Positions 1-60,810 of a DNA stretch of 60,810 bases are shown here, piece by piece; within the stretch, counting starts at the first letter, position 1, and each line of letters opens with the position of its first letter. This stretch comes from Boletus sp. NGJ (lineage: Eukaryota; Basidiomycota; Agaricomycetes; Boletales; Boletaceae). The notes beneath the pieces were generated by a model. That model saw nothing but the letters and a program-made list of their open reading frames with translations, was not told where the DNA came from and made no database searches. The position numbers and the translations under genes were made by a program. Location of the stretch: NCBI GenBank assembly GCA_019096195.1, contig JAGTXK010000194.1:1-60810 (forward strand), read 5' to 3'.

Positions 1-335
1 GGTTGAGGGGCGTGTCGAAGGATGGGTTAAAAGCATTACTAGGCAGATTTATACTTGCAGGCCACTCTGGGAATCTTGTTCATCACGTACCAATACATTC
101 TAGCAGAAGGATCCGAATCACCAAGCTAACCCCATCCCTTTCTTGTCCATTTAATCGCTTCTGAAGCGACGTGATCGGCTGAACCATGGCCTGGTCCGCA
201 AACGTGAGCACGAACTGAGGAGGTCTCTGATTGAGTACCTTCCTGAACTTCCAAAGACGGAAAGTGTAGACGAACGTTTGATTCGGTGTCTACTAATCTG
301 GCTGTGCATCTAGACGATATTACCGGCATCGTACC
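1..335. repeat. Diverged second copy of the MFS transporter 5' region (partner at about 8794-9165)
   Basis: Seen directly: this stretch aligns in the same orientation with about 8794-9165, with many substitutions and small indels. The shared part includes a stretch encoding YLPELPK followed by ESV on the plus strand. In the right copy this stretch overlaps the first exon of the minus-strand MFS transporter. In the left copy the corresponding minus-strand frame is broken by stops, and the plus-strand frame shifts after the ESV motif. Inference: a decayed duplicate of the transporter start region. The rest of a second transporter may lie to the left of the window. Confidence 0.7.
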
Positions 336-702
336 TGGAACATCTCGTGTTAGCGCAGCCATGAAATTTTTTTAACAGAAGTGCTTCGTTCAAGGGCAGC
401 CTACTTACATAGCAGTCGATTGTCTGCTGCTCTTGAAGTACAGTCGACTTTCTCGTAATGTATATTAGCATTTCCTACACTCTCGGCAAAACCAACTAGT
501 GTAGCCATTCAGTGGGATACACAATCAAAAATAATTTTGATGGTGAAGATCATATCAGATTACACACCTCAAGAATTGAGATTATACTCGGTCAATTGCC
601 CTCAAAGCGAGACTCTTGACCATACCAGTATGGGTTGTCCGGTCATGGTGAGTACTATGGGGTTCACTGCTAGCTAGCACGTCACGGGTGCTGTAGGCCA
701 CC

Positions 703-2102
703 TTGCCACTGGCATCGTTTAAAGCGCTTAGCGGACTTGAATCAATGCCTGCCCTTCGACAGTCTGCCCGTCTGCGACAAAGGGCTCTTGAGAGCCTTAA
801 CGTAGCCAACCCTCCACCTCATCCAGCTGAAGATTCCACGCTGATCACCTGGGATAATGGTGGGGTGCCGCACACCGAGCAGCTCCTCTCGTGGCTACAG
901 TCCCATCCCGCTGATCGGGCGGTCCTTTTCCACGACGAGAAGCTCACTGATGAAGATGAACGATCGTCTGGACGCCTCAAGAACGACATCCACGCCGCCA
1001 TCGCTAACTTCATCTTCTCTACCTGTAGCAACTATTCCACAACGTATACTTCACACCCCGAGCAGTTTAGCAGCTCGGTCGCAAATCGTTTAACAACGTA
1101 GGTTTCATTTTAGCTTCGTTTGATTTGATCATACTGACAAAAGTAGTTTGAAGTCGAAGTACCATTCCTGTACCACTACTCTGAAATCGACGTGGCCCTG
1201 GCGTCAATCCAGGCGATGGACATACGGATTTGATTGGTAGGTCTGATCATCCACACATCTAATCCTCGATACTCAAATTACTAGACAAAGTCAAGGCCGA
1301 CTTCCCTTGGTTCGACGAATGCAACGCGCTATGAGCCGGAAATCCTTCTAACGACGAAAGACAGTCCAGTTCAGCCCCAACCGGCAACACCAACACGCGT
1401 ACCACCGACTTTCTCTCCTCCCTGGAGGAACCAGGGGATCTCGACAACGAGGACGAGATGGAGTTTCATGATGGCGGTGAGCCCTCCATTACCGCTGATT
1501 TCGATGTGGAGGATGAAGAAACGGATGTCGAAGAAGACGATTATGGGCAGGACGAGGGTTTCTATGACGGCCCATCCACTGGCAGCAGTGATGTATACAG
1601 TGGCGAGTATGATGGTGGTGGATACGACGAAGAAATGGAGGAACGCCGGAGCTTCCACCCGTTCACACTCGGCCAACAACACTCGTGTGCTCTCCAAGAC
1701 TCGAACACCGTCGTCAGAGGTCGCACCACCTTCCGAATGGCGGCCCACCCATATCGCCCTCGTGCCCCAACCGCCACCACCTCATCAACGAAGGACAAGA
1801 ATGTGCTCTCGCGAATCAGGTCCGAGATCGCGGGTAAACTTGACCAGTTGAACGAGGGAATAAAGGACCGACGCGTCGTGTCGATGATGCTGAAGGCCGA
1901 GCGCTACAATATGAAAATCAATTACCATTCACGCGGAAGGGAGCCGGATTTCCTCAAGGCCGAGCACGAACGCGAGCGGGTAGACGCCGAATTGACTCAT
2001 CGCCGCCAACAAGAGTCGAAGCAAAGGGAAATTGAGCACGAGAAGATGAAGCTCCAGCTCGCCGAACTAGAAACCCAGCAACTGGTGTTGAAGATCAATT
2101 AG
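703..2102 (+). pseudogene. Hypothetical gene of an expanded agaricomycete-type family, broken
   Basis: The reading begins around 703-1101. It contains the segment HTEQLLSWLQSHPADRAVLF, then a helical stretch ending in SSVANRLT, followed by a probable intron from 1099. The frame resumes with KVKADFPWFDECNAL, hits an in-frame TGA at 1332-1334 where related genes would have Trp (TGG), and continues open to the stop at 2100-2102. The ATG at 1458 lies in this same frame, so the 214-codon stretch after it is the C-terminal half: an acidic linker followed by a charged helix rich in Glu, Arg and Lys. The order (N-terminal WLQ..HP motif, DFPW motif, acidic linker, basic coiled coil) resembles a multi-copy hypothetical family I remember from Agaricomycetes. 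Function unknown. Exon borders between 1101 and 1264 do not resolve cleanly, which fits a pseudogene. No ATG is visible for the first segment. Confidence 0.5.
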
Positions 2103-2651
2103 CAGAACTTCAACAGGGCAAACAAAGGGGTCTTGATGCGGTCTAGTGTCCCTCTAAGTTCGTCGTCGTCATGCTTCGTTTGTGGTCACATCACGACGGT
2201 GGAGGCCTGAGCAAGGCCATTAAATGTGAAGTTTGTCTTTGACACTTTCAGAATCACCGAGCCGAGTGTGTCGTCGAGTAATAGATATATGCTCTTCACT
2301 CCTACTTACCTGCAATGAAGGTCTCCAGTTAATCATATATAAGGACCAAGCACGAGGACTATAGCAGTATCACCCTTCCACAAGCTTTGCTATTTTGCAT
2401 TCTATCCATAACAATTCGGAAATCTGGTGCTATACATTTAGTGTAACTGTGTTGATGCCTACGGTAGTACCAGTACCGTTGACGTCTAGATCTCGTCTGT
2501 CTACACTGCAGACAGATCAATACAATCATACATACACATCTAATTCTGAACATAACAAACGGCGATTGTAGAGTATCGCAAGGTGTAAAAGAGGATGACC
2601 TCCGGAACGAAGAGCTCGATCTACAAACCAGTCAGCCCAATCTAAAAACAG
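2103..2651. other. Gene-free interval
   Basis: No coherent reading frame. It separates two genes facing each other: the plus-strand hypothetical gene ending at 2102 and the minus-strand reductase ending at 2652. It must hold both 3' ends. I see no repeat or RNA gene in it. Confidence 0.6.
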
Positions 2652-4790
2652 TCACCATCCAAAGACTCTAGTGAACACGAAAATTTGTTTGTCAGTCTGG
2701 GGTTTATTATTCGCGGAGATGTAGAACAGACGCACTCCTCGTGGAACTGAATGCCACCAATGGCTTTCTTCGAGTTAACATCAAATACCCGCAGGGTGTG
2801 AGCCACGTCCTTGGCAAGCGAAGTGGGGCCACAAACTGCGACGAATGCACCATGCGCGTCACCTTTGCCCATCATGGACGTAGCAAATCTGTCCAGCAGC
2901 TTCCCGATGTCCGGACGCCCAGGAGCGAGGGTGATGCCAGGCGGGAGTAAAAGCCCTTCAAAGGAACGGGTAGTACTACGGGTGTAGAAAACCGAGACGC
3001 GAAGTCTATCGGGACTGCATCGAGATATAAGTGCAGCAAAGAGAGGGATAAAATTTTTCAAAGCAGCTGGTAGAACAGCTCAGCTCATTGGAAGCATACA
3101 CAAAGGGGAACGAAACAAACCTGGGTCAGGGATGCTCCAGATGACTTCGATAACTCTGGTCCTGCTTCTATCACCGGCCAGTACGAGATCTTGCACCGCA
3201 GATAACGCGAACGTCACACCACTGCCGCCAATTATGAACATCGCCCCTGAGTAGTTCGGAATCGTGATATCACCGACACCGCCTATTAAACCCGATTCTG
3301 TCTCCATGGTAGACCCGACGATTTCTGGGACGTACCATACGGTCCTTCGACCATCACTTTGACCCTTCCTTCAGGCTTCTGGCCCTGCTCACCAGATGCA
3401 GTCGCCTGCGCCATCTCGTACAGTTTTCCTGTCCAATTTCCCGTATTTTTGCACATCAAAACCAAGCCTTCCTCCGTGTTAGTTGCGCTAGCAACAGTGA
3501 ACGGGTGTACCTCGGTCATCCCCCAAAGACCCATGGCAGCGGAGAGGACACGCAGACGAACATGTTGACCAGCACGCCAACCAGTGTTCAGGGAAGGGAT
3601 ATCTACTTGAGTGAGTCCCAATTCTGGGATTGTTCGAAGGGTTGCAGTGGTAAAGCGGGTCTTGATAGCACGAATAATGTGGTCAAGTCCATAGACAACG
3701 GAACCTGCGATAACGTAAGGGACACAGGCCTGTTGGTGGTAACATGCCTACAGTATAGTAACAGTCAGTTGGGCAAGTGGAGGCGGGTATAAACTACCTA
3801 CAGCGACCAATGCCACGATCAATCCCACAACGTGCGTTCCGAAGAACAGGTTGTAAGTTTTCGTCCGGACATACCGTATTGAGAAGAAACCGAGAAGATC
3901 CAAACAGACTAGAGTGACGATGCCCCAGCGAATATACGGCTGGGAAATCTGCTGTGAGACGTCGCCCGCCAAACTCCATTGGTATACTGTGAAAACACAG
4001 ACACACAAGACGGATCTGAGATTAACTTTGCCCACATACGTGGTTAGGGGTTACGACATACTATAGCCAATGGCATGGACGTTTGCCCCAATCACCATCA
4101 AGCGTCCAACATGACGATGAAGAAAATTGAGCTGGGCGAAATGTCAACTCAGCTGCTCCAGTTTTGAATCGATTTTGAAACACGAACCTTCTCGTACCCA
4201 ACACCGACCAGCAGCCCAATTAAATTATTCTTCGTAGCGAGTGCATACACGAAGGGAATTTGAGACGCAATAACCCACCCAGAGCGAGAGGGGTCAGTGA
4301 ATGGATTCGATCCATAAAACGCAGCGTAAAAGACTGCGGCGGTATATCCCGCCATCAAGAGGACCTGCACAGCAGTGTAATTCTCAAGGACGCGATATTG
4401 CATAAAACTTGCTGCGGGGTGCCTAAGCGAGAAGTGCATAGGAAAGTGCCAGGGTTGTTTGAGCGCCGTAGTTGATTCAAGACTAGGGATGGTAGATTCT
4501 AGGGATCCTTTCTCTGTGGGTTGCAGGGTCACTCCTGGTGGGGACCGGTGCGTCCCGGATTGCATGCCGGAGCGTAGGAGATAACCCTGGAATAAATCTG
4601 AACGATTATTCGCAATGTACACCAGTGTACGGGGAGCATTCAATACGGAAAAGACGAAGATAATGACGAGGATGAACATATCCAAGTAATACACCAAGGT
4701 GCTGGGATCTTGAGTTGTAGAAGCCGAAGCCGAAGACGAAGACGAAGAAGGGGTAAATCCTGCTAACTGCATGATTGTTGGAATGGTCAT
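2652..4790 (-). CDS. Ferric reductase / NADPH-oxidase-type transmembrane reductase, seven exons
   Basis: Minus-strand exons read by eye: 4790-4188, 4131-4062, 3986-3802, 3747-3336, 3282-3121, 3066-2736, 2667-2652. All introns are GT-AG, 53-75 nt, and the joined length (1779 nt) is a multiple of three, giving 592 aa. Order: an N-terminal membrane segment after a Ser-rich stretch; several membrane helices with NFLHRHVGRL and HAIGYIYQW (haem-binding ferric reductase core); the FAD-binding motif HPFTVAS; EGPYGG; the NADPH-binding motif IIGGSGVTFAL; a CGP motif; and the C-terminal end EEVFGW typical of fungal FRE proteins. Role in the family: moves electrons from NADPH through FAD and haem across the plasma membrane to reduce Fe(III) or Cu(II) for uptake. 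The start is the first ATG in exon 1 (4790); an additional upstream exon is possible. The last exon is only 16 nt. Confidence 0.88.
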
Positions 4791-6967
4791 TCCAAGTGAA
4801 TGTCTGAAAAGGAGAGGGTCAAAAGGCCTGAAGAGCACCGATGAGTCGAGGGTAGCAGCCCAATTGGCACAGGATATACCAGTTGCCTCCGAAGCTGATG
4901 ATCAACGACGACCGGAACAACCTGCGGAGGAAGGAAAGAGGGGCAAAGAGATAGGACATTCAGGATGCCGTCTTTATGGGATTCAAGCACCATGGTGTGC
5001 CGGCAGTCCTGCCACCGAAGGGAACGGAAATATCCATATGACGCCTGGTGAAACCGTCCCAACCAATGCAGGACCAGTTCAGGGAAGCGGAGCTTAGATC
5101 TGCCTGACTTGAGGTCGAAATGTCAATGCGGACTGAGAAACTTTGTTAAATTATACGTTCTCCCGAGTTTATGTGTGGTATCGCCGGCCGCCTACGGGGG
5201 CGATGGTGCTGCGGAACGCTGCGTGTTGTATCACATTACCACTAAACTGCTCGAAGTCCGACAAATGCAAATGGCTGTGGATGTACGAGAGTCGAGTTAG
5301 AGATTTCCGGATAGCGGCGATCCGGATCCCTGATCGCGGTGTGGGATAACAACTTTTGGAGAGGGAAGAGATAGTGAGAAAGGGCGAGTGTATTCCTTTG
5401 TCTGTTTGGTCCGTCTGGGGAAATTAGCGGGGACTCGGATGAGGGTAAGATCGATAACATCGTTACGAGGGCGTGTCAACGTGTTGCATGTACACGTTGG
5501 TGCAAAGCACACCTGCATACCAACACATGCACAGCTTCAGCGGCCCAAGATTGTCGCGGACTCTCTTTCCAAGCCCTGAGTAGAGTTACGGCTTTATAAC
5601 TGGTGGCTGCTGCGGCTAGCTGCAGAACGGTGAGCGGCCTGGGCCGTTTTTCGCTGTGCGTAGCTTATGATAATGTTTGTTTGTGCGTGGAATAAATCTG
5701 CTAGAGCAAAGAAAACTTGCTAAAATTGAGATGTGAGTTAATATGGGACCAAGTTGCCACGTCCGAGTCTGAGTTGCACCTGTTAGCAAAGCACTAACTA
5801 CTAATAAGACTAGCGGTAATTAACTTACTAATAATTAAGGGCGTGCTCAAAGCACTGAGCCTGTTTCGTTTTCGTTACTGTGTATGGATACCTACACGTC
5901 GAGCGCGTTCGGCAGCCAGTTTCGCACTTTCATTTCACTTTGAATTCGTGCTAGCATCTGCTCCCATTGTCATTACACTTAGCCTAGTTCCCACGGCCTC
6001 AAGAGACAAGATATTCCGAATGAGAAGGCTCCTCGTAACACCAAGTGGTGCTCCACAGACGACGGAAGACCTTCTTGATGAGTCTTGAAATGCTTCGTAT
6101 GCCAATAGTGTGCTGATCACTCTTTGATGCGTTGATTTACAGATGTGTGGACATGGGTTATGACTCCAAGCAGTTTTTTGGCTCATTGTCTCGTCCGGAC
6201 GTGGGATATTCAAAATGAAACCAAACGGACGCAAACGGCTGCGGAACTGGCCCTGAGCACTGACTCCACCATTATTAATCCCCATGGAGACAAGACTCCT
6301 CACCGGGCAAGGAACAAACATGAGCGCGATGAGAACTTGGAGTCCCTGGGCCGTGCTTCCAGCACTGAGCCCTTTTTTGTTTTTCATGACGGACAGTTCA
6401 GATGTCAATGCGTCGCCAGGGCAGCTCGGGCGCTATGCGCTTGCAATTTCCGTAGTGAGCAGGAACTCGCAGGCTGGGTGCTCGCCGACGAGAGCCTGAA
6501 GGGTTGACAATTCATGCAAACTTGGGTTTTGTTGCATGCAAAGACGGTAATTACCGTACTGTAACTATGGGGAGTTTTGCAATGACCATCCCGCATGCCG
6601 TGGATAATCAATTTCCGAGCGGTCATTCCAGCGACCCTCCCAGCCTGAAGGGACCACTAAGTGATAAGCCCCACGAGTTGTAGCTCACTATGTGGGAGCC
6701 ATCTTCGTGCGTGGGTTCCGAGGAAATGGCTGTATCTGGAACTTCAAGGCAAGATGCGATGAATGGCGCCTGTGGCAGGTGAAAAACTGTCAATTTAAAC
6801 AACAGTTGTATTTCCGGGTTACAAGTGTATCATTGGATGTTTTGGAACCTGGTACTACCACGAACTGGGATAGTACAAGGTTTGTGTTCTAAGAGATTGG
6901 ATTGGATTCAGAGATCGTGACGAATCGTAAAGTAGATCATCAAGTGCTAGTGACCTGGAGGGTTCTT
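4791..6967. other. Intergenic region between reductase and transporter
   Basis: Upstream of the reductase start and downstream of the transporter stop. Several frames of 60-157 codons are open on both strands (the longest about 5935-6408, minus), but they show no recognisable domain, no consistent exon pattern and overlap one another. The reductase promoter should lie in 4791-5600. I could not assign specific sites. A GC-rich palindromic patch (about 5636-5650, cggcctgggccg) is the only local structure noted. Confidence 0.5.
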
Positions 6968-8910
6968 CTAGTTGGAAGAGCCAGTTCCACCGTACGTGGG
7001 TTGGGGGAGTTGACTCATGAGCGGTGCGACAGCATCGAAGCAGGGTGCCGAATCAGAGACATCAATAACATCCTGTTTCGCCCATCTACTTGCTGCACGT
7101 AGATTTCTTCCATAGAACAGTAGGATCAGGGCCATAGGGAACCCAATGCAACTGATGCAGGCCAGCAATAGGCTGGCGTTACGGATCCCGAAATGACTGT
7201 ACAATGGAGCACCCAAGCTGGGAAAAATCGTGGACACCACGTTACGAACAGCACAGTTCGCGGCGATTACGGAGGCTGATCGGGTCGGATAGAGGTCCAT
7301 GTAGTAGTTGAACAACGACAGCTGCACAAGAGTCATGCCAATGCCCACTGGAACGCCTGACAAAGCTGGAACAAGCCAGTGGATGTCTGGGTGGGCAGAA
7401 AACGCGAACCAGAACATGCCAATGGGTGTGAAGAGTGATGAGAGTGAGACACCTGGAAGACGCCCTTCTGGTGGAATCTCTTTTTTGCCGCGAGACTGGA
7501 CAAAGATTGCATGTCGGTGAGCTTCGTACTGGGGCTTGAGGACACGGAAGTAGATAAGGACCCCAAGGAGATTTCCGAGACAGGGTGCAATGAATACCAA
7601 GTTGGCATGTTGACGAGACATGGAGTAATGTGACTTGTAGACGTGCGGGTACGCCTACACGACAAAGTGTGAGATGGGGTGAAAATGAAATATTGCTCGA
7701 TGAACTTACTTCGAGAAGTAGGAACAAAAGGCCGTAGACGAATGCATGATAGAGTGTGGTCCATGTGACAATTGGCTCACATCGGAGCATTGCTGAGTAA
7801 AAGGTCAGCGTTGAATGATCGTGTCAAACCAATCGAACAGAACTAGACCTACTGATTGGTGTCAGAAGTGCATCCCTCCAGATGACTGATGGTTGATCTG
7901 GAATACACCCCTTGCGAGCACCCGATCCTTGTTCTCTGGCAATTCTTCTCCGTATCGCATTTACTTCAGTTTCTGGAAGACAAATCACCACGGCTGTGAC
8001 GATCGCAGCCCATATAGCAATACACGCCATCAGCCAGCGCCAGTGAACAATAGCACCAAGCAGTGACGATGGCACAGGACCAATTGTCGGTGCACCTTGG
8101 AGAACAACCGTGAATAGGGCTACAAGCGAGCCTCGCTCGTCGGGATTGAACAAGTCCGCAAGAGATCCGCCGTAGATAGCAAAGACGGCAGACCCGATGA
8201 GACCTGCTAATGCACGACAACCTAACAAGGAGACCATCGTCGGGGACAACGCGGCAGCCAGGGTGAAGACTACAGCAAGTCAGTAAGCACTGATTAACAT
8301 TAACAACCGCGAAGGGAATTACAAACGAAGCCTACGGATGCACCGATGTAGACAGGTCGGCGGCCATAGAGCTCACTCAAAGGGCCACCGATCAGAGGTC
8401 CAAAAATTGAACCCTGACAGGATATTATGAAGCGGGGAAACGGTACAACGACGTGGATGCTTACAAAGTTGAAGAGGCCAACACCAAGCGTAGCAACGAA
8501 GTCTGTTGTGTGGAAGTGCTCTTGGATCTGTTGCTGCATGCCTGACTGTAGCTGGGTCAGGCACAATCGTGAATTACAGATGAAGTTGTCCGCTCACATA
8601 GAAGGTGGGGGCAACATCACTGAAGGGGGTATATTGTGAGTGCTCAGTCGACATAACCGACAAAACAGAACACCAACATAGGTGCGAGCAAATTCCATAT
8701 GACAAGTGCAATCATCCATCGTCGCCACTTGCCCCATTGCCGAGGATCTTGCTCAGCGGTTAGCACACAGGGTGAGATCTGGGACATGTATGTGGGTTGA
8801 GAGGCGTGCCGAAGGATGGGTTGAGACGTTACTGGGCAGATTTTTTTATACTTTGCAGGCCACGCTGGCCCATCTTGTTCACGTACCAACTGAATAAGTT
8901 CTAGATCCAT
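6968..8910 (-). CDS. Major facilitator superfamily transporter, DHA1-type drug/polyamine H+ antiporter
   Basis: Minus-strand exons: first exon 8910 to about 8660 (3' border uncertain), then 8551-8465, 8413-8323, 8269-7853, 7792-7710 and 7654-6968. Phases agree from 8551 to the stop. The N-terminus has DPRQWGKWRRW, the usual cytosolic lead into helix 1. It is followed by QIQEHF, VATLGVGLF, and the DHA1 signature SELYGRRPVY in the loop between helices 2 and 3. Then come helices with GCRALAGLIGSAVFAIYGG and LADLFNPDERG, the central loop with WRDALLTPI, the LLLEAYPHVY helix, and the C-terminal six helices with YYMDLYPTRSASV. Family role: proton-coupled export of drugs, polyamines or related small molecules at the plasma membrane. 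The ATG at 8910 was chosen as the first in frame. Its 5' region is duplicated at the left window edge. Confidence 0.85.
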
Positions 8911-9033
8911 CACCAAGCTAGCCTCATTCTTTTATTCATCATTTGGTCGCTTGTGAAACGACGTAATCGGCTGCACAAGATTGGCCGCGTCTAGCGTGGG
9001 CAGCGAGTACTTGTTCGCCTCACGCTATAGTGC

Positions 9034-9243
9034 ATGTGCACTGCAGCTGAGGAGGTTATGAGTGAGTACCTTCCCGAACTTCCGAAAGCGGAAAGTGTGA
9101 AACGAACATTTGATTCATTGTCTTCTCATCCGGCTGCACATTTAGAGGATGTTGCCGGCACCCTCCTTGCGCCATTTGACATAGTACTCGGAACAGCGGA
9201 AGGAATCGAAGCTCTCGTCGGTTCTTCCACAACCAACGTTTAG
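9034..9243 (+). other. Short unrecognised reading frame, partly conserved in the left-edge copy
   Basis: Plus-strand frame of about 69 codons with YLPELPKAESVKRTFDSLS. The same peptide start, with a frameshift, is encoded near 230-330 in the diverged duplicate, so the stretch is at least ancestral to both copies. No domain recognised. It may be a gene fragment divergently placed from the transporter, or simply shared upstream DNA. Confidence 0.3.
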
Positions 9244-9462
9244 TTGACAAACGGAGATATGCGAATCCCAAGCCCACATCGCCAAGCAGCCGAACTCCTC
9301 GTCAGAGTAACGCCATCAATTTCCCTGAGTCCACAAATTGCTCAAGGTTCAATTCACAGTTCCCACTTGCCTATCATCAAGCTTCAACCTCTTCCCAGGC
9401 ATTTTTCAACCCAGGCTCCAGCAAGGTGCTCCAGCAGTGTCATCAGGACGAAAAAGCATGGC

Positions 9463-9556
9463 AGCAGCTGGTAGTTCAGTGGTTAGTGCAGGCGCAGAGC
9501 CTCATGCATGCTGGTGATGGTAGGGAGTCGACTCGTGGGATCGAACCACATCAAAG
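9463..9556 (+). repeat. tRNA-like sequence, possible SINE head
   Basis: Contains an RNA polymerase III A-box-like string (tagttcagtggttag, near 9472) and, about 65 nt later, a B-box-like string (gatcgaacc, near 9541). Spacing and order are those of a tRNA or tRNA-derived SINE. I could not fold a full cloverleaf, so a functional tRNA is unlikely. Confidence 0.3.
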
Positions 9557-9619
9557 AAAACGTACCAGAGTCTCTTTTGGTGTTGGGCCACCAGGATACA
9601 TGGTCTGGGGTCCGAACTG

Positions 9620-10343
9620 ATGTGGTTCGGGTCATGCTTGAGTGGGCAACAATATTGATGTGTTGCCATTGATTATTTGAGCCGGAAATGCTCCCAAGCT
9701 TATTGGCGTCATCTAGTAAAGGTAAAGTACAGTTGGATCATGACGTAAGTGGGGGGGCTATGCACCCGTGGGTATTGCGATCGGAGGACAACTACACCTC
9801 CAAATCAAACTGACGTCTAGTGGACATCAAAATTGGTTTATGTCAGGCTGATGATTTCTGTTGACTGTTTGGTGAGCAACTTGCCAAACATGGACACCAC
9901 CACTTGCCACACATAATCTATTTGTCTGCTCAATGAAATGATACAACCCTGATACCCCTATATATTTACCAATCCTCACTACACCTTGCACCACCTATAG
10001 ATGATACTCTTGTCCACCACCAACCAAACTCCATCCTTGTTATGATTCATTCCTATCTCTATCTTTTCTTTCCTCTTTCTTTGTCCTCTTCACTGTCTCT
10101 GCTCATTGGACCTCACATCAGCCTGTCTAGCATCTGGAAAAAAAAAGTGGGCTGGTAGTAACTCTAGTTGCTATATAGACTACATAGTATTGTGTAGTAA
10201 TTACTGCATCTAGGGTTTCTATGTAATACTATATAATAACAACTGTGTCTGGAATTTTCTATATTGCACTACATAGTAAACGAAACAACTTCAGGTACTA
10301 CACAGGTAGTGGTATAACCTGTCAACACTACCAAGTCTACTGG
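9620..10343. other. AT-rich gene-free DNA
   Basis: No coherent coding frame. Short imperfect repeats of ctatgtagt/actacatag type occur near 10170-10280. Probably old repeat DNA preceding the solo LTR. Confidence 0.5.
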
Positions 10344-10348
10344 GTCTA

Positions 10349-11444
10349 TGAAACGATCACTCATTATACCACCTATTTATTAGCACCCCTACCTACACTT
10401 TCGCACTACCACAGATGATACACTCACCTACCTCACCCAAACTCCATCCTAGCCTAACCCCGCATACACCTAGAGTAGCCACCTATCGTATCCTCCCCCA
10501 TACGATACACCGTGCCACCGACTACACCCACGTATGCTTTTGCTAGCAGTACCCTAGTTGTATCCGTTACACCATGACACCAAGTAGCCTCACGGCTAAA
10601 CCACGGCTTCACAGCCACAAGCACAGGCCCGCACGCCTATAAACTACGCCTCCCCCGTGGACCTACCTGATGCAGTGCTCGGTAGCCACACTGTGCATCA
10701 CGATGCCCTGTACGATGACAAGAACCCCCTTGTCACGTATACGCTCGTCACATGCACGTCACCCGTAGACAGTACCTGACGCAGTGCTCGGTACACTACA
10801 CAAGTACTAATCAGGAGCCCGCCTCCAGATCCCTGAATCCCCCGCTCACCCCGATCCCTGGCTCACGCCATAGATCACGCCCGATGGTACCCCATGGCAC
10901 ACTACACCAAGTACTAATCAAGCCCATGCTAGATTAACCCAAGTACTGATCAAGCAGATGTCAGATCACAACCCCTAGACAAGACCCAATCTATCACCCA
11001 ATATGATCTCGTCTCGATACCAGATCCAACGATCACCCCATGCGATGCCTTATGCATCACCCTTCCATTTCTTCTTTCATTTCTCGCTCCCATTCCTATC
11101 TATTAGTTCCCCATTAGACACATCACACGTAGCCACGCCTAGAGCGTTCTGGACTACCCTTCACTTACATGCATATACCACACGCATCTCATTCCATCGC
11201 TTCTCTCTTTTGCTATTGGACACTAACATTCCCTCATTCCTGTGATGTCATACCCAGTACCCTATGACGTCATAGCATAGCACGGTCCGTGCGCCACTAC
11301 TGGTAGTATATAAGTAGCCAGTAGAGTACCATGTTTCCCCTAGCCTTGAAATTGCCTTTCTCTCTGTCGCATATTGCTTTAGTTAGCAACACTTCAGATA
11401 TTAGGTCTAGGTTTCTTTCTTCCGTTCATTGAAGGTTCCTTTCA
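10349..11444 (+). mobile_element. Solo LTR (1,096 bp)
   Basis: Begins TGAAACGATC and ends TCCTTTCA. It is flanked on both sides by the 5-bp duplication gtcta (10344-10348 and 11445-11449). Near its 3' part are a TATA-like string (agtatataagtagcc, about 11307) and the string ccttgaaattgcctttct, which resembles the transcript-start region of the Gypsy-1 LTR (cttggaattgcctttct). The TG...CA ends, 5-bp TSD and absence of coding sequence support a solo LTR left by LTR-LTR recombination. Part of its left half (near 10463) is also similar to 39762. Confidence 0.7.
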
Positions 11445-11792
11445 GTCTACCCAAGTCTGAGATCCTGTGAGAACTGGTTCTTGGCTGGTACCCTCAGGTA
11501 TGGTGAGATCTCAACCCAGCAGGTTTTGGATGCTGAGATCTAGTGATGTTGTGGGCTGGGCCTGAAGCCCTGAAGCCCTGGTACCAGGCCTTATTTAGGC
11601 CAGGCCCAAGTCCTGGGCTCAGGCCCTGGCTTTTTAGTATAAGAATATATTATTAATTATTAATTATACTATAGTGGATGGTATTTAATAATAGTGTCAG
11701 ACATGGAAACATCCGGAAAACTATAACATTATATCAGCCACACATAGTGCACCACCGTAGATTCAGGTCCAAATTTTTAACTACAACACTAT

Positions 11793-14700
11793 ATGGCAAT
11801 CATGCTCTCAGACAATGAAGAAGCACCAATTCAGCCTTTTCGTGCTTGGCGTGTCATCAAACCCTCTGCTCGACTTGCTGATGCCAACAATAAAGCCATT
11901 CCTGAACTGTGGAGCCACCAAACAGCCATAGGTGAGTCAGAATTTATCAGTGACACGAAAACTTACAACCAAAAACTTGCAGCTGCAATCATAGTACCAA
12001 CCAACACAGCCACCACCCTGAGCATGCAGGTTACTACAGGTATGCACCTCCATTGATGAAACATGATGTTACTCAACACACATAGATGCAGCCACAGGAA
12101 CAACAGATTCAGCCATTACAATCAGCGGTACATCCAAAGGTAAAGTAGTTGTTTTCACCTATACATTTAATTTGCTCACAGTTTTACATACATGAATGGC
12201 ACGACCAACTAATGCATCCAACGCACCAACACACCTAACACACCTGACACACCCAACACACCTCAATGACACACCAACCAATGCACATGAACGATGCACC
12301 ACATGGAATGGCATAACCAACCAACACATCTGACGCACCTGACACACCCGACGCATCCAAACAATGCATGTCAACAATGCATGTGGTGCACCCAACACAC
12401 TCGAATGACACTGACCGATGCGCATGAACAACGCATGGTTCATCAAAAGGTAAAGTACATTTTTTATCTTGTGCATTCAATTTACTCATGATTTACAATG
12501 TACTACATGGACGATATGACTGATCGATGCACCTAACACACCTGATGCACCTCAACGACACACCCAATGTACCCGATGCACCTCAACAACACACCGACCA
12601 ATGCACCTGATGCACCCGACACATCCAAACAACACATGTCAACAATTCATGTGGTGCATCCAACACACTCAAACAACACTGACCGATGCGCATGAACAAT
12701 GCATGGTCCACCAAAAGGTAAAGTACATTTTCTAACCTGTGCATTCAATTTACTCACAATTTTGCAATATGCTATATAGATGGTATGACTGACTGACACA
12801 CCCAACACACCTCAACAACATACTGACCGATTCACCAACTGATGCACATGACCAGCCTCAGCCACCCATGCCAATATAAAAAAGCGTGCTGCTGTGCACA
12901 CTATAGCCAGCTCTGACAGCAATCACTCTGACACTGAAGTTAGCATTGCTCAGAGTGCTCATCCAGTGCAGAAAGGTATGTTACCCTTTCTTGAAAAGTT
13001 GGCACTGAAAATCTCCTTTGTTGTATGTAGTGAAACAACTCCGCCATGCCATTGATGTCCCATCTCATGCCACAAGCCCTCCAACATCATGCAGCTCATC
13101 TGGTGAGTGATTTCATATATTATTCTATTATTTCTTCAGTATCTTGCATATAGTATATGAACTCCATGATAAAGAATATCAACCAGTGGCTATAGAAGTT
13201 GATGAACCTGAGGATAACTTGGGCAAGTAGTCTCTCCTCCATATTATATACTAGTGTATGTCCAACTTTTCCTTTCCTGTTTAGGCCTCTCCTCCCCATC
13301 CATGATGAATGTTGATGGGGAGGAAGATCATGATATCCAGGTTCAGGATATCAAGATCAAGACAAAACGTGAGGAGAAAACCCAAGATGTGACTGCATTT
13401 TTCAGTGCAGTCCAATCTTCAATAGGTGGAGGTAAAGTTCGTCATATTCGTGATTGTGAGCCATGCAGGTATGTACTAGTAGTTTGGAATTGACTAATAG
13501 GTTTCCAATTCTAATTCTATTGTTACTATTGTAGGAAGGCAAAGCAACCTTGTGAATTGGTTGCTGATGCCTCAACTTGTTGCCGACATCTTGCATGGAA
13601 TCATAAGGTATGTCTTGCTATTAGTATTTGATTAATGTAATATTGTCAATGTGTGATATAGGCTCTTTATCACAAGTGGTGCCAGGAGAATGGCTTTGAG
13701 TCCATGCTTCCTGAGAATAGCCAGGATAGAAAGAAGGCTGCCATTAGTACCAATCTCAAGCAGAGTGCTTTGGATACTCATCTTAGAGAACCCACTGCTA
13801 TTGAAACACTGATCAGCTCTTTCATGAAGCTGCAGTTGAATGGCTTATTACCACTAATCAAGTATGTTGCCTAACTATTATTGTCTCATTGGATTGATAC
13901 TATGGATTCTAGCCTCTTCAAGCTGTTGAGCATCCTTCTTTTAAGAAGATGATTGATATTGCTTCTAGGGCAAGCAAAGGTGTTATTATACCTAATCGAC
14001 ATGCTACTCGCCAACAGATCATTGATCTATTCAAGAAGCAAATGGCTAGTCTCAAAGAGCATCTCAATGTAAGCTATTATTCAATCTCAGATTGCTTATG
14101 TGACATGTCTATAATATTTAGAGCAAGATGGTGACTGGTGAAATTAGCTTGACATGTGATGCCTGGCAGGCTAGCAATACTGATGCTTATTTTGCTGTCA
14201 CTGGTCATTGGATTGAGGTATCCAAGTCTGATGGTTGGATTCTCCAATCTGCCATCTTGGGCTTCATCCAAATGAATACTGCCCATAATGGTATGAGACT
14301 GGGCCAGGCCTTGTTCAAGGTTTGTGAAAGACTTGGTATTTCCCATAAGGTTAGTTGAGTTAAATTATGGATTTTTTACCAACATACCTTTGACAGATTG
14401 GTCATGTTACCTGTGATAATGCAACAAACAATGATACCATGCTGGTAGAGTTTGCTAGAAGACTTCTCAACCATACTGGCAAACCATGGTTGAAGTCAAA
14501 GTATCATATAATGTATGTGGTTTTTGACTTTTAGTGTTTATCCTCATGTTTGAATTCAAGATGCCTGGCCCATGTTATTCATCTGGCTACAAAAGCATTG
14601 ATCTCTACCTATAGCAAATCTCCTTTTTATAATCCTGAGCAAGGTGATCTTGAATTATCAGCAGAGGATGGATATAGGGATGAGGTTGGTTTAATAAGAG

Positions 14701-16174
14701 CTATTACAGTTAAGGCATGCTTCTTTGGATTCAATACATATATATTTGAGCTTGGCATAGGCATGCTCATCAGCTCAAAGAAAGCAGTTTTTCAAGGACA
14801 TTCAACTTCACCCTCCTGAGCCTTGTGCTCCATCAGAAGTTTCCAATTTTCTTCTTGACATGCCTATCCATTGGTCTTCTACATATCTGATGATTGATAG
14901 GGCTGAGAAAAAAAGGAAAGTAAGTTAATGTTCTTGACTTTTCTTAATTTATCTTCACTTATATTTTAGTTTGTGGACATCTTCATCTATAAGCTGGGAT
15001 TAAAGGCTACTACCTTGGCCAAGAGAAAGAAGATTGATCAGTTAAAGCTGACAGATAATGAGTGGAATAGACTGGGACTATTATCCAAGCTTCTGGCTGT
15101 AAGTAATTGTTTGATATTTATTATATGACTAACTTTTTTAAACCATGCAGATAATGCTCAACAAAGCTTTTCTTCTGAGGGTATCTCCACTCTACAATAT
15201 GCTCTGCCAGCACTTGAGGCTTTGCACAAGGCTTGGACTGCTCGCTCTGAATCTTCTAGATATTTTGCCTTCCAAGATGGCCTGCATGCAGCTCTTGCCA
15301 AGATTGCAGAGTATTATGACCATACAGCAGATTCTGATGCTTATACCATAACTATATGTAAGTTTTCCTTGATTTTTGAATCTATAACTTATGCTTTGTA
15401 GTGCTTGATCCTACTTTGAAAGATGGCTATTTTAAGAAGTATTGGGGGCAAGAGCTACATAAAGATGTTATGAAGAATGCAGAGAAATTAGTATGTTTGA
15501 TCTTGAGATGTTTAGAATTTTCTAACATAGTTATTGTTTCAGGAGTGCTTCAACCAGCTGTATGGTAAGGAGGGTCCTTTACCTGCCACTAAGCAGAAGA
15601 AGGGAAAGCTTGGAAAGCTTCTCAGAGAGCTTTCCAGTGATGATGATGATTCAGCTAAGGAAAGTGTTGGAATTGATACTCAGTCTTCTTGGATGAAAGA
15701 GTTCAACCTCTATCTTCACTCTATCCATACTCTTCCTGAGGAAATGTCAGTGGTCAAATGGTGGGGGGTAAGTATTATGTTTTCAATTAATTTGAAGTGA
15801 CCAAGTCCTTTCAGATCAATGCTCAACAGTATCCTGTATGGGCATCTCTAGCTTGTGACTATCTTGCAATCATGGCCTCTTCAGTATCCAGTGAGCAAGC
15901 CTTTTCTGCAGCTGCACTAACTATTACCAAGCGTCGCAATCGCTTGAAGGGGGATATTGTAGAGGCCATTCAAGTGTTGTGCATGATGTATAATCATGAC
16001 CTTATCTTTCGTGAGCCAAGTCCATCTTCTGCCTTGGAACTAGCAATGGAAGAGGATGAAAATGAGGAGAATGAACAAAGAGTAGATAAGGGCAAGGGCA
16101 AGGGAAAAGAGAAGGAAGTAGAGGATTTGAATTGGATTTTGGAGCTTTCAGATGATACAGATGTAGAGATATGA
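11793..16174 (+). CDS. hAT-family transposase, multi-exon, possibly intact
   Basis: A first exon may start at ATG 11793 (MAIMLSDNEEAPIQ). Downstream exons read through introns of about 40-60 nt. They encode a Ser/Asp-rich N-terminus (about 12870-12977), a region with DVTAFFSAVQ and a Cys/His cluster CEPC...CC.H....H around 13390-13607 (degenerate BED-type finger), an RNase-H-like core with the catalytic-type Asp in SLTCDAWQASN (about 14150) and HVTCDNATNND (about 14405), RCLAHVIHLATKA (about 14562), and the C-terminal dimerisation region VSSEQAFSAAALTITKRRN (about 15886-15945). It ends in an acidic tail at 16174. Inside the recognised exons I saw no nonsense codon once introns are removed, unlike the other elements here. 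One intron example: gttaag...catag at about 14710-14759, joining RAIT to ACSSAQRKQ. Exons between 12056 and 12870 are unclear because of a tandem repeat. Function: cut-and-paste transposition. Confidence 0.7.
12139..12860. repeat. Three imperfect tandem units of about 270-310 bp within the hAT-1 gene
   Basis: Units start at ggtaaagt strings at 12139, 12449 and 12716. Each is followed by a similar stretch (tgcattcaatttactca) and then by low-complexity Thr/Pro/His-coding DNA built of cacctgacacac-type motifs. Each unit carries a splice-donor-like aaaggtaaagt. Open frames of 60-105 codons on both strands here are a by-product of the low-complexity sequence. Confidence 0.65.
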
Positions 16175-16236
16175 TTGCTATTGTGGTATAAATGATCAAA
16201 GTTATCATTTTGACTTTACATATGAAAAGCCCTGGC

Positions 16237-16498
16237 TGAAATGTTTTCACCCCTTACTCTACGAATATCTATAACACTTAGCTAACACTTATCATATGAA
16301 CGTCCTAGAACTGCCCAGAACATTACGTCACCCTTCTAGCATATTCCACACCAGCCCTAAGGCTGGTCCATGCCCACACTTACGCACTATATAAAGTAGC
16401 GTATCCTATAGTAGATACACATTCTTGGAATTGCCTTTCTATGCTCAGAATCTTGCTCTTAGGAGTGACACCAAGTGTTGTAGGTCTTTTTCCTTTCA
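16237..16498 (+). repeat. Gypsy-1 5' LTR with TATA box
   Basis: 262 bp, starts TGAAATG and ends TTTCA. TATATAAAG lies at 16388-16396. The string attcttggaatt at 16421-16432, about 33 bp downstream, is the probable RNA start because it is exactly complementary to the primer binding site just after the LTR. Carries five CpG dinucleotides, all of which are TpG or CpA in the 3' LTR. Confidence 0.92.
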
Positions 16499-16510
16499 AA
16501 TTCCAAGAAT
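16499..16510 (+). promoter_or_regulatory. Self-primer binding site of Gypsy-1
   Basis: aattccaagaat follows the LTR directly and is the exact 12-nt reverse complement of LTR bases 16421-16432, which sit where the RNA 5' end is expected. In Tf1/sushi-type elements the RNA 5' end folds back onto the PBS and is cleaved to prime minus-strand DNA synthesis instead of a tRNA. The reversed relative at 42597-42608 keeps the same 12 nt. Confidence 0.8.
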
Positions 16511-17398
16511 ACCCCTTGGTTGCTGGGCCCTTTGCCCCCCGACCACACTCCCCTCCATTGCCACAGCCTCGCTGTCATCTTTAACAACATGCTTGTTCTT
16601 TTCTCCACTCCCCTCTTTCCGCATCTATTCCTTGAGACAATTGTAGACCCTTGGGGCCCCATCTTTGAGAGTTCAGTTAGTGATATGCGTAATTCCAGCC
16701 TACTAGGTGGTTGCAAGCACTGAACACAGGCTACAATCGAGGGAGAAGATAAGGAGATTGGAGAACTGTTGGTTTCAACTCTTCACCCCTATCTTGCCCC
16801 TCAACCCAAGTCCCCACAGACTATAAAAAGCACTAGAGCCTGTCATTGAGTATAAACATGGGAGACCAGCACTCCATCCATGCTGTCACACATGCTCATC
16901 CAGTGTATAAATAGGGATAACATTGCTACTGGGCATAGAGCACTAGCCCCCATCGTCAGCTGAGTGCCTAGCTGTCCATACCCCTCTCAATGCTACAGAG
17001 GGCGGGTTCGTGTGATCACCCATAACGTCACGTAGGTGTGATAGCCGAGATTTATCTTGCCTTTCTCGGTGTGCACCACCATCTCCTATAGCCAACAAAC
17101 AAGAACCACCCTCGTCAACAGTCTCCCCCTCTAGGCCCACCTTTCCCCACCATTCCACATAATTCCAGGCATGCTGCTGAGTGCCACCAGGTTGCAACCA
17201 TCCCCCACTTCCACTTGCTGCCAGCCACCCCTGGTACGAGTTTCACTGGCCTTTACCTGCCATGCCCTGTCAGCACGGTACACGCCCTTGTCTCCTACAT
17301 TGCTTGCTTCAGCGATCTCATCAACAGCCCATCCAACCCAACAATGTACTTGTTGAGGTGCTCAAAAGCCTCCTCCTCTTCCTCCACCACCAACCACA

Positions 17399-18784
17399 AT
17401 GAGTTACTTCAACTTGCCCACACCAACCCCTGGACCAGCCTGCCAGAGTACCTTTGGGGAAATGGCCATAGCACTGGGGGAAATTAGGGTCGATACAACC
17501 ACGCCTACCCCACATCAGTTGCCCATGAAGGTGCCAACTCCCTACAACCCACAAGCCGCCTCAGCGCACAGGATCCTCCAACCTCCAGTGCCCCTGAGTC
17601 TCATCCCTACCATATCCATGAACCCCCTCTTCCACCAGCACCCTGTTCCCCCGATGGATCCCATTGGAATGTGGCTTGCCACGTTCGACGTGTGGCAACG
17701 CATCTACACCAGAGCAGGAGTGGCAGCTGGCCCACCACCACCTCCTCCCCCAAACCTCACCCAACAGATGCTGCCTCCACAGCCAACCCCACCATGATGC
17801 CCGCTCCCATCCATTCCCAGCTCCCCACCATATCTCAGGAACCTCCGAAGTCCCACACAAGGCTTTTCCGGACCCTCCCCAAAGCTAGGAAAATCCCTCG
17901 CCGCCAAGCCAGAGTACTACAACAGCAATAAGGAGAAGTTTGTGTCATGGTGGTGCACAATGAAGCTCTACCTCTTGGGCTTCAAGGTAGCCCCCTGCGA
18001 CTATCAAAAAAACCTCATTGTCCTCTCCTACCTTCGCGGTAACAATCTGGCTGGACACTTCAGAGACCTAATAACAGCACAGGGGGCCGTCCACATACTC
18101 ACCTTTGTGAGTGGCCCAATAAAAGCTAATGGCCCTCAAATAGGGCAAAGACACTATTGAGGACTACTTCACAAAGCTGTACTATTATGCTGAGGAAGCT
18201 GAATTCAACATCGGGTACAATGGCCACATAATGGTTAACCTCGTGAGGAGAGCTGTCCACTCAGACATGGTGGAGTTTGTGGAATGCAATCAACCGACCC
18301 TTATTGAGTCGACCGACGTCCACCAGTGGGAGACCACCCTGGTCAAGGTGGCCGACATCCTGGCAGAAATCACCAACTGAAAGAGGTCCACCTATGCGAC
18401 AGGACCCACATACTCCCCCTGGTTCGTATCACAACCACACTATACGCCCCTGGTGGGCCCCCCCCTACCGCTATGGCCACTCCCATAGCCAAACCACACC
18501 CAAACGCGACCGGCACCTTTGCTGGTCAAGGTGCTCCCATGGAGCTCGACAAAGCATGTGCAGCTGGCATCTGCCGCAAGTGCTCAAAGCCATGGCCCTG
18601 CACCAGTCACCCCCCACGCCCTCACTCTTGCCAGGTGAGAGGAATCGTAATCAACGGGCAAGAGGTATCCCCGGAGATGTTCAAAAGGATACGAGGGATG
18701 ATGACGGATGCAGAACAGGCAGAACCCGCAGTAGAATATGCTCCCGATGTACAAAATGACTTGTCTTTTCTCCTAGTACAGTAG
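17399..18784 (+). pseudogene. Gypsy-1 gag, degenerate
   Basis: Starts at ATG 17399 (MSYFNLPTPTPGPA), after a leader of about 900 nt. A Pro-rich N-terminus with PPMDPIGMWLATF is followed by a frameshift near 17790. The capsid-like part then reads KEKFVSWWCTMKLYL (about 17933) and QGAVHILTF. Compared with the reversed copy at 40.4-41.7 kb, a block of about 60 nt is missing after HILTF (about 18115). In-frame stops TAA and TAG follow within VAQ-KLMALK-GKD, where CAA/CAG codons would be expected. The C-terminal part holds a Cys-rich stretch CRKCSKPWPC..H, a degenerate zinc knuckle, and ends at TAG 18782-18784. Role: structural capsid/nucleocapsid protein. Non-functional in this copy. Confidence 0.75.
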
Positions 18785-18819
18785 ACAGCAACTGACCTAC
18801 TGTACAATAACCTAAGTCA

Positions 18820-21800
18820 TTGCAAAGAAACTGTTTCACAGTCCTGTGCAATGATGAGGTTGAATCAATGGAAGCCTGGGTGAACCTTCCGGAGACAAAG
18901 AAAATCACCATCCTGGAGCATCCAAAGACCAAACAAAAAGTGGTGTTCCACCCATCAGTAAAGAGAGATGACGGGCCAAATGACTCACGGACGATCCCAC
19001 GAAAACACCCCAAGGAGAACGGACAAAAGGAAGAGACATCCTCTCATTCCTGGCTGAACATGCTAGACCTCTAGTCTATGCGATGGATGAAGGCTCAGGT
19101 AGAACACCCTGATGTCAAGCGAAGCATCAGACACCTGAAATCCTTCATCCACGACGCCAGAACGATCAAAGTGTCTTGGGACCTTGTCCAAGAACTCCGA
19201 GAAATGACATCAGAGGATGCATACTGGGTGCTGAGGGACCTGCAAAACCCCCCCAGTTCCAAAAAGCGTCCCTGCACATGACAAAAAGAAACTCCCTCGA
19301 AATCCCAGTGAGACTAAGCACCTCAAGTGGAGAACAAATGGAAGTCAAAGCACTCATCGACTCCAGATGCACCAGGTCATCAATCCACGAAGACTTTGTT
19401 GCCAAAAAGGGGTTACAAACGCATGCACTACCCCGTGCCCTGACCATATACAATGCCGGAGGCAAAATTGAAAAGTTCATCATCATCGAACTCCAGGTCC
19501 AAGACCATAAGGAGCAGATCATCCTGGCAGTAACCAACCTAGGGCCGAACACTATCTTCCTAGGATATGATTGGCTGAAGATGCACAACCCAGCCATTGA
19601 CTGGAAGACAGGATGAATCTTGTTCCAATGTGGAAATGACCACACCACTGCGTTGGTCGATGACATTGACGATGAACAGGACAAGGACTTCACCCCTTTG
19701 CAGGGGGACCAACTATTCCGATTGGACAATGACAAATACATATGCAACATCGCCATGGAAGTAGCCATCAAGGACTACATCCAAAAAAAGAAAAAGACCT
19801 TCAAGGAAGCAGCCCCTGAATACGTCCACGAGTTCAAGGATGTGTTCGCAAAAGAGAGCTTTGACACCCTCCTCCCAAGACGCCCCTGGGACCACGCGAT
19901 CAAGCTGCTCCCAGGAAACCATGAGGTGGACTGCAAGGTGTACCCCCTCAACCCGGGAGAGCAAAAAGAGCTGGACGCCTTCCTCGAGAAAAACCTCAAG
20001 TCCAGATGCATACACCCATCCAAGTCTCCCTTCACATCGGCGTTCTTCTTCATCAAGAAGAAGGATGGATGCCTCCACCCCATACAGGATTACCGCAAAC
20101 CCAATGTGGTGACTCGTTGCAATCAATACCCCCTCCCCCTAATTGCCGAGCTCGTTGACAAGCTCAAGGCCACAAGGTACTACACCAAGTTCGATGTAAG
20201 GTGGAGGTATAACAATGTGCAAATGGCCGAAGGAGATGAATGGAAGGCCATGTTCTGAACAAACCATGGGCTCTTCAAACCCCTCGTGATGTTCTTCAGA
20301 CTCACCAACTCCCCCACAATGTTCCAAACAATGATGAATGCACTGTTCAAGGAGCTGGTGGACTGAGGCGTAGTGATAGTCTACATTGATGACATCATGA
20401 TATTTATGAGGATGATAGAGGAGCACCAAAAAGTAGTGCGAGAAGTACTACAGATATTATGCGATGCCCACCTGTATCTGCGACACAACAAATGTGACTT
20501 CGATGTCCAGGAAACCAAATTCCTGGGGCTTATTGTCACACAAGACAAGGTCAGAATGGATGGAAAGAAGGTCTCTGCCATCACCGACTGGCCCATCCCA
20601 ATGTCCAAGAAGATGCTCCGAGGATTCCTTGGCTTTCTCAACTTCTACTGATGGTTCGTCAAGAACTTCACCACGATTGCACGTCCACTCAATGCACTCA
20701 CATCAGTGAAGAAAGACTTCATCTGGACAGACAATTGCCAGAAGGTGTTTGAAGACCTCAAGGCCACCATCACCAACGCCCCCGCTCTTGCCATGCCCAC
20801 CAACAACAACCCCTACCGGGTTGAAACTGATGGCTCCGGCGTCGGCATTGGCACCATACTCTCACAGAAGCACGACAGGATTTGGCACCCCATCACCTTC
20901 ATATCCTGTTCCCTCAACGACGCAGAGTGGAACTACCACACGGCAGACCTCGAGATGCTCGCAATCATCTACGCCCTCAATGAGTGGTGCCAATACCTCC
21001 TCGATGCAGCCCACCCAGTCGAAATCCTCACTGACCACAAGAACCTCGAGTTCTTCCACCGCCCCCAAGACCTCTCCTGCTGTCAAGCCCAGTGGCAGCA
21101 GATTGTTCAGAAATACTCCCTGACTATCACTCACCGCTTAGGCAAGACAAACCCCACTGACCCTCTGTTCCGGAGGCCAGACTTTGAAAAGGGGGTGGAA
21201 CTTGATAGCACCGCCCAAATCCTCCTTCCCGACACCCTTTTCTTGCCACCTTCCTCCCTGGTGTCCATCAGCACAGTCGCCCCACCCAACACCATCTCAA
21301 GAATAACAAAATTACAGTACAAACTCGAGAAGTTCATGAAAGAAGGGCTCGCAAGGAATGACACCCACTGGACGAGGAAAGATGGGCTTGTGACATGGAA
21401 AGGCCTCATCTACGTCCCAAATGTCAAAAAACTATGAGAGGACATCATCGTGGCCAACCACGACCACCCAATCACAGGGGACCCTGGCATGAAATAAACA
21501 CATGACCTCATAATGAGCGAGTACTACTGGCTGTCACTCCAAAAAGACATTGAGGGGTACGTCAAAGGCTGTGACGTATGCCAAAAGGTGAAGGCCAAGA
21601 CCACCACCATCCACACACCCCTCCACCTGAACAAAATCCCATCCTCGCCATGGGAGATCATCTCTGTCAACCTCATCAGCCCACTCCCCCAATCGCAAGG
21701 GAAGAATGCGATCCTTGTCATTGTCAACCACTTCTCGAAAATGATCCACCTCACCCCGGTTATGGACACTATCATGTTGCAAGGAGTCACCACCGTCTTC

Positions 21801-22895
21801 CATGATCAAGTGTTCAAACTTCATGGAACCCCCTGGAAGGTCATATTGGATCAAGGCACACAGTTCATGTCCTCGTTCATGCAAGACCTGTATGCACTTC
21901 TTGACATCAAGGCCAACCCATTCATGGCATACCACCCACAGACGGATGGACAAATGGAGCGGATCAACTGAGAAGTTGAGAAATACCTATGGGTGTACAT
22001 GAACCATAGGCAAACTGACTGGGCAGAATGGCTCTCACTTGCAGAGTTCGCCCATAATTCACAAATGATGAGTGCCACTGGAGTGTCGCTGTTCCTACTC
22101 AACCATGGGCAACAACCCTTGATCCCCAACAAACGGGTCGAGGTCCAGAACGAGTTGGCTATGGACTTCGTGAAGAAAATGAAGAACCACCACGAAGCAG
22201 CCAAAAGCGCATTAGAGAAGGCAGCCACAACCATGAAGAAAAGCCACAACAAATGAGCTGCCCTGTCGACAAACTACACAACTGGCCAACAGGTCCTTCT
22301 TGAGGGGACCAACATCCATACCAACCAGCCCATGAAAAAGTTTGATGATAAGCGCTATGGTCCCTTCAAGGTGAAACGAAAGGTAGGCAAGGCATCCTAC
22401 GAATTAGAGATCCCAAAGATGTGGCGTGGTGTCCACCCCGTCTTCCACGAGTCTCTGCTCATGCCCTATCACGTCGGCACTGCGAAGTCCCAAGCCAAAC
22501 CCAAGCCACCACCACCAGTGATCATCCAATAGGAGGAGGAACACAAGGTCCAGGAGGTAGTAGACTCGAGAAAGCATAGAGGGAAAACAGAGTACCTCAT
22601 ACACTGGAAGGGCTACCCAAAGGAGGAATGCACTTGGGAGCCCAAGACCAACATCAAAAATGCCTTGAAGCTTGTTGAAAAATTCCACATGTCCAACCCC
22701 TTGGCAGTTCACTCCCACACCCTGGCATGCAATTGCCCAACATGCATGAACCAAACCACACTCTTTGCCGACACCTCCTTCCAGACCTACACCACATCCC
22801 TCAACCGACTCCCCAACCACCTGTTTGAGATCCCCCAACCTGGTTCAGAACCAACCCTTTCCAGCATCATGGTCGACCAGGAGTTCAACCTTTAA
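18820..22895 (+). pseudogene. Gypsy-1 pol: protease, RT, RNase H, integrase, chromodomain
   Basis: A linker region (18820 to about 19250, containing VNLPETKKITILEHPK) shifts frame at a seven-C run near 19247. From there to 22895 one frame runs without any indel, cut by nine stops: TGA at 19614, 20256, 20364, 20649, 21435, 21969, 22254; TAA 21495; TAG 22530. Domains: protease with ALIDSRCT (the catalytic DSG Gly is changed to Arg, GGA to AGA, near 19365); RT with FDVRWRYNN and YIDD at 20382-20393; RNase H with ETDGSG and LTDHKNLEFF; integrase zinc motif (H..H...GCDVCQKVK) and core ending in ERIN.EVEKYL; chromodomain with EYLIHWKGYPKEECTWEP (about 22590-22650). Copies RNA to DNA and integrates it; the chromodomain usually steers integration to heterochromatin. 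Clearly inactive. Confidence 0.92.
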
Positions 22896-22906
22896 AAAGG
22901 GGGTAA

Positions 22907-23168
22907 TGAAATGTTTTCACCCCTTACTCTACAAACATCTATAACACTTAGCTAACACTTATCATATGAATGTCCTAGAACCACCCAGAACATTATGTCA
23001 CCCTTCTAGCATATTCCACACCAGCCCTAAGGCTGGTCCATGCCCACACTTACACACTATATAAAGTAGCATATCCTGTAGTAGATACACATTCTTGGAA
23101 TTGCCTTTCTATGCTCGGAATCTTGCTCTTAGGAGTGACACCAAGTGTTGTAGGTCTTTTTCCTTTCA
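22907..23168 (+). repeat. Gypsy-1 3' LTR
   Basis: Second 262-bp LTR, preceded by the polypurine tract aaaaaggggg (22894-22903). It lacks all five CpGs of the 5' LTR and has one (ctcgg) that is lost there. Followed by the TSD ctggc. Confidence 0.92.
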
Positions 23169-25362
23169 CTGGCCTAGGCCTGGTTCTATTTAAGGGCCTG
23201 GGTCTGGTCAGGCCCAGGCCCAGTCAGGCCAGGGCTTTCAGGCCAAGCCAGGCCCTTAACATCACTACTCAGATCTTACATTTCTGAGATGTTCTATACT
23301 GTAACATGTGTGATGTGATGTAGTGTAGTGTATCAACATTGACTTTGCAGAAATTCTTGCAATATGCATGGTGGAAGCCTTTCATTACTTCTACATGGTG
23401 ACTGGAATGAATGCCACCCCCATCCAATAAGTGCAATTGTGTTTGCCTTGGTCAACCTCTAGCATGGATCTAGAAGCATCTACTTCAACAGAAATACAGA
23501 AACAATTCCTCTGTCTATGTCAAAAGCATTGTAATGGACAATCTCATACTGTTTCTGAGGCTACTTTCTACCATTACCTAAGCGAGGTCAACAAGAATTC
23601 AGACAAGTATCGCAAGATTATGATTTTCAAGGTGCTATTAGTCAATGCTGCTAATGAATTGTTGGTGAGAAATATTGTGCTGGAAGCAGTTGAAAATCAA
23701 CCTGATCAAGCTGGTCCGAGTAGCACAGGCCTGGGAGTACCTCAATATGTCCATCACTTGGAAATGCAATGAGCAATGGCTAAAAGAGCTCAAGAAGCAC
23801 CCAACCCTCATGCTGGGAAGAGAAATGTGCCTGAAAAAAGGAGAATGACACCATGCCTGTAAGTAGTATCTCTATTTATATGACCTACTAATTGATGGAG
23901 CTTCCACTCTGATTACAGGTTGAATATCTACCTGATCCAATTCAGAGGTCACCATATCCATGATTCTCACCTGATCTATTTCAGATTGCTCCCCTGTGCC
24001 CCCCTTCATCACCACCTAATTAGGATCCACCATCCCCTGAGCGGTTTCCAATCCCTGGACAAGCACAACCACCTGTTGATAAGCCGATGGCAGAAACCCA
24101 GGACCTGCCTAACCAGGATGTTCCCTTCAACCAGGATGTTGCCCTTGAGCAGCCTGATGTTGTGCTCCCTGAATAGGATCCCCCTTCTCCTGAGCAACCA
24201 GAGTGCCCACCAAGTCTCCAACATCCATAAGGAGGATGAAACCATGGCCGAAATATTGCATACAACAGACAATGGCCCCCACATATCAATCTTTATGAGC
24301 TCTTGTGTGCAGCTGTCTTGCCAAAACTCATACAAAATATGTAATTCATTATGCTCCTCAAGAATACTGCCTTTGGAGACTTGATTGCCCAAATGTCAAG
24401 TGTGATGCTTGAACAAATGCACAACCTGCCTGAAGAACCAATTGAGCTCAATAACCCTGGAATTTGTTATAGCATTGAAGCCTACCTCACCCTGGAGCAT
24501 GCCTCACAAAAGGCTTATGAGCGCATCATCAAATCAATGAGGTCAAATTTTGCTGGTGCTCCTGGAGTTGCAAGTTGTCTTACTTTCAATGCAGTTGAGA
24601 ATCTCATCGCAGCATATACTGGAGTCAAGCCCCTTGAACACAATATGTGCATCAATTCATGTGCTGCATTCACCGGACTGTTTGCTGATCTCAAAAGGTG
24701 TCCAACTTGTGATAAAAGTTGATGGAATGAAGCTAAACTACATGTAACAAATGGACAAGTCAAGACTCTAGCAAAGAAGTTCATTACTCTCCCTCTTGGT
24801 CCCCAGCTTCAGGCACTACAGTATATTGAGATCCTGATTGTGTGCATAAAATGTGATATTTCTATGAATGAACTCAACAAATCTTGAATGAGTATAGAAG
24901 ATATCTATCATTGATGACATTGCAGTGGAATGGGATTACCTGGGGGCCTCGCTCATTGATGACATCAAGGAGAATGATATTGTTGTCATGACTTCCCTTG
25001 ACAGTGCTCAGTTGTTTGAGGACAAGGATTTCAATTGCTGGATCTATATCTGGGTTATTCTTAACCTCGCTTCAGACAAATGCTACTGCAAGTCTTGTGT
25101 TCTTCCTGGTGGGTTCATTCTGGGTCCCAATAAACCAAAGAATCTTGACTTGTTCCTGGTTGTCGAGATCCACCATCTCGCAGTGTTGCAAAATGAAGGC
25201 CTCAAGGTCCGGGACTCAGCTTAAAACACAGTGTTTCAATCAGATGTTTACTTTCTTTTCATGACCGCTGATGGACCTGGGCTTGTTTATTGGAATGGAC
25301 TTGTTAGGCATTGTGGCAAGAATGGATGTTGATTGTATTGTGGCATCAAGGGACAACACCAT

Positions 25363-26462
25363 CAGTAAATACAGGATTTCATCATAGTGCTCATAGTGCC
25401 ATAGTAGTTTCATAGATAACTCATAGTATTCATAGTATCATAGTATTGAAAGTGTATTCATAGTATCCATAGTATATTCATAGTGTGCATAGTATCATAG
25501 TATCATAGTACCATAGCATTTCATAGTATTCATAGTGTTCATAGTATCATAGTGTCATAATACCATAGCATTTCATAGCATTCATAGTACATCCATAGTA
25601 GTCATAGTCATAGTAGTAATTTCAAGCTAATTCTAAACCTAAACCTAAATCAAAAGTATACAAAAAGTGTAGTCAAAGGTGTAGTCAAATGTTGTACAAA
25701 AAGTGTAGCAAAAAGTGTAATACAGTGTAGCAAAAATGCGCATCAAATGTAGCAAAAGTGGAGCAAACAAAGTGTAGTAAAAAAAAGCAAACAAAAGTGT
25801 AGCAGAGTGTAGCACAGTGTAGCAAACAAAGTGTACCAAAAGTGCACACCAAAGTGTAGTAAAGTGTAGTCACAAAGTGTACCAAAAGTGTAGACCTACA
25901 TTCAAGTCCATTTTCCCACACTCAGTGTTAAAAAAGCGGACATTGTTTGTACCACCATTCTTATATAAACAAGCCAGACTTCAAAAACTTTCCCACACTC
26001 TCTTGTTTCTTAATTTTATCCTTCTCTACTCATTACATGAAGTCAACACTTTACTTTGTAAATCATTAGGATTGGGATTAGGATTGGGATTAGAATTAGA
26101 ATTAGAATTAGAATTAGTAGAATTAATATTTGATTGAATTTGAAATTAGAATTGGCTTGAAATTGGATTAGAATTAGAATGAGAATTAGAATTGCTAAGC
26201 CACTATGGAAGCACTATGTATACTATGACATTACTATGACCACACTATGAGACACTATGAGAATACTATGGGAATACTATGACCACTATGAAAGTACTAT
26301 GAGAATACTATGAGACACTGAGAATACTATGACAGACTATGACCACACTATGAACAGACTATGAGATACTGTCATAGTACTATCAAGCCACTATCCAGTT
26401 GGACCCTCACTATGAGCACTATGTTACTGTCCAGCACTAAACAGTTAGTCCTGTTTTTACTG
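25363..26462. mobile_element. Non-autonomous TIR insert (1,100 bp) with long subterminal repeat arrays
   Basis: Ends are inverted: left cagtaaatacagga, right (reverse complement) cagtaaaaacagga. Flanked by a 2-bp AT on both sides (25361-25362, 26463-26464). The left third is an array of catagtat/catagtg units (25385-25620), the right third an inverted array of actatga/cactatg units (26200-26420). The middle holds agtgtagcaaa-type repeats (25660-25890) and a ggatta/gaatta microsatellite (26066-26150). No coding capacity. Removing it with one AT joins KGQHH to DKDSRSHYYPALL in frame within the Tnp2 gene. Superfamily not assigned. Confidence 0.75.
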
Positions 26463-27507
26463 ATGATAAAGACTCTCGTTCCCACTATTATCCAGCCCTA
26501 CTACTATATGTCCGATCAATGTGTATCAAGATAGTAACCAAGCTGACATCTCCTCATTCACAATTCCTATGGCTGGAAGTCAAGAATATATGGCTAACCT
26601 TATCCATTTAATGTCATCACCCAACCAACATCAGTTCAAGCTTCATCGAACTGAGACTGGGATCACCAAAGCTCTACTCATTCTTGGTTTGAATCCCACA
26701 TGCTCCCTCAGTGTCCCTCTTTGTATGACCATAGATATCATGCATCTTGCAGAAAACCTAAGCAGCCTATTAATACAGTATCTCTTTGGCATGGCACAAT
26801 AATATGCATGAATACTACTGATAACATCACCACATGGGATTGGGCCATCTTTCATGATGAAGCAGTCTGGCAAGCCTACGGTTGTGCAGTTGAAGTGGCT
26901 GGTCGTTATCTACCTGGATCATTTGACACAAAGCCATGAAATATTGCAGAAAAAATCAATACCAGCTACTCAACATTGGAACATCTTCTCCACACTTTCT
27001 TCCTTGCCCCTGGTCTTCTCCATGGTGTTCTGCCTGAATGCTACTGGGCTAACTTTTGCAAACTTGCACAGGGCTTCCAAATCATTTGTCAGCACTCACT
27101 TAAGCATGAGGAAGTTCTTGAGGCCTGTGCATTGCTTGCTTCCTGGGAGCATGAGTTTGAAGAGATTTATTACCAACAACAAAATGACCGCCTTCATTTC
27201 ATTCAACCATGCATTCATCAAGCCCTTCACCTCGCTCCTGAAACTTTCCAGAAAGGTCCAAGTATCTGTACTGCACATTAGACCATGGAATGCACCATCA
27301 GCAACCTTAAACAGAATATGAGGCAACCATCGAACTACTTGGTCAATTTTTCACAGGAGGATGTTTGACAAGCACACAACAATGTCCTCTTAGTGTCACT
27401 TTCTGACCTCGATGACTTGCAACCTAACCACCTTCCTACTGGTGCACTTGACCTTGGTGGTGGCTACATTTTTCTTTGCAAATGTGATAAGAAGCCTGTC
27501 TCACCAA

Positions 27508-28476
27508 TGTTATGGTTACTAAAGGGGGTACATCTTTTTCTCTTCCTTCTCCTCCTCCTGGACTATGGAACAACCTCTTTCTTGACTCTGACCAGGGATT
27601 CTCCTGAGATTCCCCCACAACACCAACACAGGCATCGCCTTATCCAGAACTTCCATTCTAGGCAACGCACTGCTATGGCTGTGACACAGCCTGTTCTATT
27701 TTACTTTACATGCATTTCACCTTTTGATCTAACCATAGACATTGCCTCCTTGGCTGTGTTCTCTCACACATAGCCCAGTATTCCATCTTCCTCATTTGAC
27801 TGATGACATGGTCTCTTATGGTAATATCCCAGTATTACCATATACAATACAAAGCCTGCCCTGAATAGAGAAGGCCTATTTATACGGGCATCTGCCCTTC
27901 ATGTAAATCCCAACCTAGATCTACACAACTTCCCATGTAATCTATCAGCTCTCCCAGCTCTTGGTTCCACTTCACCTCAGAAGCCTGCACCCACTTTAGA
28001 GGTGATCACCACAGTGCTTGTGATTGTCCTTCTCATCACTTCGCACTTGTGTGGCCTCGTTGCTGTCTGCCAGTGTCTCTAGCCATTGGCAACTCCAACA
28101 CCAACAGAGGTTGGCCCATGTAAGCCCAGGACTCCGCCACTGGCACCTGCCTAAGCCCAGAACTTTGTCACTGGCAGTATAGTAAATCCAGGACTCCGCC
28201 ACTGGTACCGTATTGGTCAGAACTCCACCACTGACCCCATATAGGATCGGTCTGCCCTTCCATCGGATCGCACCACCATCCTCAAAGTCTGAGACTCTGC
28301 CATCAGTTGTAGAGTAGGCTCCAACCTCAAGGGAGGCTCTATATGAAAGCTAGCTGTCAGTTCCCAGTCCGAGGAACATTGGGCCTCGAAAGGTATTTTC
28401 CCCTCAAGTCCAGCTAGTCCTGTAATTACACAGGGTTGATTATGCAGGAACATGTCACTTGTTACACAGCATAACA
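27508..28476. mobile_element. Solo LTR (969 bp) inside the Tnp2 gene
   Basis: Begins tgttatgg and ends ataaca. TSD accaa at 27503-27507 and 28477-28481. No internal coding region. Removing it with one TSD joins the Tnp2 frame (KKPVSPSHGTGGVI). A truncated relative begins at 39842 (tgttacgg) and shares about 310 bp. Confidence 0.82.
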
Positions 28477-29056
28477 ACCAAGCCATGGAACTGGTGGAGT
28501 GATATTAGAGTTTTTTGGTTGCAATATTGTTCCTGTTGGTATCTCTAAAATCAAACGCTGGGCAAGGCTATGCTTACCAAATGGACAAACCATGCACTGT
28601 GCATGGAGAGAGAAGCTGAAGGCTTCAGACAAGGTATGAGTTTTGAGAATGGTCAAGATATATAATCCACGTTATGTCTCTGCACTTAAAAACAGGCTCA
28701 CACATACTCAGTACAGACTTCTCGATCACATAATGATTGAAGAAGTCCAATACTTCACTCAGCTTGCTATTCAACAAGATGATCATCTTCAGTTTGCTGA
28801 TGTTGCCCTCATTTGTTCATTCTCACCTCCTGATCAAGCTGCCATGAGACGGTCTCACAAGACCTTCGTTACCTGTGAACTTATGGAAGCAATCTTGATA
28901 GTAAATGTTCATGACATCATCAGTGTTGTTGCTATGATCCCACACACTTATCAGATGCAGGAGCATTTTTTCACTATCAAGCAGCCTGAATTGACTCAGC
29001 TGGTTGGAGGAGAAATAGATGAGGATGAGGATGATGGAGGGGAGGATATTGAATAG

Positions 29057-30179
29057 TATCATTCTCAGTATTGTTACAGAATATGACAACAATAGTGATA
29101 GTAGCAAGCAAGGAGACAACAAAAGAGTATCATAGTACTCATATCCAGTGGTTCCTACCTGTGAGACTGAGACACAACTGGCTTCACATGCTTGTAAACA
29201 CTTTGTTCAGTCATATTATCCTGTAAAAAACATTGTACTGCATGTTGGCACACATATGAACTTAGCAATACTACTCGCTTGCCTTTGTTCGAATTCAAAG
29301 AAGCTACGTTTGAGCATCTGAATATTATAAATGAAAGTTCTTGGGAATGTTCAGACTCAGTGGGGCTATCATCAGGATTTTCTTCACCATAGTGGTCAGA
29401 AAATAGCATGAGGTATTGAGACCTACTTATCAATCAAACAGGTCCATTTTTTTACCTCTATTGATTGTAGCAAGGGTGAGTTCTTTCGAACTCTCTTCTT
29501 TCTTGCTGATGAGCAAAGTTGGAAGGCAAATTGGACTCTTGATTTTCAATGGAGTGGGAGTTTGAGAGGAGGTGATCTCATAAGAGGACAGGGTGGCAAG
29601 CACATGAGAAGAATGACTTTGATAGTCTATAGTGATAAAAATATAAGTAAGAGAGAGAAATGGTAAAAATAAGATCTACTAGTGGTCTAGGAAAGTCAGG
29701 ATTGAAGATAAATGAGTATGTATCTTCTGAATGCTTGAGTGGAACAGCAAGCCGGATAATATTTGTAGTGTTCATAAAATCTAATGGCATAAGAAGGTCA
29801 TGGTAAAAGTCCGAGTATATGCATTGTGATTAGATAAAATCTTGATTACATCATATCAGATATCTGAGATCTTCCCCAACCTGAATTTCCCTAACACCCC
29901 AAACCTACTCTTTTTCTAATACCAGCACCATGTGGCACCAAATTTTGTCACCCACACCTTCTCTAACAGACATGTCCCCACCACCTCCAGCTTAGGCTCG
30001 CACTTATGAACAAATGTTCCCACCAATGGCTGGACTGTCTTCATCAAATTTCCCACCCCCTGCCAACTTATCACCACCACTGATGGAACAATTTGGATTT
30101 GTGAGTAAATCTTTCTATGATTGGTTGTTTTACAGATCATATTTCAGGCAAGTAGCCAGTTGGATATAGCCAGCCCATT
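29057..30179. other. Low-complexity, gene-free DNA right of Tnp2
   Basis: Short frames occur on both strands (about 29155-29433 minus, 92 codons) without recognisable motifs. May include the 3' terminal region of the Tnp2 element: gtagtatcatagtactcatat-like strings at about 29126-29150 recall the subterminal motif seen in the 25-26 kb insert. Confidence 0.4.
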
Positions 30180-31816
30180 TTAACTGAGCTTCTTCATGCA
30201 CATGAACATATCAAGCAGCTTGAGCTTGAAAATGCTCAAATTGGCTCTGAGCATGATATGTTACAGTAACCATCCATTTCAAAATCTTCATATATTGATG
30301 TCCTTTCTAGGGCTGTACTCTACTGTAAAGGTGATCAGTTGATTGATTCTCTACTCCAAAGCGCTAGTGAGAACACTCAAAAGCCATCCAACAACCTGCA
30401 GCTCTATTCTAGCATCACAATCAGCCCACTGAGTCTCTTGAAGGTAGAAATGACTAAGCTCAAGAGCAACTTCTGTCCAATAAAGAATTCTTATCCCAAC
30501 ATCAAGTTCTGGAATGTCAAAGTGTATAACAAGTGGTTAGACTCTCCAGAAGCACAACAGATTCAACTCGAATGTGGCCAAATCAGTTATATCGAAGAAT
30601 TGAATGGTATCATTGCTCCGAGGGCCAGGGTTGAGAAGATACGTGGCTGTATGCGAAGTGTCTGGAAAGAACTTGCATTCAAGAAATGTGCTTTACAGAC
30701 CTATGGAGAATTGAACGTGAGTTCCTACAAGTATTTTCACCTATTTGTCGAATCAGCTTATCCACTCTTCAAGTGTGCAGAGGATGGATGGAAGTTGGAC
30801 TGGCTTGCATGTGCAACCTATCCATCATGGTGATCTAACTACTTGGATGCCAGCAGAAACTTGATCTCGAAGGATGAAAGAAAGCAGTGAAGGGATATGA
30901 AGCAAGGTAAGATAGAGGAGCTTCAAGACAGTGAAACTCTGAGTCTGAGTCTCTTGTCTTCCAAGAGATGGCAAGGTATATTTTATTGTTCAATCAATTA
31001 ATCTACTATATGGTTGATAATGTTTATAGTTGTTTCTCATGATGATGCCACTAGAATCTCAAATGGCGAAGAGTCATCTGCAATTAAATTAATCACATCA
31101 TACTCACCACCTTCTGGGTCAACATCCTCATTGACCAGTTCCCCATCCAAAGACCCTAATCTGGCACAAAATGAAACTCCTTCCACATCCAAGTCTGGTG
31201 TCAACACAGACAACACACTTGAATATGTTAATCCCCTGTATGTCAAGTTTTGCCATATTCTATGAGACTAGTGTATAATTAGAAACGATTTGGCACAGGT
31301 TACCTTCTTGCTTGATATCATTGTGCCTGATAACAGCATCACCAAATCCATTCCACATGATGATGATGTGCCCAACTCTGAGTGCCTTGTTTCTAACAAG
31401 CCAGATTCCAACTTGCAATCAAACATTGATTTAGCAGTTATCCCTTAAAATGCTGGCACTTCTGCCATCCATACTTCTCCAGACCTAGTGAATGAGAAGG
31501 AGAAGAAGCACTCAGAATCCAGTCAAGCCAAAGCAACAACTTCATCTGACAGCGGGAAAAAGAAGCCACAGAAAATGCATGTTGGGAAAGGGAAGAACAG
31601 ATGGTAGGAGTCTGGTACACTCCAGGAGAATCCAACTCACTAGCAATTTATGTGCACATCAATGGCTCAAAGCTTTCAAGGACACAACCTGGGGAACCTT
31701 GACTGAGTTCAATGAATATTATGGGAATTTAAGCAATGAACAGCAGAAGGTACTAGCAAATAACCATATTATTGCCAACGATGTACAGTTAATGACTATC
31801 TCTGTAGATGTATGAC
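30180..31816 (+). pseudogene. Decayed gene of a multi-copy fungal family of unknown function
   Basis: Three blocks in order. A short coiled-coil-like segment ELLHAHEHIKQLELENAQ (about 30186). A longer block (30339-30833) with NIKFWNVKVYNKWLDSPEA, VEKIRGCMRSVWKELAF, a probable basic/aromatic fold, and WKLDWLACATYPSW. A Ser/Thr/Pro-rich linker (31014-31590). A C-terminal block LCAHQWLKAFKDTTWGTL plus FNEYYGNLSNEQQKVL (about 31650-31760). The arrangement (coiled coil, FW...RSVW...YPSW core, low-complexity linker, LCA-W...EF..YY..L..EQ end) resembles a repetitive hypothetical protein family I remember from agaricomycete genomes. Possibly transposon-borne. Function not known. Stops in the linker and between blocks indicate decay. 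Confidence 0.45.
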
Positions 31817-32774
31817 AAAGAAGTCAAAGAGTTGGTGAGTTGAAGGTACTAAAATTTCTGCTGGCTAACCATCTAGCCTTGTATTAGGTCACACGGGACG
31901 CTTGGACCAAAGAAGGATTCAATGGACCTATGCATTAGTCTCATCCACTTTCTGAGTCACACTCCAAGTCGTTTCATGCTCACTTTCATCTCGTCCACTC
32001 TGGTATTGCATCATTTCACGCTTGCTCTCGTCTGCCTGTTTCATGCTTGCTTTTGTACCATTTTGTGCTTGCTCTCACCCACTTGTTTCACACTCACTCT
32101 CATCTGCCCATTTCATACTTGCTCTTGCATCATTTCACCCTCACTTTTGCATCATTTCATCCTCACTCTTGCATTATTGTCATCCACTCTCCTGCCCAGC
32201 TACCATCTGCATTCTTTCTCTGTTGTTGTTTCCATGTTTTCCCACCTGCTCCCATTCAATCAGAATACCAGAATTGTTCATGTACCCCTACTAGGTATTT
32301 AGATATTGAAAAATTGTGCAGGATATCGCCTGGTATGAGCTATAATAGATATGTTAGATTTGATTAGATTTGGTCATACCTCACTCGGATGGACACATCT
32401 GATGAAATGTTGCCAGATATCAAGGTGTTGATGTCTGCTAATACTGCACACGGCCCCAACAGATAGGAATTATTATATAACTCTTATTTTATAGGGAAGA
32501 TCTTGTCTAATCTAAACTCCATACAATGATGTGATTTGCTCATATCAGGCAATACCTGACCCTACCAGTGAAGAACCAGTTCTCACAGGATCTGAGATCT
32601 GAGTCATGCCCAACAAGTTGATCATCAATATTGTCATTGCTGATGTCAAGGTTCTTGAGATTTTGAAGGTGACTAAATGATGTGATGCCTGTCAAGCTTC
32701 CACAGTGGGTTACTAACCCTTCTGATGCTCACCGCACAATTCAACAACACTTTGCATACTTCACCACTCTGAAG
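31817..32774. other. Pyrimidine-rich low-complexity DNA
   Basis: 31920-32240 is a diverged tandem-like stretch of ctcactcttgcatcatttca-type units that opens frames in all three forward phases, so none is credible. 32571-32593 is an exact 23-nt inverted match to 11460-11482. No gene seen. Confidence 0.5.
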
Positions 32775-33368
32775 TCAAATGTAACTGTACTGGCCATTCT
32801 CCTCATGGTGCATGACCTGTGCAAACATTTCCATAGGGCACACAAGGATGCCTTTGCCTAGCAGGTCAAGAGGGACCACATCATATGGTCCTGGCTTCAT
32901 CCACGAGAAATCTACAATCCAAATCTGCCTCTGGTGTCCCCCACCCCAAAACCACACCATGATCCACCCCATGGCATTCCATCCACCTTTTCTGTGCAGG
33001 GCAGTAGTGAGAACGTGGATGGGCTTGCCTTTGTAGAGGTGGGCATTGAGTGGGTGGCAGAGGTGACAGATGCCAGGGGTGATGGGTGTGTAGGTTTTGA
33101 ATTTGGTGATGACAGCATCATAGGATGCAATGGTCTCACAGGTGGTGCGAGCAGCATAGGTGCAGGAGGGGGTCCAGGTTGGTGCAAAGTCACAAAGAGC
33201 TGGCATCATGACCAGGCGGGTCATTGACTGGACTGAGGTTCCACAGAAGACTGGTGCCTGCACATATATAGACCAAACATTTTTTGAGTAGGCTTGCTGT
33301 AGCAACATGGATTTGAAATTTAAATTGAATATGTGGTCTGAAACAAACCTGAAACAGTGAAAACACAA
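32775..33368 (-). CDS. Unrecognised reading frame of 197 codons
   Basis: An uninterrupted minus-strand frame with a protein-like composition. It holds the stretches PGICHLCHPLNAHLYKGKP, TALHRKGGWNAMGWIMVWFW, a Gly-rich turn and SWMKPGPYDVVPLDLLGKG. Cys/His spacing C-x2-C-x5-H is present once. No family recognised. Neighbouring minus-strand frames up to 36353 may be parts of the same decayed gene, separated here by the plus-strand Rvb2 fragment. Could also be a chance survivor; the rather high Trp, His and Cys content speaks for real protein. Confidence 0.4.
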   Translation of the reverse strand: MCFHCFRFVSDHIFNLNFKSMLLQQAYSKNVWSIYVQAPVFCGTSVQSMTRLVMMPALCDFAPTWTPSCTYAARTTCETIASYDAVITKFKTYTPITPGICHLCHPLNAHLYKGKPIHVLTTALHRKGGWNAMGWIMVWFWGGGHQRQIWIVDFSWMKPGPYDVVPLDLLGKGILVCPMEMFAQVMHHEENGQYSYI

Positions 33369-33495
33369 GATGGAGGTGTTTTAGCCAAGCCAGTCAGGTT
33401 GTTTGTACCACACAAACAGACACTATGGTCATTTGCAAAAATCCAATGGTATGGTCACAAGGTCTTGTTCCATGTTGATGTGCTGATGGTTATGG

Positions 33496-33950
33496 TGGTG
33501 CACAGGTTACCCAAATCACAGCAGGGACATCCAAGTTGCAGGACATTACCAAGATGGAGTGGATAGGTCAGTCCCACACCATGTACTGCACACCAAGCTA
33601 CCAACTCACATATTCATAGTACCCGACTCTTTCAGATGTGCACTCACACATTTGTGGCCTCGATCTTGACGACCGACTCAAACCATGCAGGAACTCCCAA
33701 GGCATGGTTGGCCAAGGCAAAGCCTGCAAAGCAGTTGGTATGATTTTCAAGATGGTACAAGAAGAACGGATAGTGGGACATGCCATCTTGTTCACTGGTC
33801 CACTTTTGATGGGAAAGACAGCCATTGCACTTGGTGCATGTTAGTCAATGTTGTGAGTAGGATGCCTGACCCCCGCTCTAGGTATGGTGCAGATGCTCAG
33901 TGCAGACATCCCTTTTACGATGATCACTGGCAGTGAAGTCTTTTCACTCT
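33496..33950 (+). pseudogene. Captured 5' fragment of a RuvB-like 2 (reptin/Rvb2) AAA+ ATPase gene, introns retained
   Basis: Exon A (about 33505-33566) encodes TSKLQDITKMEWI. Intron 33567-33635 (GT-AG, 69 nt). Exon B (33636-33833) encodes [34 protein letters not shown] and a Walker A-like [13 protein letters not shown]. Intron 33834-33881 (GT-AG, 48 nt). Exon C (33882 to about 33945) encodes MVQMLSADIPFTMITGSEVF then SL, after which similarity to Rvb2 stops. Rvb2 proteins read [66 protein letters not shown], so order and phase agree. The functional protein works with Rvb1 in INO80, SWR1 and R2TP complexes. This copy ends before Walker B and has an altered P-loop, so it is not functional. Retained introns mean DNA-level capture or duplication, not retroposition. 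Confidence 0.8.
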
Positions 33951-34442
33951 TCAAAGCCACTCAGAATGTGATCATCTCCCTTCAACAATCTTGATGGACA
34001 TACATGTTAAAAGTGACAGAAAGTGTCTTCAATGATGTGGGGACACCACTCAACCATGACAGCTAGTTGCAGTTTCTGTCAATTTCACATCAGTTCAAGT
34101 TGCCTCCTTATTGCACACAACATGTATGTACCACACACAATGTCAGTGAGTTAAGCTTGGGCAAAAATTCCTTGAGTCTTGCAACACTATCCAGTCACAT
34201 TCCTTCAATCTTGTTCAGAAAAGTTGCTTCTCCTAGACATGGAGAAGATGCATCAGGGAGAGTCCATGACCATCACCTGGCTGCTTGGGTATCAATTATT
34301 GCCCACAAGTTGCAAATCCTTGACATTGTGGACTGGGGTCGATGATCTTGTCAGTGACTCCTCCATCTCAACTGATCATAGAACTCAGCACCATCCCATG
34401 TGAATGAACACAAAAACTTACTTGTATTTTCAAGATCTTACA
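33951..34442. other. Gene-free interval after the Rvb2 fragment
   Basis: No frame continues the Rvb2 homology past 33950. Short frames on the plus strand (34067-34403) show no motif. Nothing else recognised. Confidence 0.4.
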
Positions 34443-36353
34443 TCATCTCGGCAATTTGTTTGGATCTTGCTGATGATGTGTATCCAGTGATCTGAGTGGG
34501 CTCCAAAGAGGACAAGCTTGTCCTGAGATCGTCATTGCTCTTGTGTGGCTACCCATATGAAGGCCCACATCCACTTCATAAGTTTCTTGTTGTACACCAT
34601 CTTCCCAATGCACTGTGGAAGTGATGAAATATTGGATGGCATGATGTGCATGATATGAACGGGCCCCACATGCTTCACAAATGAAGGTGCACTGCTTGTG
34701 GTGGTAGTCATCCTGGAAGCTGTGCTCAATGATATGAACCAATTCAGATCCTCATTATTAACTGACAGGACTGACAAAGACAGATATAACCAAGGTATTT
34801 GTGGCGGAGGTTCTGGGAACCCTGCAATGATAGTCAATGACATGACTCTGACACAAGGAATGGTGGCAGTTGGCACTGAGTTAGTGTGGGTCATCAGAAA
34901 ACATGCCTCTGTTTGCCATGGTGCTTCAATCAACATGTTGGACATATTGAGAATGAGACTGCACTCATGGTCATCAGAGACCAAGTGAGAGTATTTGTGT
35001 GGACTAGAGTGATGTCACAAAGTGGATGAGGGGCAGTGAGGAGAACCTGTCTTGGGTGACTTCTGTCACCTTTGTTCGTGACTTCCATTTGACCAGCTGC
35101 TTTGTTGTGATTTCTTGAGCACAGATTGGCTTGCTCATCCTCCATGTGGATATAACAAGAAAGCTCTGTACCCCTAGAAAACATGTGCTTCAAACTCTTC
35201 ATGTTGTTTTTGATTTGTTGCATTAGATTTTCTGCCTATAGCCAAATGGCAAGGGAGGAGTGGCCACTTGGCACAGTAGTAGACAACCCTGTGATAGATC
35301 CACTCTTCTCACTGATGACTGGCAGAAGGCACTGTGATTGTCTAGCATCTATGGTTGGAATGCATTGGATGCGAGAGGAATAGGCTCACCAATTGAAGGG
35401 ATCCGCACTGGTGTATTCACCTGGGAACTGTCTGTAACAGGGGACTGCATTGTTAGATTGGTAGAAATGGTTGAAAAATTGCAAGCTTGCTTGATTTGTT
35501 GCATGAGTGAATGCAACTTGCTGATGTAATCTGCTCGGGGTGTCCTTGAACATGATATAACAGCACCTGCACCTGCACCCTCATGGTAAAAGTCAGATGG
35601 GGGACTAAGCCTGATGCATTTGACGCTACAAATGGGAGTATCATCTGAGCCAGGTGTTTGCTGTGGCTTGAAAAGAATGCGTTGAATGGAGGTAGAAGAA
35701 GAACCACTGCCCTCAGCACTTCCAGAAGTCGTGTTGACTGTGATGGAGTCCACCATTGTCAAGAGGTGATTATATGTGAATGTATCATACAGTATTGTAG
35801 TTGGAATAAGCAAAGCCTTGGATTGGTCATTGGTGGATTAGTAGCGCTGTATATGTTCCCTGGTGTGCTTTCCACATGCGGAAACCTGAGATTTTGGCAC
35901 AGAACAGAGAAGGTGAACAGGCCCTCCAAGATGGGCTTGGACATAGATGAAGGATCTATGGAGGATGTCGGCTTGAAAACATCACGATCAGCTGTATTGC
36001 CACATGCACTTGTATCTGAGTCAGACTGGCTATCATGGGTGAGAACAGTTCCTTCTTTATGTCTGTCAGTGCACCACCATAATTTGGCAAAGATATCTGA
36101 GTCTGCAATGAAAACGACACCTTCAAACTGCACTTCTTATCCATCCAGTGTGTAATGAAGACAGGCATGGTGCCAGAGCTGCCATTGTAGGACATATCTG
36201 TGTTGGTGCTGTCAAATTATTGATGTACCCATTGGCAGTCCAAGTTCTGGTGGAGAAACCAAACTGTTTTGCAACTGACACATATGCAAGGCAATATTTC
36301 CTTCTCACTTCATCTGCACCAAATCCAAAAAAGGGAAAGAAATGAATGCGCAC
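34443..36353 (-). pseudogene. Unrecognised decayed minus-strand gene(s)
   Basis: A run of minus-strand frames with protein-like sequence. 36123-36353: GFGADEVRRKYCLAYVSVA and FGFSTRTWTANGYINNL. 35759-36133: EGVVFIADSDIFAKLWWC. 35349-35756: begins at ATG 35756, MVDSITVNTTSGSAEGSG, later LHSLMQQIKQACNFS. 34930-35223: MQQIKNNMKSLKHMF, similar to the preceding QQIK stretch, so perhaps a duplicated exon. 34443-34984: HIMHIMPSNISSLPQCIGKM, and in another frame FICEACGARSYHAHHA with a CxxC...H..H cluster. At 34529-34531 a TGA interrupts ATQEQ-RSQDKLVLF where CGA would fit. No family recognised. May be transposon accessory genes or captured host DNA. Confidence 0.35.
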
Positions 36354-37431
36354 AGAACAGGGAATAAATGAGTTATTTCTATGCTAGAAACTTATACTTG
36401 ACTCTGGTGCCACACAACAGAGGGGATTTGTTCAATCATGCCAAAGTTGTTGTGGGCAAAGTTCCAGTTATTATATGGTATAAGAGTGCTCAAGGTCACA
36501 TTAAGATAAATGGAATAGCATCCAAGAAAAATGGTACAAAGAACCTCAATGCTGGCGAGACTCATGAGACAGAAATATTGACTGGAACTCAGATTCTTGT
36601 TGACTGGAAGGAACTCCTTGAATAGTGCTCTTTGGATCACAAGTCCACAAATGATCCAGACTGCAAGATGCAATTAGAATAATATTGCCTCATGGCCTAA
36701 GCACACATACTGCAATAAGTTCCAGATACCAGACCAATGACAATGGGCCAGATCCAGATGAGCAAGTATGCCAGAGAATATGGTTTGGGCTGAATATCAC
36801 CACTAGTGCTCTGATGATGAGCACATATGAAATGAAATGAAATGAATGAGCGGTAGAAACCCACTGACATCATTTTCCTCTATGTAGAGTGTCTGGTGGA
36901 CCATAGTCACTGGTGCACTGTCTGTTCCCCTCGTTCATCGCCACTTGCAATATATGTAACCTATACTTTTCAAATGTGTGAAGGTCAATATGCCTATTGA
37001 GATAGAAATGCTGGGCCTCAGCCAAGGCATGGCCGAGTATCCAGTGAGGGGAAACTGTGCTGTGCAGGAATCTAGATATTAGATGACAGTGCTAAACAAT
37101 CTGATGCACTGGAATAACTTCTGCATTAGGGGCTGCCTTGTCAAGTGGCTAATATGAAACATCTTGGTGTTATTGTCATATGTCTAAAGGGGCTTGAACC
37201 AGTGGATGTATGTGAGAGGATAAGAATAGTCACCGAGGTGCAATGGTAATCTGAAGGGAGCACAGACCTCAGCCATGCACAGACCTGTGCAATGGTCAAA
37301 TGACCATAACATAGCAAAATATGACATTGATTAACATACCATGTAGTCCACCTCATTGTCGTCATAGCTCAGTATCAATGCCCACAAGAACAGTATCATA
37401 TCTAGCTAATGTGGATGGCTTGTGAACTCCA
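36354..37431. other. Interval upstream of the Plavaka relic
   Basis: One plus-strand frame of 85 codons (36368-36625) and decayed sequence that may be the missing N-terminal part of the Plavaka transposase. No motif I can support. Confidence 0.35.
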
Positions 37432-39206
37432 TTGGAGCATTGTGGATATGAGTGTATTCTTGAGCTTGTGTTCATTGCATGCTCTATTGGTGGTGTGATG
37501 AGCACCAGGTTGCTGAAAAGATCAAAGTGGTTATTGATATTGGATTTATCAGACCATGAAGGTCAGGCTCATCAATATGATGAGATGTGGACTGCCAATT
37601 GGTGGTGGGATATGCAGGTGAGCGATCATTGATCATCGGTTGAGATTGGTACACACCTAATGATTGTTCAGATACGATTGTCAGCAGGTGCAACTATTGT
37701 GCCCATGATAGTAGCATCTGATAAAACAGAGCTGTCACAGTTCAAGGGCAACAAAACTGCTTGGCCCATGTACTTCACTATAGGAAACATATCAAAAGAG
37801 GTTTGCTGTAAACCCTTGCGCCATGCATTCATATTGTTAGGATACTTACCTGTCTCAAAATTGGCCTCATTCAAAGACAATTTGGTTGCTGGTTACCACC
37901 TTTTCCACTATTGCATGAAATTGCTACTACAGCCACTTGTGGCTGCTGGTCAGTAGAATGTGGAGATGGTTTGTGCTGATGGCCACATTTGACATGTCTT
38001 TCCAATACTTGCTGCATTTATTGGTGACCATCCTGAGCAATGTCTTGTATTGTGTTGCACTGAAAATCAATGTCCCAAGTGCCTAGTACCAGCTAACCAA
38101 TGCAGTGCAAATTTGGAGTTCCCATGCTGCAGCCAAACCCAAACAAAGCAAACACTTTATGCATAGACTACTGATTAATACCCTCCTGAGTTTATTGCTG
38201 AGGGCTTGCGCCCCATCTTCTCACCCTTTTGGGCTGCACTGCCCCATACCAACATTTTCCTCTGCATCACTTCTGATATCCTCCATCAACTCCATCAAGG
38301 TATCATCAAAGATCACCTCAAAAAATGGTGCAGCACACTTGCTGAGAAAATGCACTTCAATGCGTGTTTTTGCACCATGCCAATCTTTCCCAGGCTTTGC
38401 CACTTCAAGAACAGAATATTGATTATCAAGCAATGGACAGTTTCTGACCACAAGCAACCTGAATGGGTGTTCATTGGCACCCTCATTGGTACCATTGTAG
38501 AGCCACATGTCCTGTGGGCATCTTGCAGCCTTGTGGACTTTGTTCATCTTGCTCAGTATCACTCACATATGGACGACACCCTTGCAGTATTACAACATGC
38601 TCTAGATGATTTCCACCATTTGAAGGATGTATTTATAGAGCTCAGATGCTGGGACCATTTCAACATACCTAAACTCCACTTCCTTATACATTACTGATAC
38701 CATATGAACTCTAGGTAGCCTTGATGGGTTCAACACCAAGACCTCAGAGCAGCTCCACATCAATTTCACCAAGAAAGCATATGCTGCAACTAGCCAAAAA
38801 GACTACACAATCCAGATGACTAGATGGCTTCAGTGGCAAGAGGCAGTGATCTGGTTCAGCAGCTACCATGCCTGGCAACACTGTGACAGAACTGGCCTTT
38901 CTAATACAGAAGCCTCCCTTTCCAGCGATTCAGAACATAACCACCCTCACCAGTATCTCAGACCCCACACAGTGCCAATGCCCTATTCAGCCTGTTATTG
39001 AATCTCTCACCAGCCATAGTTTTCTAAGAAAAACAATTCAATATTTAGAACAGCACCATGGTGCTGTATGCTTCCTTGAAGCACTCAAAGTGTTTGTCAA
39101 TACCCTGCCTCACAGATGCATGTTCATTGAGAACAATAGTGTATATGTAGTACTATATAACAGAGGGAAGACAATGACACCTACCAGGACTATATGTACT
39201 CCATAG
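37432..39206 (+). pseudogene. Plavaka-type transposase, decayed
   Basis: Blocks in order: YDEMWTANWWWDMQ (to 37617), a GT-AG intron (gtgagc...gttcag, about 37618-37671), GATIVPMIVASDKTELSQF and GNKTAWPMYFTIGNISKEV, RHAFILLGYLPVSKL (37690-37860), [20 protein letters not shown] with a TGA where CGA (Arg) is expected (about 37993), EQCLVLCC and NQCPKC, PFWAALPHTNIFLCITSDIL followed by HQLHQGIIK (about 38228-38305), FNIPKLHFLIHY (about 38660), then FNTKTSEQLHINFTKKAYAA and a Trp-rich end. These are the conserved stretches of basidiomycete Plavaka transposases (DDE type) in the expected order. The N-terminal zinc finger part is not recognisable. Several stops and frame changes: inactive. Confidence 0.8.
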
Positions 39207-39841
39207 TTCTACATAGCACTTTTGTTTTTTCCAGATGTAGGCCTCTGCTGACATCACTACCAGTTTCCCCTTGATCCTACTGGCCGATTACTATACTTAT
39301 ATTATAGGGAACTCCTTCTACTTTCTACTTTGTCTTCTATGGAGTTTCACTGGTCTTTCATATTGCCAATTCCCTTTCCCATTGCAGCTCATAGGCTCTC
39401 ATGCCTTACCTATATAAACCCATCGTAGATACAATGTCCAACAAGTAGAACCTACCTAATTCTACCCATGTTGTTCTCCAGGATCTCTATGAGGCCTCGT
39501 CTTACTCCTGAGTAGACACTTCATCTCTCAACCTTGAACTCTAGTGGCTAGTCAAAGCCACTTGTCACTCTGGCAACCTCCTCTGTTGCTTGTCCTTGTG
39601 AGGCTCACCAAAGTCCTCAACCTCTACAGTATGTGGGAAGACTTCATACATCTATGTCTCTGGCAGTCTTCCACACCACTTGTTCTTCATCAACATCATC
39701 TTTTAGGTTTAGAACCACCTCTACCTGAGTCAGTCATAACAATCCTTACATCACCACACATACACCTAGAGTAGCCCCTCACCATAGACTTCCCCCTATG
39801 ATATCACAACAACCACATGAACACTCCAAGTATGCTAGCTA
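39207..39841 (+). repeat. Probable LTR-like remnant
   Basis: Contains cctatataaacccatcgtag (about 39408), a TATA-type promoter string of the kind found in the LTRs here. Near 39762 the string cacctagagtagcc also occurs in the solo LTR at about 10468. No coding sequence. Ends not determined. Confidence 0.35.
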
Positions 39842-40155
39842 TGTTACGGATAATGAAGGGGGTACACCTTTTTCCCTTCCTTTCATCCTCTCTCCATCCC
39901 CAGTCATCAATGACTTGTGGGGAGACCTCTCATTTGACCCCTCAGAGACGACATGGGAAAGCTTCCTCATGGGAGAACACCTGGCACTCAGCACTTCCCT
40001 TGACAACACTGCCTTCTAGAGTGGTGAACGGCCATCTACAAGATCCTGGATCTCTCCAATGGCTATCCTCTCCATCCTGTGTCTCTTTCATTTCCTGTTT
40101 TACTCTTAACCTATGCTTCATATCAGACACTGCCTCCTTGGCTATGCTCTCTTGT
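39842..40155. mobile_element. Truncated LTR related to the solo LTR at 27508
   Basis: Starts tgttacgg...gggggtacacctttttc and stays similar to 27508 onwards up to tgcctccttggctatgctct (about 40150), where a sharp junction to the reversed Gypsy-1 relative follows. No right end or target duplication seen. Confidence 0.6.
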
Positions 40156-40375
40156 ACTGTAGTTCAGCCTCATCACTGCAAAAAGGAGTGAAATGATTCT
40201 TTTGCAATGACTTAGGCATTTATATAGGAGAGCAGCTGTTGTCTACTGTACTAGGAGAAAAGACAAGCTTGTGCAACATCTGAGGCATACTCTATGGTGG
40301 GCTCTGCCTGTTCAACATCTGTCATCATCATGCATATACTAGTGAACATCTCTGGTGACACTTCTTGTCCATTGA

Positions 40376-41687
40376 TTACAATGCCCCTTGCTTGATGAGG
40401 GTGGGGCACAAGGAGTGGTCAGCATAAGGCCAAGGCTTTGAACATTTGTGGCACACTCCAGCTGTGCATACTTTATCAAGCTCCATAGGAGTGCCTTGAC
40501 CAGTGAATGTGCCAGTCATGTTTGGGTGAGACTTTGCTACAGGAGTGGCTATAGCAGTGGGAGGGGGGCCTGCAGGGGCAGTATACCAAGGGTGTGATAC
40601 AAAACAGGGAGTGTAGACTAGGTCTGTTGCATGAACTAACTGCTTCCTGTCAGTGATTTCTGTGAGGATGTTTGAGGCCTTTATGAGGGCAGTTGCCCAG
40701 TTGTGGACATTAGTGGACTCAATTAGTGCCAGCTGATTTCTTTCCACAAACTCTATAATGTCCAAGTGTACTGCTCACCTTACTAAGTCTACCACTACTC
40801 TTCCATTGTAGCCGATGTTGAACTCAGCTTCTTTGACATAGTGATAGAGTTTGGTGAAATAGTCTTCCACCATGTCCTTGCCCTGTTTTAGCCCCATGAG
40901 CTTCTGTTGCACTATGCACTTTAGATTTGCTGGCTGGAAGTTCTTTTTGAGCTTTTCCTCAAAGCTTGCAAAGGTGAGGATGTGGATGGCTCCCTGTGCT
41001 GTCATGAGGTCTTCAAATCTTCCTGCTGGGTTGCTACCACAAAGATACAACAATATGATTAAGATTTTTTGGTAGTCTTGCAGGGTTGTTTCAAAATCCG
41101 ACAAGTACAGTTTCATCGTCCTCCACCAGGATATGAACTTCTCTTTGTTGCCAATATAATATTCTAGCTTTGCCACCAGAGACTTTCCCAGTTTAGATGA
41201 AGCTCTGAGGGAGCTGCATGCTGCTGCCTAGGAGTCTCCTGGTGATGGAGGAGAATGGGGAGTTGGTGGAAGGAGATGGCAGGGTGATGGTTGTTGTGGC
41301 AGTATTGTCATGGTGGTGAGGTTGGGGAGAGGAAGAGGTGGTGCTCCTGCCACTGCCCCTGCTCTCTGATAGATTCTTTGCTGTGCTTTGAAGGCAGCCA
41401 GCCATGTTCTGACTGGATCCATGGGTGGCATGGGGTGCTGATGGTAGAGCAACAGGTTTGTGGGCATGGTAGTAACAAGGCTGAAAGGTATTTGTTGGCC
41501 CAAAAATCCAAATGGCAAAGCTGCCAAGGGATCTCTGGATGAGAGGGCCTCTACCAGCAATTGTTGCATGGGAATGGACAACACAGTATTAATATCTTCA
41601 AGGGTCACAGCCATGGCTGCAAATGTAGTGCCTCAAGAGGGTCCTGGTGTTGGTGCTGGGGAGTTATAGCTCATTGTCATTGGAGGA
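40376..41687 (-). pseudogene. gag of the reversed Gypsy-1 relative
   Basis: Begins near ATG 41687 (MTMSYNSPAPTPGPS) with an early in-frame stop, then MAVTLEDINTVLSIP, PPMDPVRTWLAAF, KEKFISWWRTMKLYL, GAIHILTFASFEEKLKKN, LKQGKDMVEDYFTKLYHYV, FNIGYNGRVVVDLV and a Cys-rich CHKCSKPWPYADH stretch. It preserves the FEEKLKKNFQPANLKCIVQQ stretch deleted in Gypsy-1, so it is useful for reconstructing the gag domain layout. Stops and a frame break near 41220 and 40770 show it is inactive. Confidence 0.72.
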
Positions 41688-42608
41688 AGTAGAGGAGTGC
41701 TGTGAGTATTTCAACAAGTATGTTGGTTGGTCAGATATGGCAGGTAAGAAAGTCCCAAAGCACATGATGTAGGATATGAGGGTGTAAACTGGGTCGATGT
41801 GACATGGTGGATATAGCCTGGTGAAGGTAGTACCAGGGGTGGCTGGTAATGAGTGGAAATGGGGGATTGATGCAACTGAGTGGCACTTGGCTGCATGCTC
41901 AGAATTATGTGGAATAATGGGAAGATGGTTCTGTGAAGAGACCTGATGAGGATGAAGATTGTCAAAGTGGAACTGGAGGATAACTTTTAAACTGCAGGAA
42001 GGTGTGCACAGGAAAAAGGCAAGATAATTCCCTTGTCACACTGGCATGACATTGCAGGTGATCATGCAAACCTGCCTTCTGTAGCATCAAGGAGAGTACA
42101 GACTGCTAGGCACTCAGCAGATAATGGGAGCTAGTGCTCTATGCCCAGTAGCAATGTTATTCTTATTTAGTACACTGGATGAGCATATGTGCAACAGCTT
42201 CAATGAGGGTCTACTCAGGCATGTCATATATGCCAACAGATTCCTCTTAAGCCTGAGGTCCAGCTATAGGATGTCTGTGATAAAGGGTCATAAGAACAGA
42301 TAGTGGGGAGAGAGTGATGGATAGCAAATGAAATCAAAGGTTTCTGAACTTCTTATCTTCTCTGCTAGTTGTAGCTTATGCTTGACACTAGCAACCACCT
42401 AGATAGGCTAGGTTTATGCTTAATGCTAATTGAGCTCCCTTGGGTCCTCAACCCTTAGAGTCTATAATTGTCCTAGCAAATTGATGTGGTGAGAGGGGAG
42501 TAGAGAAAAGAACAGGCATGTTATTAAAAATGATGGCAAGGCTTGGCAATGGAGGGAAAAGTAGTTGGGGGGTGAAGGGCCCAGTGATCAAGGGGTATTC
42601 TTGGAATT

Positions 42609-42939
42609 TGAAAAGATCAAGCTAACAATCCTAAGAGTCACTCAAAAGTGATATCCAAAGAATAGAATAGCAATTCCAAGAATGAGTACTATGGACAGCA
42701 TATGCTATTATTTATACTACAAGATACATGCACAGACCATCTTTAGGGTCAGTGTGGAATGTGCTGGAATAGTGATATAATTATGACATATTGTTCTAGA
42801 GCATTCTATGATGTGAGAGTGACATCGTAGGTCTAGACATGGATTTGAGGCCTTGGGTGTTAGCTATTATGTAATCATTTGTGGGAACATATTTTAGCTA
42901 AGTGGTATGGTATCTACAAGAATGGAGAAAATCATTTCA
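42609..42939 (-). repeat. LTR of the reversed Gypsy-1 relative (331 bp)
   Basis: On the minus strand starts tgaaatgattttctcc and ends gatcttttca, followed directly by the self-primer binding site. Shares start, end and PBS with Gypsy-1 but is about 70 bp longer. Outer neighbour is atgat (42940-42944). Confidence 0.75.
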
Positions 42940-42944
42940 ATGAT

Positions 42945-43953
42945 ATGGCAAGGGGAGTGGATTGTTTAGAACATGCAAGACTTACTATGGTATAGTTGAG
43001 GCACAAGGATGAGGAATGCTGCATTGTCATATGCTCTTGTGGCTGGATGGTAATTCAAACCCACAAGTTTTACAGGATCAAATGATAAAAGAGTCTGAAT
43101 GTCACATCATGATATTTTCATGAATGGAGGATAATATTAACTATGAGCTTCCCAAACTGACACAATCATTAGATGTTGAAAATGCTCAGTTACTGTTACC
43201 ACAGAAAGCTGAAGAAATGGATGTATGGTCTGAACAACCTCCTGAAGTGACAGAAATGGATAGTCTGTGCTTTACACATGAATTTAGAAATTTCATTCAT
43301 CATCTCACTATCAAGTGCAACTGATATACACATGTTGATACATGTTTCAAACATCTCAAAAGGGGTGAATCTTGAACTGATGGAATTGTTGGATGCATAT
43401 AGATGGTCAGACCCACACCTTTACAAAACTGAATGAGGAGACACTTTTATTCCAGTTATGGTGCTTGCATTCTTAGATCAATAATTACAATGATGTCATG
43501 TTATTATTCTTTCAGAGTAACATGGACATCAAATACATTGGCAGTGGATCCACAGTGAAGGTGTTGATATACTACATCACCAACTATATTACCAAAAGTG
43601 ATCTGAAGATTCATACTGGAGTTTGAACTTTACAGGCTGCCATCAAGAGTCACACAGAGAAGTTCTGTGAGGATGACACAACCAGTCAGCCAGTTCGTGA
43701 TTGAAATCTAGTGACAAATGTCTAAATGGACTTGAGTCATCAAGAAGTCTTGTATTAGCAAGTTATAAGTTATCTCATTGATGAAGGAGACTATTATAGC
43801 AGTCATCAACTTAGATCCATCTGTTTTCACAATTTTTTTGGCAGCACTCAATCATTACAAACATATCCAAAGTGATGGAGATGAAGGGGTACATAACATT
43901 GATAATGAAATCAATGATGAAGCTGAGAAAGAACTTGTTATTGATGTGTCTTC
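42945..43953 (+). pseudogene. Helitron Rep (HUH nuclease) domain, truncated at its left and split at its right
   Basis: Reading begins GLFRTCKTYYGIVEAQG, then TGA at 43010-43012 where CGA (Arg) is expected, then GMLHCHMLLWLDGN: the HUH histidines are at 43022-43030. Next: YLEDNINYELP-like text from 43124, FRNFIHHLTIKCN, CFKHLKRGE, INNYNDVM, NMDIKYIGSGSTVKVL, YYITNYITKSDLK (the Tyr/Lys catalytic motif, about 43568-43610), IKSHTEKF, and SYLIDEGDYYSSHQ (about 43770). The frame is then split by Gypsy-2 at 43954 and resumes at 51339. Family role: nicks and joins DNA for rolling-circle transposition. The part before GLF is missing, apparently cut by the reversed Gypsy-1 relative. Several stops present. 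Confidence 0.85.
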
Positions 43954-44547
43954 TGTTACGTTTCGTCCTTTTTCCTCCTTTTTCTTCCCTTCAATCGTCC
44001 TCGTCCTCACCTCGTCCTCTTGAATTCCCGTTGGACCATTTACTACACAGTGAGACTCCGTGTAGTCAAGGCCGACCTTCGCACCTCGTGCATCATTTGT
44101 ACTTCTACGCCGACTCCACACGAGGGATCCCTTCTATTTCCCACTCCATAGGATCTCCCCGGTGCTGCGGCTTACTCATCCTTTTCCCACGCCTCAGTAT
44201 GTATATAAACCCAGCCTCTGTAGTCGATCCCCCAATTTACACCTACTTGGTGAACTTTCATCATCGCCTCTCCGGACCTCTAAAAGTCGTCGTTCCACTT
44301 CGAGTGAACGCTTCTTCTACGTCTCGTCTTCACTCTCTGAGTGAACCCTTGACTACGACTAGGAAGACCCTTTGTCGTCGAACCCTTGACCCCGCGACGA
44401 GGAAGACCCTCTGTCGCCGAACCCTTGACCCAACCAAGGGCCACCTTTGTCCCGTAGCTCCCTGAAGCTACCTCTCTCGACTCCGGTAGCTCGTCGCTAC
44501 TCGACCATCCAAGTTAACGCCTGTCCCTACCCGGGGTAGTCGTAACA
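43954..44547 (+). repeat. Gypsy-2 5' LTR with promoter
   Basis: 594 bp with TGTTAC...GTAACA ends. TATATAAA at 44202-44209. The probable RNA start aatttacacct at 44234-44244 lies 32 bp downstream and matches the PBS in reverse complement. Downstream of it is a diverged direct repeat of aggaagaccctttgtcg/aggaagaccctctgtcg (about 44361 and 44401). Confidence 0.92.
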
Positions 44548-44549
44548 AA

Positions 44550-44560
44550 AGGTGTAAATT
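44550..44560 (+). promoter_or_regulatory. Self-primer binding site of Gypsy-2
   Basis: aggtgtaaatt, starting 2 nt after the 5' LTR, is the exact 11-nt reverse complement of LTR bases 44234-44244, located at the expected transcript start about 32 bp after the TATA box. The 11-nt length is the same as the Tf1 self-primer known from fission yeast. Confidence 0.75.
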
Positions 44561-44621
44561 CTTATATTGAGGTTATCGTTGTCATAACCCTCCACCCACC
44601 ATTGCTCGCCAACGTCCCACC

Positions 44622-45776
44622 TTGAACCCTGCGTGGTGGAACCCTCGTGCACGTGCCGAGACACCTCCCACCGACGACAATTCTTCTGACCAAGAGGGAT
44701 CACCAGACACCGACCTCGACCTTGACCTCCCGTCCCAACAACAACAGGACGCGGCCCTCGATCTGTCACGCCAACTCTCAGATCGCCTACGTTTACCAAG
44801 AACTCCCACACCACCGTCTCTAACACCGTTGACGGCAGTACCCTCATTCTCAGCACCACCCCCTCCCCTGTCACCGATGTCCTCAGCGACTCGACCAACC
44901 GAGCTCCGCATCGGCACCCCCGAAGCCTATGATGGCTCCTTTGACACCTCAGTATCATGGTTGAACACAGTCCAGTTCTACCTCTACGTCAACGCCAAGG
45001 TCTATGACACCGATGCTAAACAGATAGCCTTCGCCCTGTCCTATATGACTAAAGGGCCAGCCCTCACCTGGGCTACCACCTATCGACAAAACGCCATCAA
45101 TGGCATCACCATCACCCTCGGGTCCTTCGCCGACTTCGTCACTGCCTTTGAAAAGGCATTCAAACACCGAGACACCACTGGGAACGCCATCGCTTGGCTG
45201 TCCACCAAACGAATGACCAAGAAACGAGACAACTCGTATTCCCCCCCCCTCATGCAATACACCTCTGAGTTCCAGAACAATGCCGCCCTCGCCAAGATCA
45301 CCGACCCGAACGTCCTCATCGGGTACTATTCCGCTGGAATCCCACCAGGGCTTATGCGACGGATCATGTCCATGGACACCGTACCCACCACCATCGAAGA
45401 ATGGTACTCCCGTGCCATCCACTTCCAAACCCAATGGGAAAGAGCCGATGAAATCGCTAAAAGGAGCAGTAAACCATCCGCGCATACCTACCACTCCTTC
45501 TCTTCGCCCACCTCCTCCAAACCTCGAGACCCTGACGCCATGGACGTCGACGCCGTCTCCATCCCCAAGCTGACCCCCGAAGAGCGAAAACGCTGCTTCG
45601 ACCAAAAACTTTGCTTCCGCTGTCGCCAACCGGGTCACATCACCACGGCATGCACCACCTTCACCTCCCCCATTAGAAAGGTGAAGAACTCCCCTGCCAA
45701 GAAAGTCAGGGTTGTCGAACAAGAAGAGGGAGACTCTGATGGAGAAACCGTCGGACAGGTCTCCTCGGGTTTTTAA
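44622..45776 (+). CDS. gag: Gypsy-2 Gag (capsid/nucleocapsid)
   Basis: Frame open from an in-frame stop at 44568 to TAA 45774-45776. Contains NPAWWNPRARAETPP, an acidic/Pro-rich N-terminus, LRIGTPEAYDGSFDTSVSWL (start of the capsid-like Retrotrans_gag domain), YMTKGPALTWATTY, WERADEIAKR, and a zinc knuckle CFRCRQPGHITTAC (C-x2-C-x4-H-x4-C) at 45612-45653. There is no ATG between the upstream stop and the conserved N-terminal part: the first in-frame ATG is at about 44878 (MSSATRPTE). The true start may therefore be a non-ATG codon, or be supplied by splicing. Forms the virus-like particle and packages the RNA. Pol follows in the -1 frame. Confidence 0.85.
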   Translation: MNPAWWNPRARAETPPTDDNSSDQEGSPDTDLDLDLPSQQQQDAALDLSRQLSDRLRLPRTPTPPSLTPLTAVPSFSAPPPPLSPMSSATRPTELRIGTPEAYDGSFDTSVSWLNTVQFYLYVNAKVYDTDAKQIAFALSYMTKGPALTWATTYRQNAINGITITLGSFADFVTAFEKAFKHRDTTGNAIAWLSTKRMTKKRDNSYSPPLMQYTSEFQNNAALAKITDPNVLIGYYSAGIPPGLMRRIMSMDTVPTTIEEWYSRAIHFQTQWERADEIAKRSSKPSAHTYHSFSSPTSSKPRDPDAMDVDAVSIPKLTPEERKRCFDQKLCFRCRQPGHITTACTTFTSPIRKVKNSPAKKVRVVEQEEGDSDGETVGQVSSGF

Positions 45777-45809
45777 AGAGGGGAACACCTTTGACGCATG
45801 TTTCCCCTT
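45767..45809 (+). promoter_or_regulatory. Predicted -1 ribosomal frameshift signal between gag and pol
   Basis: Heptamer GGGTTTT at 45767-45773, with gag-frame codons GGT TTT followed directly by the gag stop TAA. This fits the X XXY YYZ rule. The -1 frame is open from 45740 and leads into protease. A 6-nt spacer (taaaga) is followed by a stem: ggggaaca (45780-45787) pairs with tgtt...cccc (45799-45807, one bulged t) around an 11-nt loop, with possible extra basal pairs. Not tested experimentally. Confidence 0.65.
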
Positions 45810-48800
45810 CTCTTAGTTGTGCCGCTGTAACAGTAGAATCGAAATTGAAAGGCATTCGCATCCCTGTTCAACTTCTCGTTCCTGCACACGCTAAGAAAGC
45901 CGTCAACACCAGAGCCCTCGTAGATAGCGGCGCGGAAATCTCCTGCGTCGACTATCAGTTCGTGCGAAAGCACAAACTCCCCACCACACGACTTCACACC
46001 CCCATCCGCGTCCGAAACGCTGACACCTCGTTCAACAAGAACGGGGATATCAAGTTCACCTGCGATCTCTTCGTGGACATTAAAGGCGTCCTCATGAGGA
46101 CAACCCTCCACGTCATCTCCTGTGGACAAGAAAACGTCATCCTCGGCCAACCCTGGCTCCGCTCGTGCAACCCAACCATCGACTGGGCAGCTAACACCCT
46201 CACCCTCGATGAAACCCTTGACCAGTCCGCCGACCTCTACCACACAAGGACCAAACCCCTCCCCACCGAGAAAGACGAGTCCGCATCCAGGCCCGGTCAC
46301 ATTGACATCAACCTCCGAACCTGCCACCATCTCCGCGGCTTCCTCCAGAAGGAAACCGAAGAACGAGAGTACCTACGGAATGCGAACCGAAATCGCGTCC
46401 TACACCGAATCATCCGAGGGCAGTACAAGTATGTTGCCGCCTCCACCGTCGCCAAAATCACGGTCGCAACCGAACTTGCTGAGGCCGCTGAGAAGGCCAA
46501 ACCCAAACCAACCCTCCCAGCAGCGTATGCGGATTACGCCTCAGTCTTCTCGAAAGAAGCCACCGACCATGTCCCTCCATCACGCCCCTATGACCACGAA
46601 ATCAACGTCAAAGAGACCTTTGTCCCGAAGATCGGGAAGGTATACCCCCTTTCCCCCCATGAACAGAAAGGTGACCGAAGAGTTCCTTGACGAACACCTC
46701 AAAACGGGAAAAATTCGCCCGTCGACCTCCCCCCAAGCATCCCCTTTCTTCTTCGTCAAAAAGAAGAACGGCGACCTCCGCCCGTGCCAGGACTATCGAT
46801 ACATCAACGAACATACTGTTCGCGACGCCTACCCTCTCCCCTTGGTCTCGAACCTCATCGACAAACTCAAGGGAGCGACAACCTTCACCAAGTTCGACGT
46901 CCGTTGGGGATACAACAACGTACGCATCAAGGATGGTCATCAATGGAAAGCCGCCTTCGTCACACATCGAGGCCTCTATGAACCTACCGTCATGTTCTTC
47001 GGCCTATGCAACTCCCCCGCAACCTTCCAGCGATTCATGAATGACTCCTTCCGAGACATGATCGCCGAAGGCTGGCTCATCATCTACATGGACGACCTCC
47101 TTATCTTCTCCCCAGACGATGCTCTGCATACTGAGCGAACCAAGCGTGTCCTCCAACGGATGACCGAACTCGACCTCCACCTCAAACTTGAAAAATGTAC
47201 CTTCGCCACCGACGAGGTAGAGTACCTCGGCATGATTGTCCGTCCCAACCAATTGGCTATGGACCCTGTCAAACTTGACGGAATCGCCAAATGGCCTGCC
47301 CCTACCAAGGTCACGGGAGTCCGATCGTTCCTGGCTTCGCCAACTTCTACCGGCGATTCATCCCCGACTACTCCACGATCGCCGCCCCCTTATCGACCTC
47401 ACGAAACTCAACCACCCCTGGGCCTGGTCGAGCGAATGCCAGGATGCGTTCGACCACCTTAAACGTCTCTTCCTGGCAAAACCAATCCTTCACCTCCCCG
47501 ACTTCTCCGCCCCCTTCGCCATCGCCACGGACGCCTCGAAGTACGCCACCGGCGCCATCCTCCTGCAGACCGATGCCAACGGTGACTGGCATCCCTGCTC
47601 GTACCTCTCACAGTCCTTCTCCCCCGCCGAACGGAATTACGACATCTACGACCGCGAACTCCTCGCCGTCATCCGCGCACTGAAATCTTGGCGCCACTAC
47701 TTGTATGGCTCCCCCTTCCCCGTACAGGTTTTCACAGATCATAAGAACCTGCTCTACTTTAAGTCCCCCCAAAACCTCAATCGCCGGCAAGCCCGCTGGC
47801 TTCTCGACCTCGCCGATTTTGATCTCAAAATCACCCATGTCCCCGGCCGCCTGCTTGCCGGGCCGGATGCCTTATCCCGTCGCCCCGACCTCATCCCGAC
47901 GACCGACACGGACAATGAGGGCGTCACGCTCCTTCCCCCTTCCATGTTCGTCAACTTGATTGACACCTCGCTGGCATCCCTCATCCAGCGATCCTCCCTG
48001 TCCGACCCCCTCGTCCTTCAACACCTCCAGGCAACAGACACCTCGGCACCCGCGTTCCTCCGTGCCCGCCTTTCTGACTGGTCGTACGTGGACGGCCTTC
48101 TATCCTACCGCAACCGCGTCTACGTCCCGCCAGACGACTCCCTCCGGCGCTCCATCCTCCACCGCTGCCACGACCACGAATCAGCTGGTCACCCCGGCTA
48201 CCTGAAAACCCGGCAGCTTGTGTCCGCCGATTTCTGGTGGCCGGGCCTCGCCTCTTATGTCCGCGCCTATGTCTCTGGCTGCCCGTCCTGCCAGCAACAC
48301 AAGGCCAACACGCACCCGACGGTACCCCCCCTGACCCCTATCCGTTCCACTGCCACCCTACCCTTCCGCCAGGTGTCCTGCGATCTCATCACGGACCTAC
48401 CCCTCTCCTCCGGCTTCGATTCACTATTGGTCGTGGTCGACCACGGGCTTACTAAGGGGGTAATTCTATGCCCCACGAAGAAATCAGTCACCGCAGAAGG
48501 AATCGCGACACTCTTCTTCCACAAAGTGTACCTTCGCTTTGGCCTCTATGACAAGATTATCTCCGACTGAGGACCCCAGTTTGCCTCAGCCTTCGCCAAA
48601 GAACTTGGAAAGCTCCTGAAGTACGACCTTTCCCTCTCCACCGCATATCACCCCCAATCCGACAGAGAAACAGAACGGGTCAACCAAGAGATCGAAACTT
48701 ACCTCCGGATCTTCTGCGGCAACGAACCCACTACATGGGCCGAGAAGATCTCTCACGCCGAGTTTACCCATAACCACCGACCCCACTCCGTCACCGGACA

Positions 48801-49446
48801 ATCTCCGTTCTTCCTCCTGATGGGATACAAACCCCGTGCCCTTCCTTCGGTCGTCTCCGACTCCACAATACCCGCTCTAGAAGAGCACATCCAGAAACTC
48901 TCGGCTGCTAGGGACGAAGCCCTAGCCGCACACGAACTCGCACGACAGGTCATGGCCTCTCGTACCCGCCGCGGATTCACCCCATTCAAGAAAGGAGACA
49001 AGGTTTGGCTAGAGGCCAGGAACCTGAAACGCTCCATTGCCGACCCAAAGTTTGCACCAAAACGAGAGGGCCCGTTCACTATCACACACGTCCTATCCCC
49101 TATTGTCTACAAACTCCACCTCCCGACCACGTGGAAGATCCACCCGGTCTTCCACGCATCACTCCTCTCCCCCTGCCACAAGAATACCGTATACGGCAAG
49201 CATTTCATAACACCACCGCCTGAATTAATAGCCAGCGAGGAAGAATACAAAATCGATAAAATCCTACGACATCGCGGCTCCCCGTCTCGCCGTTCCTTCC
49301 TGATCCGATGGAAAGGGTACTCCGCAGAAGAGGATTCTTGGGTCCCCGAGCGGGATCTGAAGCATGCCAAGTCCGCTCTGCTCGACTATAAGAAGCGACA
49401 CCCTCGGACGTTCCCCTCCATCACCTCACCCCAACCCATACCATGA
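45777..49446 (+). pseudogene. pol: Gypsy-2 pol, nearly intact: protease, RT, RNase H, integrase, chromodomain
   Basis: Protease with ALVDSGAEISC (DSG intact, about 45917) and VILGQPWL. Then RT with SPFFFVKKKNGDLRPCQDYR, FDVRWGYNNV and YMDD at 47085-47096. RNase H with ATDASKYATGAIL and FTDHKNLLYF. Integrase with H..H (CHDHESAGHPG) and CPSCQQHK zinc residues, DLITDLPL, the catalytic-loop stretch ISD-GPQF and RVNQEIETYLR. Chromodomain SFLIRWKGYSAEEDSWVPE (about 49294-49350). Defects: an extra A in the run at about 46668-46670; a missing G at about 47333 (FLG-FANFYRRF); a missing C at about 47390 (AAP-LIDLT); TGA 48568-48570 for CGA in SD-R-GPQF. The indels sit in short homopolymers, so sequencing error is possible. 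Ends at TGA 49444-49446, overlapping the next gene. Confidence 0.92.
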
Positions 49447-50402
49447 CCACCCCCTTCGCTGTCGAGACAACGATTTTCTCCAATGCCACCCTGTCTTCCT
49501 CCCCACATTTTCTTTCTACGATACCTGGTAGCCGTCCTTTATCTCCTACTCTCTCCTCTCCTTCGTCACTCTCACGTTCTAACTCCCCTCTTGACGACTA
49601 CTCTCGTCCTCATTCTCCTCTGTTACCTTCTCCCCGCGGCGAACCTCGCCTTCCACGCCCACCGACACCGGTCTCGCTAGCCTCTACCCCGACACCAATC
49701 ATGTCGGTGGACGTCCCTATCTACGCCACACGTCTTCGCAATGACTTCCCAGACCTGGCCGAGGTCACCCGCCTCACTGAAAACCTCGAAGATCCCCGCA
49801 TGGCACTAGGACTCAGGGCCCACCTAGACTATGCCTCCCCCTTATACTCCCTCTACAAGGCATACTTGCAATCAGCCGCCCTAGAGTCCGTCGCCAACCG
49901 TGCCACCACCAACGCCCACCTATCCCTGACCCAACTATGCCTCCGGGGCATATCCGGCGAGCTGAAAGCAGCACTCCTGAACGCCCTCCATCAGCTCGAA
50001 GCCGCCGAGCTCCTGGACGACCTCGACCGATACATGCGGGACCTGGCTAACCGTCCCACCCCAACTATGCCTCCTGCACCCTCCACACCGTCCGCCTCGT
50101 TGTCCCCTCTAGGCGACGAAGAACTTGCAGTCGTCCGCCGCGAAGAAGCCTACTGGACTGGTCGCGGAGGGGCGGTCCCACTGGGACCTTCCCATCCTCG
50201 CTACGCCGAGGCTTGCTATCAATGTCGCCGTCTTGGTCACCTACGCATCCATTGCCCCATTTACCAATGCCCCCAATGCTTGCGTTGGGAACCCGGTCAT
50301 ACTCAAGCACGCTGCCCCCTATGCCGACGTCTGAACCCACAGACCCCGTCGTCTTCGTCCTCATCCTCTGGTCGGGCATCATCCTCATCCCATTCAGCCT
50401 GA
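49443..50402 (+). CDS. Gypsy-2 ORF3: extra 319-aa protein with two zinc knuckles
   Basis: ATG at 49443 overlaps the pol stop as ATGA (49443-49446). Layout: residues 1-85 Ser/Pro-rich and probably disordered; 86-205 helical (YATRLRNDFPDLAEVTRL, LRAHLDYASPLYSLYKAYL, LLNALHQLEAAELLDDLDRY); a Pro-rich linker; EEAYWTGRGGAVPLGPSHPR; then CYQCRRLGHLRIHC (residues 258-271, C-x2-C-x4-H-x4-C) and CPQCLRWEPGHTQARC (276-291, C-x2-C-x6-H-x4-C); a Ser-rich tail. No signal peptide or membrane segment, so not an envelope protein. Uninterrupted, unlike pol. Probably a second nucleic-acid-binding, Gag-like or chaperone protein, translated by termination-reinitiation. Similar knuckle pairs occur, as I recall, in unnamed basidiomycete proteins. 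Function unknown. Confidence 0.8.
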   Translation: MTTPFAVETTIFSNATLSSSPHFLSTIPGSRPLSPTLSSPSSLSRSNSPLDDYSRPHSPLLPSPRGEPRLPRPPTPVSLASTPTPIMSVDVPIYATRLRNDFPDLAEVTRLTENLEDPRMALGLRAHLDYASPLYSLYKAYLQSAALESVANRATTNAHLSLTQLCLRGISGELKAALLNALHQLEAAELLDDLDRYMRDLANRPTPTMPPAPSTPSASLSPLGDEELAVVRREEAYWTGRGGAVPLGPSHPRYAEACYQCRRLGHLRIHCPIYQCPQCLRWEPGHTQARCPLCRRLNPQTPSSSSSSSGRASSSSHSA

Positions 50403-50638
50403 CGTGTACCTCCTCCCCCCATCCGCGGCACCCAACTCGCTTGCCGCCGCTCCTTTTTCCATCGTCTTACCGCGCAGGTTACACGTCAGACCCAATCCAC
50501 TGCACCAACCGACCCCTACGACGACCCAGACATTTTTGACAGCGCAGCCATGAGTAACATGACCGGATCCCCCTGCGGGTCCTATCGCGGTTTGGATTTG
50601 AGACGTTCAGTGGTACTTCACGTGTAACAGGGGGGTAA

Positions 50639-51333
50639 TGTTATGTTTCATCCTTTTTCCTCCTTTTTCTTCCCTTCAATCGTCCTCGTCCTTACCTCGT
50701 CCTCTTGAATTCCCGTTGGACCATTTACTACACAGTGAGACTCCGTGTAGTCAAGGCCAACCTTCGCACCTCGTGCATCATTTGTACTTCTACGCCGACT
50801 CCACACGAGGGATCCCTTCTATTTTCCACTCCATAGGATCTCCCCGGTGCTGCGGCTTACACCTTCGCACCTCATGCATCATTTGTACTTCTACGCCGAC
50901 TCCACACGAGGGATCCCTTCTATTTCCCACTCCATAGGATCTCCCTGGTGCTGCGGCTTACTCATCCTTTTCCCACGCCTCAGTATGTATATAAACCCCA
51001 CCTCTGTAGTCGATCCCCCAATTTACACCTACTTGGTGAACTTTCATCATCGTCTCTCCGGACCTCTAAAAGTCGTCGTTCCACTTCGAGTGAACGCTTC
51101 TTCTACGTCTCGTCTTCACTCTCTGAGTGAACCCTTGACTACGACTAGGAAGACCCTTTGTCGTCGAACCCTTGACCCCACGACGAGGAAGACCCTCTGT
51201 CGCCGAACCCTTGACCCAACCAAGGGTCACCTTTGTCCCGTAGCTCCCAGAAGCTACCGCTCTCGACTCCGGTAGCTTGTCACTACCCGACCATCCAAGT
51301 TAACGCCTGTCCCTACCCGGGGTAGTCGTAACA
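50639..51333 (+). repeat. Gypsy-2 3' LTR with internal duplication
   Basis: 695 bp, TGTTATG...GTAACA, preceded by the polypurine tract acagggggg (50628-50635) and followed by TSD tcttc. Longer than the 5' LTR by exactly 101 bp, owing to a tandem duplication at 50760-50961. TATA box and self-primer string are present here too. Confidence 0.92.
50760..50961 (+). repeat. 101-bp tandem duplication in the Gypsy-2 3' LTR
   Basis: Two units, 50760-50860 and 50861-50961, each beginning accttcgcacctc and ending tgctgcggctt. The units differ at about three sites. The 5' LTR has a single unit. It lies upstream of the TATA box, in the U3 region. Confidence 0.88.
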
Positions 51334-51338
51334 TCTTC

Positions 51339-53830
51339 AGAAAAATCTACTGTCTCCAGTAATATATTAGATTATCAGGTTTAGACCTCTGGGGATGCTG
51401 TTTAAGGACATGTCAGTGTGGGAGTTCATTAAGCAGACATGAAAGGTAGGTTGGTTGTGGTGTGCAATAAGATAGAGATTGATTTGATTGTAATTTTTAC
51501 ATAGATCAATATGTTTGAAAGCTAAACAAAGCTAGTGACCTTGGAGTGGGTTCTGATTCTGAGGGTGACAATGAAGGAGAGCAGACCAAGTATAGATGTG
51601 GACATCCTCACATCATTCAACTTCCATTTTCATCAGAGGAACACTCTCAGATGAAGTCTCATAGCATGGGCATGCTTGCTCTTATGCTCTTACTGGTTCT
51701 AATTGGTGATACCATTCTGAGAAGAAATGGACTTCCTGCTAATGACAAGAAGTACTTCCACTACATGCTCTTGTTATTCAAATTATGGCAGTCATTTGGT
51801 GACTTGAGATAACCAGGGGAAACTTGGATGCATGCATTCAAAGGAGTTCTCTTCACACCATACTACTTGGAGCTTATGAATAATATGATGGTTGATGCTG
51901 AGTGTCAGGATGCAAAGGCAGACTGAACAGTTCAATCAGCAGTTGGGTTACCACATAGTTCAGAAGAGTTTGAAGATGATGGGCATATTCTGATTGACAA
52001 AGATCCACTATGCCACATTCTTGCTATGGACAATGATCTTGACAAAGAAATATCTTCTCAAGCTTTAAATGACAGTGACCTCAGTGGGATAAATGACTGT
52101 TTAATAGAATGAATAATGAACAGGAGATTTTCAAAACAGCCTGAAGACACTTTTCAACAAAGCCTGGAAAACATGCTTTAGAATAGTTTGGTGAAAGCAC
52201 AATAATTTCTGGGAAGATAGAGCCAACCATCACTTAGCAAACTTGTTTTGTGGTGCAAGAAAAGAAGAATAAGTGTTTGCATCCATTGAACAACCATGGG
52301 GAATCTTTACCTAGCAAAAGACATCTCCTTGTCAATCCTCAAATTTCTATTACAGAAATTCTAGACTCTGTTTAACCCAAACCTGTATATGCCTCTAGGA
52401 TGACAAATGAGGAGGTTGTTGCCACTATTAATGCTATACATGCAGAATTCTCACTTGACAACAATGAGAAACAGTCCTCATTTTAGATTGCTACAGAGCA
52501 TTTTGCATTTGGTATGATGGATGCTCTTTATAATGGGAATTGGAGGCTCTAGTAAGAGTCATATCATAAAGGCAATTGTAGCTCTTTTCAAATGACGTGG
52601 TTGTCCTGACAATCTGTTGCTGAGTGCACCAACAGGAAGCACTGCTATACTAACAGATATACTATTCATGCTTTAACATTTCTTCCTAGAAGAGAGTCTG
52701 CTTATAAGCATTCTGAATTGGAATTGATTTGAAAGAGGGTGCACTACCTTAGATTGGATGAAATCTCTATGATATCTGCAGAATTTCTTTGCCAGGTCTC
52801 CAAGCACATTGTCTCGGGGAAAAGGGGGATTCTAGGAGCCATAGAAAAACTATTTGGTGGGGTGAACATAGTCTTTGCTGGTGATTTGGGACAGCTGCAA
52901 CCCATGGAAAGTGCAGTATTATATTTATCAGATCTACTTGGTTGTTTGGCAACAACTTACACATATTGTCAAGTTAAAAAAAAAAATAAGGACTCTCAAG
53001 GATCCAGATTATGTCAACCTTTTTAATTGTATTCACAAAGAAAAAGGTACTGTCTTTATGGAGGATGGCCTGAGTGACTACAAGGTCCTGAAGATGTGTA
53101 CACTACATAAGCTACACTTGATCTCCTAGAAGATTATAAGGCACTACATAACACACCTGTTATATTTAGAGAACATCGTTTACATGACATATATAATGAC
53201 CTAAAAGCACAGGAGTTCACCATCAACATAGGCCAAGAATATCAGGAATATCTCACAATTGACAAGATTCAAAAGAGGGTTGTGCATGGAGATGACCATA
53301 CTCAACTGTCATACATCAGGACTAAGGAAGCAAAGGAAGCATTAGGACAATTGCCTTTAATTCCTGGTATGACTATTATGATTGCAGAAAACCTTTCAAT
53401 GCAGAATAAGATTGTTAATGGTACCAAAGGAGTACTTGCAAAGTGTCATATACTGTATAGATCACAGGAGGAAGGAAGGAAGACCATATTGTGCATATGT
53501 GAAAGTCACATCTTCCCCAATAGTAATCAATGGTTTGCCCAATCAGTCATCCCTACTTTTCCCCAGATTGTTCAGTTCATGCACTGCATATTGAATTCTA
53601 GAAGTTTCCAGATCAATCACAGGCAGCCTCCACTTATACCTGCATGGGCCTTTACAGATTATAAAGTACAAGGGGCATCAATGGACATAGTAATTATGGA
53701 TTTGGCAAGCACACACAGTATTCAAAATGCATATGTGATGCTGTCTCAGGCAAAAGGACTCCAAAAGCTTGCTGTTTTTTTATGGTTCTCATCCCATCAT
53801 GTATTTTTGCAGCTTCAACAGAATTTATGA
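51339..53830 (+). pseudogene. Helitron PIF1-type helicase part, continuation of the Rep gene
   Basis: Resumes after the Gypsy-2 target duplication. 51546-51812 has IGDTILRRNGLPANDKKYFH and LLFKLWQSFGDLR, followed by ELMNNMMVDAEC. The helicase follows: a P-loop-like GIGGSSKSHIIKAIV (about 52530; the usual GTGK is altered), VHYLRLDEISMIS (Walker B, about 52738), FGGVNIVFAGDLGQLQP (about 52855-52905), then LPLIPGMTIMIAENL and NGTKGVL (about 53355-53430), PAWAFTDYKVQGASMDIVI (about 53640) and NAYVMLSQAKGLQKLAVF (53728 onwards), stop after QQNL at 53828-53830. This is the standard Helitron Rep-Hel order. Many stops: inactive. The 3' hairpin/CTRR end was not identified. Confidence 0.85.
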
Positions 53831-54597
53831 ATGAAACTACAGCATATTTTGTGTCTCAATAGTAGAACACTCAGATGGTTCTGTCATTGTGATGACAGTG
53901 GTGTTTGTGCTTGTGAAGAGACAGTAGTAGTTTAATATTTACATAAGACAAGTGCCAGAGTTTACCTCTAGCTATTTGACATTGGCTTTGATAATAGTGA
54001 GCATTTCAACTCTGCTAATGTTCTTCTACAAAATTACTAACATCAAATTAGCATCTATCAATGATAGTGAATTATCTTTTAAAGAGCAGAGGAAGAGTAG
54101 CACTTGGTCGATAGTGAGCTCAAGGTTGGCTATTCTTGTGATGAGTAATGTACTTTTTACAAGAGTGGAAACTGGTAACTTAGGTAGTTAACATAACAAG
54201 TAGACAAATCATTGAAGTCCAATGGCCAGGTCCTAAATACTCTCCATACTAGCAGGATACTTGTAGTCCTCAACCTGATCCACAAGAAATGTTTAGCTTG
54301 TGAACATGGTGTTGGAACATTGATGACTAGTGACTTTATGTGTTACTAGAATTAGTCATTGTCTGCAGTCACAGGTACTCCTATTACCACCACAGTAAAC
54401 TAAACAGGATGAGTATTCATTTTTTTGATTTAAAGGGTAGCCCCCTTTCATCCCTCCTATTTTCCGTTCTTGCTCTCTCATCTGCTTGCTATCTATCTAC
54501 TCTGCATTACTTTTTCAAAGCACATGATTAGAAGTTGCCATTCAGCTACTATGGGGAAGTGTGACAAGCATCTGACAAACAAGCAACAGATGAGCAA
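53831..54597. other. Interval right of the Helitron gene
   Basis: No convincing gene; short frames at 53952-54191 and 54340-54531 lack motifs. The Helitron 3' terminus could be here, but I see no clear hairpin followed by CTRR that I would commit to. Confidence 0.4.
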
Positions 54598-56704
54598 ATG
54601 TCAAAGGTTAGTCTTTCTAAAATTGATTTATATATTTTGAGGCTGACCATTATCATTAGAAATGCAGCTGATGCTGGTATCATTATTGATACTAATAAAG
54701 GGAAGGAGGCTGCTTGGTCAACAGGGACATCCAAGACTGAAGCCAGAATAGACCATAACTCTCCCCTAAAAGATCTGGGTCTCTCAACTACATGTGTCAA
54801 TGTAACAGGTAGTGGACAAAATTAAGAGCAGATCTTGACAAACACAAGTGATGGCAGAGATGACATGCCTTATGTATAATAAAGAGGTTGCTGAAAGTTT
54901 CAATGCTCAGCAAGGAGGAGAGTTGAAGAAGGCTACCATGAAGAATGAGACACAACCTGCTGAATGAGTAGTGGCTGTCCAAAATATCATTCTGAAACCC
55001 TGTCTCATTCTTGTTGATGATCACCAAGTTGTGGACTATAATGCAGGTCTTATTGAGTACATACCAGCATGTCTGCTTTCTTTTTTCCCCTCACATGAGG
55101 TGTGTTTTGCTGATCCCACTCCCCCCCCCTTTTTTTTCAGGCATACTGTATCAATATCTTATCACTATTTATCATTAAAGAAGCCCATGTCTATGCCTTG
55201 GGCAAAATACTGCCTACTGCAACATGGGAGAAGTACCTACCCTTGCATGACCATTAGTCCAAGTTGTGCAATTCCATAACAAATGAACCAATCAATATCT
55301 GGACTATTGGACATGTTGCATTGACTTGGTTCCATCAGAATGGTGAACCAGAGAAACAAGCATCAATTACTGTGATTCTCTTATCAGAAGAGTTGAGAAA
55401 ACAGACCATGAAACTGCTTGGTGGACTTGCAAACTCACCAATAGATATTTTTGGAAGTGTTTGAACCTGTTACACATTTGCTAATATGATCTTAGATTTC
55501 TCAAGCAAGACAATAAATGCAATATGAGTGGTCAAATGGTAGAGTGAGAAGGGCTCAAATAATCCAGTAAAGAGTCCCACTTCAGATATCTTCTGAGCTA
55601 ATGAATCCAAGGTGTTTTTTGAGGGCATTTATAACATGCAGAAGGTGCTAACCACAAAGGAAGAGATGATGTTGTACCCAGTCACAGATGTCAAAAAAGA
55701 CAACCTTGTGCTATTGAAAACTAAAATGATTCATTATCAATCCAAGACATCAGATAATAAGTGGTCCAGTCAACACACTCAAATGGAACTGTTGACAATT
55801 TTATTGTTACATAGCATGAATACAGATCATATCATTCACCCATGAATGGGACATACCCCTCTTCTTAGAAGCCTATCACTTGAGATTATAGTCCACTTTT
55901 ATTCTAATAGTAATCCTTGTTATTAGCATTCAACCATCACCACTTCCCAACATGCCAACACATAACATGGACTTGGAAGATACCAAGACTGACATTGCCT
56001 ATCTTTGTGGAAATGGAGTCATGCAAGATTTTATTCACCTGATGATCAGAGATAACCAGCTCATGACAAACAATATATACATCCTTTTCAATGATTGGCA
56101 AACATGTCATAAAATCTTCTACTCTGCACTGAGAGATGACAGGTCCATGGACCATATTATTGTCCTATATGATGCCCTGCTCCATGAAGGCCCACCAGGC
56201 CTAATCAAAACACCTTATTTGCTTCTCAAAAAATTAGCAACAGACAAGACTTACCTTGACCTTGGAGATAATGACCAAAATAACATTGATGAAGTGATAG
56301 AGAGGTATTTGAACATTGAGAGACATGATTACCACTGAGCACAATACTAGTGTATAAGAGGAACAGGAGTTAAGGATCAAAAGGCATATCAGACAAGTGG
56401 CATTTGCATACTATACTGGTCTGAGGTGTTGTTGTGGCATTGTTGGTGTTATCATCACTGAGAGCACAAATGGGAACTTTATGTTCATAACATGCTCTCT
56501 CTGTTCTCAGGCTCACACAACACTATGACATACTTCATTCAGTTGGGCAACAATAAGAAGAAGCACTTTCTCATTGTGCTAGACAAGAAACTACACAACA
56601 ATGGAATGGACAATTGTCCTTATCTTATATTTGCATTCATCCATTGCTACATTCAAAGAATGACTGTAGAGAATGTAGTTGACATGGCAGATGTGATCTA
56701 TGAG
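54598..56704 (+). pseudogene. Unrecognised decayed gene chain, possible Helitron cargo
   Basis: A series of plus-strand blocks with protein-like sequence: DAGIIIDTNKGKEAAWSTG and TSKTEARIDHNSPLKDLG (54598-54825); AVQNIILKPCLILVDDHQVV (54971); WTIGHVALTWFHQNGEPEKQ (about 55300); VFFEGIYNMQKVLTTKEEM (55610); and 55952-56338 with DIAYLCGNGVMQDFIHLMI and LHEGPPGLIKTPYLLLKKL; 56492-56707 with FIQLGNNKKKHFLIVLDKKL. Blocks are separated by stops and small gaps, perhaps introns. The order looks like one former gene. No family recognised, no function proposed. Lies between the Helitron helicase and hAT-2. Confidence 0.35.
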
Positions 56705-56943
56705 TAAGTCAAATCAAGAATAGTTGAGCATAGCTAACTGAAAGATAGATTGTAGCAGGAGGTTCCAAACCAGAATGATGATTAGTACTTCTCACAAATG
56801 GTAACACTCAGGCTGTAAGATATGAATGAATCCAATAGGTTTATGTAGACTGCAGAACTTTTTTTTTTCTTCTACAGAAACAGACATGTAAAATGTGGGA
56901 TATGGCCACCATTGTAAATATCCATTGTGCTAATGCATGGGGG

Positions 56944-59900
56944 TAGAGATCTGCACAGGTACAGGTACTGATGGATATGGGTATGGGTTGGATTAGGATG
57001 ACCCATGGATCTATCACCCATGAGGTGCCTACCTGCAACTATTTTTCTATGTACATCATCATGAAAATTTGTAAACTACACATCACCAATGAAAGTTTAT
57101 TTCATAGTGGTGAACCTAACCTGAAACATGAATCACATACAAAGTTCAAGTCTAGATACCTAAGCAGAAGCAAGCATCCATGATGCATTCAAAAAGGATA
57201 TCCCAGCTCATGGAGAAGGCTCAGGCATTGGCAGATGCTTCTGCTGCTGCTAACTGCCTCAAGCCATCACCTACTGCATTGAGAAGCAAGGCCAAGGCAT
57301 CAAACAGGATGACATCCACTTTAGATCCAAGTCAGAGAGCAACCACTTGTACTGAAAAAGAGGAAAACATCCTCCATGGGAATGCAGTTATTGATGTTGA
57401 TGGGACCACAGGTGAACCATATAGGCCCAAAAAGCCATCAGCAATGAAAAAGTGTGCACAAGTTGATTCCAATATTGAGGAAGTGGTAAGCAGTATGGCA
57501 ACAAAGTGCTCAAAGGTAAAGAAACATGCTGTGCACAACAACAGTAGTGAAGATGTGGATGAATCCTTAGATGCTAAGCTTGGTATGTGACTGAAAATGA
57601 TATATTAATGTCCATTCAACTTACAGAAGAATAAAACAAATGATAAAGGAATGGAACTCATCTATCTATGCCTTTTTTACCTCTGCTCCCGATATCAAGT
57701 ATGTCAACAAGCAGCACTGCCACATTTTCAGATGCTTGGCAAAAGGCTACAAGCATAAAGTTCAGCAGTTCCTTGATAAAGATAACAAGGCATCAACAGA
57801 GAATATGCACAAGCATATGAGGTCATGCTGGGGCAAAGATGTTTTTAAGACAATCTATGAGGAGAAAGACCTTGAAACAGCACACAATGGAATCAAGGAT
57901 TATACTGACAAAGGATCAGTTACAGTTGCCTTTAAACAGAAAGGAAAAAGGAAAGGTTACATACTCACATAAGCAACATACTCATGTAAAGACAAAGTAT
58001 GTTGCTATGACCTTGAGAACCTGACCAAGATTATTAATAATGTGGTCCCACAGAGTGGAAATTGTGCAATAGATTGCAGAGAGCCTGTGGCCATTTCAGA
58101 TCATTCTGGACTGAGGTTTTCAGTCTTTGATGAAGACAGAATGACCAGAATATTACATACCCCATCCAACAACAGTGTTGTGGGATGTTTGACTTGTATT
58201 TGCTAATGTGTACAAGCAGATTGCCAAAATGCTTCGAGTGAGTACACTGTTGCATCAAATGACTGAAATTAATTAGCACTTACTAGGAATATGATGGGAA
58301 GTTGAGTTTTGTGACTGACACTTGGACATCCCCAAACCACAAGGCATTTGTAGCTATGACTGTCCATCTGCCTCACAAGGGTAAGCCTCTGGTGCCAGTA
58401 CTTGACATTGTCAAGGTCATGAAGATGTGTTGTTGAAGACTTACTTTATGGGCAAAGAAGTTGAGCTGAATGCAGTCACATAATGGTGCCAATCTCATAG
58501 AAGCATTTGCGAACATTCTGAAAGAGTTTGATATCTCAGATAAGATCTATTGTGAGAAAATGAAGATATTACTCACCTGATATTATCTTGAAGATATTGA
58601 GCATCACTGCTGACAATGCAATGTCAAACAATACAATGACAGATGAGTTAGCTGACCTCCTCATGTACTTTGGAGGAGAGGCTGAAAGGACATGGTGTTT
58701 TCTGCATATTATTAATTTAGTCACAAAGATGCTGATAAGGCAGTTTGACTTACCAAAGGGAAAGGGGGGCATGCAGAATAGTGCACAGAGCATGAATGAT
58801 AAATTGAGGAAAGATATTGACCTTAAAGACCTTGAAATGAGAACTGAAAGTGGAGATGGGCAAGGTGACTGAGACAACATTGAAGGATGGATGAATGAAA
58901 TGGAGTTGTTGACAGATGAGGAATGGGCTGCACTAGAGTGGCATTTGACACCACTGTGCCTGATCCTTGCAAAGGTAAGTCAACACTTGAATGAAAATTT
59001 ACTTTACCTTCATCTGTTGCAGATCCACAAGTTGTTGTATAAAATAATCAACTTAACTACAATACTCCTACCTACATGAATGTTAACTCTGGATGAGTTA
59101 GGGATTGCTATCAAAAACTTGCCCCATGACATTTCAAACCGCTGAAACTCCATGTTCTATATGTTAGAGTGTGCACTGAAACACCAGGCTGGAATAAATA
59201 TTATCACTAACAAACACAAGCTGGGACTGAGCAACTACAGGCTCAATGAGCATGAATGGGAGTTACCGGAGCAGTTGCACAATATTCTCAAGGTGTGTGG
59301 TGGACTTTGAGCACTGTTGATTAACACACTGATAACACATTGATATCATGTGATCTAGATTCTAAAGGATGCTACACTGTTCTTTTCCCACTCAACATCC
59401 AATCTCACCATGGTCATTCCAGCCATGGATTTCATTGATGAGATGTTCACTGCAGGTCTACTCAAGAAGAAGAAATTCAATCCTGTAATATGTGCTGCAT
59501 TCAGCCTTGCCAAAAAGACTCTGAATAGGTATTATTTGCTTACAGACTCATCTGAATTATATTGCACAGCTATGGGTGAGTATTTGTATTTCTCACTCTA
59601 TACTATTTCCAAACACAGCACACAATAACATATTGCAGTTCTTCATCCCCAGCACAAGATCAACTATGTACTTTAAAAAGGCTGGTTGATCCTCCAAATG
59701 AATTGTGACTGTATGGCAACTTGTATACAACATCTACAATAATTCATATGCATCTCACCATGCCACACTGTTGAAGGACAGAGACATTGATGTGGTTGAG
59801 GAAAACACAGAGTACAAGGTATATTGAATGAATCAAACATAATATGTATGTATGCTAAATAGTCTGGACAGTAGAAAACATATTCAACAGCCTTCCATCA

Positions 59901-60435
59901 CTTGCTAAGCCAAAACCAAAGTGGTCTTACAATGAATTGAATGCATACCTTGCAACCGACATTGCGAACATTACTAATGTGTTCACCTGGTGGATTGAAC
60001 CCTGGTTAGTCATTACTACTAGTATATGTACACAAAATCATTGACATTCATTGGAGCTACTTCAGTTGATGTCAAATATCCTTTAACTGCAGGTGTGTCC
60101 TTCTCTTGCACATTTACAACTGGCTACTATCTGCTCAAACAATCTGTGCATTGCTCTGTCTGGGCTCATGGAGTCAACTAGGTCTCATGAAGGATGTCGA
60201 CATAAAAAAGATTGTTGTCATGGATGACGTTGAGGGCAAAGAAGAGGTGGAACTACCAGCTGGGTGGGATGCAATACTAGATACCCTCAGGTATACCCCT
60301 CACAGATACAGATCCCTGTATCTGTGAGCAGTACCCATGAATGTTAAGACCCACAGATTGACAGGTATAGGTAGGGTATGGGTAGGGTATGGGTGAGTAT
60401 TGTGAGATCTGCAGGTTTACCTGTGCAGGTCTCTG
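56944..60435 (+). mobile_element. hAT element hAT-2 (3.49 kb)
   Basis: Left end tagagatctgcacaggta; right end in reverse complement cagagacctgcacaggta (16 of 18 identical). Flanking 8-mers catggggg (56936-56943) and catggggt (60436-60443), 7 of 8 identical. Subterminal ggtatgggta-type repeats occur near both ends (56975-57000; 60370-60395). Carries one decayed, intron-containing transposase gene. Confidence 0.8.
57180..60327 (+). pseudogene. hAT-2 transposase, decayed
   Basis: Starts at ATG 57180 (MMHSKRISQLMEKAQALADA), an Ala/Lys-rich N-terminus. BED-like finger HIFRCLAKGYKHKVQQFLD followed by HKHMRSCWG (57718-57835). IAESLWPFQIILD-GFQSLMK and TE-PEYYIPHP with TGA in place of CGA at both gaps (about 58111, 58141). 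Catalytic-type Asp in FVTDTWTSPNHKAFVA (about 58308) and ITADNAMSNNTMTDELADLL (58600). TWCFLHIINLVTKMLIRQFDL (58690), VIPAMDFIDEM (59413), AFSLAKKTLNRYYLLTDSSE (about 59500), and the C-terminal end ICALLCLGSWSQLGLMKDVD with EVELPAGWD (60145-60270). This is the order of the large agaricomycete hAT family with a BED finger. Several nonsense codons and frame changes mean it is inactive. Confidence 0.85.
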
Positions 60436-60650
60436 CATGGGGTCCAGGTTTGCCCATAGGGCCATTATATATTAGCCTGCTGTTCCTAGGTCAGTATGCA
60501 TACCTTATTAGGTAGTACCTACATGAGATTAAGGCACACATGCAATGTCTGGCTTGACAATCAGTGCTTGAACTACTCTAGCATCAGTAAATCCACATGT
60601 TGCTTTTCTATGCTTTTTGTACTTTCATTACCTTGCTACTGATAGAAAAG
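60436..60650. other. Gene-free flank of hAT-2
   Basis: Flank after the hAT-2 target duplication. Simple agaaaagcatgaaagcacag-type repeats begin at about 60640. No gene. Confidence 0.4.
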
Positions 60651-60699
60651 CATGAAAGCACAGAAAAGCACAGATAGCATGAAAAGTATGGAAAGTGAA

Positions 60700-60790
60700 G
60701 TCACTGGCTGCAAGTGAATAAAGTGCCATTGCCAGGAGTCGAACTCGCAATTACCAAAAATGATAACTTGCACATTACCCATTAGACAAC
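60700..60790 (-). repeat. tRNA-like sequence, possible SINE head or tRNA pseudogene
   Basis: On the minus strand: gccttgttgtctaatgggta (A-box-like) followed about 45 nt later by gcgagttcgactcc (B-box-like), with ggcaatggc behind it. Spacing fits a tRNA, but the T-stem does not pair and the acceptor stem is poor. A simple-repeat tail follows (60640-60700). Confidence 0.4.
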
Positions 60791-60810
60791 AAGGCCTCTA
60801 TCAACCACCC

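Follow-up and report, generated by a model that had tools for sequence, protein, structure and literature searches.

A conserved third gene encoding a tandem-knuckle protein lies behind pol in one clade of Boletus sp. NGJ chromoviruses

A clade of chromoviruses in the genome of Boletus sp. NGJ carries a third gene, ORF3, directly 3' of a pol that ends with a chromodomain. ORF3 encodes a protein with two CCHC knuckles, is conserved under purifying selection and is not a chance frame, and its start codon recurrently overlaps the pol stop codon or lies close to it. An extra gene of this kind had been proposed in a first-pass annotation of a 60,810-nt stretch of forward-strand DNA (contig JAGTXK010000194.1 of assembly GCA_019096195.1, here called the window), and our comparison of the window copy with its relatives bears the proposal out. 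From the sequence comparisons we lean, with moderate confidence, towards ORF3 being a clade-specific chromovirus gene whose product would be made by reinitiation and would act as an accessory nucleic-acid-binding protein handling the RNA of the element.

The element in the window

The element is an LTR retrotransposon with gag, a broken pol and ORF3 that occupies positions 43954-51333 on the + strand, as do all its features described here. The 5' LTR (TGTTA...TAACA, 43954-44547) was pair-aligned with the 3' LTR (50639-51333), and the two are 97.5-97.7% identical over the aligned pieces. The 3' LTR also holds an extra 101-bp tandem copy that is absent from the 5' LTR. Gag (44877-45776) was recognized as an open frame with a single CCHC knuckle and with matches to Ty3_capsid, DUF4939, Retrotrans_gag and zf-CCHC, each under the Pfam cut-off. 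Pol (45740-49446) is broken into the pieces 45740-46690, 46098-47462, 47236-48570 and 48571-49446 of the stop-to-stop listing. An RT piece was read from the translation at 46701-47300, and pol is closed by a chromodomain (49246-49398; residues 143-193 of the last piece) that scored 42.6 bits with Pfam Chromo (cut-off 25.1). With its LTR pair, gag, RT and C-terminal pol chromodomain the element is a chromovirus. The string GGGTTTT (45767-45773, gag frame) stands directly 5' of the gag stop TAA, pol follows in the -1 frame, and we regard this string as a candidate gag-pol frameshift site. A purine-rich stretch adjoining the 3' LTR (50629-50638) is a candidate polypurine tract.

At 49443-49446 the tetranucleotide ATGA holds both the ORF3 start codon (ATG, 49443-49445) and the pol stop codon (TGA, 49444-49446). 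From the ATG the frame runs for 319 codons to a stop at 50400-50402, with 236 nt from the stop to the 3' LTR at 50639. The two knuckles read C-x2-C-x4-H-x4-C (residues 258-271; 50214-50255) and C-x2-C-x6-H-x4-C (residues 276-291; 50268-50315), as is evident from sequence and alignment. In these respects the first-pass annotation was accurate. It had also called the frame intact, which it is not. The reading frame continues uninterrupted beyond the stop codon, at 50403-50627, and encodes a C-terminal tail ending SNMTGSPCGSYRGLD, and longer relatives of 385-386 aa carry this tail and ORF3 as a single protein. Therefore, the stop at 50400-50402 is premature, and it removes a conserved tail of 65 codons (50403-50597). 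Since the window ORF3 is itself cut short, the earlier argument for selection or youth, drawn from the contrast of an intact ORF3 with a damaged pol, does not hold here, and the selection signal described below belongs to the family and not to this copy. The count of four pol lesions was likewise revised, as the three breaks in the six-frame listing amount to two frame changes and an in-frame stop (48568-48570).

Features of the ORF3 protein

The ORF3 protein combines an N-terminal arm, a core predicted to be helical, two CCHC knuckles in tandem and a linker that is basic and rich in Ser; full-length copies add a short conserved tail. The arm (codons 1-86) is of low complexity, Ser/Pro-rich and probably disordered, and five helices are predicted for the core (residues 87-204; 49701-50054). 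Residues 250-319 have a net charge of +7. In Pfam the window ORF3 gave a zf-CCHC match alone, which stayed under the cut-off. No obvious or envelope-like membrane segment was present, the top 19-residue hydropathy being 0.92 in the window ORF3, in line with the initial description, and 1.15 in the ORF3 of locus L051. ORF3 might alternatively be an old Gag duplicate, with a capsid-like helical domain and a nucleocapsid, that acts as a second structural protein. We consider this unlikely. Fold searches with the helical core returned no significant match.

LIN-28 is an RNA-binding protein in which both knuckles read C-x2-C-x4-H-x4-C. ORF3 resembles it in having two adjacent CCHC knuckles, and a profile comparison with the LIN-28 tandem knuckles gave a match that is weak (E 0.0066). 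However, the C and H of the second ORF3 knuckle are six residues apart, which departs from the LIN-28 type.

ORF3 is under purifying selection

Over codons 1-300 the dN/dS of ORF3 was 0.204 (NG86) in 14 copies that were picked for an unbroken frame, a choice that leans towards constraint by leaving out broken copies, and dN was lower than dS in 91 of 91 pairs. The shifted frames of the same 14 copies served as controls and gave 0.93 and 1.46. Constraint differs along the protein, with 0.67 in the arm, 0.084 in the core, 0.23 in the linker (codons 205-250) and 0.139 in the knuckles (codons 255-296; 87 pairs). In 11 of the same 14 sequences the 3' piece of pol had a dN/dS of 0.226 versus 0.204 for ORF3 and 0.083 for its core. 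Values across copies are therefore far below 1 and not near neutrality, as they should be if the proposed gene is real. Moreover, 19 deposited proteins of other sources are homologous to ORF3, and homologues from other sources show 28-49% identity. If the frame were open by chance, in DNA rich in GC and in Ser/Pro codons, this might account for an arm of low complexity with a dN/dS of 0.67, but the core stands against 1.09 and 3.09 in its shifted frames and the homologues lie in other sources, so that we assign this explanation a negligible probability for ORF3 as a whole. For core and knuckles the comparison with the shifted frames refutes it.

ORF3 belongs to one clade

A six-frame search of the 32.8 Mb genome with ORF3 yielded at least 80 matched stretches, some copies being split. 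Among the best 20 matches, including the window, 14 had no internal stop and six had one. Besides the window, 40 loci were fetched for the family comparison. A search with RT returned 150 rows, 67 of which were paired with ORF3 positions. Among these paired rows, ORF3 was found on the same strand and at most 8 kb downstream in 33 of 37 with at least 71% RT identity (the remaining four lie on contigs C98, C77, C128 and C122). A match to the window ORF3 was found in 1 of 22 rows at 61-68% identity and in none of the eight at 52-55%. Twenty further loci were searched with a family profile. The double knuckle was detected downstream of pol in 12 of them (L049-L060), at E 2.3e-12 to 1.4e-5; with E up to 1 it was not detected in L061-L068, which include all seven outgroup loci.

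In a midpoint-rooted tree of the C-terminal pol piece (53 tips) the 46 tips in or near the ORF3 group form one clade with an SH-like support of 0.996, apart from the seven outgroup tips (L061-L067). Within it, a sister clade of 11 tips (0.964) and the window type with 35 tips (0.921) are resolved. The tree left out L014, L027, L035, L047 and L054 (short pieces), the twin L033, and L039 and L041, in which the piece is absent. L068, which was labelled an ORF3 carrier by default, groups with the window type, yet no ORF3 was detected in it, so loss or truncation of ORF3 does occur.

Two side observations concern single loci. In L015, L022 and L045 the C-terminal pol piece is 57-63% identical to that of the window and the ORF3 pieces about 79-98%, which may reflect either recombination between elements or damage to pol. 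L032 (contig C117) and L033 (contig C120) have equal match scores and the same junction and may represent a duplication or an assembly duplicate.

The pol stop at the ORF3 start

The window and the 40 loci provided 41 junctions, and the end of the chromodomain was readable in 38 of them (not in L035, L039 and L041). In 26 of the 38, ORF3 begins with an ATGA whose TGA is read in the pol frame; in 23 of these 26 the ATG is in frame with the core, and L026, L045 and L047 have a later break. An additional earlier stop in the pol frame occurs in L013 and the twins L032 and L033. In L014, L021 and L024 the ATGA string is present and lies out of the pol frame owing to an upstream break. Five loci (L028, L029, L030, L034, L037) have a TAA and then an ATG after 16-19 nt, with an earlier TGA as well in L030, and in L038, L040, L044 and L048 stop and start are 3 to 34 nt apart. 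The expectation that other copies keep ATGA thus held for 26 of 38 junctions and failed for one subfamily and the sister clade, which have nearby stop/start pairs instead. Because a Thr codon is second in most copies, ATGA is partly a product of the Met-Thr start; the recurrent feature of the junction is the placement of the pol stop within it.

Overlapping or closely spaced stop and start codons are characteristic of coupled termination-reinitiation and were seen here as ATGA in 26 of 38 junctions and as TAG|ATG in 11 of 11 sister loci. We propose that ribosomes ending pol would restart at the adjoining ORF3 AUG on the full-length RNA and, in the sister clade, at the ORF3 AUG after a 55-codon gene that lies behind pol. 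Reinitiation behind a pol that is itself reached by frameshifting would be expected to yield little ORF3 protein. In models without pseudoknots, no stable RNA structure was found upstream of ATGA in six window-type junctions (z -0.11 to 1.83), and the fold upstream in one sister locus had a z of -2.26 (model without pseudoknots or 18S pairing).

With no stable upstream structure found and a low yield expected after a frameshifted pol, the main rival is a separate mRNA. ORF3 might then have an mRNA to itself, spliced or subgenomic, that is translated by ordinary scanning, and its nearness to the pol stop might merely save space. The start context is good, with A at -3 in 36 of 38 junctions (the second of two ATGs being counted in L036 and L047), some subfamilies have 16-34 nt from stop to start, and a precedent exists in the nematode LTR element Cer1, whose third protein, CERV, is made from a spliced mRNA (PMC10309623). 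However, distant subfamilies that differ in their flanking DNA repeatedly have stop and start overlapping or nearly so, and the window type has no AG right before the ATG. We regard a separate mRNA as a serious possibility, though a doubtful one.

A -1 ribosomal frameshift from pol would produce a Pol-ORF3 fusion instead. ORF3 does lie in the -1 frame relative to pol and is open for 51 nt upstream of its ATG. The window also has a -1 step between gag and pol, the string G GGT TTT standing just before the gag stop. In three of the 19 deposited relatives (P0006, P0017, P0020) the predicted protein contains both the chromodomain and ORF3. This joining may be a true fusion or an artefact of the gene models. 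Visual inspection of the window overlap revealed no X XXY YYZ heptamer, the ORF3 ATG and its context are conserved, and the stops of the sister clade sit in the pol frame itself. Frameshifting into ORF3 therefore appears quite improbable to us.

Comparison with known systems

The stop-start tetranucleotide of victoriviruses is AUGA. Coupled termination-reinitiation has been established for these viruses and for the non-LTR element SART1 (UAAUG), where, as in the window, two long ORFs of a single RNA meet in a stop and a start that overlap (PMC5972666). The couplings reported there, which were tested, link CP with RdRp or ORF1 with ORF2, whereas here pol and a third ORF would be coupled, as judged from the sequence (PMC5972666). 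The window-type junctions also differ from victoriviruses and SART1 in their lack of a detected upstream RNA structure.

The knuckles and basic region of ORF3 most likely bind the RNA of the element, or its cDNA, and the helical core is likely to self-associate. The protein would then serve export, dimerisation, packaging or chaperoning of element RNA besides the single knuckle of Gag. The first-pass annotation had suggested RNA chaperone, antagonist of silencing and copy-number control factor as possible roles, all of them hypothetical. More tentatively, one RNA might carry three or four genes, expressed by a -1 shift from gag to pol and then one or two restarts, in the sister clade by way of a 55-aa protein rich in Cys and His, with the knuckle protein as a Gag-independent RNA-binding adaptor for export or packaging. 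CERV is required for export of the genomic RNA of Cer1 (PMC10309623). According to the accessible text, its mRNA is spliced from five exons and its candidate finger, unlike the knuckles of ORF3, is of the C4 type (PMC10309623). The third ORFs of bdelloid rotifer LTR elements resemble the window ORF3 in lying 3' of pol and in not all being envelopes; those named in the abstract are env-like or encode a GDSL esterase or a DEDDy exonuclease (PMC5408684). None of these is a knuckle protein, in contrast to ORF3 (PMC5408684).

In 2010 fungal LTR elements had already been drawn with an 'additional ORF with unknown function' (PMC2864245). Those elements are, like the window element, fungal and Gypsy-type including chromoviruses, and they too have more ORFs than gag and pol (PMC2864245). 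The comparison is by description only, as the portion of the text at hand gives neither knuckles nor a stop-start layout for that ORF (PMC2864245). In the partly accessible literature covered by our search, the ORF3 family, the 55-codon gene and the serial layout were not described, with a possible overlap with the ORF of PMC2864245. If our preferred reading is true, there are LTR elements with a conserved RNA-handling gene, placed like CERV or retroviral accessory genes and expressed by stop-start behind pol. The host genome also has a sister family with near-identical copies, and ORF3 expression and function are therefore testable in the natural host.

A 55-codon gene in the sister clade

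The sister clade is represented by nine RT rows at 68% identity to the window, eight of them with frames of at least 1229 codons. Its layout is a pol TGA, 9 nt, a frame of 55 codons (MPQDN...CPYHHTW), TAG|ATG and ORF3. The string TGGTAGATGAC was found in all 11 sister loci examined (L049-L059). In L051 the 55-codon frame lies at 991-1155 on the + strand, and it has the same place in L049, L050, L052, L053 and L055-L059. Across seven loci, two of which have a stop inside, its pN/pS was 0.19 versus 1.11 and 1.25 in the shifted frames, and therefore we consider it a gene. The product is rich in Cys and His (C-x-C...C-x2-HH), and a protein search with it returned no relative. In P0006 and P0020 the stretch between chromodomain and ORF3 (TLVLQDRLLPV in P0020) resembles an alternate frame of the 55-codon gene (TLVLLQDRLLPL), a hint that its DNA may be present in other sources. 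The gene shows how easily small genes of LTR elements get missed.

Sister ORF3 has 447-472 codons in L050-L053, whereas in the remaining seven loci the frame is broken after 17-193 codons. Its knuckles match those of the window family (43 columns, probability 95.8%, E 8e-9), and by our own reading of the letters the cores also appear alike. Constraint on the sister ORF3 is weaker, the value for the knuckles (0.54) being hardly lower than that of one shifted-frame control (0.64). Between L050-L053 and L049, L055 and L056 the first ORF3 codons differ by offsetting single-base indels in young copies. In another sister-clade copy, L069, the gag-pol region differs from that of the window in that a pair of long, overlapping frames precedes the protease.
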